This document shows, piece after piece, positions 1 to 64,000 of a stretch of 64,000 nucleotides of DNA (its first letter is position 1; each line of letters begins with the position of its first letter). The translations under genes and the position numbers were made by a program. Below the pieces are notes generated by a model. The model saw only the letters and a program-made list of their open reading frames with translations, ran no database searches and was not told the DNA's origin. Origin of the DNA: Limnohabitans sp. Rim8 (lineage in GTDB: Bacteria; Pseudomonadota; Gammaproteobacteria; Burkholderiales; Burkholderiaceae_C); NCBI RefSeq assembly GCF_945901735.1, contig NZ_CAMDLM010000017.1, positions 1-64,000 on the forward strand, read 5' to 3'.

Positions 1-1
1 C

Positions 2-27
2 TGAGTCGCCCCGGATTTTGAGGAGGC
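2..27 (+). repeat. Left terminal inverted repeat of the IS
   Basis: Positions 2-27 match the reverse complement of 1298-1323 at 21 of 26 positions by eye. The outer 13 bases (TGA/TCGCCCCGG) differ at a single position. Ends of the TG...CA type are normal for IS3-family elements. Confidence 0.88.
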
Positions 28-51
28 TCCACACTTTGAGAAGATGGAGCC

Positions 52-378
52 ATGAGCAAGAAATCAAACCGTTTTTCACCCGAGGTGCGCGAACGCGCTG
101 TCCGCATGGTGCTCGAACACCGAGGCGAGTACCCCTCCCTTTGGGCCACCATTGAGTCCATTGCCCCAAAGATTGGCTGCGTGCCGCAAACCCTCAACGA
201 CTGGGTTCGACAGCACGAGGTTGACGAAGGCAGGCGCGATGGTGTCAGCTCTGACGAGCGAGCCCGCATCAAAGACCTCGAGCGCGAAGTCAAGGAACTG
301 CGCAAAGCCAACGAAATCCTCAAGCTGGCGAGCGCTTTTTTTGCCCAGGCGGAGCTCGACCGCCGACTGAAGTCTTGA
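52..378 (+). CDS. IS3-family transposase OrfA (HTH protein)
   Basis: A 108-residue OrfA. The N-terminal part (about residues 8-55) is the helix-turn-helix that binds the IS ends, and residues 68-95 ([20 protein letters not shown]) form the leucine-zipper-like coiled coil typical of IS3 OrfA proteins. ATG 52 is the natural start; the upstream stretch CTTTGAGAAGATGGAG has only a weak Shine-Dalgarno. The frame crosses a T7 tract at 336-342, and the -1 frame entered there is open into orfB, so this gene also encodes the N-terminus of the OrfAB fusion transposase. On its own, OrfA usually acts as a regulator of transposition in this family. Confidence 0.92.
336..342 (+). promoter_or_regulatory. 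Programmed -1 frameshift site (T TTT TTT)
   Basis: Seven T residues lie exactly in the X-XXY-YYZ register of orfA (codons GCT TTT TTT). After a -1 slip the reading continues from 342 without a stop into the orfB frame. This fits the known IS3 mode of making OrfAB. I did not establish a downstream stimulatory RNA structure. Confidence 0.7.
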
Positions 379-1289
379 GGGCGTTCGTCGACAAACATCG
401 CGATATCCAAGGGGTCGAGCCGATTTGCAAAGTGCTGCAAATCGCCCCGTCTGGCTACAGGTGCCACGCTGCCCGCAAACGCAAGCCCGAACTGCTTTGC
501 GCCCGGGCCAAACGCGATGAAGCCCTAATGCCGCAGATCCAAGCCGTCTGGCAGGCCAACATGCAGGTCTATGGGGCCGACAAGGTCTGGCACCAGATGA
601 ACCGTGAAGGCACCAAGGTGGCACGTTGTACGGTCGAGCGGCTGATGAAGCGTCTGGGGTTACACGGTGTGCGCAGGGGCAAGGTCGTGCGCACCACGGT
701 GCCGGACAAAGCAGCGCTTTGCCCTCTGGACAGGGTTAATCGCCAGTTCAAGGCCGATCGGCCCAACCAACTGTGGGTGTCGGACTTCACATACGTCAGC
801 ACCTGGCAAGGCTGGCAATACGTGGCCTTTGTGATTGATGTGTTTGCCCGGCGCATCGTGGGCTGGCGTGTCAGCAGTTCGATGCGCACGGACTTTGTGC
901 TCGATGCGCTGGAGCAGGCTTTGTTTGACAGGCAACCCGGACGCTCGGATGCCTTGATTCATCATTCGGACAGGGGGTCGCAATATGTCTCCATTCTCTA
1001 CACCGAACGCCTTGCCCAAGCAGGGATAGAACCCTCGGTGGGCAGCCGTGGTGACAGTTACGACAACGCCTTGGCCGATACGATCAATGGGCTGTACAAG
1101 GCTGAATTGATCCACCGCCGTGCGCCTTGGAAAACCAAGGAGGCACTGGAACTGGCGACCCTGGAATGGGTGGCCTGGTTCAACCATCACCGGCTGCTCA
1201 GCTCGATTGGGTATATTCCACCGGCTGAAGCTGAGGTGAACTACTACCGGCAGCTAGCCGGGCAGAACGAGACCGAGGTCTCAACTTAA
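375..1289 (+). CDS. IS3-family transposase OrfB (DDE integrase), E-to-D variant
   Basis: This is the catalytic part of the transposase, with an rve integrase core. The first Asp is in VSDFTY (residue 137) and the second in HHSDRGSQY (residue 199). The third acidic position, 35 residues on, lies in [15 protein letters not shown] (residue 235) and is Asp (GAT), where relatives have Glu (NALAETINGLYK). A conservative E-to-D change at this site usually cripples DDE enzymes, so catalytic competence is doubtful. The frame begins with a weak TTG inside the end of orfA; the product is most likely made as the OrfAB fusion by -1 frameshifting at 336-342. The length is normal for the family. Confidence 0.9.
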
Positions 1290-1297
1290 ACCAACTG

Positions 1298-1323
1298 GCC
1301 TCCATGAAACCCGGGGCGATTCA
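1298..1323 (-). repeat. Right terminal inverted repeat of the IS
   Basis: This is the inward-facing partner of the left repeat, lying 8 bp after the orfB stop codon. The right boundary of the element is placed at 1323, the last base of the TCA end. Confidence 0.88.
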
Positions 1324-1523
1324 ACAGAAAAGCCTTTGAAATCATTGGCTTACTGAAACACACCTACGCCAATGCTTGCTCTCCAACCGCCACTTATTGC
1401 ACTGAAAACGAGAGGACCCCAAGCTGAATGACGGATTCCTGGCACCTCACCTGGCCTCCCCGACGCCGGCAGCGGCTACAAGCTCAGAATCCAGTGCCTC
1501 GCCGCTTGGGGCGGACATGTCAG

Positions 1524-2108
1524 TCATTCGATGTTGCCACGGACAAAACGAAAGGTCGTGGCGATGGTTTGAAGGTTCTGCGCCTCGGGCAGACGGCGGC
1601 GGCTGGACACGCGGACACCCTCATTGAACAGCACCAGCATGGCAGCCAACTCCTCGGCGCGCGCCGGTGTTGCGCCTGCATCCTCAAGGCAGGCCTGAAA
1701 GATGGGTTGCAAGTCGTCTATAAGCCGGCTGGCGCGCGAGGCGAGGTCATCATCGACTCCAGCCATCTCCAACACAGTGTTCACCAGCATGCAGCCCCAG
1801 TGCCCCCTGGCGCTGCCGGCGCCGCGCAGGCTGGTGAAACTGCGCTCGAAGAAGCTCTGCAAGGCGTCGATCGGCGGCATCTCGGCGCAGGCGCTTTGCA
1901 GCATCCCCAAGGTGCGCTTTGAAAACAGTTCGAGACACTCGATGAAGAGGCTGCGCTTGTCGGTGAACGTGGTGTAGAAGCTGCTGCGGGCAATGCCCAT
2001 GGCCGTCAGAAGGTCGGCCAATGACGTGGCTTGGTAGCCTTTGCGCCAGAACAGTACCAATGCGCGGTCTACGGCTTTGGATCGATCGAATTCGAGGGGG
2101 CGTGCCAT
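1524..2108 (-). CDS. TetR/AcrR-family transcriptional repressor
   Basis: The protein has 194 residues when started at ATG 2108 (MARPLEFDRSKAVDRAL). An upstream in-frame start would read through the operator, so I prefer this one. The N-terminal TetR helix-turn-helix spans about residues 10-57, with GYQATSLADLLTAMGIA and RSSFYTTFTDKRSLF as the typical DNA-reading segment. The C-terminal half is the variable ligand domain. The gene is divergent from the acyl-CoA dehydrogenase operon starting at 2251, and a 26-bp near-palindrome lies 5 bp in front of its start codon. It therefore most likely represses itself and the operon, with release by an acyl-CoA-type or xenobiotic ligand; the ligand cannot be read from sequence. 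Confidence 0.9.
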   Translation of the reverse strand: MARPLEFDRSKAVDRALVLFWRKGYQATSLADLLTAMGIARSSFYTTFTDKRSLFIECLELFSKRTLGMLQSACAEMPPIDALQSFFERSFTSLRGAGSARGHWGCMLVNTVLEMAGVDDDLASRASRLIDDLQPIFQACLEDAGATPARAEELAAMLVLFNEGVRVSSRRRLPEAQNLQTIATTFRFVRGNIE

Positions 2109-2113
2109 GTTGA

Positions 2114-2139
2114 CATTCTGAACCATTTGGTACAGAATG
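2114..2139. promoter_or_regulatory. Palindromic operator, probable TetR binding site
   Basis: The outer arms CATTCTG (2114-2120) and CAGAATG (2133-2139) are exact reverse complements, and the inner ACCA/TGGT also pair, giving 11 of 13 matched pairs. It sits between the divergent tetR and acyl-CoA dehydrogenase genes, close to the tetR start, the usual place for a TetR autoregulatory operator. Confidence 0.72.
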
Positions 2140-2250
2140 CAAGCCAGCCCCAAACAAGGCTTGCCACGTATCGGCGGGTGTCACTTGCGCAATACCCACC
2201 GCCCGTCGCCTTCGGAACAATGCCCGGGCCAGAACTCGCGGAGAACCACG

Positions 2251-3456
2251 ATGACACTGATGTTGAGCAAGGCGAACCAGGACTTCCGCGACGAGGTGCG
2301 GCGCTTTCTCGACGCCGAGCTCACCGACGAGCTGCGCACAGCGGGGCGACGTGGCACGGGCATCTTCTCCGAGATCGGCCCGGGCATGCAGTGGTTCCGC
2401 ATCCTCGGCCGACGCGGATGGAACGTGCCGCACTGGCCGGTGGAGTGGGGCGGCACCGGCTGGACGCCGGTGCAGCACTACGTGTTCGCCAGTGAACTGG
2501 CGGCGGCCGATGCGCCGACCTTCGCCCCGCAGGGGCCGCGCATGGTCGCACCGGTGGTGCTGGCGTTTGGCACGCCCGAGCAGAGGGCAAACCTTCTGCC
2601 GCGCATCCGCAGCGGCGAGGACTACTGGGCGCAGGGATACTCCGAGCCCGGCTCGGGCTCGGACTTGGCCTCGCTGCAATGCCGTGCCGTGCGCGATGGC
2701 GACCACTACATCATCAATGGCAGCAAGATCTGGACCACGCACGCGCAGTACGCCAACAGGATCTTCTGCCTGGTGCGCACTGACGCGCAGGCCAAGGCGC
2801 AGAGCGGCATCAGCTTCCTGCTGTTCGACATGAAGCTGCCCGGCATCACCATCCGGCCGATCATCAGCATCTCCGGCGACCACGAGCTAAACCAGGTGTT
2901 TTTCGACGACGTGCGCGTGCCGACAAGTGCATTGCTGGGCGAGGAGAACCGCGGCTGGACGGTGGCCAAGTACCTGCTGCAGCACGAGCGTGGCGGCATG
3001 CATTCGCCGATGCTGCGCGCGCGGCTGCGCCGCCTTTACCAAGCGCGCGATGAGGCCTTCGTCGGACGGCCGACGGACGACACCGAGCGGCGCGACATCG
3101 GGCTGAAGCTGGCCGACGCCGCATGCCGCGTCGACGCCATCGAGGCGCTGGACTTGCGCACACTCGCGGCTAGCACGCGTGGCGAGGCGCCGAACCCGAT
3201 TCAACCGTCGATCGGCAAGCTGCTGGGCTCCGAAACGCGGCAGCGGCTCACAGAGCTGAGCCTGCAGATCGCCGGCCTGGCTTCAGCGGCGCGCGTGAAT
3301 CTTGCCGACGCATCCACGGGCGAGTTGTCGCTGCCTGAGGCGGCGGTGTTCGCGATGAGCAGCTACCTCAACGACCGCGCCGCTTCGATCTACGCTGGCA
3401 CCAACGAGATCCAGCGCAATCTCATCGCCGGCCAGCTGCTGGGTCTTCGCGGTTGA
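2251..3456 (+). CDS. Acyl-CoA dehydrogenase, large-subunit type
   Basis: This 401-residue flavoprotein of the acyl-CoA dehydrogenase family introduces an alpha-beta double bond into an acyl-CoA and passes electrons to ETF. ATG 2251 follows a clear GGAGAA at 2240-2245. The FAD/substrate-binding motif YSEPGSGSDLASL and the C-terminal IYAGTNEIQRNLI are present. The residue before GT is Ala rather than the Glu that serves as base in MCAD-type enzymes (YEGT). Such subunits often pair with a second dehydrogenase polypeptide, and here the next gene, 4 bp downstream, is one. The pair resembles PimC/PimD-like pimeloyl-CoA dehydrogenases. The substrate is unknown. Probably controlled by the divergent TetR. 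Confidence 0.9.
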   Translation: MTLMLSKANQDFRDEVRRFLDAELTDELRTAGRRGTGIFSEIGPGMQWFRILGRRGWNVPHWPVEWGGTGWTPVQHYVFASELAAADAPTFAPQGPRMVAPVVLAFGTPEQRANLLPRIRSGEDYWAQGYSEPGSGSDLASLQCRAVRDGDHYIINGSKIWTTHAQYANRIFCLVRTDAQAKAQSGISFLLFDMKLPGITIRPIISISGDHELNQVFFDDVRVPTSALLGEENRGWTVAKYLLQHERGGMHSPMLRARLRRLYQARDEAFVGRPTDDTERRDIGLKLADAACRVDAIEALDLRTLAASTRGEAPNPIQPSIGKLLGSETRQRLTELSLQIAGLASAARVNLADASTGELSLPEAAVFAMSSYLNDRAASIYAGTNEIQRNLIAGQLLGLRG

Positions 3457-3460
3457 CACC

Positions 3461-4588
3461 ATGAACACACCGCACGACTTCGACGAAACACAAACGCTTC
3501 TGCGCGACAGCCTGCAGCGTTGGCTGGAGCAGCGCTTCGCGTTCGAGCAGCGCCTCGCGCTGTTGCAGCGTCCTGACGGGCTTCAGAAGCTTTGGCAAGG
3601 CCTGGCGCAGGATCTGGGCGTGCTCGGTTGCGCGTTCCCCGAGCGCGTTGGCGGCACCGGCGGCAGCGCCGCCGAGCACCTGCTGGTGATGCAGGCGTTG
3701 GGCAACGCGCTCGCTGGCGAGCCTTATCTCGGTGCCGTGGTGATCTGCGGTGGGCTGCTGGCACGCTGCGGCGCCGACGAGCGGCTGGCCGCGCTGATCG
3801 ATGGCCGCATCAGACCGGCCTGGGCCGGCGACGAAGCGGCGGCGCGGCATGACCGGCTGCCGACCCAGACTATGCTTAGGGCCCAGGGGCCAGGCTGGCG
3901 CCTGCGGGGGCGCAAGTCACTGGTGCTGGCGGCGCCAGGCGCGACGCACTTCATTGTGAGTGCGCAGCTCCACGGCGCCGTTGGCCTGGCCTGGGTGGCG
4001 TCAGACACGCCGGGCATCGCGCGCCGCGACTACCGCACAGTGGATGGCGGCTGGGCCAGTGAGCTGGCCTTCGACGTGACCCTGCCGGCCGACGCGCTAC
4101 TGTGCGAACCCGGAATTGCGGCGCAGCAGGCGCTGGAGCGTACGCTGGACGAGGCCACGCTGGCGCTGTGCGCCGAAGCGCTGGGTGTGATGCACCAATT
4201 GCAGCACGCGACCACCAACTACGCGCGTCAGCGCAAGCAGTTCGGGCAGCCGATCGCCGCGTTCCAGGTGCTGCAGCACCGCGTCGCCGACATGCACATC
4301 GCACGCGTGCAGGCCGAAGCGTTGACCTGGACGTCGCTGCTGCAGCTCGACGCCGACGCGGTGCACCGCGAACGCGCGGTTTCATCGGCCAAGGTGATGA
4401 CCTCTCGCGCATGCCGTCTCGTAGGCCAGGGCGCGGTGCAGATCCACGGCGGCATGGGCATGACCGAGGAGTTGGCGGTGGGTCACTACTTCCGCCGCGC
4501 GACGATGATCGAGGCGCAGTTCGGTTCCGTGGACTGGCACCTGCGGCGCGTGGAGCAGCGGGCCGACGGCGATCCGCGAAGTGCATGA
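3461..4588 (+). CDS. Acyl-CoA dehydrogenase, small-subunit type
   Basis: A 375-residue acyl-CoA dehydrogenase-like protein beginning MNTPHDFDETQTLLRDSLQRW, four bases after the preceding stop. The C-terminal flavin-domain motifs YARQRKQFGQPIAAFQVLQHR and VQIHGGMGMTEELAVGHYFRR are well kept. The middle domain is more divergent, as is usual for the small partner of two-subunit dehydrogenases. It probably forms a hetero-oligomer with the product of 2251-3456. Its TGA overlaps the ATG of the SDR remnant that follows, so the original operon was translationally coupled. Confidence 0.88.
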   Translation: MNTPHDFDETQTLLRDSLQRWLEQRFAFEQRLALLQRPDGLQKLWQGLAQDLGVLGCAFPERVGGTGGSAAEHLLVMQALGNALAGEPYLGAVVICGGLLARCGADERLAALIDGRIRPAWAGDEAAARHDRLPTQTMLRAQGPGWRLRGRKSLVLAAPGATHFIVSAQLHGAVGLAWVASDTPGIARRDYRTVDGGWASELAFDVTLPADALLCEPGIAAQQALERTLDEATLALCAEALGVMHQLQHATTNYARQRKQFGQPIAAFQVLQHRVADMHIARVQAEALTWTSLLQLDADAVHRERAVSSAKVMTSRACRLVGQGAVQIHGGMGMTEELAVGHYFRRATMIEAQFGSVDWHLRRVEQRADGDPRSA

Positions 4589-4764
4589 TGAACAAGCCCG
4601 TATGCCCGATCCTTGGAGCCGGCGCCGGCGTCGGTACCGAATTGGCCAACACCTGCTTCCACATTGCGCACCAGCACCGCTCGGCTTTGACTTTCGAGAT
4701 GGATCTGCGCGCGCACTCTGACCTGGCCTGGTGGAACCGTGCCGGCAACCCGGACCTGAAATAG
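4585..4764 (+). pseudogene. Internally deleted short-chain dehydrogenase (SDR) remnant
   Basis: A 59-codon frame begins with an ATGATG that overlaps the previous stop. Its first part (PVCPILGAGAGVGTELA) is the nucleotide-binding start of an SDR. From about residue 21 it jumps to what looks like the SDR C-terminus (HIAHQHRSALTFEMDLRAH), matching the pattern HQHRSAWTxELDLRP of one SDR group. About 150-200 internal codons, including the Tyr-x-x-x-Lys active site, are missing, and the frame is kept. It is therefore a deletion derivative with no expected enzyme activity. The judgement rests on remembered family pattern, not on an alignment. Confidence 0.75.
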
Positions 4765-4773
4765 GAAACACCC

Positions 4774-5382
4774 GTGCTGAAACTGCACCATGCCCCCAAC
4801 AGCCGCGCCGGGCGCATCGTCTGGCTGCTGGAAGAACTGCAATTGCCCTACGAACTCAATCGTATGGAGTTCAGCCCCAAGGCGTTGAAGTCCGACGAGC
4901 ATCGCGCGCGCCACCCGTTGGGCCGGGTGCCGGTATTGGAGGACGGCGAGGTGATGATCTATGAGTCGGGTGCGATCGTCGAGTACCTCATCTCACGCCA
5001 CAGCGACGGCACGCTGAAGCCGGCCGTGAATTCACCGCTGTTCCCGAAGTATTTGCAGTGGTTCCACTACTGCGAGGGCATGGTGATGCCGCCGATCAAT
5101 ACCATCGTCGTCCACACCTTGTTGCTGCCTCCAGAGCGGCGAAACGAAGAGACTCTCGGGCAAGCCAAGCGTCTGTTGGTCAAGGCATTGGAGCCATTGA
5201 ACGAGAACATGGCCGGCAAGGATTACATGATCGGTGACCTGTCCGGCGTGGACTTCATGCTGGGCCACGCTTGCTACATGTCACGCCGGGTGGGCTGCAT
5301 GCCCGAAGACATGACCCAACTGCATGCCTACGTCAAGCGCCTGGAGGCGCGGCCGGCGTTCGAGAAGGGTATCAAGACGTGA
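4774..5382 (+). CDS. Glutathione S-transferase family protein
   Basis: A 202-residue cytosolic GST. The N-terminal thioredoxin-like domain (residues 1-80) shows the GST pattern: HHAPNSRAGRIVWLLEEL with a candidate glutathione-activating Ser, the cis-Pro in GRVPVLEDG, and YESGAIVEYL binding the glutamyl part. The all-helical C-terminal domain follows. The start is GTG 4774 after AGGAAA. The gene sits nine bases after the SDR remnant in the TetR-linked operon; GSTs in such clusters often take part in isomerisation, thiol conjugation or removal of reactive intermediates. The specific substrate is unknown. Confidence 0.9.
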   Translation: MLKLHHAPNSRAGRIVWLLEELQLPYELNRMEFSPKALKSDEHRARHPLGRVPVLEDGEVMIYESGAIVEYLISRHSDGTLKPAVNSPLFPKYLQWFHYCEGMVMPPINTIVVHTLLLPPERRNEETLGQAKRLLVKALEPLNENMAGKDYMIGDLSGVDFMLGHACYMSRRVGCMPEDMTQLHAYVKRLEARPAFEKGIKT

Positions 5383-5448
5383 CCAGTGTACAGCATGATG
5401 TCGCATCGGCGCGTGAGCGTAGGCCTTGCCCAGTGAGTCCTCCGGAGG

Positions 5449-5655
5449 ATGATTGTGACCAGAACGATTGAACCAATCTTTGACTTTGTCAGCCCCAATT
5501 GCTACTTGGCCTGGCAGCCTCTGCGTGCGGTGACCGCACGGCAGGGCGCGCATCGAGATCACGCTGCTGGAAAACAGCTGATCGGTTCAGCATGTCTGCT
5601 GGCAGTCCTGAGGTCCCCTTACGAACCCCAATGCAGTTGCGAAGGAACCTTATGA
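5449..5655 (+). pseudogene. Degraded DsbA/HCCA-isomerase-like gene, N-terminal remnant
   Basis: A frame starting at ATG 5449 or GTG 5455, behind a strong GGAGG, encodes TIEPIFDFVSPNCYLAWQPL. This is the start of the 2-hydroxychromene-2-carboxylate isomerase/DsbA-like fold (usual pattern FDFxSPYSYLA). After about 35 residues the likeness ends, and the rest is unlike the family, which is normally near 200 residues. The frame stops at a TGA that overlaps the ATG of the next gene. I read it as a truncated, rearranged remnant. With a GST next door, the original pair would have been a kappa-GST/HCCA-type isomerase and a GST in an aromatic or thiol-dependent route. Confidence 0.6.
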
Positions 5656-6455
5656 GCCAAGACCTGTTGGAAACGATCGAAGGCGGCATCGCCACGCTGA
5701 CCATGAACCGCCCAGAGACGCGCAACGCGCTGTCGCTGGCCATGTTTGACGGCCTGTCCGAGGCCCTGCCTCGACTGGCCAACGACCCTGCGGTGCGCTT
5801 GGTGGTGCTCACCGGCGCCGGCGCGGCCTTCTGTTCTGGCGGCGACGTCAAGGGCTTCGCCCAGCGCGCTGGCGGCGAGGTATCGGCTACCAGCTTCGAC
5901 CACAAGGTCACAGATCTACGCACCCGAATGGAAGTCAGCCGGTGGCTGCACGAGATGCCCAAGCCGACGTTGGCGGTGATCCCTGGCCCTGCGGCGGGTG
6001 CAGGCCTGTCCTTGGCCCTGGCCTGCGACCTTCGCATCGCCTCCGACGATGCCAAGCTGACCACCGCGTTTTCCAAGATTGCCCTGTCCGGTGATTTCGG
6101 TGGCAGCTACTTCCTCAGCCACCTCGTCGGCGCTGCCAAGGCACGTGAGATGTACTTCACCGGCAACGTGATCACCGGAGCTGAAGCCCAGTGCATCGGC
6201 CTGGTCCACCGTGCGGTGCCTTCTGCCCAGCTGCCAGAAGCGGCCCGATCATGGGCGGCCGAACTGGCCGCTTTGCCCACCATTGCCGTGGGCTACATGA
6301 AGCGCAATCTGAACACCAGCTTGCGTGGAGGCTCGCTGTCCGATGTGCTGGACTGCGAAGCGATACACATGATCCGCACGTTCGAGACGTCCGATCACAA
6401 GTCAGCCGCGCAGGCCTTCGTCGGAAAGCGGGCGCCGAGCTTCCAGGGTCGATGA
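5652..6455 (+). CDS. Crotonase-family enoyl-CoA hydratase/isomerase
   Basis: A 267-residue crotonase-fold protein with start ATG 5652 after GAAGGA. The oxyanion-hole segments GAGAAFCSGGDVKGF (about 55-69) and PGPAAGAGLSLALACDLRIA (about 111-130) are present. The two glutamates of classical hydratases are absent: the GGGCEL position reads GAGLSL and the PEI position reads SKI (142-143). Asp148 in SGDFGGSYFL aligns by eye with the catalytic Asp of PaaG-like isomerases. It is therefore more likely an isomerase or other crotonase activity than a simple enoyl-CoA hydratase. It lies in the TetR-linked catabolic operon. Confidence 0.87.
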   Translation: MSQDLLETIEGGIATLTMNRPETRNALSLAMFDGLSEALPRLANDPAVRLVVLTGAGAAFCSGGDVKGFAQRAGGEVSATSFDHKVTDLRTRMEVSRWLHEMPKPTLAVIPGPAAGAGLSLALACDLRIASDDAKLTTAFSKIALSGDFGGSYFLSHLVGAAKAREMYFTGNVITGAEAQCIGLVHRAVPSAQLPEAARSWAAELAALPTIAVGYMKRNLNTSLRGGSLSDVLDCEAIHMIRTFETSDHKSAAQAFVGKRAPSFQGR

Positions 6456-6510
6456 GCGCTGGTTGGCCCGACCCTAACTTTCCATCTTGTTCAACCCTAG
6501 TCCTCTGTCC

Positions 6511-7512
6511 ATGACCGCACCTGCCCGCTACCTACCCCCGATCCTCGAGAACCTGAGCTTCCCCGTGATTGGTTCCCCGTTGTTCATCATCAGCAACCCC
6601 AAGCTGGTCATCGCGCAGTGCAAGGCAGGGGTAGTGGGCGCGATGCCCGCGCTCAATGCCCGGCCCGCTTCGCAGCTTGACGAATGGCTGGCCGAGATCA
6701 CCGAAGCGCTTGCCGCGCATGACAAGGCGCACCCGGAGTCGCCGGCTGCGCCGTTTGCCATCAACCAGATCGTGCACAAGAGCAATGATCGGCTTGAGCA
6801 CGACATGCAGGTCTGCGCCAAGTACAAGGTGCCGATCGTCATCACCAGCCTCGGCGCGCGTGATGACGTGAACCGTGGCGTGCATGCCTGGGGTGGTGTG
6901 GTGCTGCACGACGTCATCAACAATACCTTCGCGCGCAAGGCTATCGAGAAGGGTGCCGATGGTCTGATCCCGGTGGCTGCGGGCGCCGGAGGACATGCCG
7001 GTGTGAAGAGCCCATTCGCAATCGTGGCCGAGATCCGAGAATGGTTTGGGGGCCCGGTGGCGCTGTCGGGCGCCATCTCGTCTGGCGGCGCCATCCTGGC
7101 CGCGCAGGCCATGGGTGCCGATCTGGCCTACATCGGATCGGCCTTCATCGCTACGCCGGAAGCCCGCGCCGTGGAGGGCTACAAGCAGATGATCGTCGAG
7201 AGCAACTCCGATGACATCGTGTACACCAACTTCTTCAGAGGGGTCTATGCCAACTACCTCAAAGGCAGCATCCGCAATGCGGGCATGGATCCCGACAACC
7301 TGCCGCGGATCGATACGAACAAGATGGACTTCGCAAGCGGCGAAGGCGGGGGGCCGGTCAAGGCTTGGAAGGACATCTGGGGCTGCGGCCAGGGCATCGG
7401 CGCCATTCGCGAGGTGCTGCCAGCGGGCGAACTGGTGGCGCGCCTCAAGCGGGAGTATGGCGAGGCCAGAGCGCGCATCTGCGCCCGATCAATTGCAAGG
7501 GCCCATGATTGA
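6511..7512 (+). CDS. Nitronate monooxygenase family protein (NMO/2-nitropropane dioxygenase-like)
   Basis: A 333-residue FMN-dependent TIM-barrel protein. PVIGSPLFIISNPKLVIAQ starts the barrel, GADGLIPVAAGAGGHAG (FMN phosphate region with the conserved His) lies near residues 150-166, and the AISSGGAILAAQAMGAD/YIGSAFIATPEA segment follows. Such proteins oxidise propionate-3-nitronate-type toxins or act as enoyl reductases in fatty-acid-like pathways; many copies inside acyl-CoA degradation clusters have unknown roles. ATG 6511 is preferred over an in-frame TTG eight codons upstream. It is the last intact gene of the TetR-linked cluster. Confidence 0.88.
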   Translation: MTAPARYLPPILENLSFPVIGSPLFIISNPKLVIAQCKAGVVGAMPALNARPASQLDEWLAEITEALAAHDKAHPESPAAPFAINQIVHKSNDRLEHDMQVCAKYKVPIVITSLGARDDVNRGVHAWGGVVLHDVINNTFARKAIEKGADGLIPVAAGAGGHAGVKSPFAIVAEIREWFGGPVALSGAISSGGAILAAQAMGADLAYIGSAFIATPEARAVEGYKQMIVESNSDDIVYTNFFRGVYANYLKGSIRNAGMDPDNLPRIDTNKMDFASGEGGGPVKAWKDIWGCGQGIGAIREVLPAGELVARLKREYGEARARICARSIARAHD

Positions 7513-7814
7513 CACGACGATCGCGGCGCAGCTCAGTGCAAACGTCATGGAGCCAGTCGCGCACTGGGAACCGCCATGCCGTAACGCTCGGGTGGACGCA
7601 CCACGTTTGCCGTTGCCTCATGCACGACGCGCCACGCAGAGTTCACCTAGAAAGGGACTAGCGGCCACTGGCATTGATCGCCATCGAGACGGTGTGGATT
7701 GCGACCTTCGTGCTGGCAGCGGTTGTTTGGGTTCGGTGATAGGGTGGATCCTTCCTGCATCTGCACAATTCCGGTACCTCGCACCGTGATCAAATTCGCG
7801 TGTTCAGCGTTGCG
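7513..7814. other. Non-coding gap with possible gene debris
   Basis: There is no convincing gene. A short open stretch at 7662-7739 encodes a hydrophobic run (LALIAIETVWIATFVLAAVV then WVR and stop) that looks like the last membrane helix of a lost transporter, but it is too short to assign. The gap separates the TetR-linked cluster from the lysR gene, which reads toward it. Confidence 0.35.
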
Positions 7815-8723
7815 TCATCCGGTCACGTAGAGCCTTCGAGAGTGCGTCCGCAGGAGCTCGACACACCGATCAACAATCGGCGACACCTCGTCGCTGCGAC
7901 GATAGAGCGCAATCCTGCGTTGGAAGCGCGCCTGTTCCGCGCTGAAGGTAGTCAGCCCTCGTGCTTGCGGCGTCCGAGTCGCTGCCTCGCCGAACAACGT
8001 CAGGAAGTCCGTCCCGGGCAACATGGGCCAGATCTGCGACACAGACTCGGAGACCTCCAACGCGACGACCGGTGGTGGTGCGCCCGCCTCGGCCAGTCGC
8101 TCCTCAAGTGCGCGGCGAACCATCGCCCCGGGCCCAGGCAAGATCCATCGGTAGTCGCTGAGCGCGGCCAGTGAGAACTTCCGACGCTGCAACGGGTGGC
8201 CACTGCGTGCCACGATGACGATGTCGTCGTCGAACAGCGATTCGGACAAGAATCCTGCTCCGACTTGCGACGTAGAAGCGCAGACCACCAAATCGTAGTC
8301 GCCTTTCGAGAGGCCACGCAGAAGCGCGTCCCCGAGTCCCAGATTCAGGCGAATCTGCGCGAGCGGGCGCCCCTGGAGCAGTTCCATCGCGACCGGCGCG
8401 ACCAGCTGTTGAATGTACTGGGTCGACGCCCCAATCCGCAGGACGCTCAAGGAGCCGAGCTGGATGGCCGCGGCCTCACGCACCGCTTCGGCCAGTCCCT
8501 GGTGGGCCAGTTGTGCCCTGCCTTGAAAGCGCCTGGCAACTTCAGTCAGCCGCATCCCGCGGGGGCCCCGCTCGAAGAGCTCGAATCCGACCTCGCTCTC
8601 GAGGCGCTTGATCGCCTTGGTGATCGTCGGCTGCGGCACATCCAGGTCCATGGACGCGCGTCGAACACCGCCGCTCGCGGCGACGGCGAAGAAGAGGTCG
8701 AGATCGTCCAGTCTGATGCCCAT
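7815..8723 (-). CDS. LysR-family transcriptional regulator
   Basis: A 302-residue LTTR. The N-terminal winged HTH occupies residues 4-62 (LDDLDLFFAVAASGGVRRAS, then PQPTITKAIKRLESEVGFEL). The C-terminal periplasmic-binding-like effector domain starts near residue 92. It is divergently transcribed from the 8880-15119 cluster with a 156-bp shared intergenic region holding two inverted repeats, the classical LTTR arrangement, so it most likely activates that cluster in response to its substrate or an intermediate. The inducer cannot be predicted from sequence. Confidence 0.93.
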   Translation of the reverse strand: MGIRLDDLDLFFAVAASGGVRRASMDLDVPQPTITKAIKRLESEVGFELFERGPRGMRLTEVARRFQGRAQLAHQGLAEAVREAAAIQLGSLSVLRIGASTQYIQQLVAPVAMELLQGRPLAQIRLNLGLGDALLRGLSKGDYDLVVCASTSQVGAGFLSESLFDDDIVIVARSGHPLQRRKFSLAALSDYRWILPGPGAMVRRALEERLAEAGAPPPVVALEVSESVSQIWPMLPGTDFLTLFGEAATRTPQARGLTTFSAEQARFQRRIALYRRSDEVSPIVDRCVELLRTHSRRLYVTG

Positions 8724-8772
8724 TGCGCCCCCGAATCAATTGCGGCTCACCCGCCAAAGTGCGAAGCGTTCC

Positions 8773-8810
8773 GATTCCAAAGTGTAATCGCATTCCTTTC
8801 GATTGGAATC
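8773..8810. promoter_or_regulatory. Inverted repeat, candidate LysR binding site
   Basis: GATTCCAA at 8773-8780 and TTGGAATC at 8803-8810 are exact reverse complements separated by 22 bases, inside the lysR/8880 intergenic region. LTTR recognition and activation sites are often such dyads. Confidence 0.5.
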
Positions 8811-8830
8811 CCAGCTGGAGGCCCTGCGGA

Positions 8831-8850
8831 CTATGCTTTCTAATGCATAG
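8831..8850. promoter_or_regulatory. Second inverted repeat upstream of the 8880 gene
   Basis: CTATGC (8831-8836) and GCATAG (8845-8850) pair exactly around an 8-base AT-rich centre, 30 bp before the start codon at 8880. It could be a LysR activation half-site, a promoter-overlapping operator, or a leader hairpin just ahead of the GGAGG at 8865-8869. Confidence 0.4.
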
Positions 8851-8879
8851 AGGTCAGTAAAGATGGAGGTTAGTAAGAC

Positions 8880-10172
8880 ATGGTGAGGCTCTCGGATCTG
8901 TCGAGGTATGACCGCGACCATGTGCTGATGAAGCAGCTCCCGCCGCTCGAGCCTTTCTCCTGGGTCGAGCGCCCCAAACCGGTCAGCGAGATGCGGTTCG
9001 CCGTGATCACGACCGCCGGACTTCACGTCCGGGGCGAAGAAAACTTCGAACTGTCAGATGCTTCCTACCGTGTCATTGCCAGCGACCAGGACACGGCCAA
9101 GCTCATCATGTCGCACGTGTCGACGAATTTCGATCGGTCCGGATTTCGTGATGACGTGAATGTCGTCTTCCCGCTTGACCGGTTTCGTGAACTCGCGGCG
9201 GACGGTGTGATCGGCGGTCTGGCTTCGGCGCACTATAGTTTCATGGGCGGCGGGCTGATGCCGGACGCGTACGAGACATCGGTGCGCTCGCTCGCTTCCC
9301 TTCTCAAACGCGACGGTGTGGACGCGGTGTTCATCACACCGGTTTGCCCAAACTGCACGCGTGCCACCTGCGCCATCGCGCACTATCTTGAGTCCGAAGG
9401 CATCCTGACCACGGGCATTGCACTGGTCCGCGAAAATGCCACAGCGCTTCGGCCACCACGCCTCCTGTGGGTCACATTCCCATTTGGGTACCCGCTCGGC
9501 AAGCCCAATGATCCGGCCTTCCAACGCCGGGTGATTGAGGCGGGCCTCGACCTTCTCAATCGATCGTCCGGCCCCGTCCTGGAAGACTGCGCAGATGAGT
9601 TGCCACCGATCGATCTTGAGTCGGTCGACGCCTGCCCGGTCAATTTCTCCCAACCTGGGCGGAATGCGTCCACCTGGCGTGCGCGGTTGGCCAACGAGCG
9701 GATGCTGCTCCAGCCCTGGTATGAGATGAGCCTTCGTCGTCGCGGACGGACCATGGTCGGACTGTCCCGGGACGGAATTGGCGACATCCTCGACATGGTC
9801 GGAAGCTGGCTCGACGACCGCAAACAACCCTTTCCCAAGACCAAGGTTTTCAAGTTCGGGATCGAAGATGCGAAAGCCTGGTACAGCGAAGCGCTCAGCG
9901 CCCAGCCGGGCGAATATGGTCCAGGTCAGGTCGAGCGCGTTCTGTACCACGAGACGGTGCTCGGCGCTGCGTTGAAGGAGTACTTCAACCATTTCGCCAC
10001 CGACCCCAAGACGATCATTACGGCGCGCCTGATTGCCCCGCGATGGGCGATGGAAGCCTCGACTGGAGCGGGCGCCATCGACAAGCACGGAAACCTGGTG
10101 GAACAGCCGGCAGCCAAGGCCATGCGCGAAGCTGAACAGCACGACGCCGGCAAAGGAGACTCACATGATTGA
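8880..10172 (+). CDS. GrdB-related (glycine/sarcosine/betaine reductase B-like) protein, Cys form
   Basis: A 430-residue protein of the family annotated as glycine/sarcosine/betaine reductase selenoprotein B-like. Telltale segments are SHVSTNFDRSGFRDDVNVVF (about 78-97), GLASAHYSFMG (113-123) and ITPVCPNCTRATCAIAHYL (152-170). Where true GrdB carries selenocysteine before the downstream cysteines, this protein has Cys156, with Cys159 and Cys164 following, and there is no in-frame UGA. The start is ATG 8880 after GGAGG at 8865-8869. Its TGA overlaps the next gene by 8 bp. In aerobic proteobacteria the activity of these homologues is not established; a reductive C-N or C-X bond cleavage or a cofactor role is conceivable. 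Family call fairly sure, function unknown. Confidence 0.8.
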   Translation: MVRLSDLSRYDRDHVLMKQLPPLEPFSWVERPKPVSEMRFAVITTAGLHVRGEENFELSDASYRVIASDQDTAKLIMSHVSTNFDRSGFRDDVNVVFPLDRFRELAADGVIGGLASAHYSFMGGGLMPDAYETSVRSLASLLKRDGVDAVFITPVCPNCTRATCAIAHYLESEGILTTGIALVRENATALRPPRLLWVTFPFGYPLGKPNDPAFQRRVIEAGLDLLNRSSGPVLEDCADELPPIDLESVDACPVNFSQPGRNASTWRARLANERMLLQPWYEMSLRRRGRTMVGLSRDGIGDILDMVGSWLDDRKQPFPKTKVFKFGIEDAKAWYSEALSAQPGEYGPGQVERVLYHETVLGAALKEYFNHFATDPKTIITARLIAPRWAMEASTGAGAIDKHGNLVEQPAAKAMREAEQHDAGKGDSHD

Positions 10173-11007
10173 AATCAAACCGATTCGCGAGGGCTTTGGC
10201 GCGGATGTTTCCAGTGTCGACCTGGCCAACATCACGGACCAGGAGTTCGAGGTCATCTACAAGGCCTGGCTCGACTATGGCGTTTTGCGCTTCAGGGGCC
10301 AGACCCTCGACAAGGCCGGTCTTCAGGCCTTCAGCCAGCGATTCGGTCCGCTTGAGCAAATCCCGATCGGCCGGATGAGCGTAGAACGCCGCGCCAAAAT
10401 CGACAACCTCTACGTGACAGCGATCTCCAATATCGTCGTGAACGGCAAGCCGATCGGCGGGCTGGGCAGTGGCGAGGCCGAATGGCACTCGGACATGACT
10501 TATCTCGACAACCCGCCGCCTGCAAGCGTGTTGCTTGGAGTCACGATCCCGCCGCATGGTGGGGACACCTTTTTTGTCGACCAGCGCGCCGCCTATGAGC
10601 GCTTGCCTGACGCGCTGAAGGCGCGGATCGAAGGGCTGACCCTCAAGCACGACGCCGCCCATACCAGCGTCGGCGAGTTGCGGACTGGCTTCGAACCTTT
10701 CGACGACCCGCGAGACGCGCCGGGAGCAGTCCACCCGATCGTTCGTGAGCACAGCGAGACCGGCGCGAAGTGCCTCTATCTGGGCCGTCGGGACTGGGCC
10801 TACATCCCGGGCTTGTCGCTCGAGGACAGCGAAGCACTGCTCGACGAACTCTGGAGCCATGCCATCCCCGAAGACGTCATCGTTGAGCAGAACTGGACGC
10901 CAGGCGACGTGATCATCTGGGACAACCGGCGCTGCCTGCACCGGCGCTCGGAGATCGATCCGACGACACAGAGACTGCTACTGCGGTGCCAAGTATTGGC
11001 GCGCTAG
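10165..11007 (+). CDS. TauD/TfdA-family Fe(II)/2-oxoglutarate dioxygenase
   Basis: A 280-residue dioxygenase beginning MIEIKPIREGFGADVSSVDL, typical of TauD/TfdA enzymes. The facial triad is complete: H108 and D110 in EWHSDMTYL and distal H259 in RRCLHRRS, with R270 placed to bind 2-oxoglutarate. Such enzymes hydroxylate a carbon next to a sulfonate, ether, amine or halogen and so release the heteroatom group. GGAG precedes ATG 10165, and the gene overlaps the GrdB-like gene by 8 bp, so the two are likely translated together and act on the same substrate or on successive intermediates. The substrate is unknown. Confidence 0.92.
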   Translation: MIEIKPIREGFGADVSSVDLANITDQEFEVIYKAWLDYGVLRFRGQTLDKAGLQAFSQRFGPLEQIPIGRMSVERRAKIDNLYVTAISNIVVNGKPIGGLGSGEAEWHSDMTYLDNPPPASVLLGVTIPPHGGDTFFVDQRAAYERLPDALKARIEGLTLKHDAAHTSVGELRTGFEPFDDPRDAPGAVHPIVREHSETGAKCLYLGRRDWAYIPGLSLEDSEALLDELWSHAIPEDVIVEQNWTPGDVIIWDNRRCLHRRSEIDPTTQRLLLRCQVLAR

Positions 11008-11077
11008 ACGGCCTCCGCCCGCTATGGCGGGTGATGCAGGCGACAGGGCCGAATCGACTTTATACAAGGAGACTGTC

Positions 11078-12052
11078 ATGACCTTCACCCGCCGCCAGAC
11101 TCTTGGCTTGGCCGCTGCCGCGCTGCTCACCGGCCCTGTCTCGGCCCAGACCGGCGACTGGCCGAGCCGTCCCATCACGCTGATCATTCCCTTCCTTCCA
11201 GGCACCTCACCGGACATCACGATGCGCCCCTTGGTTGAGGCGATGGGGGCGACCCTGAAGCAGCCCATCGTCGTCGAGAACCGGGCCGGGGCCGCTGGGA
11301 GCCTGGGAGCCCAACTCGCCGCACGCGCCGCACCTGATGGCTACACCTGGATGTATGCCGCCAATGTGCATGCGGCGACAATGCGCATGCGCAAGAATCC
11401 AGGCTTCGACATCCTGAAGGATTTCACCATGGTCGGACGCACTGGCACGGCCGAGATGCTGCTGGTGGCGCCGGTCAATTCTGGCCTGAAGACTTTGAAG
11501 GACTTGGTCGACCTGGCGCGCAAGAACCCGGGCAAGCTGAACTTCGCATCGGGCGGCCCGGGTTCGCCAGCGCATCTGGCGGCCGAATTGATGCTCAGCA
11601 CCGCCGGAGTGACGGCCACCCACATCCCTTTCAAGGGTGCATCGGAGTCGCTCACGGCCGTGATAGGCAAGCAGGTCGACTTCGCGATGATCTTCACCTC
11701 GGTAGCACTGCCGCAAGTGAAGGCCGGCAAGGTCGCCGTGCTGGGCATCACGTCGGGCACACGCAATCCGATAGTCTCCGATGTGCTGACGCTGGTCGAG
11801 CAGGGTTTGGCCGGCGTCGAGGTGACCGGCTTCGGCGGTCTGGCCGTGCCAGCGGGCACGCCACCTGCCATCGTCAATCGCATCTGGGAGGTGATGCGCG
11901 AAGCCTTGGCCCGTCCGGACATTCGCGCCAAGATGGAAGCTCAAGGTAACCCGCCCAGACCGGCCGGCCCCGAGGAGTTCGCGGCGGCAATGCGCGCCGA
12001 GATCGTGCTGACCGAAAGGATGATGAAGGTGGCGCGAATTGAAGCAGAGTAG
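11078..12052 (+). CDS. Bug-family tripartite tricarboxylate transporter receptor (TctC-like)
   Basis: A 324-residue periplasmic solute-binding protein. The signal peptide TFTRRQTLGLAAAALLTGPVSAQ has a twin-arginine-like start and ends near residue 24. The Bug-family landmarks DWPSRPITLIIPFLPGTSPD, VVENRAGAAGSLGAQLAARA and HIPFKGASESLTAVIGKQVD are all present. Start ATG 11078 is preceded by AAGGAG. The TctA/TctB membrane partners are not in the window, as is common for Bug proteins, which may share permeases or act as sensors. It probably binds the carboxylate that the cluster degrades. Confidence 0.94.
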   Translation: MTFTRRQTLGLAAAALLTGPVSAQTGDWPSRPITLIIPFLPGTSPDITMRPLVEAMGATLKQPIVVENRAGAAGSLGAQLAARAAPDGYTWMYAANVHAATMRMRKNPGFDILKDFTMVGRTGTAEMLLVAPVNSGLKTLKDLVDLARKNPGKLNFASGGPGSPAHLAAELMLSTAGVTATHIPFKGASESLTAVIGKQVDFAMIFTSVALPQVKAGKVAVLGITSGTRNPIVSDVLTLVEQGLAGVEVTGFGGLAVPAGTPPAIVNRIWEVMREALARPDIRAKMEAQGNPPRPAGPEEFAAAMRAEIVLTERMMKVARIEAE

Positions 12053-12230
12053 CCATGGACGCTGCCGACGCCCGAACAACGGGCAATGCCAGCCCTGCGG
12101 CCGGACCTGACCGGGGGCCCATGCGTATGTCCGACGGCCGACATCGACCACGCCATGCTGCGCTCTTGCGTCGAAATGTCTTTGGTCAAGGACCATGTTG
12201 CCTGAACACTTCACTCCGAGAGGAACACCG

Positions 12231-13790
12231 ATGACTCAAGCCAGCGCCGAACGCAGCGGAGCCGTGGCCCTTGTCCAGACCTTCGTCGAAGCAGGTGTCA
12301 AGGTTTGCTTTGCCAATCCGGGCACCTCCGAGATGCACTTTGTCGCTGCGCTCGACACCAACCCCGAGATGCGGTGCGTGTTAGGCCTCTTTGAAGGCGT
12401 TGTCACGGGGGCAGCCGACGGCTATGGACGGATGACCGGCACGCCGGCCGCGACGCTGCTGCATCTGGGCCCTGGTCTGGCCAATGGTTTGGCCAATTTG
12501 CACAACGCCAAGAAGGCGTTCACACCGCTGGTCAACGTGGTCGGTGACCATGCCAGCTATCACCGCAAGTTCGATGCGCCCCTAACCTCCAACATCGAAG
12601 GCATAGCTGCGCCGGTTTCGGGCTGGGTACGAGCATCCAGGTCTGCCGATGAGGTCGGCGCAGATGGATCGGCTGCGATCCAGGCGGCCTTGTCACCCCC
12701 GGGCCAAGTGGCCACACTGATCCTGCCTGCCGACACGGCTTGGAATACGACCCGCCGCCTCTCCTCGCCTGTGCAGCGACCCATCCCAGCCGCGTTTGAT
12801 CCCGCGCATGTGGACGCCACGGCGAAGGTGCTGCGTGGCGGCGAACCGGCTGTCATGCTTATCAACGGTCGGCTGGATGCGGGCCGGCTCGTTCTAGCAC
12901 AGCGCATTGCCAAGGCCAGCGGTGCTCGACTCATCACCGACACCTTCGTATCGCGGCAACAGCGAGGGGCCGGCCGGGTCAGTCCGATTCGACTGCCCTA
13001 TTTCGGGGAGCAGGCGGCGGAAGTATTGGCGGGTACGCGGCATCTGATCTTGGTGGGCACCCAGGCGCCCGTGACCTTCTTTGCCTACCCTGGGAAACCC
13101 TATTGGCTTACGCCCGATAGATGCGCGCTGCACACTTTGGTCGAACGCGAGGCAGACGTCGACGGCGCGCTGGATGCACTCGGCCAGGCCTTGTCCATCC
13201 AGGCAACCAAGGCTGACCTTGCGCCGCTCGAACGTTCGCCGTTGGCCAGCGGTGGTCTCAACCCGAAAACCATCGCCGCTGCGGTTTCGCACTACTTGCC
13301 TGACAACGCCATCGTGGTGGACGAAGGTGGCACGTCAGGCGCAGCCACAAGCGCCGCGACCCGCACGGCGCCGCCCCATGATTGGCTGCAGTTGACTGGC
13401 GGCTCGATCGGGTATGCCATGCCCACGGCCACTGGTGCGGCCATCGCCTGCCCCGACCGAAGGGTGATCTGCCTCCAGGGCGACGGTGGAGGCATGTACA
13501 CCTTGCAGGCATTGTGGACACAGGCGCGCGAGCAACTCGACATCACCACCATCATCTTCGCCAACCGAAAGTACAGCATTCTTCAGGTCGAGTTGGCGCG
13601 TGTGGGCGCCAGGCCGGGTCCGAAGGCCACAAGCATGCTGGAGCTCACCAACCCTGAACTTTCATGGGTGCAGATGGCGCAAGGCATGGGGGTTGCCGCA
13701 TGGCGCGCGACGAGTGCCGACGAGTTCAACGCCGCCTTGGCGGCCGCATTGCGAACGCGTGGACCGTCTCTGATCGAGGCGATGATCTGA
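12231..13790 (+). CDS. Thiamine-diphosphate-dependent enzyme (acetolactate synthase large-subunit-like)
   Basis: A 519-residue ThDP enzyme of the acetolactate synthase/benzoylformate decarboxylase superfamily. Glu55 in GLFEGVVTGAADGYGRMTG is the cofactor-activating glutamate. The C-terminal ThDP/Mg motif begins with GDGGG at about 417 and ends at FANRKYS. It lacks an obvious FAD-type long central domain and has no small regulatory subunit beside it, so a true biosynthetic acetolactate synthase is unlikely; decarboxylation or carboligation of a 2-oxo acid is more probable. ATG 12231 follows GAGAGGAAC. It is flanked by the Bug and CoA-transferase genes in the LysR-linked cluster. Confidence 0.88.
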   Translation: MTQASAERSGAVALVQTFVEAGVKVCFANPGTSEMHFVAALDTNPEMRCVLGLFEGVVTGAADGYGRMTGTPAATLLHLGPGLANGLANLHNAKKAFTPLVNVVGDHASYHRKFDAPLTSNIEGIAAPVSGWVRASRSADEVGADGSAAIQAALSPPGQVATLILPADTAWNTTRRLSSPVQRPIPAAFDPAHVDATAKVLRGGEPAVMLINGRLDAGRLVLAQRIAKASGARLITDTFVSRQQRGAGRVSPIRLPYFGEQAAEVLAGTRHLILVGTQAPVTFFAYPGKPYWLTPDRCALHTLVEREADVDGALDALGQALSIQATKADLAPLERSPLASGGLNPKTIAAAVSHYLPDNAIVVDEGGTSGAATSAATRTAPPHDWLQLTGGSIGYAMPTATGAAIACPDRRVICLQGDGGGMYTLQALWTQAREQLDITTIIFANRKYSILQVELARVGARPGPKATSMLELTNPELSWVQMAQGMGVAAWRATSADEFNAALAAALRTRGPSLIEAMI

Positions 13791-13841
13791 GCTGGGCAGT
13801 GCTACTGATCGTGTCAATCAACTTCATTGAATGCCCGGACC

Positions 13842-15119
13842 ATGACGCAGCAATCCGATCCACATGCAGGCGCCGCCGGTGCCAGCCAAGAAGTCCACGG
13901 CCCCCTGCACGGCATCCGTGTGCTTGACCTGTCGAGGGTGTTTGCTGCCCCATGGTGCATGCAGATCCTGGGCGACATGGGGGCGGACATCATCAAGATC
14001 GAGCGGCCCGGCGTGGGCGACGAGTCGCGCCAATGGGGGCCGCCCTTCCTGAAGGACAAGGAGGGCAATGCGACACGCGAATCAGCCTATTTCATGTCGA
14101 CCAATCGCAACAAGCGGTCGGTGGCGGTGGATCTGTCCAACCCGCAGGGTCAGGCGTTGATACGCAAGATGGCTGAATCTGCAGACATCTGCATCGAGAA
14201 CTTCAAGGTGGGTGACCTGGCGCGCTACGGCCTCGACTATGCGTCGCTGGCGAAGATCAACCCACGCCTTATCTACTGCTCGGTGACAGGTTTTGGCCAA
14301 GACGGCCCTTGGGCTTCACGCCCCGGCTATGACTATCTGTTCCAGGGTTTGGGCGGGATCATGAGTGTCACCGGCGAGCGCGACGACAAGCCGGGCGGGG
14401 GCCCTCAGCGCGTGGGCCTGCCGTTGGTGGACCTGTTCACCGGCATGTATTCGACCGTCGCCATTTTGGGGGCCCTGCATCACCGCGATCAAACCAGTGA
14501 GGGACAACACATCGACATGTCGCTGTTCGCGACGGTCATGGCCGTCAGTTCCGGTCACTTGTCGAACTATCTGGTCGGCGGCAAGCTCCCTGGCCGTACT
14601 GGCAATGTGTCGCCGAACATTGGTCCGTACGGCGTGTACCCTTGCTCGGACGGCCTGCTCATCATAGCCAGCGCCAACCAGTCGCAGTTTGTGGCGCTCT
14701 GCAAGGCACTGGGGCATTCTGAATGGGCGAGCGACCCGCGTTTTGCCGACAACGGCGGACGAATGGCGCATCAAGAGGTGCTGTACGAACTCTTCGCGGA
14801 AGTGTTGAAGACGCGCACCCGTTCGGACTGGGAAGAGCTGTTCATGGAAGTGGGCGTGCCCGCTGGCCCCATCAATAACTACCAGCAGGCGCTTGACCAT
14901 CCGATGGCCAAGCACCAGAAGACCCGATTGAGCCTGAAGCATCCGTTGGGGGTCGAGGCACCCGGCATTGCGAGCCCGCTCAAGTTTTCAAAAACACCCG
15001 TGACCTATCGGCGCCCGCCACCGATGCTGGGCCAACACACCAGCGAAGTGCTCAATGAGATGGGCCTGGACCAGGCTGAGATCGATCAACTGGTCAAGAG
15101 CGGCGCCATCAGGCTATGA
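13842..15119 (+). CDS. CaiB/BaiF-family (class III) CoA-transferase
   Basis: About 425 residues of a class III CoA-transferase. The start of the fold (PLHGIRVLDLSRVFAAPWCM, then LGDMGADIIKIERPGVGD) and the NFKVGDLARYGLDYASLAKINP segment are typical. The catalytic Asp is expected in SRPGYDYLFQGLGG. ATG 13842 is preferred over an in-frame TTG at 13827. These enzymes move CoA between carboxylic acids by an aspartyl-CoA mechanism, so this gene probably activates the acid consumed or formed by the preceding ThDP enzyme or dioxygenase. It ends the LysR-linked cluster. Confidence 0.92.
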   Translation: MTQQSDPHAGAAGASQEVHGPLHGIRVLDLSRVFAAPWCMQILGDMGADIIKIERPGVGDESRQWGPPFLKDKEGNATRESAYFMSTNRNKRSVAVDLSNPQGQALIRKMAESADICIENFKVGDLARYGLDYASLAKINPRLIYCSVTGFGQDGPWASRPGYDYLFQGLGGIMSVTGERDDKPGGGPQRVGLPLVDLFTGMYSTVAILGALHHRDQTSEGQHIDMSLFATVMAVSSGHLSNYLVGGKLPGRTGNVSPNIGPYGVYPCSDGLLIIASANQSQFVALCKALGHSEWASDPRFADNGGRMAHQEVLYELFAEVLKTRTRSDWEELFMEVGVPAGPINNYQQALDHPMAKHQKTRLSLKHPLGVEAPGIASPLKFSKTPVTYRRPPPMLGQHTSEVLNEMGLDQAEIDQLVKSGAIRL

Positions 15120-15270
15120 ACAAGGGCGAGGGCACTGGCGGTCCGGCCGGGATCAAGCACCAGGGCCAGCAACGTCAAGGGTCGGCTGCGCCTTGGCGGC
15201 GTGAGCGTCCTGACGGCCAGGCCACGACGCTTGGCTCTGCCCAACCCACACCGGACCCATCGGAGTGCAA

Positions 15271-16384
15271 ATGAAAGCTGGCTACATCATCTTGGCCCTG
15301 CCTATGCCGGCCCTCGCCTCATCCTGCACGACCTTGGAAGGCGTGCAAGACATCATGCGCTACGAGATCAGTCTGGCGAGTTCTGATCAAGCAGACACAA
15401 CCGTGACCCAGGTGCAGAACAAGCTTCATGCGAGGGGGAGACGGGCCAGTCTCATGGTGGCCTTCTTTGGCTTGGATACCAAGCTGCCCAGGGTCGCTGA
15501 TCGAGGTGTTAGCCTAGGCGCTGGCGGTAAAGATGGAATGCCGGTCATCTTCTCGCATGAAGTCGACGTCAGCACCATGCAGGCTGGAGACTTAAAGGTC
15601 ACCACTGCTTCAGGGAAAATCGGTCAGGTTCTGTGTGCATCGCTTGCCCCTGCGGATTATCCGGGCGAGCTCAGAACGGCGCTGCTTGCAGGCGAGTTTG
15701 GCAGTCCGGAAGATCAGCCCGCAAAGGTGGAAATCTTGGGTAACATTCTTTCGATCGATCGGTCCGTCAACTTCAAGGGCGAGTCGATGGGTGTCTCCCG
15801 ACTGGAAGAAGGGGCGACCATTGTTTTCGCTGAGAGCGTTCCGAAAGATCGTTGGGATCTGGGCAAAACCGGCACTCGACTGAGATGGGGGGGGCGGTAC
15901 GGGATGCCCGTTGGGTGCCAAGAACGTGGTACGGGTCGTCTGGGCCGGGTGCGTTTCCAAACCCGGTGGCGATGAAGCCGACGACAAGGTGCGGGAGCAG
16001 TACAAGATGACTCTGAGGACGAGTAAGGGCGCTGCATCTGACGTGGTTCCGTTTGCGCTGGCCGATCAGAATAACTGCGACAACAACCATCTGCTTTGTC
16101 TGGATGCGGAAGGGACGCCCGAGTCCGTGTCCTTCCCGGCAGGCTTTCTGGCCGATCCCAGGGGTGATCTGAACCCGAACACGAGAGCAGCGATTTCGAA
16201 GTTGTTCGAAGGGAGATCGTTGTTGGCAACTGGCAGGTGTCGTCATTGCCTTGCGTGGCTTCGTGGCGTTCCATCTCTCTCCTCGCCGGCCGCCAAGCCA
16301 ATTCGCGCGACGGCAAAGCGATTGCATTCATCCAATCGAATCGCTGTGCCGATGACCAACATGCTTCCAGCGCTTGCACCTTAA
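15271..16384 (+). pseudogene. Frameshifted exported protein of unknown function
   Basis: The first frame from ATG 15271 encodes a signal-like start (MKAGYIILALPMPALASSC, a possible lipobox) and about 200 further residues, then turns unlikely (RYGMPVGCQERGTGRLG) and stops at 15975. A second frame, +1 relative, continues sensibly with GAKNVVRVVWAGCVSKPGG and FALADQNNCDNNHLLCLD, stopping at 16384. The switch falls at an 8-G run (15887-15894), so a single-base indel there would restore one protein of about 310-370 residues. Beyond about 16168 a third frame (to 16434) also looks partly coding, so a second lesion is possible. No known function; it follows the CoA-transferase after a 151-bp gap. Confidence 0.6.
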
Positions 16385-16827
16385 GGTATCGAGGAAACGG
16401 GGTTTTTGCCATTGAAAGGGTTGCGCTGCAGTGATGCCAAATTGCCGTGCAACCATCGAGACGGAGCTGCTGGGCTCGTTGGTTTGTCAGACGATTTCAA
16501 GCTTTTGCTCGGAGGTCCAGCACCAGCGGCGCTGAACGCTTGTCACCACTTCAACCCGAGAGGGCGTTGCTGAAGCCATAGTCATATCATGGTCTTATTC
16601 CTGTTTTTTAGTTTAAGGAATACCGACGCGACTGTGTTTCAGGGAGGCTAACTCACCGATATCAGGCGACAATACGTAGCACAGTGGGCCTGTTCGTTGC
16701 ACCCGTAGACTTACACCAGAACTTACACGGGCAGGTTTTGGCTGATTCAGTTAGTGATCGCTACCGTTGAAAGCCATTTAAACCCAACCATATAGACCAA
16801 GCCCTTGAAAAAACCTTACCACCGCGA
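16385..16827. other. Intergenic region between accessory block and core genes
   Basis: Apart from the uncertain third-frame tail up to 16434, no gene is visible. TATTCCT (16596-16602) and AGGAATA (16616-16622) form a 7-bp stem around an AT-rich loop with a T-run inside it, not after it, so it is not a standard terminator. ACTTACAC occurs twice near 16709-16727. By eye the composition is AT-richer than the block to the left. Confidence 0.5.
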
Positions 16828-17430
16828 ATGAGCTACTTCATTTACCTCGCCTCTCAAAGCCCTCGGCGCAGCCAATTGCTGGAACAAATCGGAGTGGCCC
16901 ACAAACTGTTGTTGCCCGGGCCTGACGAAGACGCCGAGTCGCTGGAAGCTGTGCGTGGTGCGGAAGCGCCAGCACGCTACGTGGCGCGGGTCACAGGCCT
17001 CAAACTCGATGCCGCTGTGCTGCGCTTGCAACGCCAAGCCTTGCCAGACGCGCCCGTGTTGTGCGCCGACACCACGGTGTGCTTGGGCCGCGATATGTTG
17101 GGCAAACCGAAGGACAAAGCCGATGCGGTGCGCATCTTGCAGCGTCTAGGGGGCCAATCCCACCGCGTGTTGACCGCTGTAGCCGTGCAACAGGGCGCCC
17201 GGCGTGTGGCCGCCGTTTCCGAGTCCTGGGTGCGCTTTGCCCCCATGTCGCTGGCGCAGATCCAGGCTTACGTGGTCACGGACGAGCCGATGGGCAAAGC
17301 CGGCGCATACGGGGTGCAGGGCAGGGCGGCTGCCCATATTGAAAAGATCCGTGGCAGTTATTCAGGCATCATGGGTTTGCCGCTGTTTGAGACGGCTGCC
17401 TTGCTGCGCTTGCTGGGCGTTCGCTGTTGA
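16828..17430 (+). CDS. maf: Maf-like nucleotide pyrophosphatase
   Basis: A 200-residue Maf/HAM1-fold enzyme that hydrolyses non-canonical or excess nucleoside triphosphates (dTTP/UTP or m7GTP type) to monophosphates. Motifs are LASQSPRRSQLLEQIGV at the N-terminus (phosphate-binding SxRR), CADTTVCLGRDMLGKPKD in the middle with the catalytic Asp, and EKIRGSYSGIMGLPLFET at the end. The last motif favours the YhdE subgroup over YceF. The gene precedes rng, a pairing common in proteobacteria. ATG 16828 starts directly at the conserved N-terminus. Confidence 0.92.
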   Translation: MSYFIYLASQSPRRSQLLEQIGVAHKLLLPGPDEDAESLEAVRGAEAPARYVARVTGLKLDAAVLRLQRQALPDAPVLCADTTVCLGRDMLGKPKDKADAVRILQRLGGQSHRVLTAVAVQQGARRVAAVSESWVRFAPMSLAQIQAYVVTDEPMGKAGAYGVQGRAAAHIEKIRGSYSGIMGLPLFETAALLRLLGVRC

Positions 17431-17509
17431 CCTTTGGCACCTGACGTGACGCGCCTCGGCTCTGCGGCGAACGGTTAGTTGTTGTCACTCCCCCTTTTTG
17501 ATGCCCCTC

Positions 17510-18982
17510 ATGCAACAAGATATTTTGGTCAATTGGTCGCCCCAGGAAACACGGGTCGCGGTGGTCGAGTTTGGCGCGGTGCAAGAGCTGCATGTCGAGC
17601 GCACGCTGGAACGCGGTCTGGTGGGGAATGTGTACTTGGGCAAAGTGGCCCGCGTGCTGCCGGGGATGCAATCGGCCTTCATCGACATTGGCCTCGACAA
17701 GGCGGCTTTTTTGCATGTGGCCGATGTTTGGCAAAAACACGCCGAAGGCGAAGCCGCTGCCGCCCGCACGGGCCAGCCGCTGGTGCCCATCGAAAAGCAG
17801 GTGTTCGAAGGCCGCGCCATCATGGTGCAGGTGATCAAGGACCCTTTGGGGACCAAAGGCGCGCGCCTGTCCACCCAGATCAGCATTGCAGGTCGGCATC
17901 TGGTGTTTTTGCCGCAAGACGACCACATCGGGGTGTCGCAAAAAATCCCTTCAGAGCAGCGCGATGCGCTGCGCCAAAGGGTGCAAGCTTTGGTCGGCCA
18001 CGCCGGTGGCGGCTTCATTTTGCGCACCAACGCCGAAGACTCGAGCGACGAAGAGTTGCAAGACGACATCGCTTACCTGCGCAAGACCTGGACCCGCATC
18101 AAAGAGGCCTCTTTGCGGCGGCCGCCCACCTCCATCCTGCATCAAGACTTGACGCTGTTGCAACGCGTGTTGCGCGACCTGGTGGGCGAGGCCACGCAAA
18201 GCATCCGCATCGATTCGCAAGAACAGTTTGCCAAGCTGCAGGACTTTGGGCTCGAGTTCATGCCCAAAGCGGCCGAGCGCCTGCAGTTGTACAAAGGTGA
18301 ACGCCCGATTTTTGACCTGTATGCCATCGACGAGGAAATTGCCAAGGCGCTGGGCCGGCGGGTGGAACTGAAATCGGGCGGGTACCTGATCATTGACCAA
18401 ACCGAGGCGCTGACCACAGTGGACGTGAACACGGGCGGTTATGTCGGCGCGCGCAATTTTGAAGACACGATTTTCAAAACCAATTTGGAAGCAGCACAGG
18501 CCATTGCCCGGCAACTGCGCCTGCGCAACCTGGGCGGCATCATCATTGCCGACTTCATCGATATGGCCCGCCCCGAACATCAAGAGGCTGTGTTGGCCGA
18601 GTTCCGCAAACAGCTGTCGCGTGACCGCGTGAAAACCATGGCCGGGGGCTTTTCCTCACTGGGCTTGCTGGAAATGACGCGCAAGCGCACCCGCGAATCT
18701 TTGGCCCACATGCTGTGCGAACCCTGCCCGAGTTGCCAGGGCAAGGGCATTGTCAAGACGCCGCGCTCGGTGGTGTACGACATCTTGCGCGAGATCCTGC
18801 GCGAAGCGCGTCAGTTCGACCCGCGCGAGTTCCGCATTGTGGCCACGTCGGCGGTCATTGACTTGCTGCTGGACGAAGAAAGCCAGCACTTGGCGGGCTT
18901 GTCGGACTTCATTGCCAAGCCGATTTCACTCCAAGTCGAGGCCGCCTTGGGGCCTGAGCAATACGACATCGTGCTGCTCTGA
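17510..18982 (+). CDS. rng: Ribonuclease G
   Basis: A 490-residue RNase E/G-family endoribonuclease that matures the 16S rRNA 5' end and starts decay of some mRNAs. MQQDILVNWSPQETRVAVVE aligns well with known RNase G starts, which is why ATG 17510 is preferred over ATG 17501. An S1 RNA-binding segment (about residues 35-90, GNVYLGKVARVLPGMQSAF) is followed by the 5' sensor and DNase-I-like catalytic domain with DVNTGG (Asp about 305), and then the zinc-link region CEPCPSCQGKG. The length matches RNase G and there is no long RNase E C-terminal scaffold. It is convergent with msbA, separated by six bases. Confidence 0.96.
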   Translation: MQQDILVNWSPQETRVAVVEFGAVQELHVERTLERGLVGNVYLGKVARVLPGMQSAFIDIGLDKAAFLHVADVWQKHAEGEAAAARTGQPLVPIEKQVFEGRAIMVQVIKDPLGTKGARLSTQISIAGRHLVFLPQDDHIGVSQKIPSEQRDALRQRVQALVGHAGGGFILRTNAEDSSDEELQDDIAYLRKTWTRIKEASLRRPPTSILHQDLTLLQRVLRDLVGEATQSIRIDSQEQFAKLQDFGLEFMPKAAERLQLYKGERPIFDLYAIDEEIAKALGRRVELKSGGYLIIDQTEALTTVDVNTGGYVGARNFEDTIFKTNLEAAQAIARQLRLRNLGGIIIADFIDMARPEHQEAVLAEFRKQLSRDRVKTMAGGFSSLGLLEMTRKRTRESLAHMLCEPCPSCQGKGIVKTPRSVVYDILREILREARQFDPREFRIVATSAVIDLLLDEESQHLAGLSDFIAKPISLQVEAALGPEQYDIVLL

Positions 18983-18988
18983 GGCCAC

Positions 18989-20782
18989 TCAGGCCTGCAG
19001 CGCAGGGGCCCATTCGCCTCGGTGGTGCAGTCGCGCATAAGCGCCACCACTTGCCAGCAACTCGGCGGGTGAACCTTGCTCAACAATCTGGCCGCGATCC
19101 ATCACGATGACCCGGTCGGCATGCTCGATGGTGGACAGTCGGTGCGCCACGATCAAGGTCGTGCGGCCCTGCATTAGTTTTTGCAGGGCGTCCTGCACCA
19201 GCCGTTCAGACTCGTTGTCCAGAGCCGAGGTGGCCTCGTCCAGAATCAAAATAGGAGCATCCTTGTACAGAGCCCGGGCAATCGCCAGGCGCTGGCGCTG
19301 CCCCCCCGAGAGCTGGTTGGCGTTGTGGCCCAAATCGGTGTCCATGCCTTGGGGCAGGGTTTGCACATGGGACCACAAATTGGCCGCCTCCAGGCATTGC
19401 TGCACTTTGTTGCGGTCGGGCGTGTGGCCCAAGCTCACATTGGCCGCCAAGCTGTCGTTGAACATCACCACATCTTGACTGACCATGGCCAGCTGGCTGC
19501 GCAAGCTGTCGAGCTGCCACAGCGGCAGGGGCACGCCATCGAGCAGCACCTGGCCAGTGGTCGGGCTCAAAAAGCGCGGCAACAGTTGGATGAGCGTGGT
19601 TTTGCCGGCCCCCGACGTGCCCACCAGGGCCACCGTTTCGCCCGGCGCCACGCTCAGATGGATGTTCGCCAATGCAGGTGCACCGTCCGGGTTGAACTGC
19701 ACGGACACGTCCTGCCACGCCAGGGCGCCGTTGGCCCGCAGCGTTTGGTGTTGGCCTTGGCTTTCTTCGGGCGCGTCGTGCATCAGGGCCAAGCCACGCT
19801 CCAGCGCGGCCAAGCCCCGCGTGATGGGGTTGGCCACGTCGGCCAGACGTTTGATAGGCGCGATCAGCATCAACATGGCCGTGATGAAGGCCACAAAACT
19901 GCCCACCGTGGTCCCCGATCCGGCTTCGCGGCTTTGCACCAGCGCGATCACGAGCACCAAGGACAGGGCAATCGCCGCCATGATTTGCGTCAGCGGTGTC
20001 ATGGCGGACGAGGCTACCGTGGATTTGAGCGCCAAGCGCCGCAGGCGCTGCCCCAGCGCATTGAAGCGCCCCATTTGTTGCGCCTGGGCCCCGTGCAAGC
20101 GCACCATGCGGTGGGCCAGCACGTTTTCTTCCACCACATAGGCCAGATCGTCGGTGGCTTTTTGGCTTTCCTTGGTCAGCCCATACAAGCGGCGAGACAG
20201 CACTTTCATGATCCAACTCAGCCCAGGAGCCACAGTGAACACCACCACCGTGAGCTGCCAGTTCAGCCACATCAAATAACCAATCAGGGCCAGCAGGGTG
20301 AAGCCGTCGCGGGTCAAGCCGATCAGGGCCGACACCAGCTGCGATGCACCAATTTGCACTTCATACACCACGGTGTTGGACAAGGCGCTGGCCGACTGGC
20401 GACTGAACAGCGACAAATCGGCCCGCACCAGTTTGGCAAACAAGTCGCTGCGCAGTTTTTCCATGCCGTCATTGGTCACACGTGCCAGCGCGTACTGCGC
20501 CACAAAGTGCGCCAGACCACGCAGGCCAAAAAGGCCAATGACCACCAGTGGAATGGACCACAGGGGCAAACTGTTTTCGGCGAAGCCGTTGTCCAGCAAA
20601 GGCTGGAACAGGGCAGGAATCAGGGGTTCGGTCAGGGCGGCGACCAAAGTGGCCCCAATGGCCAGCGCCCAGACGCCACGTTGCCGCCAAAAATAGGGTT
20701 TCAGGCGCAACAAGCGCTGGGCAATGCCAGGCTGTGGGGTCATGCCCGTGGGCGGTGTGGAGGCGGTTGGGACTTCAGACAT
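18989..20782 (-). CDS. msbA: Lipid A export ABC transporter MsbA
   Basis: A 597-residue half-transporter that flips lipid A-core across the inner membrane. The six-helix membrane domain spans about residues 35-335. The ATPase domain has Walker A GTSGAGKTT (388-396), signature LSGGQRQRLAIARAL, Walker B ILILDEATSALD and switch His in VAHRLST. The fusion of one membrane and one ATPase domain and the overall length fit MsbA. It is divergent from tolB with a 143-bp gap. No lpxK is next to it in this window. Confidence 0.93.
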   Translation of the reverse strand: MSEVPTASTPPTGMTPQPGIAQRLLRLKPYFWRQRGVWALAIGATLVAALTEPLIPALFQPLLDNGFAENSLPLWSIPLVVIGLFGLRGLAHFVAQYALARVTNDGMEKLRSDLFAKLVRADLSLFSRQSASALSNTVVYEVQIGASQLVSALIGLTRDGFTLLALIGYLMWLNWQLTVVVFTVAPGLSWIMKVLSRRLYGLTKESQKATDDLAYVVEENVLAHRMVRLHGAQAQQMGRFNALGQRLRRLALKSTVASSAMTPLTQIMAAIALSLVLVIALVQSREAGSGTTVGSFVAFITAMLMLIAPIKRLADVANPITRGLAALERGLALMHDAPEESQGQHQTLRANGALAWQDVSVQFNPDGAPALANIHLSVAPGETVALVGTSGAGKTTLIQLLPRFLSPTTGQVLLDGVPLPLWQLDSLRSQLAMVSQDVVMFNDSLAANVSLGHTPDRNKVQQCLEAANLWSHVQTLPQGMDTDLGHNANQLSGGQRQRLAIARALYKDAPILILDEATSALDNESERLVQDALQKLMQGRTTLIVAHRLSTIEHADRVIVMDRGQIVEQGSPAELLASGGAYARLHHRGEWAPALQA

Positions 20783-20925
20783 GGATTTTGCTATTCTAAG
20801 AGGCTGTTCTGTCGCCCTGTTCTCTGCAACGCAGTCTTTGCGCTAGTGTGCAGAAATCGGTCAAAAAGAGGTCTGCACGGTGTACGATTGGCGTTTTGAT
20901 TTGTAATGCCCTGCTGTTGATGCTC

Positions 20926-22212
20926 ATGAATCTGTTTTGCACACCTGTCCGCCGTCTGGGTTCGCTGTTGGTTTGGCTCTGGATGTTGTTGGCCACCAGC
21001 AGTTCACTGGCGCAGTTCCGTGTCGAAGTCACGGGCGTGGGTCTGACCCAATTGCCCGTGCTGGTGGCGCCTTTCAAGGGCGAAGCCCAGGCCGGCCAGA
21101 AGATGTCCCAGATTGTGCAAGCCGACTTGGCCCGCAGCGGCCAGTTCAATCCTTTGCCTGCAGAAAGTCTGGCGCTCGACGAAATGAGCCGCCCAGATTG
21201 GTTGGCCCTGCGGCCCTTGTCGGCCGAGGCCCTGGTGGCGGGATCGGTCACGCGCCTGGCCAACGGCCGCTACGATGTGAGGGCCCGACTGTGGGACGCG
21301 GTCAAGAGACAAGAAAAGTCTGATTTCAGGGACAACGTCACCGCTGCAGATCTGCGTTTATCGGCCCACCGTGTGTCCGACTGGGTGTACCAGCAGCTGA
21401 CGGGCACCCCCGGTGTGTTCACCTCGCGCATCAGCTATGTCACCAAATCCAGTGGCCGCTACAACCTGTGGATTGCCGATTCTGATGGGGAGGGCGCACG
21501 CTCTGCGCTCAGCAGTCCAGAGCCCATCATCTCCCCCTCGTGGTCGCCCGCGGGCACGCAACTGGCCTATGTGTCTTTTGAGTCACGCAAGCCCGTGGTC
21601 TATGTGCACGAATTGGCCAGTGGTCAGCGCAGGGTGGTGGCCAACTTCAAAGGCTCCAACAGCGCACCAGCATGGGCCCCTGACGGCCGTTCGATTGTGG
21701 CCACGCTCAGCCGCGATGGTGGCTCGCAGCTCTACAGGGTGTCCTTGCACGGCGGTGAGCCCCAGCGCCTGACCTCGGGCAACATCAACACCGAACCGGC
21801 GTTTTCGCCGGATGGCAACACCTTGTACTTTGTCAGCGACCGGGGTGGTAACCCCCAAATTTACAAAATGCCTGCACAAGGCGGGCCTGCCGACCGGGTG
21901 ACTTTTTCTGGCAACTACAACATCTCTCCGGCCATCAGCTCCGATGGTCGCTGGCTGGCCTATGTCTCTCGACTGCCTGGCGGCTTCCGCTTGCACCTGA
22001 TGGAACTGTCCACTGGTCAGGTCACCGCCTTGACGGACACCAACGCCGATGAGCGCCCCAGTTTTGCTGCTAACAGCCGTTTGCTGGTGTATGCCACGCA
22101 GCAAGGCGGTGAAGCCTTGATGACCACCACACTGGATGGGCGCATCAAAGCCCGTTTGGCTGTTCAAGGCGGCGACATCCGCGAGCCGCATTGGGGTCCG
22201 GTGCGGCCCTGA
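20926..22212 (+). CDS. tolB: Tol-Pal system beta-propeller protein TolB
   Basis: A periplasmic protein of about 428 residues linking Pal to the Tol complex in outer-membrane constriction. After a signal peptide (to about SLAQ, residue 30) come the N-terminal domain (FRVEVTGVGLTQLPVLVAPF) and a C-terminal WD40-like propeller with repeated segments such as PAWAPDGRSIVATLS, EPAFSPDGNTLYFVSD and SPAISSDGRWLAYVS. ATG 20926 and ATG 20920 are both possible; no strong ribosome site separates them. It is followed by pal and cpoB. The tolQRA genes, usually just upstream, are absent here, since msbA lies there on the other strand. Confidence 0.95.
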   Translation: MNLFCTPVRRLGSLLVWLWMLLATSSSLAQFRVEVTGVGLTQLPVLVAPFKGEAQAGQKMSQIVQADLARSGQFNPLPAESLALDEMSRPDWLALRPLSAEALVAGSVTRLANGRYDVRARLWDAVKRQEKSDFRDNVTAADLRLSAHRVSDWVYQQLTGTPGVFTSRISYVTKSSGRYNLWIADSDGEGARSALSSPEPIISPSWSPAGTQLAYVSFESRKPVVYVHELASGQRRVVANFKGSNSAPAWAPDGRSIVATLSRDGGSQLYRVSLHGGEPQRLTSGNINTEPAFSPDGNTLYFVSDRGGNPQIYKMPAQGGPADRVTFSGNYNISPAISSDGRWLAYVSRLPGGFRLHLMELSTGQVTALTDTNADERPSFAANSRLLVYATQQGGEALMTTTLDGRIKARLAVQGGDIREPHWGPVRP

Positions 22213-22252
22213 GTTCTGAATTTCAAATCCGGTTTTATCCATGAGGTTGCAT

Positions 22253-22801
22253 ATGAAAAAGCATTTTTGGTCGTTGTTGATGGTCTCTGCGGTTCTGGCC
22301 GGTTGTGCCTCGGGCGTCAAGCTCGATGACGTTCCGGTAGAAGACAAGTCCGCAACTTCTGTGGGCTCAGGCCAGGGCGTCGCCATCCAAGGCATTGGCG
22401 TGGCTCAGGGTAGCGCGCAGACCGCTGTGGCGTCCGTCGCGGCCAGCCAGGTCAGTGCCGGTCAAGGCCCTGCTGGTATTGCCCATGTGGTGTTTTTTGA
22501 CTATGACAGCTTTGTTCTTCGCCCCGAAGCCCGTCCCGTGATCGCTTCACATGCCCAGTTTTTGCAAACCAACAAGCAGCGCAAAGCCAATCTGGAAGGC
22601 CACACCGATGACCGTGGCGGCCGTGAATACAACCTGGCTTTGGGTCAAAAGCGCGCCGATGCGGTGCGCCAGGCGCTGAGCTTGCTGGGCGTGCCCGAGT
22701 CGCAACTGGAAGCCGTGAGCTTTGGCAAGGAAAAGCCCTTGGCCACCGGCAGCTCCGACATCGATCAGGCGCAAAACCGCCGAGTTGAAATCCGTTACTG
22801 A
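22253..22801 (+). CDS. pal: Peptidoglycan-associated lipoprotein Pal
   Basis: A 182-residue outer-membrane lipoprotein. The signal peptide MKKHFWSLLMVSAVLAGC has a clean LAGC lipobox (Cys18). A linker follows, then the OmpA-type peptidoglycan-binding domain (about 75-182) with VVFFDYDSFVL and LEGHTDDRGGREYNLALGQ, the latter holding the Asp and Arg that bind meso-DAP. ATG 22253 is chosen over the in-frame ATG 22241 because it begins the signal peptide and follows GAGG. It lies 40 bp after tolB, in a tolB-pal-cpoB unit. Confidence 0.97.
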   Translation: MKKHFWSLLMVSAVLAGCASGVKLDDVPVEDKSATSVGSGQGVAIQGIGVAQGSAQTAVASVAASQVSAGQGPAGIAHVVFFDYDSFVLRPEARPVIASHAQFLQTNKQRKANLEGHTDDRGGREYNLALGQKRADAVRQALSLLGVPESQLEAVSFGKEKPLATGSSDIDQAQNRRVEIRY

Positions 22802-22809
22802 GGCCTGCC

Positions 22810-23619
22810 ATGCAACCCGTTCGCTCCGTCTGGCGAAGCGCCGCCATGACCTTGACCTTCTGCTTTGCAAGCTTGTCCAGTCCAGCGCAAGCGGCGTTGT
22901 TTGGCGGGGACGATGAAGCGCGTCGGGCCATCCTCGATTTGCGCCAGCGGCTGGAGCAATCCCAAAATGTCACCCGCGCCTTGATCGAGCAAAACGCTCA
23001 GTCTCAAAATCAGACACAAATCCAGGCGATTGCCCAGCTGCGCAGTGCGCTGCTGGATTTGCAAGGACAAATCGACCGCCTCAAATCGGAACTGGCGCAA
23101 AGCTTGGGCGCACAAGAGCGCTTGGCGCGCGACCTGACGGAATTGCAGTTGCGTCAAAAAGACGTGCTCAGCACTGTCGACGACCGCTTGCGCCGCTTTG
23201 AGCCAGTGCTCGCCATCATCGATGGCCGGGAGGTGATGGTCGATCCTGCTGAAAAAGCCGACCATGACAAAGCTATGGCGTTGTTTCGCCAGGCCGATTT
23301 TGCTGCGGCGGAGAACGCGCTGACGTCATTTGTGCTGCGGCATGGGGCCAGTGCGTATGTGCCCTCAGCGTTGTTCTGGTTGGGCAACGCCCAGTACGCC
23401 AACAAGGCTTACAAGGAATCCATGGCGAATTTCCAGAAGCTGCTGAGCATGGCGCCAAATCACCCGCGTGCGGCCGAGTCCATGCTGGCCATCTCCAACA
23501 TTCACATTGAACTCAAGGACATGATGGCGGCGCGTAAAACTCTGGAGGATTTGATTGCAACCTATCCTCAGGCCGAAACGGCTGGCACCGCCCGCGAGCG
23601 CCTGAGCCGCCTGCGCTGA
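22810..23619 (+). CDS. cpoB: Cell division coordinator CpoB (YbgF)
   Basis: A 269-residue periplasmic protein that couples Tol-Pal constriction with septal peptidoglycan synthesis. A signal peptide ends at AQA (about residue 28). A polar coiled coil rich in Gln, Leu and Arg (about 35-125) corresponds to the trimerisation region, and TPR repeats follow (about 150-265: AMALFRQADFAAAENALTSF, SALFWLGNAQYANKAYKESM). It starts 8 bp after pal. Confidence 0.95.
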   Translation: MQPVRSVWRSAAMTLTFCFASLSSPAQAALFGGDDEARRAILDLRQRLEQSQNVTRALIEQNAQSQNQTQIQAIAQLRSALLDLQGQIDRLKSELAQSLGAQERLARDLTELQLRQKDVLSTVDDRLRRFEPVLAIIDGREVMVDPAEKADHDKAMALFRQADFAAAENALTSFVLRHGASAYVPSALFWLGNAQYANKAYKESMANFQKLLSMAPNHPRAAESMLAISNIHIELKDMMAARKTLEDLIATYPQAETAGTARERLSRLR

Positions 23620-23625
23620 AATCGG

Positions 23626-24738
23626 ATGGTTTTGTTTTCTGCGGATGAAGTCCAGCATTTGGTCTACGAGGTGCAGGGGGCCAGCTTTGCCATAGCGCTG
23701 CTGGCGGGAGTGTTGGTCCATCGGGGGCACTTTTGCACCATGGGTGCCATCAGCGATTGGGTGTTGATGCGCGACGCCACCCGGTTGCGGCAATGGGCAC
23801 TGGCTGTGGCGGTGGCCACGGCCGGTTTCGGCTTGATGGCTTGGCTCGGCTGGATCAGTCCGCTGAGCACCATTTACGCCTCTTCTCAATTGGCCTGGCT
23901 GTCGGCGCTTTTGGGTGGCGCTGTCTTCGGTATCGGCATGGTGCTGGCCTCGGGCTGCAGCAGCAAATCCTTGGTTCGTCTGGCGGCGGGCAATCTCAAG
24001 TCTCTGGTAGTCTTGCTGGCCATGGCGGTCTCGGCGCTGGCGGCCATGCGGGGCTTGACGGCGGTGTGGCGCGTGCACGGGATGGACATGGTGGCCATCG
24101 ATTTGCCGTACGGCCCTTTTGTCGGGCAGTGGTTGTCTGCTTTTTGGGCGGTGGACTTGCACACGGGACTGGGCATCAGCGCGGCGCTGGTGTCCTTGCT
24201 TTTGCTGGGGTGGGTAGTCAAAGATCGCCGTTTCCACACGGTGTTCAACTGGGTCACGGGCGCAGGTCTTGGTTTGCTGGTGGTGGCACTGTGGTGGGTC
24301 AGTGGTGTGCTGGGTTTTGTGCCCGAACACCCGCAAACCCTGGAGCCGGTGTTCCTTGCCACCCACAGCGGCCGCATGGAGGCGTTCAGTTTCACGGCCC
24401 CTGTTGGATACTGGCTCGATGCCTTGCTTTATTACAGCGACGGCAGCAAACGGCTGACCTTGGGCATGGTCACGGTGGCCGGTGTTTTGGCGGGTGCTTG
24501 TTTGAGCGCATTGCAGCAAGGCAGCTTTCGCTGGGAGGGCTTCACCCACCGAGCTGATCTGGTGCGCCATTTGTTCGGCGGCGCGCTCATGGGCACAGGC
24601 GGTGTGCTGGCCATGGGGTGCACCTTGGGTCAGGGCCTGAGTGGGCTGTCGACCTTGAGCCTGGGCAGCCTGTTGTCGGTGCTGGGCATCTTTGCCGGGG
24701 CTTGGGCTGCTTTGCATTGGCAAATGCGCCAGGTCTGA
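23626..24738 (+). CDS. YeeE/YedE (TsuA-like) family membrane transporter
   Basis: A 370-residue, largely hydrophobic protein with roughly nine to ten membrane segments. The family's cysteine-bearing signatures are present: HRGHFCTMGAISDW near residue 35, GMVLASGCSSKSLVRLAAGN near 105-124, and GGVLAMGCTLGQGLSGLST near the end. In characterised members such as TsuA these cysteines pass thiosulfate through the membrane, so sulfur-compound uptake is likely; the exact substrate is unknown. It follows cpoB by only six bases and may be read from the same transcript, though no functional tie with Tol-Pal is evident. Confidence 0.88.
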   Translation: MVLFSADEVQHLVYEVQGASFAIALLAGVLVHRGHFCTMGAISDWVLMRDATRLRQWALAVAVATAGFGLMAWLGWISPLSTIYASSQLAWLSALLGGAVFGIGMVLASGCSSKSLVRLAAGNLKSLVVLLAMAVSALAAMRGLTAVWRVHGMDMVAIDLPYGPFVGQWLSAFWAVDLHTGLGISAALVSLLLLGWVVKDRRFHTVFNWVTGAGLGLLVVALWWVSGVLGFVPEHPQTLEPVFLATHSGRMEAFSFTAPVGYWLDALLYYSDGSKRLTLGMVTVAGVLAGACLSALQQGSFRWEGFTHRADLVRHLFGGALMGTGGVLAMGCTLGQGLSGLSTLSLGSLLSVLGIFAGAWAALHWQMRQV

Positions 24739-24782
24739 GCCTTCGCGCGCGCCCTTCGCTGCATATTTTGCAAGACCAGTTC

Positions 24783-25574
24783 ATGAGCGAGATGCCACCG
24801 ATGGAAACAGACGACGACACCCGCCGGTTCGGCGGTCTTCAACGCCTGTATGGCGTGGCCGGTGCGCGTCGCATCCGGCAAGCGCATGTCGTGGTGGTGG
24901 GGATCGGTGGTGTGGGCTCTTGGGTGGCAGAAGCCCTGGCCCGCAGCGGCGTGGCGCGCTTGACCCTGATCGACATGGACCACATTTCAGAGTCCAACAT
25001 CAACCGCCAAATCCATGCGCTCAGCAACACCACTGGCCAATCCAAAGTGTTGGCCATGCAAGAACGCATTGCCTTGATTCACCCGCAATGCCAAGTCGAT
25101 GCCGTTGACGATTTTGTTAGCCCCGAGAATTGGCCTGCGCTCTTGCCCTGCATGCCCGATGCCCTGATTGACGCCTGTGACCAGGTCAAGGCCAAAGTGA
25201 GCCTGGCGCAATGGGCACTGGGTGAAGGCGTGGGCTTCATCACTGTGGGGGCCGCTGGCGGTAAACGCCTGGCGCACAAGGTCGATGTGGACGACCTGTC
25301 GCGCATCACCCACGACCCTTTGCTGGCGCAGTTGAGGTACCGGTTGCGCAAACACTATGGAGCCGCCAGGGGCAACAAACACATGGGCGTCCAAGGTGTC
25401 TTCAGCCGCGAAGCCGTGGCTCCGCCAGATGCTTCATGCGCCTTGGAAAGCGACGGCTCGCTCAACTGCCACGGCTACGGATCGGTGGTCAGTGTGACGG
25501 CCACCTTTGGCATGTGTGCGGCTTCTGAAATATTGAATTTTTTAGCGACCCCCTCTGAGAGGGTCAAAAAATGA
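24783..25574 (+). CDS. tcdA: tRNA threonylcarbamoyladenosine dehydratase TcdA (CsdL)
   Basis: A 263-residue E1-like enzyme that ATP-dependently cyclises t6A37 of ANN-decoding tRNAs to ct6A. It opens with RRFGGLQRLYGVAGARRIRQ, then the Rossmann ATP site VVVVGIGGVGSWVAEALARSG and DMDHISESNINRQIHAL, followed by the dimer region and the C-terminal GSVVSVTATFGMCAASEILN. ATG 24783 is taken as start; ATG 24792 and 24801 remain possible. The adjacent tRNA-Lys(UUU) is itself an ANN-decoding tRNA, a fitting neighbour though probably by chance. Confidence 0.93.
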   Translation: MSEMPPMETDDDTRRFGGLQRLYGVAGARRIRQAHVVVVGIGGVGSWVAEALARSGVARLTLIDMDHISESNINRQIHALSNTTGQSKVLAMQERIALIHPQCQVDAVDDFVSPENWPALLPCMPDALIDACDQVKAKVSLAQWALGEGVGFITVGAAGGKRLAHKVDVDDLSRITHDPLLAQLRYRLRKHYGAARGNKHMGVQGVFSREAVAPPDASCALESDGSLNCHGYGSVVSVTATFGMCAASEILNFLATPSERVKK

Positions 25575-25583
25575 CGCTATAAT
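25555..25583 (+). promoter_or_regulatory. Promoter of tRNA-Lys
   Basis: A perfect TATAAT at 25578-25583 lies 35 bp before the tRNA, with CTGAGA at 25555-25560 as a -35-like element after a 17-bp spacer. The -35 lies inside a hairpin-forming 3' end of tcdA, and the -10 box begins just after the tcdA stop codon. Confidence 0.7.
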
Positions 25584-25618
25584 TTGAGACTTGCCTAAGT
25601 GCACTGCACCATAGCAAA

Positions 25619-25694
25619 GGGACCATAGCTCAGTTGGTAGAGCAGCGGACTTTTAATCCGTTTGTCGTGGGTTCGACCCCCGCTGGTCCCACCA
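25619..25694 (+). tRNA. tRNA-Lys (UUU anticodon)
   Basis: A 76-base tRNA. The acceptor arms GGGACCA (25619-25625) and TGGTCCC (25684-25690) pair fully, and the 3' ACCA is encoded. The D arm AGCTCAGTTGGTAGAGC, the anticodon loop CTTTTAA with anticodon TTT at 25652-25654, and the T loop GGGTTCGACCCCC are all standard. It is followed by its own terminator and then by an accessory operon, so it is a plausible integration site. Confidence 0.97.
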
Positions 25695-25705
25695 AAGTAA
25701 AACTT

Positions 25706-25741
25706 AAAACACCTTGTACGAAAGTGCGGGGTGTTTTTTTT
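25706..25741 (+). terminator. Rho-independent terminator after tRNA-Lys
   Basis: AAAACACC (25706-25713) pairs with GGTGTTTT (25730-25737), and the T-tract continues to 25741. It ends tRNA-Lys transcription before the accessory operon. Confidence 0.82.
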
Positions 25742-26088
25742 CGTCCGTACTTAATAACAAAACACACTGTGGACATCATCAATTCCAAGCGGTAGTGCAT
25801 CGTTGATAAATCTCAGGCCATTAACGCGTTGAAAAAAACAAGCGGCTTCAACTCACCGCCATGACATCGATGATGTACTCAATTGCAGAGTATTGCTGAA
25901 CTTGGTGTCGGCGACGCATTTTGGGCTTCAAGTACTTGGTTTTGCAACAACGATTAAATTCTTCACAACCAATTTGGAGACTCATTTGATTGGGAGCCAG
26001 CTAGCAGACATGCTCATCTTCTAACAGTGCGGTATCTTTTTACTCAACTTTTGTTATGTCCAAGTTTAGAATCATTTTTTGAATATTT

Positions 26089-26117
26089 TTTCACATATGT
26101 GAAATCAAACTTCACAT
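26089..26117. promoter_or_regulatory. IclR operator: perfect palindrome plus second half-site
   Basis: TTTCACATATGTGAAA at 26089-26104 is a perfect 16-bp palindrome. The half-site TTCACAT is repeated at 26111-26117, exactly 21 bp (two helical turns) after the first at 26090-26096, and the second copy overlaps the candidate -35 box. The placement 55-70 bp before iclR suggests autoregulation. Confidence 0.65.
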
Positions 26118-26139
26118 GCATGTTTTCTCGAATTACATT
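26111..26139 (+). promoter_or_regulatory. Candidate sigma-70 promoter of the iclR operon
   Basis: TTCACA (26111-26116; five of six to consensus) and TACATT (26134-26139; four of six) are separated by 17 bp and lie 20 bp before ATG 26160. The -35 box coincides with an operator half-site. Confidence 0.5.
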
Positions 26140-26159
26140 AGCGTTTTAACGTGTTCATT

Positions 26160-26954
26160 ATGAATGTCAAATCAGCCATCCGCGTCATTGAAGTTTTGGA
26201 GTTTTTTGACACAATTCAGCGGGAAGCCAGCCTGAGCGAAATTGCGCGCGAGCTCGGCTACCCCTTGTCCAGCACGTCGGTTTTGTTGCAAAGCTTGGTG
26301 GAGCGCGGCTATCTGTCGCAGGGTGACAGGCGGACTTACCGCCCGACACCCAGGGTGAAATTGCTGGGCGCTTGGCTGTCACCCTTGCTAGATGCCAATG
26401 GTCCTGTGACATCGATCATGGAATGGGTGGGAGCTCAGTGTCAGCAGCTTGTTGTGTTAGCAGCCCCTGAGCATATGCAGGTGCGTTACATCCGGGTGGT
26501 TCAAGCCACAGGTACGGTACGCATGCATGTCATGCCGGGATCGGTACGACCTTTGCCGACCTCAGGCCTGGGACGTTTGTTCATGAGCAGTATGTCCGAC
26601 GAAGAGGTGGATCAAGTGGTGCGCACACACAATGCCGGATTGGCCCCTGGGATGACCCCACTGAATGTTGGAGCGATTCGACGCGAGCTGCTTGCCATAC
26701 GTGCAGTGGGATGTTCGGTGTCATTTGATAAGGTCAGTCCCGGCGCTGGTGTGGTGGCTGTGATGGTGCCCACGCCTGTTCACGAAACACCGCTGGCCAT
26801 TGGTATTGGTGCGCCTAGTGCTTTGATCCGCGCCAATGCCGCGAATTTCAGTGCATTGCTTCGGGAAGCGATCGGCCGCTTTTGCCCGCCGTCGGTTCTG
26901 GTGGGTGGCGTTTTCGTCCCGCGCAACAGACATGTTCAAGGAGTGGGGGCATGA
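26160..26954 (+). CDS. IclR-family transcriptional regulator
   Basis: A 264-residue IclR protein. The N-terminal winged HTH spans residues 1-62 (VKSAIRVIEVLEFFDTIQRE, LSEIARELGYPLSSTSVLLQ) and the C-terminal effector-binding domain spans about 75-250. ATG 26160 is preferred over GTG 26151. The gene is the first of a six-gene run on the same strand: its TGA overlaps the ATG of the cupin gene. It most likely controls its own operon in response to the organic acid or acyl-CoA handled by it. Confidence 0.93.
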   Translation: MNVKSAIRVIEVLEFFDTIQREASLSEIARELGYPLSSTSVLLQSLVERGYLSQGDRRTYRPTPRVKLLGAWLSPLLDANGPVTSIMEWVGAQCQQLVVLAAPEHMQVRYIRVVQATGTVRMHVMPGSVRPLPTSGLGRLFMSSMSDEEVDQVVRTHNAGLAPGMTPLNVGAIRRELLAIRAVGCSVSFDKVSPGAGVVAVMVPTPVHETPLAIGIGAPSALIRANAANFSALLREAIGRFCPPSVLVGGVFVPRNRHVQGVGA

Positions 26955-27700
26955 TCACTATTGGTACCCGGTTTCAGGGGGAAACTCGCCGCAGGCCTGC
27001 GCCTGCAATGGGTGTTATTTTTCACAAAGGCGAGTGGATGGATACGGGCGAAGACCCTGTGTTGTCTCCCACTGTGTCCTTGATCGAGCAGCCGCCCGAT
27101 TTCGAATTCATGCCGCACTTTCATCGTCAGAACCAGTTTCAGGTGTTTGTGGGTGGCTCGGGGGCACTCGGACGTCAAGCTTTGATGCCAGTGGTTGTGC
27201 ATTACGCCGGGGCCTACACCGGATACGGCCCACTGGTCGCCGGTCCACAGGGCATTCAATACTTCACGCTGCGGCCTGTCAGCGAATCAGGTTTTATTCC
27301 GATAGCGCAGCGTCTCGAGCAGATGATCGCAGGACCCAAGCGTCATGCCCAGTCGGCCAACATTTCAGTGGCTTCTGTCGAACACATGCGAACCTGGAGT
27401 CAGATCCGAGAAACATTCGAGATTCCCCTGGGCGCCGATGGAATGGGTGTCCGTCTGGTCAATCTTCCTGCGCAAGCCAGTTGGATGTCAACTCACCCGC
27501 AGGGCAGCCAAGGACAGTTTTTGTTCGTGCTGCAAGGCACGGCCTTGACAGGCGGCCACGCATTGGGAGTTTGGGAGCAAATGTATGTGAGCCACGACGA
27601 GACCATACCCAAGGTTATGGCTGGAGAGCAGGGGGTTCAGTTCATGTGTCTGTATGTGCCCGGCAAGGCCCCCGAATACATGCAAAGGCCTGCCCTGTGA
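26951..27700 (+). CDS. Cupin-fold protein of unknown function
   Basis: A 249-residue protein that I recognise only at fold level. EFMPHFHRQNQFQVFVGGSG (about residues 50-70) looks like a cupin motif 1 with closely spaced histidines. A second half (QASWMSTHPQGSQGQFLFVL and the following hydrophobic strands) looks like a second cupin-like barrel, so it may be bicupin. A metal-dependent isomerase, dioxygenase or binding role is possible. It overlaps iclR by ATGA and the CoA-transferase gene by GTGA, so it is firmly part of the operon. No specific reaction is claimed. Confidence 0.7.
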   Translation: MITIGTRFQGETRRRPAPAMGVIFHKGEWMDTGEDPVLSPTVSLIEQPPDFEFMPHFHRQNQFQVFVGGSGALGRQALMPVVVHYAGAYTGYGPLVAGPQGIQYFTLRPVSESGFIPIAQRLEQMIAGPKRHAQSANISVASVEHMRTWSQIRETFEIPLGADGMGVRLVNLPAQASWMSTHPQGSQGQFLFVLQGTALTGGHALGVWEQMYVSHDETIPKVMAGEQGVQFMCLYVPGKAPEYMQRPAL

Positions 27701-28908
27701 GTTCTCAACTTGCTGCTCGGCCACTGGCCGGTATCCGCATCCTTGACATGACCTCGGTCATGCTCGGACCTTATGCAACCCAGATGCTGGGCGACTACGG
27801 CGCCGATGTTGTCAAGATTGAATCACCTGCGGGCGATTCAACCCGCGCCACGGGACCCGCCCTGGAGCCCGGCATGGCTGCCACCTTCTTAGGGGCCAAC
27901 CGCAGCAAGCGCAGTATCGTGCTCGATTTAAAGCTGAAAGATGCCCGCGAGGCTTTGATGGTGTTGATCGACAGTGCAGACGTGTTGGTCTACAGCATGC
28001 GTCCGCAGAAGATGGCGGCGCTCGGCCTGGCACCCGATGTGCTGCGGGGGCGAAATCCTCGAATCGTCGTTGTGGCCATCCATGGGTTTGCCGAGGACGG
28101 ACCTTACGCCGGCCGACCGGCATACGATGACATCATTCAAGGCTTGTGCGGATTGGCTTCTTTGAGTGAGTTGCAGGGCCGTGAGCCGGCCTATTTGCCA
28201 ACGGTCATTTGTGACAAGGCCTGCGCCTTGTATGCGACCCAAGCGATCCTCATTGCGCTGCTTGCGCGTGCACAACAGGGGCATGGTTCGTATGTCGAGA
28301 TGCCCATGTTTGAGGCCATGGTCAATTTCACGTTGGTGGAGCATTTCTACGGCCAGCATTTCAGGCCTCCTCTGGCCAATGCCGGTTACTCGCGCATGTT
28401 GACCGTCTGGCGAAGACCCTACCGGACTGCCGATGGCTACATTTGCATCGTTCCTTATTCTGACCAACATTGGTTTCGCTTTTTCACTGAAGCGGGACGC
28501 TCGTCCTTGCTAGAAGATGAGCGTTTTCAAGGTATCGCAGCTCGCACTCGCAACATTGATGCCTTATATGCCGAGCTCGCGAGCGCTGTGTCGTTGAGGT
28601 CTACGGCCGACTGGCTTGCGACCTGCGAGCGACTGGACATACCCGTGGCACCCTACAACCGCCTTGCCGATCTGGAGCGTGACCCGCAACTCGCCCAAAC
28701 GGCCTTTTTCACCACAATGGCCGACCCCACAATGGGCGACATCGTGACGCCTGCTGCGCCTTTGAAGTTTGATGGCGTGGCAGCACAGCCGACACTGCCG
28801 CCACGCTTGGGTCAGCACACCGTTGAAATTTTGCAGCAAGCGGGTCTGCCCGGACCGCAAATCGAAAAGCTCTTGTCATCGGGAGCCATTATTCAATCAG
28901 CCATCTAG
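27697..28908 (+). CDS. CaiB/BaiF-family (class III) CoA-transferase
   Basis: A 403-residue class III CoA-transferase started at GTG 27697, which overlaps the cupin stop codon (GTGA). A long open frame upstream of this start is accidental. The fold signature RPLAGIRILDMTSVMLGPYA, then LGDYGADVVKIESPAGD, is at the N-terminus, and the catalytic Asp is expected in RPAYDDIIQGLCG. It should transfer CoA onto the acid imported or sensed by the neighbouring Bug protein, giving the acyl-CoA substrate of the dehydrogenase at 29919. Confidence 0.92.
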   Translation: MSSQLAARPLAGIRILDMTSVMLGPYATQMLGDYGADVVKIESPAGDSTRATGPALEPGMAATFLGANRSKRSIVLDLKLKDAREALMVLIDSADVLVYSMRPQKMAALGLAPDVLRGRNPRIVVVAIHGFAEDGPYAGRPAYDDIIQGLCGLASLSELQGREPAYLPTVICDKACALYATQAILIALLARAQQGHGSYVEMPMFEAMVNFTLVEHFYGQHFRPPLANAGYSRMLTVWRRPYRTADGYICIVPYSDQHWFRFFTEAGRSSLLEDERFQGIAARTRNIDALYAELASAVSLRSTADWLATCERLDIPVAPYNRLADLERDPQLAQTAFFTTMADPTMGDIVTPAAPLKFDGVAAQPTLPPRLGQHTVEILQQAGLPGPQIEKLLSSGAIIQSAI

Positions 28909-28918
28909 GAGACACATC

Positions 28919-29905
28919 ATGCAAAAAATCAATCGTCGAAAAGTTCTCGCTTCCGGTATGGGCCTGCTTGCGGGTGCTGCCACTCAGTTGTCTCTGGCAC
29001 AAAGCGATGCGTGGCCATCCAAGCCCGTGCAGTTGATATTAGGATTCCCGCCCGGAGGCCCCAATGACTTGGTAGCCCGTGCTTTGGCAATCCGCCTGTC
29101 AGAGCAGTTCAAGCAGCAAGTCGTGGTCGAAAACAGGCCCGGTGCCAATGGCAATATCGCCGCAGCCGCCGTGGCCCGTGCTGCACCTGACGGGCACACC
29201 TTTCTTTACAACAGTTCTTCGCTGGCTCTTAGTCATGCGCTCAGCAGCAAAAACCTGATCGATCCACGCAAAGATTTGCTGCCCGTCAATGGCACGGCGG
29301 CCTTGCCTTTGGTGTTGATCGTCGAGGCATCTTTTCCAGCAAGCAATTTCCGTGAATGGGCTGCGCAGGTGCGGGCCAACCCCGGTAAATTCAATTACGG
29401 CAGCCCAGGTACCGGAAACCTGGCCCATGTGGCAGCGGCCATGATCTTGCAGGCCAACGGTTTGAATGCAGTCCATGCTCCCTACAAGGGCAGCAGCGAG
29501 GCTTTGCAAGGTCTGATAGGCGGCTCTACGCATTTTCAACTTGATTCGATCAATTCACCCTTGAGTCTGATCAAGGCTGGCCGGATCAAGCCGCTTTTTG
29601 TGACATCGCCGCAGCGATCGCACGTACTGCCTGAAGTGCAAACTTTGGTGGAGGGTGGCTCCAGCCCGATTGATGCAGCAGCCTGGCAGGGCATCATGGC
29701 GCCCGCCAAGACACCGTCAGCGATTGTCCAGCGCATGGGGGCCGAAATCAGCAAGGCCATGGCCAGTCCGGAAATGCGGGCGGCCTTGGCAGCACAAGGG
29801 GCTTATTCGATTGCGACGACGCCAGAACGTTACAGCACTTTCTTCTCGGAAGAAATGGACCGTTACAAGAAAACAGTCGAAGCACTTGGCCTCAAACTGG
29901 ATTAA
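28919..29905 (+). CDS. Bug-family tripartite tricarboxylate transporter receptor (TctC-like)
   Basis: A 328-residue periplasmic binding protein. The signal peptide MQKINRRKVLASGMGLLAGA has a twin-arginine-like NRRK and ends near SLAQ. Family motifs are AWPSKPVQLILGFPPGGPND, VVENRPGANGNIAAAAVARA and NAVHAPYKGSSEALQGLIGG. ATG 28919 follows AGGAGA. It probably captures the carboxylic acid used by this operon; TctAB-type permease genes are not present. Confidence 0.94.
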   Translation: MQKINRRKVLASGMGLLAGAATQLSLAQSDAWPSKPVQLILGFPPGGPNDLVARALAIRLSEQFKQQVVVENRPGANGNIAAAAVARAAPDGHTFLYNSSSLALSHALSSKNLIDPRKDLLPVNGTAALPLVLIVEASFPASNFREWAAQVRANPGKFNYGSPGTGNLAHVAAAMILQANGLNAVHAPYKGSSEALQGLIGGSTHFQLDSINSPLSLIKAGRIKPLFVTSPQRSHVLPEVQTLVEGGSSPIDAAAWQGIMAPAKTPSAIVQRMGAEISKAMASPEMRAALAAQGAYSIATTPERYSTFFSEEMDRYKKTVEALGLKLD

Positions 29906-29918
29906 CAGGAGATAGAAG

Positions 29919-31085
29919 ATGAATTTTGCTTGGACACCAGAACAGGAAGCGATTCGCGAGGGGATATTGCAAGTTTGCAAACCCTTTGATGCTGCTTATT
30001 GGCTTGATCGGGACCGCAATGGCGGATTTCCTTTAGATTTTCATAAAGCCATTGCCGATGCCGGCTGGCTGGGTGTTTGCATGCCAGAAGCCTATGGCGG
30101 ATCTGGCCTGGGCATTCAGGAAGCGGCCATCATGGTGCAGGCCATCAGCGAATCAGGCGCAGGCATGAGCGGTGTCTCCGCCATTCACATGAATATCTTT
30201 GGCCTCAATCCGGTGGTGGTTTTTGGTACGGAAGAGCAAAAACGCCGAATTCTGCCGCCGCTGATTGCAGGCAGGGAAAAGGCTTGCTTTGCTGTCACCG
30301 AACCCAATACGGGTTTGAACACCACGCAACTCAAAACCTTTGCCAAGAAGACCGCTAATGGTTACCTGGTCAATGGCCGAAAGGTCTGGATCAGCACGGC
30401 GCAGGTGACTGAAAAGATGCTGCTACTTGCCCGCACAACGCCTTTAGAGGACGTCAAGAGTCCGACCGATGGTTTGAGCTTGTTTTACACCAACCTGGAC
30501 AGGCGCTATGTCGACGTCAAAGAGATCGAAAAACTCGGTCGCAAAGCCGTAGATTCGAATGAGTTGTTCATTGACAACCTGCCCATACCCCAAGAAGACT
30601 TGATTGGTGAGGAGGGCAAAGGCTTTCGAGCCATCTTGCACAGCATCAATCCCGAGCGTGCATTGGCGGCCGCAGGGGCCATTGGACTAGGGCGCGTGGC
30701 GCTCAAGAGGGCCGCAGAATATGCGGGCGAGCGGATTGTTTTTGACCGACCCATTGGGAAGAACCAAGGCGTTCAGCATCCCTTGGCCAAGTGCTGGATG
30801 GAGCTGGAGGCGGCCAATTTGATGGTCATGAAAGCCGCTTGGCTTTATGACCAGGGTTTGCCGTGCGGTGCGGAATCGAACGCCGCCAAATATTTGGCCG
30901 GGGAGGCTGGTTTCAGAGCTTGCGAAAACGCTGTGCTCACCCATGGGGGCTTTGGTTATGCAAAAGAATACCACGTTGAGCGATATTTCCGTGAAGCCAT
31001 GCTGCTGCGCATTGCACCAATCAGCATCCAACTCATCATGAGTTACATCGCAGAGAAGGTGCTTGGCTTGCCCAAATCCTACTGA
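29919..31085 (+). CDS. Acyl-CoA dehydrogenase family protein
   Basis: A 388-residue acyl-CoA dehydrogenase. MNFAWTPEQEAIREGILQVC starts the N-terminal helical domain, CFAVTEPNTGLNTTQLKT is the middle-domain FAD/substrate segment, and ENAVLTHGGFGYAKEYHVERYFREA is the flavin-binding C-terminal part. At the place of the catalytic-Glu motif (YEGTxE) it reads LLRIAPISIQLIM, so the canonical base is missing and another residue must serve. This is a recurrent subgroup beside CaiB-type transferases, as far as I recall. ATG 29919 follows AGGAGA. Confidence 0.9.
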   Translation: MNFAWTPEQEAIREGILQVCKPFDAAYWLDRDRNGGFPLDFHKAIADAGWLGVCMPEAYGGSGLGIQEAAIMVQAISESGAGMSGVSAIHMNIFGLNPVVVFGTEEQKRRILPPLIAGREKACFAVTEPNTGLNTTQLKTFAKKTANGYLVNGRKVWISTAQVTEKMLLLARTTPLEDVKSPTDGLSLFYTNLDRRYVDVKEIEKLGRKAVDSNELFIDNLPIPQEDLIGEEGKGFRAILHSINPERALAAAGAIGLGRVALKRAAEYAGERIVFDRPIGKNQGVQHPLAKCWMELEAANLMVMKAAWLYDQGLPCGAESNAAKYLAGEAGFRACENAVLTHGGFGYAKEYHVERYFREAMLLRIAPISIQLIMSYIAEKVLGLPKSY

Positions 31086-31104
31086 TTCATACAAGGAGTT
31101 ATGC

Positions 31105-31590
31105 ATGAGCGATCTTGGCCGCCTGAGCTGCGCCCTTTATTTTGAAGATTGTCAAATGGGAACCACTTGGCGCAGTGCCGGACGCACCATTCTTGAAAGT
31201 GACCTGAGTACTTTCATCAACTTCGCTTGGTTTCATGAGGATCTGTTTACCAACCTGCATGATCGCTCGGCCAATGCCATTGCGGGACGTCCAGTGCCCT
31301 TGGCCATGGTGTTGGCCATGTCCGAAGGCTTGATTCTTCCGTCCATCGATGGCACTGGTCTGGCCTTTCTTAACCTCGAGCTTGATGCCAAGGCCCCAAC
31401 CTGTGTGGGCGATACCATTTTTGTCCATTGCGAGGTAGTGGAGGCGCGGCTGACATCCAAGGGGGACAGAGGCATTGTGCGCACTCAAAACACGGTGAAG
31501 AACGCCAAGGGTGACACCGTGTTGGTCTATCGTCCGCAGCGCCTGATGAAGCTGCGCGCTCAGTCTGCTCGGACAGTGAATGAGGATTGA
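31105..31590 (+). CDS. MaoC-like hot-dog dehydratase/hydratase
   Basis: A 161-residue single hot-dog protein resembling MaoC-type enoyl-CoA hydratases. FEDCQMGTTWRSAGRTILES starts the fold, then NFAWFHEDLFTNLHD supplies candidate catalytic Asp/His residues, and PTCVGDTIFVHCEVVEARLT is the typical central strand pair. It starts at ATG 31105 after AAGGAG, 19 bp after the dehydrogenase gene, and likely hydrates the enoyl-CoA formed by that enzyme. It is the last gene of the IclR operon. No clear terminator was seen in the 121-bp gap to the convergent ABC-F gene. Confidence 0.82.
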   Translation: MSDLGRLSCALYFEDCQMGTTWRSAGRTILESDLSTFINFAWFHEDLFTNLHDRSANAIAGRPVPLAMVLAMSEGLILPSIDGTGLAFLNLELDAKAPTCVGDTIFVHCEVVEARLTSKGDRGIVRTQNTVKNAKGDTVLVYRPQRLMKLRAQSARTVNED

Positions 31591-31711
31591 CACGAAATCT
31601 TGCTTGCCATCGCGCTGGCCTTTCTTTACCGAGTCGGCGGGCGATGCCTGTGCTTTGGTCTGCCCGAAGCCAATCTGGGTTTGTTGTCCTGTTCGCTGGT
31701 GACGAGCAGGT

Positions 31712-33790
31712 CTATAGCGTCGTTTCAGTCTCCTCGAGCAAAGACGTCAGCTCCAGCCAGCGTTCTTCCAGGGCGGCCACTTCGTCGGCCATGGCTTTGA
31801 GACGGCGTCCCGCGTCGGCCATTTCAGCGGGGGATACGGGGGTGGTCAGCAGCGCTTCCAATCGGGTTTTCTCGGTTTCGATGTTGGCCATGCGCTGCTC
31901 GTTTTGCTCCAGCTCGCGCTTGAGCGGGCGGGTTTGCGCGGCCAGTTGCTGGCGTTTTTGGGCGTCGTGTTTGCGCTGCTCGGCGCTGTTCAGTCCGGTG
32001 GTGCCGGTCTGCGTCACGGCCGCACTTGATCCCTTGACAGCAACGGCTGCTGCGGGTGCCGGCGCAGGAGCATCACTCGGAGGGCTTTGGTCGCTGTGCG
32101 GCACGATGGCGCTTGCCGCTGGAACTGGTGCCGTGGTCGCCGTGACCACAGCATCGCGGGCCGAATTTTTGGCTTCTTCACGCAGACGTTTGGACTCTTC
32201 CAGCAGGTACTTTTGGTAGTCGTCCAAGTCGCCATCAAAAGGCTCGACCTTGCCTCGGCCCACCATCCAGAACTCGTCGCACACAGCGCGCAACAAGGCG
32301 CGGTCGTGGCTGACCAGCATCACGGTGCCTTCGAACTCGTTGAGGGCCATGGATAGCGCCTCACGCGTGGCCAAGTCCAGGTGGTTGGTGGGCTCGTCCA
32401 GCAGCAGCAGGTTGGGCCTTTGCCACACGATCATGGCCAGCACCAGGCGGGCTTTTTCGCCGCCGCTCATGGAGCCCACAGACTGCTTGACCATGTCGCC
32501 ACTGAAGTTGAAGGTGCCCAGGTAGTTGCGCAGGTCCTGCTCGCGGCTGGGCTCGTTGCTGCCCAGCTCTTTGGCCAGGCGAATCATGTGTTCCAGTGGG
32601 TTGTCGTTGGGGTGCAGCACATCGAGTTCTTGTTGTGCAAAGTAGCCGATGTTCAGGCCCTTGCCCTCGGTCAGCGTACCGGCCAGCAGCGGCATGGTGC
32701 GGGCAATGGTTTTGACAAGGGTCGATTTACCTTGACCGTTGGCCCCCAAAATGCCGATGCGCTGGCCCGCCAACACCGATTTGCTCACACCTTGCAAAAT
32801 GGCTTTGGGCACATCGTCCACCACATAACCAAAACTCGCGTCGCTGATGGCCAGCATCGGGTTGGGCAGGTTGTTGGGTTCTTTGAAGCCAAAGGTGAAT
32901 TCGGCATCGGCCAGCAGCGGCGCCACTTTCTCCATGCGTTCGAGCGCTTTGACGCGGCTTTGCGCCTGCTTGGCTTTGCTGGCCTGGGCCTTGAAGCGGG
33001 TGATGAACTTTTGCAAGTGGGCGATCTTGTCTTGCTGCTTGGAGAACGAAGCTTGTTGCAGTTCCATTTGCTGTGCCCGCAGGATTTCAAAGCCACTGTA
33101 GTTGCTGCCGTAACGGGTGAGTTTGGCGTGGTCGATGTGCAAGGTGACATCGGTCACGGCATCCAGAAACTCGCGGTCGTGGCTGATCACGATCATCGTG
33201 CCCGCGTAGCGCTGCAGCCAGGCTTCCAGCCAGACCAGAGCGTCCAAGTCCAAGTGGTTGGTGGGCTCGTCCAGGATAAGAATGTCAGACGGGCACATCA
33301 GCGCACGGGCCAGCTGTAAGCGCATGCGCCAGCCGCCCGAAAAGCTGTTGACCGGGTTGTTGAGCTCGTCCACCCGAAAGCCCAGGCCCAAAATCAGGGC
33401 TTCTGCGCGGGGCATAGCGTCGTGGTCCCCGGCATCGGCCAAGTCGGTGTAAACGTGGGCCATTTCCATGCCGTCGCCACTGGCTTCAGCCACCACCAAA
33501 CGTTGGCGCAACTCGGCCAATCGGGTGTCACCTTCCAACACAAAGTCAGCGGCGGCTTGGTCGGTCTCGGGCATGTTTTGTGCCACTTGGCCCATGCGCC
33601 ACTGGCGCGGCATTTCAAAGTCGCCGCCGTCCTCGGTCAAGCTGCCGTTGAACAACGCAAACAAGGTGGATTTGCCCGCCCCGTTGCGCCCCACCAGACC
33701 GACTTTTTCTCCGGGGTTGAGGGTGACAGAAGCTTTGTCCAGCAGCACCTTGGTGCCTCTGCGGAGGGTGACGTTTTTAAGATTGATCAT
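31712..33790 (-). CDS. ABC-F family ATPase (YheS-like ribosome-associated)
   Basis: A 692-residue protein with two ABC domains and no membrane domain. The first has Walker A GRNGAGKST, signature FSGGWRMRLQLARAL and Walker B LILDEPTNHLDLD. The linker (about 235-300, rich in Lys, Gln and Arg) is the ABC-F interaction motif that reaches into the ribosomal E site. The second domain has GANGQGKST, MSGGEKARLVLAM and LLLLDEPTNHLDLA. A long charged, Ala-rich C-terminal tail with a coiled coil favours YheS/Uup-type proteins over EttA. Expected role: ATP-dependent rescue or modulation of translating ribosomes. Confidence 0.9.
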   Translation of the reverse strand: MINLKNVTLRRGTKVLLDKASVTLNPGEKVGLVGRNGAGKSTLFALFNGSLTEDGGDFEMPRQWRMGQVAQNMPETDQAAADFVLEGDTRLAELRQRLVVAEASGDGMEMAHVYTDLADAGDHDAMPRAEALILGLGFRVDELNNPVNSFSGGWRMRLQLARALMCPSDILILDEPTNHLDLDALVWLEAWLQRYAGTMIVISHDREFLDAVTDVTLHIDHAKLTRYGSNYSGFEILRAQQMELQQASFSKQQDKIAHLQKFITRFKAQASKAKQAQSRVKALERMEKVAPLLADAEFTFGFKEPNNLPNPMLAISDASFGYVVDDVPKAILQGVSKSVLAGQRIGILGANGQGKSTLVKTIARTMPLLAGTLTEGKGLNIGYFAQQELDVLHPNDNPLEHMIRLAKELGSNEPSREQDLRNYLGTFNFSGDMVKQSVGSMSGGEKARLVLAMIVWQRPNLLLLDEPTNHLDLATREALSMALNEFEGTVMLVSHDRALLRAVCDEFWMVGRGKVEPFDGDLDDYQKYLLEESKRLREEAKNSARDAVVTATTAPVPAASAIVPHSDQSPPSDAPAPAPAAAVAVKGSSAAVTQTGTTGLNSAEQRKHDAQKRQQLAAQTRPLKRELEQNEQRMANIETEKTRLEALLTTPVSPAEMADAGRRLKAMADEVAALEERWLELTSLLEETETTL

Positions 33791-33830
33791 GAAAAGCAGT
33801 ATCCGGAACGGATGCCGGTATGGGGAGCAG

Positions 33831-33852
33831 GGTCAGTTGGGAGGGACTGACC
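33831..33852. other. Small stem-loop between prmB and the ABC-F gene
   Basis: GGTCAGT (33831-33837) and ACTGACC (33846-33852) pair perfectly around an 8-base loop. No T-tract follows on either strand, so it is not a clear terminator. It may be an operator, or an mRNA structure upstream of the ABC-F gene. Confidence 0.4.
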
Positions 33853-33946
33853 TCCTAAAGCACAACCCAACATTTTCGCCGATGTGTGTGTCGGTGAGAT
33901 GGCGTGTTGAAAATTAGCTCGTTTCCCAGGCCAGCAGGCAGGGCAT

Positions 33947-34834
33947 TTACAAGCTGAGCAAGGCTTTGCGGGTGATCAGCAGCACCTGATCGTCGCCCGC
34001 GCTGGTGTCCAGCCAAGCGACTTCGAGTTTGGGGAAGGCTGCGATGAAGTGAGCCACCTCGTTGCCGATCTCCAGCACCAAGACGGCGTGTTCGCTCATG
34101 CGCCCAGGCGCATCCTTGAACAGTTGCCGCACAAAGTCCATGCCATCGGTGCCGCCCGCCAGCGCCAGTTCAGGCTCGGCGCGGTATTCGGCGGGCAGGG
34201 CGGCCATGCTGGCCTGGCACACATAAGGCGGGTTGCACAAGATGAGGTCAAACGGGCCCGGCAATGCACTCAGGCCGTCGCTGTGGATCAGTTGGACGCG
34301 CGCATGCAAGTCGTGACGCTCCACATTGATGGCGGCCACGGCCAGCGCATCATCCGAAATGTCCGCCCCGGTGACTTGCACTTCGGGCCAAGCCAGCGCC
34401 GCCAGCACGGCCAGGCTGCCGTTGCCGGTGCACAGGTCCAGCACGCGCGTGGTCTGGTCGCTCAGCCAGGCGTCGATGGTGCCGTCCGCCAGCACTTCGG
34501 CAATCAGGCTGCGCGGCACGATGGCGCGCTCGTCGATGTAAAACGACACACCCTGCAGCCAGGCTTCTTGCGTGAGGTAGGCGGCGGGCTTGCGGGTGGC
34601 GATGCGCTGTTCGATCAGCGCAGCGCAGGCGGCTTGCTGCTCGGGCGAGACTGTATGTTTGGCTTGATCGTCCACTTCGTCCAAGTCCGTGTCCAGCGGC
34701 AAGCCCAGACGCCAGAGCACCAGCCAGACGGCTTCGTCAAAGGCGCTCTGGGTGCCGTGGCCGAAGACCACACCCGCGTGTGTGAGCCGCTCGGAAGATG
34801 CCGCGATCAAGCCCGAAAGGGTCAAGGTGCTCAT
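33947..34834 (-). CDS. prmB: 50S ribosomal protein L3 N5-glutamine methyltransferase PrmB
   Basis: A 295-residue SAM-dependent methyltransferase. The SAM-binding segment [20 protein letters not shown] and the diagnostic NPPYV (glutamine methylation) motif in [14 protein letters not shown] are present. The N-terminal region ([20 protein letters not shown]) fits PrmB better than the release-factor enzyme PrmC. ATG 34834 forms an ATGA overlap with the dapE stop; a GTG two codons earlier is possible. It is the last gene of a dapC-dapE-prmB run on the minus strand. Confidence 0.93.
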
Positions 34835-35994
34835 GCGCACAGGCCGGCGTTGAGGTGTTCCAGCGTGCGGCGGTAGATGGCCTTGAGCGGCGCGATGTCA
34901 CTCAGCGCCACATGCTCGTTGACCTTGTGAATCGTCGCGTTGGGCGGGCCGAACTCGATGACCTGCGGGCAAATCTGCGCGATGAAGCGGCCATCGCTGG
35001 TGCCGCCGGTGGTGGACAGCTCGGTGGTCAGGCCGGTTTCATCGGCGATGGCTTTTTGAATGGCGGCCACCAAGGTGCCCGGCGTGGTCAAAAACGGCAG
35101 CCCGCCAATGGTCCATTTCAAATCGTACTGGAGGCCCTGTTGGTCCAGAACTGCGGTCAAGCGCTTTTGAAGGCTCTCGGGGGTGGATTCGGTGCAAAAA
35201 CGAAAGTTGAAGTCCACCACGCAGTCGCCGGGGATCACGTTGCTCGCGCCTGTGCCCGAGTGGATGTTGCTGACCTGCCAGCTGGTGGGTTGGAAGAAGG
35301 CATTGCCTTCATCCCAACGGATGGCCACCAGTTCGGCCAGCGCTGGGGCCAGCCGGTGGATCGGGTTGTCGGCCAAGTGCGGGTAGGCGATGTGGCCTTG
35401 CACGCCTTGGATGGTGAGTTTGCCGCTCAGGGTGCCGCGTCGACCGTTCTTGATCATGTCGCCGGTTTGCTGCACCGAGGTGGGTTCGCCCACGATGCAA
35501 AACTGCGGCACATCACCTCTTGCCACCAAGGCTTTGCAGACCACCACCGTGCCGTCGAGCGCCGGGCCCTCTTCGTCGCTGGTCAGCAAAAAGGCGATGC
35601 CCAAAGCTGGGTTGGGATTGGCTGCCAGAAACTCTTTCACTGCCACCACCATGGCCGCCAGCGAGGTTTTCATGTCGCTCGCACCGCGCCCAAACAACTT
35701 GCCGTCTTTGTGGGTGGGGGTGAAGGGGTCGCTGTGCCATTGCGTGAGTGGCCCGGTGGGCACCACGTCGGTGTGACCGGCAAAGGCCAGGGTCTGGCCC
35801 GAGCTGCCCGCGCGCGTGGCCCACAGGTTGCGCACGCGAAAGGTGTCGGGGCCGGAGTCCATGAATTCGCAGACGAAGCCCAAAGGGTTCAAAGCATCGG
35901 CGATCAGGTCGAGACAGCCCGCATCCTCAGGCGTGACCGAGGGTTTGGAAATCAACTGCTCGGCCAGTCGCAGGGTGTCGTGACAGGTGGTCAT
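34831..35994 (-). CDS. dapE: Succinyl-diaminopimelate desuccinylase
   Basis: A 387-residue M20-family metallohydrolase that removes succinate from N-succinyl-LL-DAP on the way to lysine and peptidoglycan. Metal-site motifs are [30 protein letters not shown] and [12 protein letters not shown], with IVGEPTS and a terminal [11 protein letters not shown]. It starts two bases after the dapC stop and overlaps prmB by 4 bp. Confidence 0.96.
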
Positions 35995-35996
35995 GA

Positions 35997-37211
35997 TCAA
36001 GCCTTTTTGGGGTGTGCACGCACAAAACGGGCGATGCGCTCGGCCGCTTCCAGGCATTCGGCCGTCTCGGCCACCAGCGCCATGCGGATGCGGCCCTCGC
36101 CCGGGTTGCTGCCGTTGAAATCCCGCGCCAGGTAGCTGCCAGGCAGCACGGTGACGCTTTCGGCCTCGTAAAGGGCCTTGGCAAAGGCCGCGTCGTCGCC
36201 TTGCCAACCCGCAGGCACACCGGCCCAAAGGTAAAAGCTGGCGTCGGGCAGTTTCACATCCAGCACCTGGGCCAGCACGGGTGTGACCTGGGCAAACTTG
36301 GTGCGGTACTGGTTGCGGTTGTCCACCACGTGGGCTTCGTCGCCCCAGGCGGCCACGCTGGCCGATTGCACCACTGGGCTCATGGCGCTGCCATGGTAGG
36401 TGCGGTAGAGCAAGAACTGCTGGATGATGGCCGCGTCGCCCGCCACAAAACCGCTGCGCAGGCCCGGCACATTGCTGCGCTTGCTGAGGCTGGTGAAGGC
36501 GATCAGGCGTTTGAAATCGGTGCGGCCGAGCAGGTGGGCGGCTTCCAGACCGCTCAAAGGTGCTTCTTCGCGGAAGTAAATCTCGCTGTAGCACTCGTCC
36601 GAGGCGATCACGAAACCGTGCTGGTCGGACAGCGCAAACAGCCTTTGCCATTCCGACAGCGGCATCACGGCCCCCGTGGGGTTGCCGGGCGAGCAGACGA
36701 ACAGCAGCTGCGTGCGCGCCCAGACGGCGGCAGGCACGCTGTCCCAGTCGTTGGCAAAGTTGCGCGCGGGGTCGCTGGGCACGTAGTGCAATTCGGCCCC
36801 GGCCAGCAGCGCAGCGCCTTCGTAGATTTGGTAAAAAGGGTTGGGGCTGACCACCGTCGCGCCGGGTCGGGTGGGGTCGATCACGGTCTGCGTCAGGGCA
36901 AACAGCGCCTCGCGCGAGCCATTCACCGGCAGCACTTGGGTGGCTGCGTCCAGCGTCAGGTCATAGCGGGTCTGGAGCCAAGCCGTACAGGCTTTGCGCA
37001 AGGCGGGCTCGCCCGCTGTGGCGGGGTAGGCCGACAAACCGGTGGCCACCGCCGCCTTGAGCGCGTCCTGAATGAAAGCCGGTGTGGCGTGTTTGGGCTC
37101 GCCAATGCCCAAGCTGATGGGCTTGAAGGCAGGGTTGGGGGTGACACTGGCGAACAGCTGCTTGAGCCGTTCAAAAGGGTAGGGTTGCAGCTTGGCGAGG
37201 AGGGGATTCAT
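35997..37211 (-). CDS. dapC: Succinyldiaminopimelate transaminase
   Basis: A 404-residue fold-type I aminotransferase. The PLP lysine lies in [18 protein letters not shown], and the cofactor-binding SPGNPTG and [12 protein letters not shown] motifs are present. ATG 37211 ([20 protein letters not shown]) is the natural start; a longer frame upstream is not conserved-looking. Being directly upstream of dapE, it most likely makes N-succinyl-LL-DAP. It is divergent from smc with a 161-bp gap. Confidence 0.93.
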
Positions 37212-37372
37212 GCCCCGATTATCCGGGATCAAGGGTGCCCGTTGGTCCTCGTGCTTGTCAGCAGGTTTTTCACCATGCCTGTCGGGTAACATTGACGTTT
37301 TGAACGGTGTTGGCCATTTGGGCTGGCCCATCTGGCTGATCTCCATCCGATCCGACCACCAACAAAACCGCC

Positions 37373-40300
37373 GTGCGCCTCAATTCCATCAAGCTTTCCG
37401 GCTTCAAATCGTTCGCCGAACCGACCAACTTTCTGCTCCCTGGGCAGTTGGTGGGCGTGGTCGGGCCCAACGGTTGCGGAAAATCCAACATCATGGACGC
37501 GGTGCGTTGGGTGCTGGGTGAGTCCAAGGCGTCCGAATTGCGTGGCGAGTCCATGCAGGACGTGATTTTCAACGGCACCAACACCCGCAAACCCGCCAGC
37601 CGCGCCAGCGTGGAGCTGGTCTTTGACAATGCCGATCACCGCGCCGGTGGCCAGTGGGGCCAGTTTGCCGAAATATCTCTCAAGCGCGTGCTGACCCGCG
37701 ACGGCAACAGCAGTTATTACATCAACAACCAGCCGGTGCGCCGCCGTGACGTGCAGGACGTGTTTTTGGGCACAGGCCTGGGCCCACGCGCCTACGCCAT
37801 CATTGGCCAGGGCACCATCAGCCGCATCATCGAGTCACGCCCCGAAGAGCTGCGCTTGTTTCTTGAAGAAGCCGCAGGCGTTTCCAAGTACAAAGAGCGT
37901 CGCCGCGAGACCGAAAACCGCCTGTCGGACACCCGCGAAAACCTGACCCGGGTCGACGATATCTTGCGCGAACTGAACGCCAATCTGGAAAAGTTGGAAA
38001 AGCAAGCTGAAGTGGCCCAGCGTTACAACAACTTGCAAGCCGACAGCATGCTCAAGCAACATCAGTTGTGGTTCTTGAAACGCCGCGACGCTGAGGCCGA
38101 CCAAGGCCGCATGAAGTCGGACGTTGACCAAGCGGTCAATGCACTGGAATCGCGCATGGCCGATTTACGGCACGTCGAAGCCGATTTGGAAACCATCCGC
38201 CAGGCGCATTACGCCGCAGGTGACGAGGTCAACCAAGCCCAAGGCAAGCTGTACGAAGCCAGTGCCGAGGTCGGAAAGCTTGAAGCGGAAATCCGCTTTG
38301 TGGTCGAAGGTCGCCAACGCGCAGAACAACGCCTGAAGCAGTTGGTGGAGCAAACCGCACAATGGGACACCCGCAGCCAAGACGCGCAAGCCGAGCTGCA
38401 GACTTTGTCAGAGCAAGCGGCCATGGCTGAAGACCAAAGCATGACGCTGGCCGCCCAGGTGGAAGACCAAGCCATGGCCTTGCCCGATCTGGAAGAAGCC
38501 CTGCGCAAAGCGCAAAACGACGCCAATACCCAGCGCGCCACGGTGGTGCAGGTGCAGCAGCAAATTGGTGTGCTGGCCGCAGACCAGCGCAACGTTGAAG
38601 AGCAATCGCGCCAGATCGACAACCGCCGCGAGCGCCTGCTGACCGAGCGCAACGCCTTGGCCGCCCCCGACGAAGCACGCCTGCAGCAGTTGCAAGAACA
38701 GCTGGCCGAGGCCGAAGCCCTGTCTGTTCAATCGCAAGCCCGCTTGCAAGAACTGCAAGAACAGGTGCCCTCGCTGGACGAAGACCGCCGCACCCGCCAA
38801 TCTGCCGTGAACAATGAGTCGTCCCGCTTGGCCGATCTGAGCGCCCGCATCGAGGCGCTCAAGGCCCTGCAGGAAAAAGTCCGCACCGACGGCAAACTCA
38901 AGCCTTGGCTGGCCAAGCACGGGATGGACGGTCTGGAAGGCCTTTGGAGCCGCATTCATACTGCGCCCGGCTGGGAAAACGCCCTCGAATCGGCCCTGCG
39001 CGAGCGCTTGTCGGCGCTCGAAGTCTCACGCTTGGACATGGTCCGCGCCTTTGCCAATGACGCCCCGCCTGCCAAGCTGAGCTTTTTCAGCCCACCATTG
39101 GCCACCAAGGCCGCACCGCGCAGCGGCATGCCCTCGGGGTGCAAGCCCCTGGCAGACTGGTTGCGCGTGCACGATGCCGGGCTGTCAGCCTTGCTGGCAG
39201 ACTGGCTGCAAGGCTGCTACACGGCGCCCAACATCGACGATGCGTTGGCCTGGCGCGGCCAACTGCAAGCGGGCGAAACCCTGTTTGTGCAAGCGGGGCA
39301 TGCCGTGGACCTGAACAGCGTGGTGTTCTACGCGCAAGACTCCGAGCAAGCCGGTTTGCTGGGCCGCGCTCAAGAGATCGAAAATCTCGACAAGCAGCTG
39401 CGCGCCCAGACCCTGATTTCTGAAGAAAGCCGCAGCGCCCTGGTGCGGGCCGAGGCGGCCTATGCCGACGCCTCGCAACGCCTGATCACCGTGCGACGCG
39501 AAGCCAGCGAAAGCCAGTCGCGCACGCACGAGCTGCAGGTCGAAACCCTGCGCCTGTCGCAGTTGGTGGCGCAAACGCGCGCCCGCAGCGACCAAATCAG
39601 CAACGACTTGGCCGAAGTCGAGGCTTTGCTCGACGAATTGCAAGAGCGCCGCGTCACCGCCGAAGCCCGTTTTGAAGAGCTGGACATGCAGCTGGCCGAC
39701 ACCCAAGAGCGCCACGCCCAGCTGGACGAGCGCGTGATCGAGGCCGAGCGCAAGCTGGCCGAATGCCGCGAACAGCAGCGTAGCCTGGAGCGCCGGGCGC
39801 AAGAAGCGCAGTTCTCGCAGCGCAGCCTGGACGCCCGCCGGGCCGAGCTGAAGCGCACGCTGGAGACCGCACAGCAGCAAGTGATCAGCATTGACGCCGA
39901 AATGCAGCGCGCCCGTGACGAACTCAGCCGCTTGACCGATGCCGCTGCCCAAGCCGGGCTGCAAAACGTGCTGGCCGTCAAACTGGAGCGCGAGCAAGCC
40001 CTGGGCGCACGGCGCAGCGCCTACGACGACCTGACGGCCAAACTGCGCGCCAGCGACGAGCGCCGCGTGAGCTTCGAGCGCGAACTCGACCCCCTGCGCC
40101 AGCGCATCACCGATTTGCAGCTCAAGGAGCAAGCGGCCCGCCTGGGTCTGGAACAATACACCCAGCTGCTGGCTGACGCCCAGGCCGACCTGGAGGCCGT
40201 AGCCACTTCGATTGAGGCAGGCCAGGTGCGCGTGACCGGCCTGCAAGGCGAGATCGACCGCATCCACCGCGAAATCACCGCTTTGGGCCCGGTCAATTTG

Positions 40301-40900
40301 GCCGCACTCGAAGAGCTCACCACATCGCGTGAGCGCAAGACCTTCCTGGATGCCCAGTGCGCCGACCTGAATGACGCGATGAACACGCTGGAAGATGCGA
40401 TTCGGAAAATCGACGTCGAAACCCGCGAGCTTCTGGGCGGTACTTTCAAGATCGTCAATGAGCACTTCAGCCGCATGTTCCCTGAATTGTTTGGGGGCGG
40501 CAATGCGCGTTTGGTCATGACCGGTGACGAAATTTTGGACGCCGGTGTTCAGGTGCTGGCCCAGCCGCCCGGCAAGAAAAACCAGACCATCCACTTGCTG
40601 TCGGGCGGCGAAAAAGCCCTGACCGCGATTGCACTGGTGTTTGCGATTTTTCAGCTCAATCCGGCCCCGTTTTGCTTGCTCGACGAGGTGGACGCGCCGC
40701 TGGACGACGCCAACACCGAGCGTTATACCAAGCTGGTTAAGGGCATGGGCAAAGGGACCCAGTTTTTGTTCATCAGCCACAACAAGATCGCCATGGAAAT
40801 GGCGGAGCAGTTGATCGGCGTGACCATGCAAGAGCAGGGCGTATCACGCATCGTGGCTGTGGACATGGAGTCCGCGGTGTCATTGGCCGATGTGGCCTGA
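37373..40900 (+). CDS. smc: Chromosome segregation ATPase SMC
   Basis: A 1175-residue SMC protein of the condensin complex. The N-terminal ATPase half has Walker A GPNGCGKSNIMDAV (31-44). A long coiled coil runs to about 490, the hinge follows (about 500-650), then a second coiled coil. The C-terminal half carries the signature LLSGGEKALTAIALVFAIF and Walker B FCLLDEVDAPLDDAN. The start is GTG 37373 (MRLNSIKLSGFKSFAEP), matching the family N-terminus exactly. It heads the smc-zipA-ligA run. The high-GC coiled coil leaves long antisense frames that are not genes. Confidence 0.97.
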   Translation: MRLNSIKLSGFKSFAEPTNFLLPGQLVGVVGPNGCGKSNIMDAVRWVLGESKASELRGESMQDVIFNGTNTRKPASRASVELVFDNADHRAGGQWGQFAEISLKRVLTRDGNSSYYINNQPVRRRDVQDVFLGTGLGPRAYAIIGQGTISRIIESRPEELRLFLEEAAGVSKYKERRRETENRLSDTRENLTRVDDILRELNANLEKLEKQAEVAQRYNNLQADSMLKQHQLWFLKRRDAEADQGRMKSDVDQAVNALESRMADLRHVEADLETIRQAHYAAGDEVNQAQGKLYEASAEVGKLEAEIRFVVEGRQRAEQRLKQLVEQTAQWDTRSQDAQAELQTLSEQAAMAEDQSMTLAAQVEDQAMALPDLEEALRKAQNDANTQRATVVQVQQQIGVLAADQRNVEEQSRQIDNRRERLLTERNALAAPDEARLQQLQEQLAEAEALSVQSQARLQELQEQVPSLDEDRRTRQSAVNNESSRLADLSARIEALKALQEKVRTDGKLKPWLAKHGMDGLEGLWSRIHTAPGWENALESALRERLSALEVSRLDMVRAFANDAPPAKLSFFSPPLATKAAPRSGMPSGCKPLADWLRVHDAGLSALLADWLQGCYTAPNIDDALAWRGQLQAGETLFVQAGHAVDLNSVVFYAQDSEQAGLLGRAQEIENLDKQLRAQTLISEESRSALVRAEAAYADASQRLITVRREASESQSRTHELQVETLRLSQLVAQTRARSDQISNDLAEVEALLDELQERRVTAEARFEELDMQLADTQERHAQLDERVIEAERKLAECREQQRSLERRAQEAQFSQRSLDARRAELKRTLETAQQQVISIDAEMQRARDELSRLTDAAAQAGLQNVLAVKLEREQALGARRSAYDDLTAKLRASDERRVSFERELDPLRQRITDLQLKEQAARLGLEQYTQLLADAQADLEAVATSIEAGQVRVTGLQGEIDRIHREITALGPVNLAALEELTTSRERKTFLDAQCADLNDAMNTLEDAIRKIDVETRELLGGTFKIVNEHFSRMFPELFGGGNARLVMTGDEILDAGVQVLAQPPGKKNQTIHLLSGGEKALTAIALVFAIFQLNPAPFCLLDEVDAPLDDANTERYTKLVKGMGKGTQFLFISHNKIAMEMAEQLIGVTMQEQGVSRIVAVDMESAVSLADVA

Positions 40901-40919
40901 GGAATTTATCTTGGAATCG

Positions 40920-41993
40920 ATGAGCTCATTGCAGTTGAGTCTGGCCGCCATCGGGGCGCTCACCGTGGGTGCCGTGGTGCTCTACAACTACTGGACGTCA
41001 CGCAAAAACGCGCCTCGACAAGCCGACCCCCATCGCGAGCCTGCGCCCGAGTCGGCTTTGCATGCCATCGAGCCTGTGTTGAACACCGACCCCGCTGTTT
41101 CTGGCAACAGCACCGATGCCATTGAGCCAGTGCTGCAAGATGCTTTCTCGCACCTGAGCCAGCCCGATCGCAAGCCCCATTTGGACGCATTGATCGACGT
41201 GCTGGCGTCTATCGAAGTGGACCAGGCTGTGTCGGGTGATGCCGCTTTGGCGGCCCTGCCATCCACACGCCGGGTCGGCACCAAGTTGTTTTCTGTCGAG
41301 GGATGTGTGCAAGGCTCAGGGAAGTGGGAGGCACTGGCCGCCGGACGGCGCTACACCGCCTTTCAGGCGGGGGTTCAATTGGCCAACCGTGTGGGTGCGA
41401 TCAACAACATCGAATTTTCTGAATTCGTGATCAAAACGCAGGCTTTTGCAGATGCCATAGGCGGCAGCGCCAGTTTCAGTGACATGCTTGAAGAGGTGAC
41501 CCGCGCCCGCGAGCTGGACCAATTTGCCAGCGTGCACGACGCGCAGCTGAGCTTCACGCTGTGTGCCCGCACCTCAGCCTGGAGTCCTGGCTACATTCAT
41601 CAGCATGCGGCCCGCTTGGGCTTTGTTCCCGGTGTCATACCCGGCCGCATGGTTTTGCCAGCTTTGGTGCAAGGCCTGCCGCCAGTTCTTTCACTCAACT
41701 TTGACGCCCATGCGGCGATGGCCGACGACCCGGATCTGTCGGCTATTCGCTCTTTTGCATTGAGCCTGGATGTGCCCCAGACCGCCCGCCAAGAGCAGCC
41801 TTATGTCCGCCTGCGCGAAGCCGCTGTTTCTCTGGCTGCACAGATGGACGGTGTCGTGACCGATGGCGAAGGCCAGGTGCTCAGTGACGCTACGCTCGAC
41901 CAGATTGGTCTGGACATGCAGCAGCTGTACGACGCGTTGGATGCCCGCGAGCTGTCTGCCGGATCGCCACAAGCGCGCCGCCTGTTCTCTTGA
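40920..41993 (+). CDS. zipA: ZipA-like cell division protein
   Basis: A 357-residue protein. A single N-terminal membrane segment (SLQLSLAAIGALTVGAVVLY, residues 2-21) is followed by a short basic stretch, an acidic and Pro-rich linker, and a C-terminal globular region (about 200-340) resembling the FtsZ-binding ZipA_C domain. ATG 40920 places the membrane segment at the very N-terminus, as in ZipA. It sits between smc and ligA, the usual neighbours of zipA. Overall divergence from E. coli ZipA is considerable, so the symbol rests on topology plus context. Confidence 0.82.
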   Translation: MSSLQLSLAAIGALTVGAVVLYNYWTSRKNAPRQADPHREPAPESALHAIEPVLNTDPAVSGNSTDAIEPVLQDAFSHLSQPDRKPHLDALIDVLASIEVDQAVSGDAALAALPSTRRVGTKLFSVEGCVQGSGKWEALAAGRRYTAFQAGVQLANRVGAINNIEFSEFVIKTQAFADAIGGSASFSDMLEEVTRARELDQFASVHDAQLSFTLCARTSAWSPGYIHQHAARLGFVPGVIPGRMVLPALVQGLPPVLSLNFDAHAAMADDPDLSAIRSFALSLDVPQTARQEQPYVRLREAAVSLAAQMDGVVTDGEGQVLSDATLDQIGLDMQQLYDALDARELSAGSPQARRLFS

Positions 41994-44135
<2,142 letters not shown>

Positions 44136-44173
44136 GCTTCGGTCTTCTGGGACGGCGAGGCAGAACAGGCCAC

Positions 44174-44890
44174 CTAGTGAGTAAGAACTTCCAGCAGTCG
44201 ATCCAAGCCACCTTCATGAATGGACACCATGGCTTGTTCGCGCACTTTGGGCTTGGCGTGGTAGGCCACTGACAAACCGGCCACGCCCATCATGGGCAAA
44301 TCATTCGCGCCGTCGCCCATGGCAATGGCCTGGTTGGGTGTGATGCCCATCATTTGGCAAGTGGCCAAAAGGGTTTTGCGTTTTTCTTCACCGTCACAAA
44401 TGTCGCCCCAGGCTTGGTCTACCATGCGACCGGTCAGCACACCATCTGCTAATTCCAGTTCGTTCGAGCGCGTCCAGTCGATGCCCAAGACATCGCGCAC
44501 ATGGTCGGTGAAATAGGTGAAGCCACCCGAGACCAAGAGAACCTTCATGCCCGCAGCCTTGCAGGCCCTGACCAAATCTGCCGCACCCGGATTCAGGCGC
44601 AGTCGCGCACTCAACACCTCATGCAGGTGGGCGACTTTCACGCCCTTGAGCAGCGCCACGCGCTGGCGCAGGCTCTCTTTGTAGTTGGTGATTTCGCCAC
44701 GCATGGCCGCTTCGGTGATGGCTGCCACTTCTGCCTTGCGGCCGGCGGCATCTGCGATTTCGTCCACACACTCGATGTTGATCAAGGTCGAGTCCATGTC
44801 GAAAGCGATCAGCTTGAATTGGGACAGTCTCAGGGGCGCAGCAAAACCCTGAATGGTCAGGCCGGGGGCGAATTCGGTCGCTTGAGTCAT
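44174..44890 (-). CDS. serB: Phosphoserine phosphatase
   Basis: A 238-residue HAD-superfamily enzyme catalysing the last step of serine synthesis. The nucleophile motif is FDMDSTLINIECVDEIA, motif II Ser is in VLLVSGGFTYF, and the C-terminal GDGANDLPMMGVAGLSVAYH holds the metal-binding Asp. The N-terminal ACT-like extension of some SerB proteins is absent. ATG 44890 (MTQATEF) is preferred over an in-frame TTG at 44902. It is convergent with ligA. Confidence 0.95.
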   Translation of the reverse strand: MTQATEFAPGLTIQGFAAPLRLSQFKLIAFDMDSTLINIECVDEIADAAGRKAEVAAITEAAMRGEITNYKESLRQRVALLKGVKVAHLHEVLSARLRLNPGAADLVRACKAAGMKVLLVSGGFTYFTDHVRDVLGIDWTRSNELELADGVLTGRMVDQAWGDICDGEEKRKTLLATCQMMGITPNQAIAMGDGANDLPMMGVAGLSVAYHAKPKVREQAMVSIHEGGLDRLLEVLTH

Positions 44891-44985
44891 GGCATCAATC
44901 AAATCAATGGAAAAATTTTAGGCTCGCCAGAGTTGGATTTGCAGGTCCGGTGACGAAGTTACGTTGTTATTCTCACTGATCATCT

Positions 44986-45675
44986 TTATTCCACACGTTT
45001 TTTCCCCGTTAAACCTGATGGAGTGGCGCTACCGGGTTGTTCAAAGATGTTCAAAATCTTCTTGTCACCATCCATGGCCAAGTCCAGCAGTTCAGACAGG
45101 CAAGTGCACCCCATTTTCTCCAGAACCCGACTTCTGTGAAGTTTGACGGTTGAAGCTGCAGAGCCGTTCAGGTTGGCAATTTGCTTGTTGCCAAAGGCCT
45201 TGATCATCCACCCACAAATTTCCCGTTCTTTATCGGTCAAACTGGAAAACAGTTGCCACGCTTTGTCAGCCTTCATTCTTTGCTGAAGACTTGTTTTGTC
45301 TTTTTCCAATGCCAAATCGATCGCTTGAACAAGCGCATGAAGTCCGAACGGCTTGAGCAGGAAGTCAATTGCCCCTTTTTTCAAAGCTTCGATGATTTCG
45401 GTGGGTTGACTCTCGCCTGAGATGAAAATGATCGGCGTGTCGCATCTTTGGCGTATCAATTCGGTTTGGAGGCTCAGGCCGCTGGTTTCTGGCATGCGGT
45501 TATCGAGCAAAATGACAGCCGGGCTGATGGGCAGTGCATCCCTCAGAAAGGCCTTGGGGTTTTCAAAGCTCTGCATAGAGTAACGCAACGAACTGAGACT
45601 GAAGGCCAGACTTCTGCGTATGGATGGGTCGTCATCGATCAGGTAGATGTGGCCTTTGAAACCTTCAAAATTCAT
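44986..45675 (-). CDS. FixJ/NarL-type response regulator (orphan)
   Basis: A 229-residue two-domain regulator. The receiver (1-120) has the acidic pocket IDDDPS (14-16), phosphoacceptor Asp58 in ILLDNRMPETSGL, a switch Ser in ISGES and Lys108 in LLKPF. The LuxR-type HTH is at about 143-200 (LTDKEREICGWMIKAFGNKQ, then AASTVKLHRSRVLEKMG). No histidine kinase gene is adjacent. It is divergent from the sigma-54 activator gene across an AT-rich 117-bp region, so the two may be co-regulated or one may control the other; that link is inference. Confidence 0.9.
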   Translation of the reverse strand: MNFEGFKGHIYLIDDDPSIRRSLAFSLSSLRYSMQSFENPKAFLRDALPISPAVILLDNRMPETSGLSLQTELIRQRCDTPIIFISGESQPTEIIEALKKGAIDFLLKPFGLHALVQAIDLALEKDKTSLQQRMKADKAWQLFSSLTDKEREICGWMIKAFGNKQIANLNGSAASTVKLHRSRVLEKMGCTCLSELLDLAMDGDKKILNIFEQPGSATPSGLTGKKRVE

Positions 45676-45792
45676 TCATCACCTGTGTTAATTTGGTTGC
45701 ACCGAAGCTTAAATTTTTTATTACTTAATTTTGATTATTTAATTGTAAATAATATTTAAATCAATTGAAGTCACCGTGGATGGGGTAGCTGC

Positions 45793-47298
45793 ATGAATTC
45801 TGACAGTTTGGGCTATTTAACGGGCTTACCGACCGATGGCCAGAGCATTTTGAGCTTGGCAGCTCGTTCACTGTTTGATGTGTTTGCCAACGCCAGTGAG
45901 GGCATGCTGTTGGTGGACCGGTCCGGACGGGTGGTGTGGATCAATGACCATTACCGCCGGTACCTGCCCGCCTTGGGGTTCGAGAAAGAGGAGGATTTTG
46001 TCGGCAGGCCTGTGGTGGAGGTGGTGCAAAACACCCTGATGGGCCAAGTGATGGAAACGGGTAAACCCATACTGATCGATCTGCTGAGCAACAAGGCGGG
46101 AACTTTTTTGGTCAGCCGATTTCCCTTGCGTGACGATGCCGGATTGGTCATTGGTGCTTTGGGTGTGGTGTTGTTCGATCAGCCCGAAACCAACTTACAA
46201 CCACTGATGGCCAAATTTGCCTTGATGCAACGGGAGCTGGACGAAGCCCGCGATGCCTTGGCCGCACAGCGTAAAACAGGGCCCGCACTGCGCCAAGCGC
46301 GCTACAGTTTTGCCAGTTTTGTGGGCGCCAGTGCGGTCGTGACCGATCTGAAACGCCAGGCCAGGCGAGCGGCCCAAACCCGCAGTCCCATTTTGCTTTT
46401 GGGAGAAACGGGTACCGGTAAAGAGTTGCTGGCCCATGCCATTCATGCCAGCTCGCCTCGGGCCAGGGGGCCATTGGTCAGCGTCAACATCGCGGCCGTG
46501 CCTGATGCATTGCTGGAGGCCGAATTTTTTGGTGTTGCACCTGGCGCTTTCACGGGGGCAGACCGCAAAGGGCGTGAAGGAAAATTCAAGCTGGCCGACG
46601 GTGGTACTTTGTTCCTGGATGAGATGGGTGACATGCCCGTGGGCCTGCAGGCGAAGTTGTTGCGTGCCTTGCAGGAGGGTGAAATCGAGCCCTTGGGTTC
46701 CAATCAATTGGTGCCTTTCGATGTTCGGGTGATCGCGGCGACATCCCGTGATTTGGCCAAGCTGGTGGGCGAAGGCTTGTTTCGCGAGGATCTTTTTTAC
46801 AGACTCAATGTCTTGCCACTTCGCGTGCCGGCTTTGCGCGAGCGTGCCTCTGACATTCCCAACTTGGTCGAGGTGTTGTCGGAGGAGTTGGCTTTGCGCA
46901 GTGCAGTGCCACAGCCAGAGTTCAAGAGTGAAGCGGTCGCGTTGCTTTCAGCGCAACCCTGGCGGGGCAATGTGCGTGAGCTGCGCAATGTGATCGAGCA
47001 GTTGCTGCTGCGCTGTGAATCGGGTTGTGTGGACGCCTCATCGGTCGAAAGTGTTTTGCGTGAATCTGGCCTCAGTCAGATTGTTCCCGCCCACGTCGAA
47101 CCTGCAGGTTCTGCCTTGATGGGCCCGCAGCATTTGGCTGACGACCCGTCTGGCGAGCGATGGCCTTTGGCCCCGCGCATCCGTGCGATGGAGGTCCAGG
47201 CGGTGCAGGAGGCTTTGAACAAAACCCGGGGCAACAAGGCAGCGGCGGCCCATTTGCTGGGCATATCGCGTGCCAAGCTGTACCAATGCCTTTCGTGA
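45793..47298 (+). CDS. PAS-domain sigma-54-dependent transcriptional activator
   Basis: A 501-residue enhancer-binding protein. An N-terminal PAS-like sensor (about 25-130: FDVFANASEGMLLVDRSGRV) is followed by a short coiled linker and the AAA+ domain with Walker A GETGTGKE (204-211), the sigma-54-contacting GAFTGA (251-256) and LFLDEMGDMPVG. A Fis-type HTH closes the protein (KTRGNKAAAAHLLGISRAKL). PAS-only sensing suggests a small-molecule or redox cue rather than phosphorylation. It lies directly upstream of, and on the same strand as, a -24/-12 promoter and transporter operon, which it most likely activates. Confidence 0.94.
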   Translation: MNSDSLGYLTGLPTDGQSILSLAARSLFDVFANASEGMLLVDRSGRVVWINDHYRRYLPALGFEKEEDFVGRPVVEVVQNTLMGQVMETGKPILIDLLSNKAGTFLVSRFPLRDDAGLVIGALGVVLFDQPETNLQPLMAKFALMQRELDEARDALAAQRKTGPALRQARYSFASFVGASAVVTDLKRQARRAAQTRSPILLLGETGTGKELLAHAIHASSPRARGPLVSVNIAAVPDALLEAEFFGVAPGAFTGADRKGREGKFKLADGGTLFLDEMGDMPVGLQAKLLRALQEGEIEPLGSNQLVPFDVRVIAATSRDLAKLVGEGLFREDLFYRLNVLPLRVPALRERASDIPNLVEVLSEELALRSAVPQPEFKSEAVALLSAQPWRGNVRELRNVIEQLLLRCESGCVDASSVESVLRESGLSQIVPAHVEPAGSALMGPQHLADDPSGERWPLAPRIRAMEVQAVQEALNKTRGNKAAAAHLLGISRAKLYQCLS

Positions 47299-47300
47299 TG

Positions 47301-47336
47301 TGTCTATTTAAAATACAAGTGTATTTTTTATAGACA
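47301..47336. promoter_or_regulatory. 36-bp palindrome, probable enhancer (UAS) for the sigma-54 activator
   Basis: The outer arms TGTCTAT (47301-47307) and ATAGACA (47330-47336) and the inner arms AAAATACA (47310-47317) and TGTATTTT (47320-47327) share one centre, with 15 of 17 pairs matched. The centre lies about 150 bp before the predicted transcription start, a typical enhancer distance. TGTATTTTTT recurs at 47344. It begins three bases after the activator stop codon; a terminator role is less likely because the stem is AT-rich and has no T-tract after it. Confidence 0.65.
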
Positions 47337-47441
47337 AAGTCGGTGTATTTTTTTCAAACACATGGGTTAAAAGTATTTTCTAGCGGTCTCATTCCTCAGG
47401 CTTGACAAGGGTTTGCGTGACTTTGTCGTGGCTCTTGTGAT

Positions 47442-47457
47442 TGGCATGCAATGTGCT
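47442..47457 (+). promoter_or_regulatory. Sigma-54 (-24/-12) promoter
   Basis: TGGCATGCAATGTGCT matches the TGGCACG-N4-TTGCW consensus at all but two positions. The invariant GG (47443-47444) and GC (47455-47456) have the required 10-base spacing. It lies 52 bp before the start codon of the binding-protein gene and downstream of a gene for a GAFTGA-type activator. Confidence 0.8.
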
Positions 47458-47508
47458 TTTGTATTTTTGCGCCGCAAACCAGCGGTCAATTTACAAGGAG
47501 ACTCTCGC

Positions 47509-48696
47509 ATGTTCCGTCGACACCTCATTTCCTTGGCCGCACTGGCCGCCAGTTCCGTTGTGATGCCCGCCGCTCTGGCCCAAGGCAAGGACATCAAGAT
47601 CGCCCACATTTACAGCAAGACCGGCCCGCTGGAAGCCTATGGCAAGCAAACCCAAACCGGTTTGATGATGGGCCTGAGTTACGCCACGGGCGGTACCATG
47701 GAAGTGGCTGGCCGCAAGATCGTCGTGATCGAAAAAGACGACCAAGGCAAGCCGGACCTGGGCAAAAACCTGTTGGCTGCGGCCTATGGCGACGACAAGG
47801 TGGACCTGGCCGTGGGCCCGACCGCTTCGCCGGTGGCGCTGGCCATGCTGCCGGTGGCCGAAGAGTACAAAAAGATTTTGTTGGTCGAGCCTGCCGTGGC
47901 TGACTCGATCACGGGCGACAAGTGGAATAAATACATTTTCCGCACCGGACGCAACAGCAGCCAAGATGCGATTGCCAATGCCGTGGCGGTGGACAAAGAC
48001 GGTGTGAGCATCGTCACCATGGCGCAAGATTCGGCTTTTGGGCGTGATGGCGTCAAGGCCTTCAAGGACTCGGTCAAAAAAGCCAAGCTGGTGCATGAGG
48101 AGTACCTGCCGCCTGCCACCACCGACTTTACCGCCGGTGCACAGCGCATGATCGACAAGCTCAAGGGTCTGCCTGGACGCAAGATCATTTTCATCATCTG
48201 GGCCGGTGGCAACCCCTTCAAGATCGCCGACATGGACTTGAAGCGCCACGGCATCGAGATCGCCACCGGTGGCAACATCCTGCCCGCCATGGTGGCCTAC
48301 AAACAGTTTCCCGGTATGGAAGGCGCGGCTTACTATTACTTTGGCATGCCCAAGAACCCGGTGAACGACGCCATGGTGGCCTCGCATTACCAGCAGTTCA
48401 AGTCGCCCCCAGACTTCTTCACAGCCGGTGGTTTTTCTGCCGCCATGGCTTTGGTCACGGCATTGAAGAAGACCAACGGCGACACCAACACCAACAAGCT
48501 GATCAGCACCATGGAAGGCATGAGTTTTGACACGCCCAAGGGCAAGATGACCTTCCGCAAGGAAGACCACCAAGCCATGCAGAGCATGTACCACTTCAAG
48601 ATCAAGGTCGATCCGGCTTTTGCCTGGGGCGTGCCCGAACTGATCCGCGAGATCAAGCCCGAAGAGATGAACGTGCCGATTCGCAACAAACGCTGA
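47509..48696 (+). CDS. ABC transporter periplasmic substrate-binding protein (branched-chain amino acid/LivJ-type)
   Basis: A 395-residue type I periplasmic binding protein. The signal peptide MFRRHLISLAALAASSVVMP ends near AALAQ. The Peripla_BP_6 fold opens with IKIAHIYSKTGPLEAYGKQT and continues with DLAVGPTASPVALAMLPVAE and VSIVTMAQDSAFGRDGVKAF. ATG 47509 follows AAGGAG at 47495-47500. It is the first gene of the sigma-54 operon; a large palindromic stem-loop separates it from the ATPase genes. LivJ-type proteins bind amino acids, amides, urea or aromatic acids; the ligand here is unknown. Confidence 0.94.
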   Translation: MFRRHLISLAALAASSVVMPAALAQGKDIKIAHIYSKTGPLEAYGKQTQTGLMMGLSYATGGTMEVAGRKIVVIEKDDQGKPDLGKNLLAAAYGDDKVDLAVGPTASPVALAMLPVAEEYKKILLVEPAVADSITGDKWNKYIFRTGRNSSQDAIANAVAVDKDGVSIVTMAQDSAFGRDGVKAFKDSVKKAKLVHEEYLPPATTDFTAGAQRMIDKLKGLPGRKIIFIIWAGGNPFKIADMDLKRHGIEIATGGNILPAMVAYKQFPGMEGAAYYYFGMPKNPVNDAMVASHYQQFKSPPDFFTAGGFSAAMALVTALKKTNGDTNTNKLISTMEGMSFDTPKGKMTFRKEDHQAMQSMYHFKIKVDPAFAWGVPELIREIKPEEMNVPIRNKR

Positions 48697-48774
48697 TCGG
48701 GTTCGGCTCATGGCCGTGGCGGTCCTCTGGATCGCCACGCTTCGCTTGCGATGACGGCGGTGATCGTTTGAGTC

Positions 48775-48851
48775 TTGTAGGTCGGTGGCTTTAGCCCCGA
48801 CGTGCAGGCTGAGCAAAAGCCTTTGTCGGGGCTAAAGCCGCCGACCTACAA
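48775..48851. repeat. REP-like long inverted repeat between binding-protein and ATPase genes
   Basis: The left arm (48775-48801, TTGTAGGTCGG...GCCCCGAC) and right arm (48825-48851, GTCGGGG...CGACCTACAA) are 27 bases each with one G-T mismatch and a 23-base loop. Inside an operon, such a structure typically protects the upstream mRNA and lowers downstream expression, giving excess binding protein. It ends 16 bp before the next start codon. Its form suggests a dispersed genomic palindrome. Confidence 0.85.
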
Positions 48852-48867
48852 AAAATGATTTGACTCC

Positions 48868-49632
48868 ATGCTTGAAACCCAAAACCTGACCGTGCGCTTT
48901 GGCGGTCATGTGGCCGTGAACGCGGTCTCGTGCCGCTTTGAACCCGGCACGCTCACGGCCATCGTCGGCCCCAACGGCGCGGGCAAAACGACCTACTTCA
49001 ACCTGATTTCTGGGCAGTTGCCTGCCACCGCAGGCGCGGTGCACCTCAATGGGCAGGAATTGACCGGCTTGCCCGCATCGGCGCGCACCCGTGCCGGTTT
49101 GGGCAGGGCGTTTCAGTTGACCAATCTGTTCCCCAATTTGTCGGTCCTCGAAAACGTGCGCCTGGCCGTGCAGGCCACGAAAGAAGGCGCACACCGACGG
49201 GGCCTGAACCTGTGGAGCATCTGGAGCGATCACGCGGCCTTGACTCAGCGCGCTTTGGAGATTTTGCAATCCGTGACGATGACCGCACAGCAAGACGCCC
49301 CGGTGGCCAGTTTGTCGCATGGCGACCAGCGCAAGCTCGAAGTGGCGCTGCTCATGGCGCTGGAGCCTTCGGTCTACATGTTTGACGAGCCCACCGCAGG
49401 CATGAGCCACGACGAAGCGCCGGTGATCCTCGACCTGATTCGCCAATTGAAAAAAGACACAACCAAAACCATCTTGTTGGTGGAGCACAAGATGGACGTG
49501 GTGCGTGAGCTGGCCGACCGCATCATCGTGTTGCACAACGGCACCTTGGTGGCCGATGGCGAGCCCAATGAAGTGATGGCTTCGCCCATCGTGCAAGAGG
49601 CTTACATGGGCAAAGCCAGGGTGGCTGCATGA
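48868..49632 (+). CDS. ABC transporter ATP-binding protein (LivG-like)
   Basis: A 254-residue ATPase of the branched-chain amino acid type. Walker A is VGPNGAGKTTYF, followed by the LivG-style insertion (FQLTNLFPNLSVLENVRLAV). The signature region reads SLSHGDQRKLEVALLMALEP, where LSHGDQ replaces the usual LSGGQ, a variant seen in LivG-type proteins. Walker B is YMFDEPTAGM and the switch His is in LLVEHKMDVV. It overlaps the LivF-like gene by ATGA. It pairs with the next ATPase to power uptake. Confidence 0.94.
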   Translation: MLETQNLTVRFGGHVAVNAVSCRFEPGTLTAIVGPNGAGKTTYFNLISGQLPATAGAVHLNGQELTGLPASARTRAGLGRAFQLTNLFPNLSVLENVRLAVQATKEGAHRRGLNLWSIWSDHAALTQRALEILQSVTMTAQQDAPVASLSHGDQRKLEVALLMALEPSVYMFDEPTAGMSHDEAPVILDLIRQLKKDTTKTILLVEHKMDVVRELADRIIVLHNGTLVADGEPNEVMASPIVQEAYMGKARVAA

Positions 49633-50354
49633 GCACCCACCTGCTGACCCTCGAAGGCGTGCACACCCACATCGGGGCGTACCACATCCTGCACGGGGTG
49701 GACTTGGTTGTGCCGCGTGGTGAACTGACCTTGCTTTTGGGCCGCAATGGCGCGGGCAAGACCACCACGCTGCGCACCATCATGGGCCTGTGGCCCGCCT
49801 CGCAAGGGCGCATCACGTTGGGTGGTGAAGACATCACACAGCTCCACACGCCCGCCATTGCGCAAAAAAACGTCGCCTATGTGCCCGAAAACATGGGCAT
49901 CTTTTCGGACCTGACCGTCAAAGAAAACATGCTGCTGGCCGCCCGCAGTGCCCAGCATGCGGCGCAGATGGACGAAGCGCGGCTGCAATGGATTTTCAAA
50001 CTTTTCCCACCCGTGGAAAAGTTTTGGAACCACCCGGCGGGCAAATTGTCGGGTGGGCAAAAACAGATGCTGTCCGTGGCGCGTGCCATTGTGGAGCCGC
50101 GTGATTTGCTGATCATCGATGAGCCCAGCAAGGGCCTGGCCCCGGCCATCATCCAGAACATGATCGACGCCTTTCAACAACTGAAGGCCAGTGGCGTGAC
50201 GATTTTGCTGGTGGAGCAAAACATCCACTTTGCCCAACAGTTGGGCGACAGCGTGGCGGTGATGGACAACGGCCGTGTGGTGCATGCAGGCCGCATGCAG
50301 GCGCTGACCGAGGACACAGCTTTGCAGCAATCCTTGTTGGGGCTGGCTTTATGA
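49629..50354 (+). CDS. ABC transporter ATP-binding protein (LivF-like)
   Basis: A 241-residue ATPase. Walker A is LGRNGAGKTTTLRTIMGLWP, the signature is KLSGGQKQMLSVARAIVEPR, Walker B is LLIIDEPSKGLAPAI and the switch His lies in the terminal part of VEQNIHF. The LivF-type EDI and VPENMGIFSDLTVKENM segment is present. It is joined to both neighbours by 4-bp ATGA overlaps, so the four membrane-complex subunits are likely made in balanced amounts. Confidence 0.94.
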   Translation: MSTHLLTLEGVHTHIGAYHILHGVDLVVPRGELTLLLGRNGAGKTTTLRTIMGLWPASQGRITLGGEDITQLHTPAIAQKNVAYVPENMGIFSDLTVKENMLLAARSAQHAAQMDEARLQWIFKLFPPVEKFWNHPAGKLSGGQKQMLSVARAIVEPRDLLIIDEPSKGLAPAIIQNMIDAFQQLKASGVTILLVEQNIHFAQQLGDSVAVMDNGRVVHAGRMQALTEDTALQQSLLGLAL

Positions 50355-51337
50355 AATTGTTTCAAGACGTGGACATCCGTCCTTTGCTGCTCGTGCCGGT
50401 GCTGGCCTTGCTGGCGTTTCCCTTGATCGGCTCGGGCTCAACCTGGCTCACGCTCACGGTGGCGGGTCTGGCCATGGGCATGATCATCTTCATCATGGCC
50501 TCGGGCTTGACGTTGGTGTTTGGCTTGATGGATGTGCTCAACTTTGGCCATGGTTTGTTCATCGCGCTGGGCGCTTTTGTGGCCACCAGCGTGCTGGGTG
50601 CCATGGGCGACTGGACGGGCTCGGGCGAGTGGTGGCGCAACATGGTGGCGGTGCTGCCCGCGATGCTGATTGCCATGGCCGTGGCAGCCGCTGTGGGGCT
50701 GGCATTTGAACGCTTCATCGTGCGGCCCGTTTATGGCCAGCACCTCAAGCAAATTTTGATCACCATGTGCGGCATGATCATTGGCGAGGAACTCATCAAG
50801 GTCATCTGGGGGCCGCTGCAGATTGCTTTGCCTTTGCCCGAGGCCATGCGTGGCTCGGTGCTGTGGGGCGACGCCGCGATTGAAAAATACCGATTGCTGG
50901 CGGTGGTGGTGGGTTTGGCGGTGTTGGCCCTGCAGATGTGGGTGCTTGGTCGCACCAAGATCGGTCTGTTGATCCGTGCAGGCGTTCAGGACCGTGAGAT
51001 GGTCGAGTCGCTGGGCTACCGCATTCAGCGCCTGTTTGTGGGCGTGTTCGTGGTGGGCAGTGCATTGGCCGGCTTGGGCGGCGTGATGTGGGGCCTGTAC
51101 CAGCAAAACGTGGTGCCGCAAATGGGCGCGCAGGTCAACGTGCTGATTTTCATCGTCATCATCATTGGCGGGTTGGGCTCCACGGGCGGTGCTTTGATCG
51201 GGGCTTTGCTGGTGGGCCTGATGGCCAACTACACCGGTTTTTTGGCGCCCAAGGTCGCGCTGTTTTCCAACATCGCGCTGATGGCGGCGATCTTGCTGTG
51301 GCGGCCGCAGGGGGTCTACCCCGTGGCCAACCGTTGA
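50351..51337 (+). CDS. ABC transporter permease (LivH-like)
   Basis: A 328-residue inner-membrane permease with about eight to nine helices. Family landmarks are ASGLTLVFGLMDVLNFGHGL (LivH-type entry helix), GMIIGEELIKVIWGPLQIAL and the EAA-like loop GIRAGVQDREMVESLGYRIQ region preceding VFVVGSALAGLGGVMWGLYQ. It overlaps the LivF-like gene by ATGA and is followed by the LivM-like gene after 10 bp. Confidence 0.94.
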   Translation: MKLFQDVDIRPLLLVPVLALLAFPLIGSGSTWLTLTVAGLAMGMIIFIMASGLTLVFGLMDVLNFGHGLFIALGAFVATSVLGAMGDWTGSGEWWRNMVAVLPAMLIAMAVAAAVGLAFERFIVRPVYGQHLKQILITMCGMIIGEELIKVIWGPLQIALPLPEAMRGSVLWGDAAIEKYRLLAVVVGLAVLALQMWVLGRTKIGLLIRAGVQDREMVESLGYRIQRLFVGVFVVGSALAGLGGVMWGLYQQNVVPQMGAQVNVLIFIVIIIGGLGSTGGALIGALLVGLMANYTGFLAPKVALFSNIALMAAILLWRPQGVYPVANR

Positions 51338-51347
51338 AGGGCAGGGC

Positions 51348-52451
51348 ATGTTGAACCGTTTGATTTCCAACGACCAGCCGCGCAGCCGTTTGCTCGCTGC
51401 GGTTCTGATTGTGATTTTGTTGGGCTTGGCCTTCGCACCTTTTTTGTTCCCGGGGGTCAAGGCCTTGTCGGTGGCGGCCAAGGTGTTGATTTTTGTGGTG
51501 CTCGTGGTGGGCTTTGATTTGCTGTTGGGCTACACCGGCATCGTGAGTTTTGCCCACACCATGTTCTTCGGCATTGGGGCCTATGGCATCGCGATCGCGT
51601 CGAACACCTGGGGGCCAACGTGGAGCGCTATTGGCTTGGGTTTTGCGCTGTCCTTGGGGATCACGCTGGTTTTTTCTTTGGCCATTGGCTTGTTTTCGCT
51701 GCGGGTGCGGGCGATTTTTTTCGCCATGATCACGCTGGCCGTGGCCGCTGCTTTCCAGACGCTGGCCTCGCAGTTGTCGGACTTCACGGGGGGCGAAGAC
51801 GGCTTGAGTTTCAAGGTGCCCGAACTCCTGTCGCCGGGCACCGAATTCAGTGATGCGCCGTTTTGGGGGGTGTCCCTTGACGGGCGTTTGCTGTCGTACT
51901 ACCTGTTGTTTGTGCTGGCCTTGGGCATGCTGCTGGCCATGCTGCGCATCGTCAACTCGCCGTTTGGCCGAGTGCTGCAAGCGATTCGCGAAAACGAATT
52001 TCGGGCCGAAGCGATTGGTTACCGGGTGGTGGTGTACCGCACGCTGTCGAGCGTGCTGTCGGCCTTGTTTGCCTGCGTGGCCGGTGTCATGCTGGCGCTT
52101 TGGTTGCGCTACAACGGGCCCGACACATCGCTGAGTTTTGAAATCATGATGGACGTGCTTTTGATTGTGGTGATCGGCGGCATGGGCACGGTGTATGGCG
52201 CGGCCATTGGCTCAGTGCTATTTTTGCTGGCGCAAAGTTATTTGCAAGACCTGTTGCGCCTGGCCAGTGAGGCGGCTGTCGCCTGGCCTTTGTTGTCGGC
52301 CTTGTTGTCACCCGACCGCTGGTTGCTGTGGTTGGGCTTGCTTTTTGTGCTGTCGGTTTACTACTTTCCTACCGGGGTGGTGGGGCGCTTGCGCTCTCTC
52401 GCCACCTTGAAGATGGCGACCCCAAAGCCAGGCCGGGAGGAGGCGTCATGA
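51348..52451 (+). CDS. ABC transporter permease (LivM-like)
   Basis: A 367-residue permease with about ten membrane segments. GFDLLLGYTGIVSFAHTMFF matches the conserved LivM entry segment, and VLQAIRENEFRAEAIGYRVV is the cytoplasmic coupling loop that docks on the ATPases. An extended periplasmic loop (FTGGEDGLSFKVPELLSPGT) is usual for LivM. It overlaps the hydrolase gene by ATGA. Confidence 0.94.
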   Translation: MLNRLISNDQPRSRLLAAVLIVILLGLAFAPFLFPGVKALSVAAKVLIFVVLVVGFDLLLGYTGIVSFAHTMFFGIGAYGIAIASNTWGPTWSAIGLGFALSLGITLVFSLAIGLFSLRVRAIFFAMITLAVAAAFQTLASQLSDFTGGEDGLSFKVPELLSPGTEFSDAPFWGVSLDGRLLSYYLLFVLALGMLLAMLRIVNSPFGRVLQAIRENEFRAEAIGYRVVVYRTLSSVLSALFACVAGVMLALWLRYNGPDTSLSFEIMMDVLLIVVIGGMGTVYGAAIGSVLFLLAQSYLQDLLRLASEAAVAWPLLSALLSPDRWLLWLGLLFVLSVYYFPTGVVGRLRSLATLKMATPKPGREEAS

Positions 52452-53314
52452 GCTGCACGTCCCACTATGTTCAATGCGCCGGGCTGGAAATCCATTACAC
52501 CGATTGGGGCAAGGCCGAAAAAGGCACGGTGATCGCTTGGCACGGCCTGGCCCGCACGGGCCGCGACATGGACGAGTTGGCCGCGCACCTGGGTGCACGC
52601 GGCTGGCGCGTGATTTGCCCCGACACGGTGGGGCGCGGGTTGTCGCAGTGGAGCGCCGACCCTGAAAACGAATACTGCCTGGCCTTTTACGCCCGCCTAG
52701 CGCGAGAGCTGATGGAGGGCCTGCAGCTGCGGGCGGTGCATTGGGTCGGCACCTCGATGGGCGGGGCGATTGGTACGCTGTGCGCTGCAGGCCTGGCAGA
52801 GCCCACGCTCAAGCACCGCATTTTGAGTTTGACGTTGAACGACAACGCGCCCGAGTTGGCGTCTGCAGCCATTGAGCGCATCAAGACCTACGCGGGCAGT
52901 CCGCCGAGCTTTGCCTCGGTGACCGAGTTGGAGGCTTTTTTGCGGCAGGTCTACCAGCCTTTCGGTTGGCTCAGTGATGTGCAATGGCGTCGCCTGACCG
53001 AGACCTCGGTGCGACGCCTGCCTAACGGCCGCATCACGCCGCATTACGACCCGGCCATGGCGGTGCAGCTGACGGTGCACCCGAACGACTACCTGATCTG
53101 GCCGCACTATGACGCCCTGAATTTGCCCGTGCTGCTGCTGCGAGGCGTGGCTTCGGATTTGGTATTGCCCGAAACCGCGGCCCAAATGCACCGCCGAGGT
53201 CCAGGCGCACGCGGTTTACTCCAACACATTGAGGTGCCGGGCTGCGGTCACGCCCCTGCGCTGAATGTGCTGCAACAGTTGGAATGGGTGACCGATTTCA
53301 TCGAATCGGTGTGA
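52448..53314 (+). CDS. Alpha/beta-fold hydrolase linked to the transporter operon
   Basis: A 288-residue alpha/beta hydrolase starting at ATG 52448 inside the LivM-like stop (ATGA). The oxyanion region is IAWHGLARTGRDMDELA. The nucleophile elbow GTSMG has Ser103 (VHWVGTSMGGAIG), an acid is expected near GVASDLVLPE, and the catalytic His lies in VPGCGHAPALN. The strict coupling to the permease suggests that it hydrolyses the imported compound, an ester, lactone or amide, once inside. No signal peptide is seen, so it should be cytoplasmic. Confidence 0.9.
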   Translation: MSCTSHYVQCAGLEIHYTDWGKAEKGTVIAWHGLARTGRDMDELAAHLGARGWRVICPDTVGRGLSQWSADPENEYCLAFYARLARELMEGLQLRAVHWVGTSMGGAIGTLCAAGLAEPTLKHRILSLTLNDNAPELASAAIERIKTYAGSPPSFASVTELEAFLRQVYQPFGWLSDVQWRRLTETSVRRLPNGRITPHYDPAMAVQLTVHPNDYLIWPHYDALNLPVLLLRGVASDLVLPETAAQMHRRGPGARGLLQHIEVPGCGHAPALNVLQQLEWVTDFIESV

Positions 53315-53392
53315 ACAGATAGGAATTCAATCGGTGCGGATGGCCTGCTGTGGCGCTCAAGTTCAAGCCCATTGCCAATGCGGTGCTGGGTG

Positions 53393-54073
53393 TCAGGGCG
53401 CTGAGCGCTGCGCCACAAGTCGGCTGAACAACTTGTGTTCGCAGGCGGGGTCGCTGCAGTCGTTGCATTGCCACACGCTGCGGCCCTGGTTGATCGCGAA
53501 CTGGGCTTGATCGCGGAGGTGTTGAGCAGATGCATCCTCGCCCGCCAAACCCAATGCCAGCAAGGCGTTGTTCAAGCGCTGTGGCCCTTGGCCATACACC
53601 ACCCGATAGGCCAAGCCTGAGCGCTCCAGCGCTTGCCGCACCAAGGTGTCGACTGGGCCGCGTACCTGGGGGCCATCGCGTTGCAGGCCATCGGCCACCC
53701 AAGGCAGGTCCAGCCCCATGACCAAGGTGATGTCGTACAGGGTCTGGTGCGCCAAAGCCATCGGGTAGAGGCGCTCGTCATCAAACAGAAGGTGGCTGTA
53801 GACGGCGGTCATCAGGGGCGTGGTGTCAGACAAAAGCCAGGTGTCGGGCGCTTGCTGGGCCATGGGGTGCGCGCAATTGGCTTGCTGCTGCGCGATGGCC
53901 ATTTGCTCGTGGCGCTGAGGGGTACGGCCTGCGCGGTCGCACCAGTGGCGCAGCACTTCGTCCACCGTGTGCACCGCTTGGCCGCGTGCGCGCAAAACAT
54001 CCGCCAGTGCCGAGGTGATCCAGCTTTTGCCGGTGCTTTCAGCACCCACAATGGCGACGCGAAGGGCGTTCAT
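53393..54073 (-). CDS. NadR-like AAA ATPase/kinase
   Basis: A 226-residue P-loop protein resembling the C-terminal ribosylnicotinamide-kinase part of NadR. The P-loop is IVGAESTGKSWITSALADVL (residues 8-27), an EVLRHWCDR segment follows, and WLLSDTTPLMTAVYSHLLF is the Walker B-like region. The NMN adenylyltransferase and HTH domains of full NadR are missing. A C-terminal QCNDCSDPACEHKL with three Cys and one His could bind a metal. It is the last gene of the pyrG-to-ftsB run, 34 bp after ftsB. A nucleoside kinase role is likely but unproven. Confidence 0.75.
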   Translation of the reverse strand: MNALRVAIVGAESTGKSWITSALADVLRARGQAVHTVDEVLRHWCDRAGRTPQRHEQMAIAQQQANCAHPMAQQAPDTWLLSDTTPLMTAVYSHLLFDDERLYPMALAHQTLYDITLVMGLDLPWVADGLQRDGPQVRGPVDTLVRQALERSGLAYRVVYGQGPQRLNNALLALGLAGEDASAQHLRDQAQFAINQGRSVWQCNDCSDPACEHKLFSRLVAQRSAP

Positions 54074-54107
54074 GTCGCCGCTGGCATCCGCCCGATGGGC
54101 TGGTGGT

Positions 54108-54383
54108 TCATTTGGCGATCTGCACGAAAATTTCGTTGGCCTTGACCATGCCCAGTTCCTGCCTTGCCCGATCTTCCACCATGTTCAGGCCTTCTTTGAG
54201 GTCGTTGACTTCGGCGCTCAGTTGCTCCATGCGGCGGCGGGCTTCTTCGTTGGCCTGCTTTTGCTGCGCCAGCTCTTGCCGCAACTCACGCACATGCGGC
54301 AGGCTGCCCGGGCCGAACCACAGTTGTGCTTGCACGATCGCCAGCAGGGCGAACAGCAGGAGCGGGACCAGGCGGGTGCCCAT
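54108..54383 (-). CDS. ftsB: Cell division protein FtsB
   Basis: A 91-residue bitopic protein of the FtsQLB complex. There is one membrane segment (residues 5-20, LVPLLLFALLAIVQAQLWFG), then a leucine/Gln-rich coiled coil (about 30-68), then the FtsB hallmark DLKEGLNMVEDRARQELGMV. Length and position right after eno are as in most beta- and gammaproteobacteria. Confidence 0.95.
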   Translation of the reverse strand: MGTRLVPLLLFALLAIVQAQLWFGPGSLPHVRELRQELAQQKQANEEARRRMEQLSAEVNDLKEGLNMVEDRARQELGMVKANEIFVQIAK

Positions 54384-54393
54384 GACTGAATGC

Positions 54394-55689
<1,296 letters not shown>

Positions 55690-55730
55690 TCAAAAATGAA
55701 AAATAAAACGGGCATGCAGCAGCCCAAAAA

Positions 55731-56018
55731 TCAAACGCCTTCGACGGCCACCATCCGCATGATGGCCGCGCCTTCCCGGGCTTCGCGGGCTTTGAGGTAT
55801 TCGGGCAGTTCGTAAAAAGCTTTGGCGGCTTCAAAAGAAGGAAACTTCAGGACGACGATGCGTTCGGGCGCCCAGTCGCCTTCGAGCACTTGCACTTGGC
55901 CACCGCGCACGCAAACTTCTGCACCAGCGGTTTTCATGGCGGCTGTCGACCATTTTTTGTATTCTTCGTACTGCACCGGGTTGGTGACTTGAACGTGGGC
56001 AATGACGTAAGCGCTCAT
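55731..56018 (-). CDS. DUF1330 family protein
   Basis: A 95-residue ferredoxin-like (dimeric alpha/beta barrel) protein. [20 protein letters not shown] at the start and [20 protein letters not shown] in the middle are the DUF1330 hallmarks. ATG 56018 overlaps the kdsA TGA (ATGA), so it is translated with kdsA. No biochemical role is known for the family. Confidence 0.9.
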
Positions 56019-56869
56019 GAGAAATCGTCCTCTAAAAATGGGTTCTTTTTGGTGATGGCATCGAGCTGCACCAGCGTCTCGAGCAGGGCTTTCATTTTGC
56101 CCAGGGGCACAGCGTTCGGGCCATCGGACCAAGCCTCCGCGGGCATGGGATGGGTTTCCATGAAGAGACCTGCCACCCCCACGGCCACGCCTGCGCGGGC
56201 CAGCACGGGCACCATGTCCCGGGCGCCGCCGCTGCTGGTGCCTTGGCCACCCGGTTTTTGCACCGAGTGGGTCACGTCAAACACCACCGGTGCGCCAGTT
56301 TTGCGCATTTCGGCCAGGCTCGTCATGTCGGCCACGAGGTTGTTGTAGCCAAAGCTCACACCGCGCTCACAGGCCAGAAAGTTGTCTTCGGGCAGACCAA
56401 CTTCTCGCGCAGCACTGCGGGCCTTGTCGATGACGTTCTTCATGTCCCAAGGGGCCAAAAACTGACCTTTTTTGATGTTGACCGGCTTGCCCGACTGCGC
56501 CACGGCGCGGATGAAATCGGTCTGGCGGCACAAAAAGGCGGGGGTCTGCAGCACATCGACCACGCTGGCCACGGTTTTGACTTGCGATTCGTCGTGTACA
56601 TCGGTCAGGATCGGAACACCGATCTGGCGGCGCACCTCATCCAAAATTTTCAGGCCCGCATCGATGCCCACGCCGCGCTGGGTATGCCCTGAGGAGCGGT
56701 TGGCTTTGTCGAACGAGCCTTTGTAGATGAGCGGGATGCCCAGCGCCGAGCAAGCCTCTTTGAGGCGGCCCGCCACCTCGATGGACATCTCCAGGCCTTC
56801 GATCGAGCAGGTGCCCGCGATCAAAAAGAAGGGCCGGTGCAGGCCAACGTCAAATCCGCAAAGTTTCAT
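56015..56869 (-). CDS. kdsA: 3-deoxy-8-phosphooctulonate synthase (KDO8P synthase)
   Basis: A 284-residue TIM-barrel aldolase that condenses arabinose 5-phosphate with PEP for lipopolysaccharide inner-core KDO. The opening [15 protein letters not shown], then [26 protein letters not shown]-like [20 protein letters not shown] and [15 protein letters not shown] give a full set of family motifs. It is 21 bp after pyrG and coupled to the DUF1330 gene. Confidence 0.97.
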
Positions 56870-56890
56870 GAAGGTGTCCTGTGAGGGAAA

Positions 56891-58591
<1,701 letters not shown>

Positions 58592-58614
58592 TCACGTCTG
58601 CTACATTTCTCAGC

Positions 58615-59856
58615 ATGAGCACATTGGCTGGAAAACACATCGTTTTGGGCTTGTCGGGTGGCATTGCCGCGTACAAGTCCGCTGAACTCTGCCGCGCCTT
58701 GGTCAAGGCGGGCGTGACGGTGCAGGTCGTGATGACCGAGGCGGCCGAGCACTTCATGACGGCAGTCACCATGCAGGCCCTGTCGGGCAAGCCGGTTTTC
58801 ACCTCGCAATGGGACAGCCGAGAGCCGAGCAACATGGCCCACATCCATCTGAGCCGCGACGCCGATGCCATTCTTGTGGCACCGGCCAGCGCCGACTTCA
58901 TGGCCAAATTGCTGCATGGGCGGGCCGACGAATTACTCAGCCTGATGTGCCTGGCGCGCCCCATTGCCCAAGTGCCTTTGATCTTGGCCCCGGCCATGAA
59001 CCGCGAAATGTGGGCCAATCCCGCGACGCAGCGCAATGTGGCGCAGCTCAAGGCCGATGGCATCCATGTGCTCGACGTGGGGCAGGGCGACCAAGCCTGC
59101 GGCGAAACCGGCGACGGCCGCATGCTCGAAGCCGAAGAGATTCTGGAAGACCTGGAGGCGTTTTTCACGCCCAAAGTGTTGACAGGCAAATCTGTGCTGG
59201 TGACGGCCGGGCCCACCTACGAAGCCATTGATCCGGTGCGCGGCATCACCAACTTGTCGAGCGGCAAGATGGGCTTTGCCATTGCCCGTGCGGCGCGCAT
59301 GGCCGGAGCCGATGTGACCTTGATCGCCGGCCCGGTGAGTCTGCATACCCCCCGGGGCGTCAAGCGCGTGAACGTGCGCTCGGCCCACGACATGCTGCAA
59401 GCTGTGCAGGTGCATGTGCCAGATCAAGGCGTGTTTGTGGCAACGGCGGCGGTGGCCGACTGGCGCCCGGCCAATTCGGCCGAGCAAAAAATCAAAAAAG
59501 ACAGCTCTGGCCAAACGCCGCAGTTGAGCTTTGTGGAGAACCCCGACATTTTGGCGACCGTGGCCCAGTCGGCTGCGGCGCAAACGGGCGCGCTGTTTTG
59601 CGTCGGCTTTGCTGCCGAAAGCCACGACCTGCTGGCCCATGCCACGGCCAAGCGCATCCGCAAAGGTGTGCCGCTGCTGGTGGGCAACATCGGCCCGGAC
59701 ACGTTTGGGCAAGACGACAACGCCTTGCTCTTGGTCGACGCGTCAGGGGCCCGTGAGTTGCCGCATGGTCCCAAACAGGAATTGGCCGTCCAATTGATGA
59801 CCGACATTGCCAACCGTTTAACCCTGCATGCGGGTTCGTTCGGTGTTGGTGGTTAA
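58615..59856 (+). CDS. coaBC: Bifunctional phosphopantothenoylcysteine decarboxylase/phosphopantothenate-cysteine ligase
   Basis: A 413-residue CoA-biosynthesis enzyme. The N-terminal FMN decarboxylase part (CoaC) has KHIVLGLSGGIAAYKSAELC, LVAPASADFMAKLLHGRAD, the APAMNREMW loop and the CGETGDGRM flap with the active Cys. The C-terminal ligase part (CoaB) begins near VLVTAGPTYEAIDPVRGITN and includes ATAAVADWRP. It is divergent from pyrG with a 77-bp gap. Confidence 0.97.
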   Translation: MSTLAGKHIVLGLSGGIAAYKSAELCRALVKAGVTVQVVMTEAAEHFMTAVTMQALSGKPVFTSQWDSREPSNMAHIHLSRDADAILVAPASADFMAKLLHGRADELLSLMCLARPIAQVPLILAPAMNREMWANPATQRNVAQLKADGIHVLDVGQGDQACGETGDGRMLEAEEILEDLEAFFTPKVLTGKSVLVTAGPTYEAIDPVRGITNLSSGKMGFAIARAARMAGADVTLIAGPVSLHTPRGVKRVNVRSAHDMLQAVQVHVPDQGVFVATAAVADWRPANSAEQKIKKDSSGQTPQLSFVENPDILATVAQSAAAQTGALFCVGFAAESHDLLAHATAKRIRKGVPLLVGNIGPDTFGQDDNALLLVDASGARELPHGPKQELAVQLMTDIANRLTLHAGSFGVGG

Positions 59857-59925
59857 TCTTTGAGAATTCATTTTTGAGCGAGTCCCCCCATCGCTGAACG
59901 CCCAACGCAAAACGCACAACCTCAC

Positions 59926-60375
59926 ATGAACATCGACCTCAAAATCATGGACGCCCGCATGGCCGAACAATTGCCCGCTTATGCCACCTCCGGCAGTGCC
60001 GGTCTGGATTTGCGTGCTTGCCTGGACGCGCCCTTGACCTTGCAGCCCAATGCTTGGCAGCTGGTGCCCACCGGCATTGCGGTGCACCTGAAAGACCCCG
60101 GCTACGCCGCCATGCTTTTGCCGCGCTCAGGGCTGGGGCACAAGCACGGCATCGTGCTGGGCAATCTGGTGGGCTTGATCGACAGCGACTACCAAGGCCA
60201 GCTGATGGTCAGCGCCTGGAACCGCAGCGGTGTGGCTTTCACGATTGAGCCGATGGAGCGCATCGCACAAATGGTGATCGTCCCCGTGGTGCAGGCCACC
60301 TTCAATGTGGTCAATGTGTTCAACGCGCCCAGCGAACGTGGTGAAGGCGGCTACGGCTCGACGGGCAAAAAATAA
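59926..60375 (+). CDS. dut: dUTP diphosphatase
   Basis: A 149-residue trimeric dUTPase. The five motifs are recognisable: [11 protein letters not shown] (1), PRSGLG (2), [17 protein letters not shown] (3), [10 protein letters not shown] (4) and [13 protein letters not shown] (5, the C-terminal lid). It follows coaBC, the usual arrangement. Its end overlaps the terminator of the convergent SlyD-like gene. Confidence 0.98.
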
Positions 60376-60391
60376 GCGTCCTTCAGGGCGC
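60367..60391 (-). terminator. Terminator of the SlyD-like gene (minus strand)
   Basis: Read on the minus strand, GCGCCC-TGAA-GGACGC (60391-60376, including one G-T pair) is followed by TTATTTTTT. It lies 10 bp after the SlyD-like stop and overlaps the last codons of dut. Confidence 0.6.
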
Positions 60392-60400
60392 TGCTTGGCG

Positions 60401-60934
60401 TCAGTGCAGTGTGGGGCCGGTCGGGATGCCCTCGTCACCCACTTCAATCTTGAAAAATCCAGTGCCACAGCTGCCGCTGCCCACCTCGGCTTCGGTGGGT
60501 TCGCGCACCGATTCGACCTTCAGGTGCAAGCGCAGCGCGATGCCCGACAGCGGGTGGTTGGCGTCCAGCACCACATGCTCGGGGTAAATTTCGGTCACGG
60601 TGTAGAGCGCATTGCGTGGGGCTTCGGGGTTGCAGCCCTCGGGCAGGGTGGTGCCTTCGATCGTGAGGCCGGGTTCCAGACCTTCGGGAAAGAGGGTCAG
60701 GGGCTCCAGAAACAACAGGTTTTCATCGAAGTCGCCAAAGGCGTCTTCGGGCTCCAGATGCAGGTCGACTTTGGCGCCTTTTTCGTGGCCCTGCAAGGCT
60801 TCCTCGATCTTGGGCAGCAGGTCTTGGCCGCCAATGAAAAATTCCACGGGCTCGTCCAGGGTGTCCAGAACTTCGCCCAGGGTGTCTTTGAGTGTCCAGG
60901 TCAGTGCGACCACAGAAGGTGTCTTGATTTCCAT
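60401..60934 (-). CDS. SlyD-like FKBP-type peptidyl-prolyl isomerase
   Basis: A 177-residue protein with a split FKBP domain and inserted IF (chaperone) domain: VALTWTLKDTLGEVLDTLDE, then FFIGGQDLLPKIEEALQGHE and EDAFGDFDENLLFLEPL, then the flap (ALYTVTEIYPEHVVLDANHP, LSGIALRLHLKVESVREPT). The His-rich metal-binding tail of E. coli SlyD is missing; a GSGSCGTGFF segment follows instead. It probably assists folding in the cytoplasm. Confidence 0.85.
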   Translation of the reverse strand: MEIKTPSVVALTWTLKDTLGEVLDTLDEPVEFFIGGQDLLPKIEEALQGHEKGAKVDLHLEPEDAFGDFDENLLFLEPLTLFPEGLEPGLTIEGTTLPEGCNPEAPRNALYTVTEIYPEHVVLDANHPLSGIALRLHLKVESVREPTEAEVGSGSCGTGFFKIEVGDEGIPTGPTLH

Positions 60935-61020
60935 ACGACAATTGTCGCAGTTTGGCGGCCACTTTTTGGCCGCCTTGGCTTTGAGTGCAGGTCTTTCGGC
61001 CTGTGCAACCGGATCGGAAC

Positions 61021-62142
61021 ATGCACACAGAACAAGCCTTGGCCCTGCTCGGCGGCCTGACGCCCAGCCAATTCATGAAGCGCCATTGGCAAAAAAAGCC
61101 TTTGCTGGTGCGCAACGCCATCCCGGGCTTTGTGCCCTGCTTGGGCCGCGCCGACTTGGTGGCGCTGGCGGGCGAGGAGGGCGTGGAGTCGCGTTTGATC
61201 GTGGATTCGCCCAAGGGCTGGAAGATGAAGCACGGCCCCTTCCCGAGGCGGCGTTTGCCGCCGTTCAGCCAGAAAAAATGGACCTTTTTGGTGCAAGGCG
61301 TGGACCTGCACGACGACGGTGTTCACGCCGTGCTGCAACAATTTCGTTTTGTGCCCGATGCGCGTCTGGACGATGTGATGATCAGCTACGCCACCGATGG
61401 GGGTGGCGTGGGGCCGCACTTCGACAGCTATGACGTTTTTTTATTGCAGGCCCATGGCCAGCGCCGCTGGCGCATTGGCCGCAACAAGGACTTGACTCTG
61501 CAATCGGGGGTGCCGCTCAAGATCTTGCAAAATTTTGGAGCCGAAGAAGAGTTCGTGCTCAACCCCGGCGACATGCTGTATTTACCGCCAAAGTACGCTC
61601 ACGAGGGTGTTGCTGTCGGCGAGTGCATGACGTGGTCCATTGGTTTCAGGGCGCCGCAAGAAGGCGAATTGGCGCGGGAATTGTTGCTGGGTCTGGCCGA
61701 TGAGGCTTTTGACGGTGTGGGCGACGCGCTTTACCGTGATGCCAAACAACTGGCCGTGTCGTCTCCTGCTGCTATTCCATCGTCTTTGTCTGGCTTCGCA
61801 CGGCAAGTTGTTGATAAAGCTTTAAAAAACCCTCAACTTCTTGACAGCTTGCTGGGAGAATACCTGACCGAGCCGAAAGCCAACGTCTGGTTCGAAGGTG
61901 CACAAGCCGAACCCGATTTGTCGGGGGGTGTTCAACTCGATCGACGCACCAAAATGATGTACGACGACCAGCACCTGTTCATCAATGGAGAGAGCTTCAA
62001 GGTCGGAGGACGTGATGCTGTGGGTTTGCGTCAATTGGCCGACGATCGTGCCATCAGTGGGCATACATTCAAGATTTTGAGCACCGATGCCAAGGCAGCT
62101 TTGCTCGATTGGGCGAGTGCCGGCTGGTTGAAGCCTGTTTAA
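61021..62142 (+). CDS. RoxA/YcfD-like JmjC ribosomal-protein oxygenase
   Basis: A 373-residue Fe(II)/2-oxoglutarate cupin oxygenase. It opens with LGGLTPSQFMKRHWQKKPLLVRNAIPGF; the metal triad is H133 and D135 in GPHFDSYDVFLLQAHGQRRW and H194 in KYAHEGVAVG. A dimerisation helix region and a winged-helix C-terminus follow. The E. coli homologue hydroxylates an arginine of ribosomal protein L16 (uL16). Start ATG 61021 is preferred over an upstream in-frame candidate because it begins the conserved N-terminus. Divergent from the SlyD-like gene. Confidence 0.9.
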   Translation: MHTEQALALLGGLTPSQFMKRHWQKKPLLVRNAIPGFVPCLGRADLVALAGEEGVESRLIVDSPKGWKMKHGPFPRRRLPPFSQKKWTFLVQGVDLHDDGVHAVLQQFRFVPDARLDDVMISYATDGGGVGPHFDSYDVFLLQAHGQRRWRIGRNKDLTLQSGVPLKILQNFGAEEEFVLNPGDMLYLPPKYAHEGVAVGECMTWSIGFRAPQEGELARELLLGLADEAFDGVGDALYRDAKQLAVSSPAAIPSSLSGFARQVVDKALKNPQLLDSLLGEYLTEPKANVWFEGAQAEPDLSGGVQLDRRTKMMYDDQHLFINGESFKVGGRDAVGLRQLADDRAISGHTFKILSTDAKAALLDWASAGWLKPV

Positions 62143-62202
62143 ACAGACGTGTTTTCAATTATTTTTTACTCGAATAATCGCGAACTCACGTTCAAGGTGC
62201 AT

Positions 62203-62229
62203 TTGAGGGCCTAGGGAAAACGCTATAAT
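62203..62229 (+). promoter_or_regulatory. Candidate promoter of the small lipoprotein gene
   Basis: A perfect TATAAT at 62224-62229 lies in the same CGCTATAATT context as the tRNA-Lys promoter, with TTGAGG at 62203-62208 (15-bp spacer, slightly short). It would give a leader of roughly 105-110 bases before ATG 62344. Confidence 0.55.
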
Positions 62230-62270
62230 TAAGGGCTGGGCACAAAAGAGCTCGAGTGCTTTTGGCTCAG

Positions 62271-62316
62271 TTTCGACGGCTTTAACACCCGTTGAAACAA
62301 TTTCCGGAAATTGTTT
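62271..62316 (+). other. Structured 5' leader with two overlapping hairpins
   Basis: TTTCGACGG (62271-62279) can pair with CCGTTGAAA (62289-62297) apart from one mismatch. AAACAATTTCC/GGAAATTGTTT at 62295-62316 is a perfect 22-bp palindrome. The two stems share bases 62295-62297, so they compete at their edge. The leader sits 28 bp upstream of the lipoprotein start and could be a regulatory RNA element or a DNA operator. Confidence 0.45.
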
Positions 62317-62343
62317 TCACATTCACACCTTAGGAACATCAAA

Positions 62344-62541
62344 ATGAACAAGTCCCTCGTTCTGGCCGTTTTCATCGCCGCTGCTGCTTTGTCCGCTTGC
62401 GGCAAAAAAGAAGCCCCAGCACCAGCGCCAGCACCAGCCGCAGCACCTGCTCCAGCACCCGCTGCTGACGCATCGGCTCCAGCTGCTGCGCCTGCTGCTG
62501 ACGCATCGGCTCCTGCTGCTGCGGCTTCTGCTGCCAAGTGA
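62344..62541 (+). CDS. Small Ala/Pro-rich lipoprotein
   Basis: A 65-residue product. The signal peptide MNKSLVLAVFIAAAALSAC has a lipobox LSAC (Cys19), followed by GKKEAPAPAPAPAAAP and a 46-residue tail made almost only of Ala and Pro with two ADASAPAAA units. After processing, this leaves a lipid-anchored, extended Ala-Pro rod. Its own promoter, leader and strong terminator argue that it is a real, well expressed gene. Function unknown; an envelope spacer or surface lipopeptide is a reasonable guess. Confidence 0.8.
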   Translation: MNKSLVLAVFIAAAALSACGKKEAPAPAPAPAAAPAPAPAADASAPAAAPAADASAPAAAASAAK

Positions 62542-62575
62542 TCGCTTTCATCCGGTGCAAACCGGATGGGTCATG

Positions 62576-62604
62576 AAAAAACCCCGCTTGGCGGGGTTTT
62601 TTTT
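62576..62604 (+). terminator. Bidirectional Rho-independent terminator
   Basis: ACCCCGC-TTG-GCGGGGT flanked by an A-tract on the left and eight T on the right ends the lipoprotein transcript. Read on the other strand it serves bamC equally well. A second stem, CATCCGG (62549-62555) with CCGGATG (62562-62568), precedes it. Confidence 0.9.
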
Positions 62605-62622
62605 GGTCTTGACATCACGCGT

Positions 62623-63726
62623 TCAGCGCAACTCGGCCGCAATCAACTTCAAAATGCGCTCGGCATCCTGGGCCGATGCCTCGGGTTGACCACTGGCGGT
62701 CAGCACGCGCAGCGTGCTTTGGTTGTCGCCAGAGGACGTGATACTGATTTGGTATTTGGTCAGCGTCGAAGGGACATCTTTTTTACTGGAAAACAGACGT
62801 CCGAGGAATCCCGTAGCTTCGTTGGTGGTGCCAGCGGCCACATAGCGAACAAAGTACACACCTGCCGAGCGGTCGCGGTCTTCTACGGTGAAACCGCTGC
62901 GGTCCAATGCAACGCCTGTGCGGCGCCATGCGCGGTCCAGGTTGTCCGGGAGCACGATCACGGGTTGGCCTTGGAGGTTGCTGACCTGGCTGCTTGTGTC
63001 TGCTGCTGAAACCACCGCCGTGGCGGTTTTTGCTGACTCTGGGGAGGTGCCCAGTTTGACCATCAAGCGGCGCAGGAACTCGATTTCCAGCTCAGGGTCG
63101 CTGGGGCGGGGTTGCCAGATGGTAGAACCTTTCTGATTGTCAGTGTAGTTTTCAATCATGCCCCGGTGGGTGATGTAAATCTCAACACCACCTTGTGCGT
63201 TGCGCTCTACACGGGTTCTGAATTTGTCGCGCTCACCGGTTGAGTACAGCGAGTCCAGCACTTTGCCCAAGGTTCTGCGAACGAAGTCTTGGGGCAGTTT
63301 GGCCCTGTTTTCTGCCCACTCGGTTTCCATGACGCCGATGTCGGGGGCATCCGTGGTCAGCACAAAGCCATTGCCGGTCCAAAATTCCCGCAGGGGCTCC
63401 CAGACTTTGTCGGCTGGCAAACTGGCCACCAGCCAGCGCTGATTGCCTTGACGCTCTATCCTGACGGGCCCCAGGGCGTTCGCTGCCGTGCCCGCATCGA
63501 CCACGCGGCTGCCCGCATTTTGAAAACCCGATGCTGTGTTCGACGTGCTTTCGAGGGCGAAACGCGATTCCTTGCGCAATTGCGTCAGGTCCGGTGGCAC
63601 TTCGAGTGTGGGCGCATTGGCTGCGCTTTTGTAGTCAATTTTGTCCTCCTGCAGCATCGAGCAGCCGCCGAGCAAAGTGGCCAAGGCGAGCACTGTGGCG
63701 GTGCGTTTGAAAGGTAAAGTGGGCAT
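62623..63726 (-). CDS. bamC: Outer membrane assembly lipoprotein BamC
   Basis: A 367-residue lipoprotein of the BAM complex. The signal peptide ends at LLGGC (Cys22), followed by the extended N-terminal stretch EDKIDYKSAANAPTLEVPPD typical of BamC that lies along BamD, then two helix-grip domains (about 100-210 and 255-367). ATG 63726 gives a normal signal peptide; ATG 63771, which overlaps the dapA stop (TGATG), would add 15 residues. The gene follows dapA directly, the common dapA-bamC arrangement. Confidence 0.92.
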   Translation of the reverse strand: MPTLPFKRTATVLALATLLGGCSMLQEDKIDYKSAANAPTLEVPPDLTQLRKESRFALESTSNTASGFQNAGSRVVDAGTAANALGPVRIERQGNQRWLVASLPADKVWEPLREFWTGNGFVLTTDAPDIGVMETEWAENRAKLPQDFVRRTLGKVLDSLYSTGERDKFRTRVERNAQGGVEIYITHRGMIENYTDNQKGSTIWQPRPSDPELEIEFLRRLMVKLGTSPESAKTATAVVSAADTSSQVSNLQGQPVIVLPDNLDRAWRRTGVALDRSGFTVEDRDRSAGVYFVRYVAAGTTNEATGFLGRLFSSKKDVPSTLTKYQISITSSGDNQSTLRVLTASGQPEASAQDAERILKLIAAELR

Positions 63727-63770
63727 GGCGTTGAAAAACAGTGGGTTCACAAATATCCTTGGGGTGTCCA

Positions 63771-64000
63771 TCAAATGAGTTCGCTGGCCTTCAGGGCTGC
63801 TTCAACCAAGGGCTGTTGGGACGCAGACAGCTCGGTCATGGGCAAGCGCAATGTGGGGCCGCACAGGCCCATGCGCTGCATGGCCCATTTCACGGGGATG
63901 GGGTTGGCTTCGACAAACAGGTTTTTGTGCACAGGCAGCAGTTTGAACTGGATGCGCATGGCTTCTTGCACGTCGCCACGCAGTGCAGCCATGCACAGAT
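63771..64000 (-). CDS. dapA: 4-hydroxy-tetrahydrodipicolinate synthase, C-terminal part
   Basis: Only the last 75 or so codons lie in the window; the gene continues beyond 64000. [20 protein letters not shown] and [20 protein letters not shown] are the conserved C-terminal helices of DapA. The active-site Lys and Tyr are outside the window. Its stop codon overlaps a possible bamC start. DapA begins the lysine/DAP branch that dapC and dapE serve. Confidence 0.93.

Follow-up and report, generated by a model that had tools for sequence, protein, structure and literature searches.

The window, i.e., the whole analysed stretch of 64,000 nucleotides from Limnohabitans sp. Rim8, carries a cluster in which genes for a long PrdB/GrdB-like protein, a TauD-type dioxygenase, a Bug-type binding protein, a ThDP enzyme and a class III CoA-transferase lie divergent from a LysR-type regulator gene, all of them present with open frames (Table 1). 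The PrdB-like protein has cysteine at the site where its relatives in the order appear, judging from their genes, to carry selenocysteine (Sec). The cluster probably breaks down an organic acid. In our favored but tentative reading, the genes form a catabolic operon that arrived by horizontal transfer and serves the breakdown of a small organic acid, the ligand of the Bug protein; in it, the PrdB-like protein is the Cys version of a Sec-containing redox protein and acts with TauD, the ThDP enzyme and the CoA-transferase. The long form without a pyruvoyl partner is encoded with TGA in one set of genomes and with a Cys codon beside a dioxygenase gene in another. Because this Cys-encoded version exists beside the TGA-encoded ones, the function can be tested in a common expression host with no need for selenium.

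Organization and distribution of the cluster

The gene set described in the initial annotation was confirmed, with every family matched by profiles, and so was the overlap of the PrdB-like and TauD genes: the 3′ end of the former and the 5′ end of the latter share 8 bases (ATGATTGA). The Bug gene is taken to start at an ATG preceded by AAGGAG (11078), an alternative longer frame beginning at 11024. For the ThDP enzyme, the start at 12231, with GAGAGG ahead of its ATG, is more likely than that at 12195; counted from 12231, the activating Glu55 noticed earlier is indeed residue 55 (residue 67 in the longer frame). A promoter scan found none, and terminator-like sites are fewer than in shuffled sequence. 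The upstream run of acyl-CoA dehydrogenase and other genes could be part of the pathway or unrelated to it. Transposase genes, whose arrangement we take to be IS3-type, are located 7.6 kb upstream of the PrdB-like gene.

Table 1. Features of the cluster and its surroundings in the window
Feature	Position	Strand	Evidence
Transposase pair, HTH and integrase core	52..1289	+	PF01527, PF00665
Neighbouring run: two acyl-CoA dehydrogenases, GST, enoyl-CoA hydratase, nitronate-monooxygenase-like protein	2137..7512	+	
LysR-type regulator, divergent from cluster	7815..8723	-	PF03466 E 8e-25, PF00126 E 2e-17
PrdB/GrdB-like protein, long form, Cys version, 430 aa	8880..10172	+	PF07355 36.2 bits; TIGR04483 130.8 bits, below cut-off
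Cys156 codon TGC	9345..9347	+	Relatives have TGA here; second Cys is Cys159; alignment of 22 long forms
TauD/TfdA family Fe(II)/2-oxoglutarate dioxygenase	10165..11007	+	PF02668 E 3.1e-61; H108, D110, H259
Bug-type (TctC) periplasmic substrate-binding protein	11078..12052	+	PF03401 E 1e-57, scored on longer frame from 11024
ThDP enzyme, PRK07586 family	12231..13790 (ATG 12195 also possible)	+	NF005760 752.6 bits
Class III CoA-transferase	13842..15119	+	PF02515 E 2.8e-129

The cluster looks horizontally acquired. The GC3 of its genes resembles that of the remaining genes in the window and offers no hint of transfer; the argument rests on distribution: the PrdB-like gene is found in 1 of 220 genomes of the family, and a search of the phylum (398 genomes, E 1e-30) matched the own genome only. 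No relative was found on viral contigs. A scan of genome contigs gave one locus, with patterns so close to the query that named relatives may have been missed.

A long PrdB-like protein with cysteine in place of selenocysteine

The initial annotation called the protein a GrdB relative. This holds insofar as the gathering cut-off of PF07355 (22 bits) is exceeded, but the protein is nearer to PrdB, and the GrdB profile matches by its last third only, within the N-terminal half of the protein. The best NCBIfam model is PrdB (TIGR04483, E 5.5e-38), whose cut-off of 300 bits is not reached; TIGR01917, TIGR01918, GrdF and GrdH give 41.2, 47.3, 60.3 and 55.6 bits, respectively, all below their cut-offs of 602.2, 65.45, 800 and 775. 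For the other 20 long forms, the best E-value with TIGR01918 is 6.2e-19, and the protein that gives it may reach the low cut-off of that model. The redox site is C156-P-N-C159, a CxxC as in PrdB. The about 200 C-terminal residues match no known family and are partly conserved among the aligned long forms. No solved structure was matched by sequence or by profile, no repeat between the two halves was found, and an AlphaFold model built from an input of two sequences has a mean pLDDT of 36 and is unusable. Identity is 38–46% to the TGA-containing relatives and 53% to a single copy truncated at a contig end.

The long-form Sec set within the order comprises 23 loci in 19 genomes. An in-frame TGA occupies the Cys156 site in all of the 20 aligned relatives and also in the three found later (L119–L121), which are in neither the tree nor the 21-row alignment; L051, truncated at a contig end, was likewise left out of the full-length tree and of that alignment. 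The second TGA counted in genomes G002 and G242 coincides with the final codon of the frame and is read as stop. With Sec read as C, the columns of Cys156 and Cys159 are invariant across the 21 aligned long forms, while Tyr replaces the second Cys in L121, a relative outside this alignment. Behind the TGA of 20 loci, a SECIS-like consensus hairpin was predicted with an alifold energy of −10.2, whereas synonymous shuffles averaged −0.4 and none of 200 was as low; this control is generous, since the shuffles were made row by row, which removes the similarity between related genes. Ranked one by one, 15 of the 20 hairpins fall within the top 5% and five do not. Both Cys forms fold into other hairpins at that place (−8.6 and −10.6).

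Seventeen of the 19 Sec-form genomes were searched for the insertion machinery: SelB was over the cut-off in 16 and tRNA-Sec, at 70–80 bits, in all 17. No SelB over the cut-off was found in the window genome or in G670, and no tRNA-Sec over its cut-off in the window genome, G234, G850 or G670. The relatives thus have the sequence marks of selenoprotein genes, i.e., TGA at the catalytic site, the hairpin, SelB and tRNA-Sec, and appear to make the PrdB-like protein with selenocysteine. The window copy, with TGC at this site and neither SelB nor tRNA-Sec over the cut-off in its genome, lacks these marks.

A second Cys form, L002, is found in an alphaproteobacterial MAG and is 80% identical to the window protein; L053 was labelled Cys in one tree only for lack of a TGA, and it shows no CxxC. 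The best tree has the 20 Sec long forms on one side of a branch with weak support (73/80), so Cys could be the ancestral state of the long clade.

A classical glycine or proline reductase is unlikely in the window genome, because the pyruvoyl partner PF09338 is missing from this 96% complete genome and from 17 of the 18 others searched (found in 1 of 19 in all). The earlier departure from a Stickland reductase is therefore supported. A Stickland-type enzyme with a pyruvoyl subunit would agree with the homology to PrdB and GrdB, but the missing partner, together with scores far under the PrdB, GrdB, GrdF and GrdH cut-offs (even TIGR01918 at 47.3 of 65.45), leaves it hardly credible. The clash seen earlier between a GrdB-like protein and an oxygen-dependent enzyme is weaker than claimed: according to PMC2398784, the PrdB-type UxxC group, with 235 Sec and 110 Cys forms, ranks with the most abundant selenoproteins in the Global Ocean Sampling data. 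In PMC1088965, such ocean proteins are assigned to D-proline reduction.

Pairing with TauD and other neighbours

The TauD protein has the iron site HxD...H and scores 142.1 bits with the taurine dioxygenase model NF007104, below its cut-off of 313. Among solved structures, a phenoxypropionate dioxygenase is its closest relative. The distal His is followed by R270 and R274, presumably anionic-substrate residues, and since these are kept, an anionic substrate is plausible.

The pairing of GrdB-like and TauD genes suggested by the initial annotation recurs at two other places (L002 and L033) and is no general rule, as a TauD of the window kind is near only 2 of 24 other long-form loci; a third, L045, has a remote TauD with 27% identity. 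The L002 locus has TauD 5 kb from the long form, and it is the sister of the window in both the PrdB-like and the TauD trees (support 100/99 each; 15 rows in the TauD tree). At L033 in genome G233, the long form is located directly behind TauD, about 60 bases away on the same strand, while a syntenic locus in G046 has the regulator and TauD without the long form. The G233 long form groups with two members of family f13 (98/97), apart from its own genus. Apparently, the long form and TauD were joined two times independently. TauD occurs at 2 of the 23 Sec loci and 2 of 20 control loci, i.e., without excess; the control sites were picked by hand in 12 of the 19 Sec-form genomes. Flanks of 5 kb on either side are available for only 17 of the 24 loci (seven are short on one or both), so some neighbours may be missed.

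These figures bear on the alternative that the PrdB-like gene is a passenger, which landed by chance between the regulator and a TauD-Bug module and takes no part in the pathway. The lack of TauD enrichment, the occurrence in a single genome of the family and the nearby transposase genes speak for it, but the 8-base overlap, the sister relation of both genes to the L002 pair and the second joining in G233 make it unlikely.

No constant neighbour of the Sec forms was found by clustering of neighbour genes or by Pfam counts of 92 neighbours at 20 Sec loci, Bug being the sole frequent family among them. Bug genes occur at 15 of 23 Sec loci and 9 of 20 control loci, a difference that is not significant (p 0.23), and their density is about doubled (10.9 per 100 kb at long-form loci vs 5.2). 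For the CoA-transferase, there is no significant excess either at the Sec loci (3/23 vs 3/20) or at short-form loci (6/18 vs 3/20, p 0.26, with controls mostly from other genomes), and no ThDP enzyme was detected at the 23 Sec loci. Variable surroundings would suit an accessory redox or repair protein, whose targets for reduction would be oxidised thiols, peroxides or the dioxygenase itself instead of a carbon substrate and which hence fits beside varied catabolic genes. The two apparently independent joinings to TauD and the UxxC motif, shared with many redox selenoproteins according to PMC13188914, agree with such a role. The extra, partly conserved 200 residues, however, exceed the need of a simple redox carrier, and the family homology points to substrate reductases, so we regard it as a minority possibility.

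The window joins modules found apart elsewhere: regulator-TauD-Bug on the one hand and ThDP enzyme-CoA-transferase on the other. In the surroundings of ten TauD relatives, the window query detects Bug in six, and MR/MLE enzymes and GntR or LysR genes lie near several. The ThDP enzyme, whose nearest solved relatives are benzoylformate decarboxylases (best PDB E 1.4e-33), has the GDG motif and N. The CoA-transferase scores 443.2 bits with SucGlutTfsCaiB (cut-off 750), matches 4ed9 and 9br6 in the PDB, and has GYD (PGYDY) with Asp163, numbered from 13845, which we take to be the catalytic residue. These two form a separate recurring module: for example, at L074 in genome G210, homologs with 71% and 70% identity lie on the same strand about 2 kb apart, but in a 15.5 kb stretch with SDR, RraA-like and acyl-CoA dehydrogenase genes and without TauD or PrdB-like genes. 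The initial annotation had proposed that the PrdB-like protein and TauD release a heteroatom group (from a sulfonate, betaine or ether) and pass a 2-oxo acid to the ThDP enzyme and CoA-transferase. Gene order and families, the two arginines and the phenoxypropionate dioxygenase relative of TauD are in line with it; it becomes rather improbable in view of the ThDP enzyme and CoA-transferase occurring also without TauD and the PrdB-like protein.

A possible route and known systems

In the favored reading of an acquired catabolic operon, the Bug protein would bind a small organic acid and TauD would hydroxylate the anionic substrate. The PrdB-like protein, whose nucleophile would be Cys156 and whose resolving thiol would be Cys159, would act on the substrate or the TauD product by reduction or reductive cleavage; it would work without a pyruvoyl subunit and be re-reduced by cellular thiols. 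The ThDP enzyme would decarboxylate the resulting 2-oxo acid, and the CoA-transferase would activate the remaining acid. The substrate class, step order, chemistry and co-transcription in this model, like Sec insertion in the relatives, are what we infer. A broader but doubtful proposal is that the long PrdB-like selenoproteins of Burkholderiales are a new class of stand-alone selenol/thiol reductases, which lack a pyruvoyl subunit and serve in oxygen-using catabolism. The window would then hold a selenium-free version locked to a 2-oxoglutarate dioxygenase, combining an oxidative and a reductive step on one substrate.

Compared with PrdB (TIGR04483), the window protein is homologous over residues 26–227 and has the UxxC/CxxC site in the equivalent place, but it differs in its about 200 extra C-terminal residues, a score far below the cut-off and a genome without a detected pyruvoyl partner. 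With GrdB, GrdF and GrdH (PF07355, TIGR01917, TIGR01918), it shares a PF07355 score above the gathering cut-off and the U/C-x-x-C motif, whereas the profile match is partial (the last third of GrdB) and every NCBIfam cut-off is missed. With the PrdB-type UxxC selenoproteins from the marine Global Ocean Sampling and Sargasso Sea sets (PMC2398784, PMC1088965), it has in common the family name and, with Cys in place of Sec, the UxxC motif. As for gene order, plasmid 3 of Variovorax sp. PBL-E5 has LysR, TauD and Bug in one run like the window, but with an enolase C-terminal domain-like (MR/MLE) gene in the order LysR-TauD-enolase-like-Bug; the window instead has the PrdB-like gene.

Gene content and the PrdB-like protein

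All the genes that the initial annotation had assigned to the cluster, i.e., a GrdB-like protein, TauD, Bug (a TctC-type periplasmic substrate-binding protein), a ThDP enzyme and a CoA-transferase divergent from LysR, are found in the window, with LysR alone on the minus strand, and the first two plus-strand genes of the cluster overlap by 8 bases. Motif residues to which catalytic roles are generally assigned are present in these enzymes. A transposase pair is located upstream of the cluster, and a run of genes for acyl-CoA metabolism and other functions stops shortly before LysR.

Features of the window in and beside the cluster
Feature	Position	Strand
Transposase pair (HTH_Tnp_1 and integrase core)	52-1289	
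Two acyl-CoA dehydrogenases, GST, enoyl-CoA hydratase, nitronate-monooxygenase-like protein	2137-7512	+
LysR	7815-8723	-
PrdB/GrdB-like	8880-10172	+
TauD	10165-11007	+
Bug	11078-12052	+
ThDP enzyme	12231-13790 (alternative start 12195)	+
Class III CoA-transferase	13842-15119	+

The first protein scores above the gathering score of PF07355 and attains none of the NCBIfam cut-offs, the best curated model being PrdB (130.8 bits against a cut-off of 300). Its PrdB-like portion covers residues 26-227. Beyond this portion, the 21 long forms (proteins with about 200 extra C-terminal residues) match no Pfam family, save five weak single matches (E 0.059 to 0.35, at unspecified positions in the protein). 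Judged from these profiles, it is therefore a PrdB relative with an added C-terminal part, and its membership in either the PrdB or the GrdB family is not proven.

Putative selenocysteine forms and their decoding

Among 300 genomes of the same order (E 1e-10), 30 have a PrdB-like match and 18 of these, counting the window genome, have the long form, giving 20 long-form loci besides the window. A second draw of 399 genomes, mostly overlapping the first sample, gave 20 matched genomes and three additional long-form loci at E 1e-40. In all of the 20 aligned long forms, a single in-frame TGA lies inside the gene at the site of the window's Cys156, and TGA is also found there in the three additional loci. 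The hairpin behind TGA common to these Sec forms has a consensus energy of -10.2 versus a mean of -0.4 upon synonymous shuffling, and none of 200 shuffles was equally low, a generous control because shuffling destroys the likeness among related genes. Tested singly, 15 of 20 hairpins are within the best 5% of 500 shuffles (exceptions: L038, L042, L046, L050 and L052). The two Cys forms lack the consensus hairpin sequence, yet fold other hairpins (-8.6 and -10.6). The relatives thus look like selenoproteins. One TGA form (L121, G925:C5) reads UPNYTC, with Tyr replacing the second Cys of UxxC. An in-frame TGA (UPVCHQT) is also present in 8 of 18 short relatives (L054, L056, L058, L062, L063, L065, L068 and L069).

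SelB and tRNA-Sec were counted in 17 of the 19 Sec-form genomes (all but G925 and G951). tRNA-Sec scores 70-80 bits in all 17, and SelB is above cut-off in 16; only G144 falls short, and in its fragmented assembly a C-terminal SelB piece and a tRNA-Sec gene share one contig. In G002:C5:70396-75519, selB and a tRNA-Sec gene are within 2 kb of a long PrdB-like gene. No tRNA-Sec above the cut-off of 47 was found in the window genome, G234, G850 or G670. By the SelB and tRNA-Sec tests, the window genome (96% complete) has no Sec decoding, and its own copy carries Cys. The second Cys form, 80% identical to the window copy, is in an alphaproteobacterial MAG (L002). This MAG likewise has neither SelB nor tRNA-Sec above cut-off, absences weaker than those in the window genome because its completeness is not established.

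Association with TauD and separable modules

L002 also harbors the TauD nearest to the window's among those compared (60%), which sits at a distance of 5 kb from the closest relative of the PrdB-like protein, and gene trees of PrdB-like (40 rows) and TauD proteins (15 rows) each pair the window with L002 (support 100/99). A GntR/FCD regulator about 45 bases ahead of the L002 PrdB-like gene is 33% identical (E 8e-31) to the one adjoining TauD in L033, the G233 locus. In G233, TauD is followed on its own strand, after about 60 bases, by a TGA-containing long form. The syntenic site of G046, of the same genus, has a GntR regulator and TauD without the long form, and the G233 long form clusters with two proteins from another family; therefore, this joining looks independent. 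The GrdB-like/TauD pairing put forward initially does recur in L002 and G233, but these are the only 2 of 24 other long-form loci with a TauD of the window's kind, and TauD is no rarer in control loci (2/20) than in Sec loci (2/23, one a remote TauD). Class III CoA-transferase genes occur at 6 of 18 short-form loci, not significantly above control loci.

Of the ten TauD relatives whose surroundings were inspected, Bug is found near six, GntR or LysR genes near several, and MR/MLE enzymes near several (by Pfam for L084, L085, L091 and L093, by clustering for others). For example, Variovorax sp. PBL-E5 has LysR-TauD-enolase-like-Bug, and Comamonadaceae bacterium OTU4NAUVB1 has TauD-Bug with LysR, MR/MLE and a further Bug gene at least 3.6 kb upstream. 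The second TauD of the window genome (L093, G000:C35:26633-27457; 44% identity) belongs to a separate run that also contains LysR, Bug (TctC), an MR/MLE enzyme and an SDR. G210 has the ThDP enzyme (71%) and CoA-transferase (70%) together, with no TauD or long form in the stretch; no CoA-transferase was found at the nine other ThDP loci inspected, so G210 is the only known site of this module besides the window. Since such TauD-Bug runs and the G210 pair exist elsewhere, the window cluster divides into two modules that can occur apart, to which the PrdB-like gene is added. At E 1e-20, the window genome alone among 220 genomes of its family has a PrdB-like match. What the analysis shows is the gene content and evolutionary pattern of the cluster.

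Proposed pathway and known reductases

As to chemistry and substrate, we infer a route in which a Bug-bound acid would be hydroxylated by TauD, the PrdB-like protein would perform a thiol-based reduction of a related compound, the ThDP enzyme, whose nearest solved relatives are benzoylformate decarboxylases, would decarboxylate, and the CoA-transferase would activate. PF09338, the family of pyruvoyl-bearing partner subunits, was not found in the window genome and is matched in one of 19 genomes (G293:C148:6277-7416). The PrdB-like protein is probably not a Stickland reductase.

Among the matches listed from the open-licence literature, no title or abstract start deals with PrdB-like selenoproteins of the long form from this order, or with such a protein paired with TauD. 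A 2026 inventory includes the GrdB and D-proline reductase families, and its main text lacks the term Burkholderi (PMC13188914). PrdB-type UxxC selenoproteins are already known from ocean data (PMC2398784, PMC1088965).
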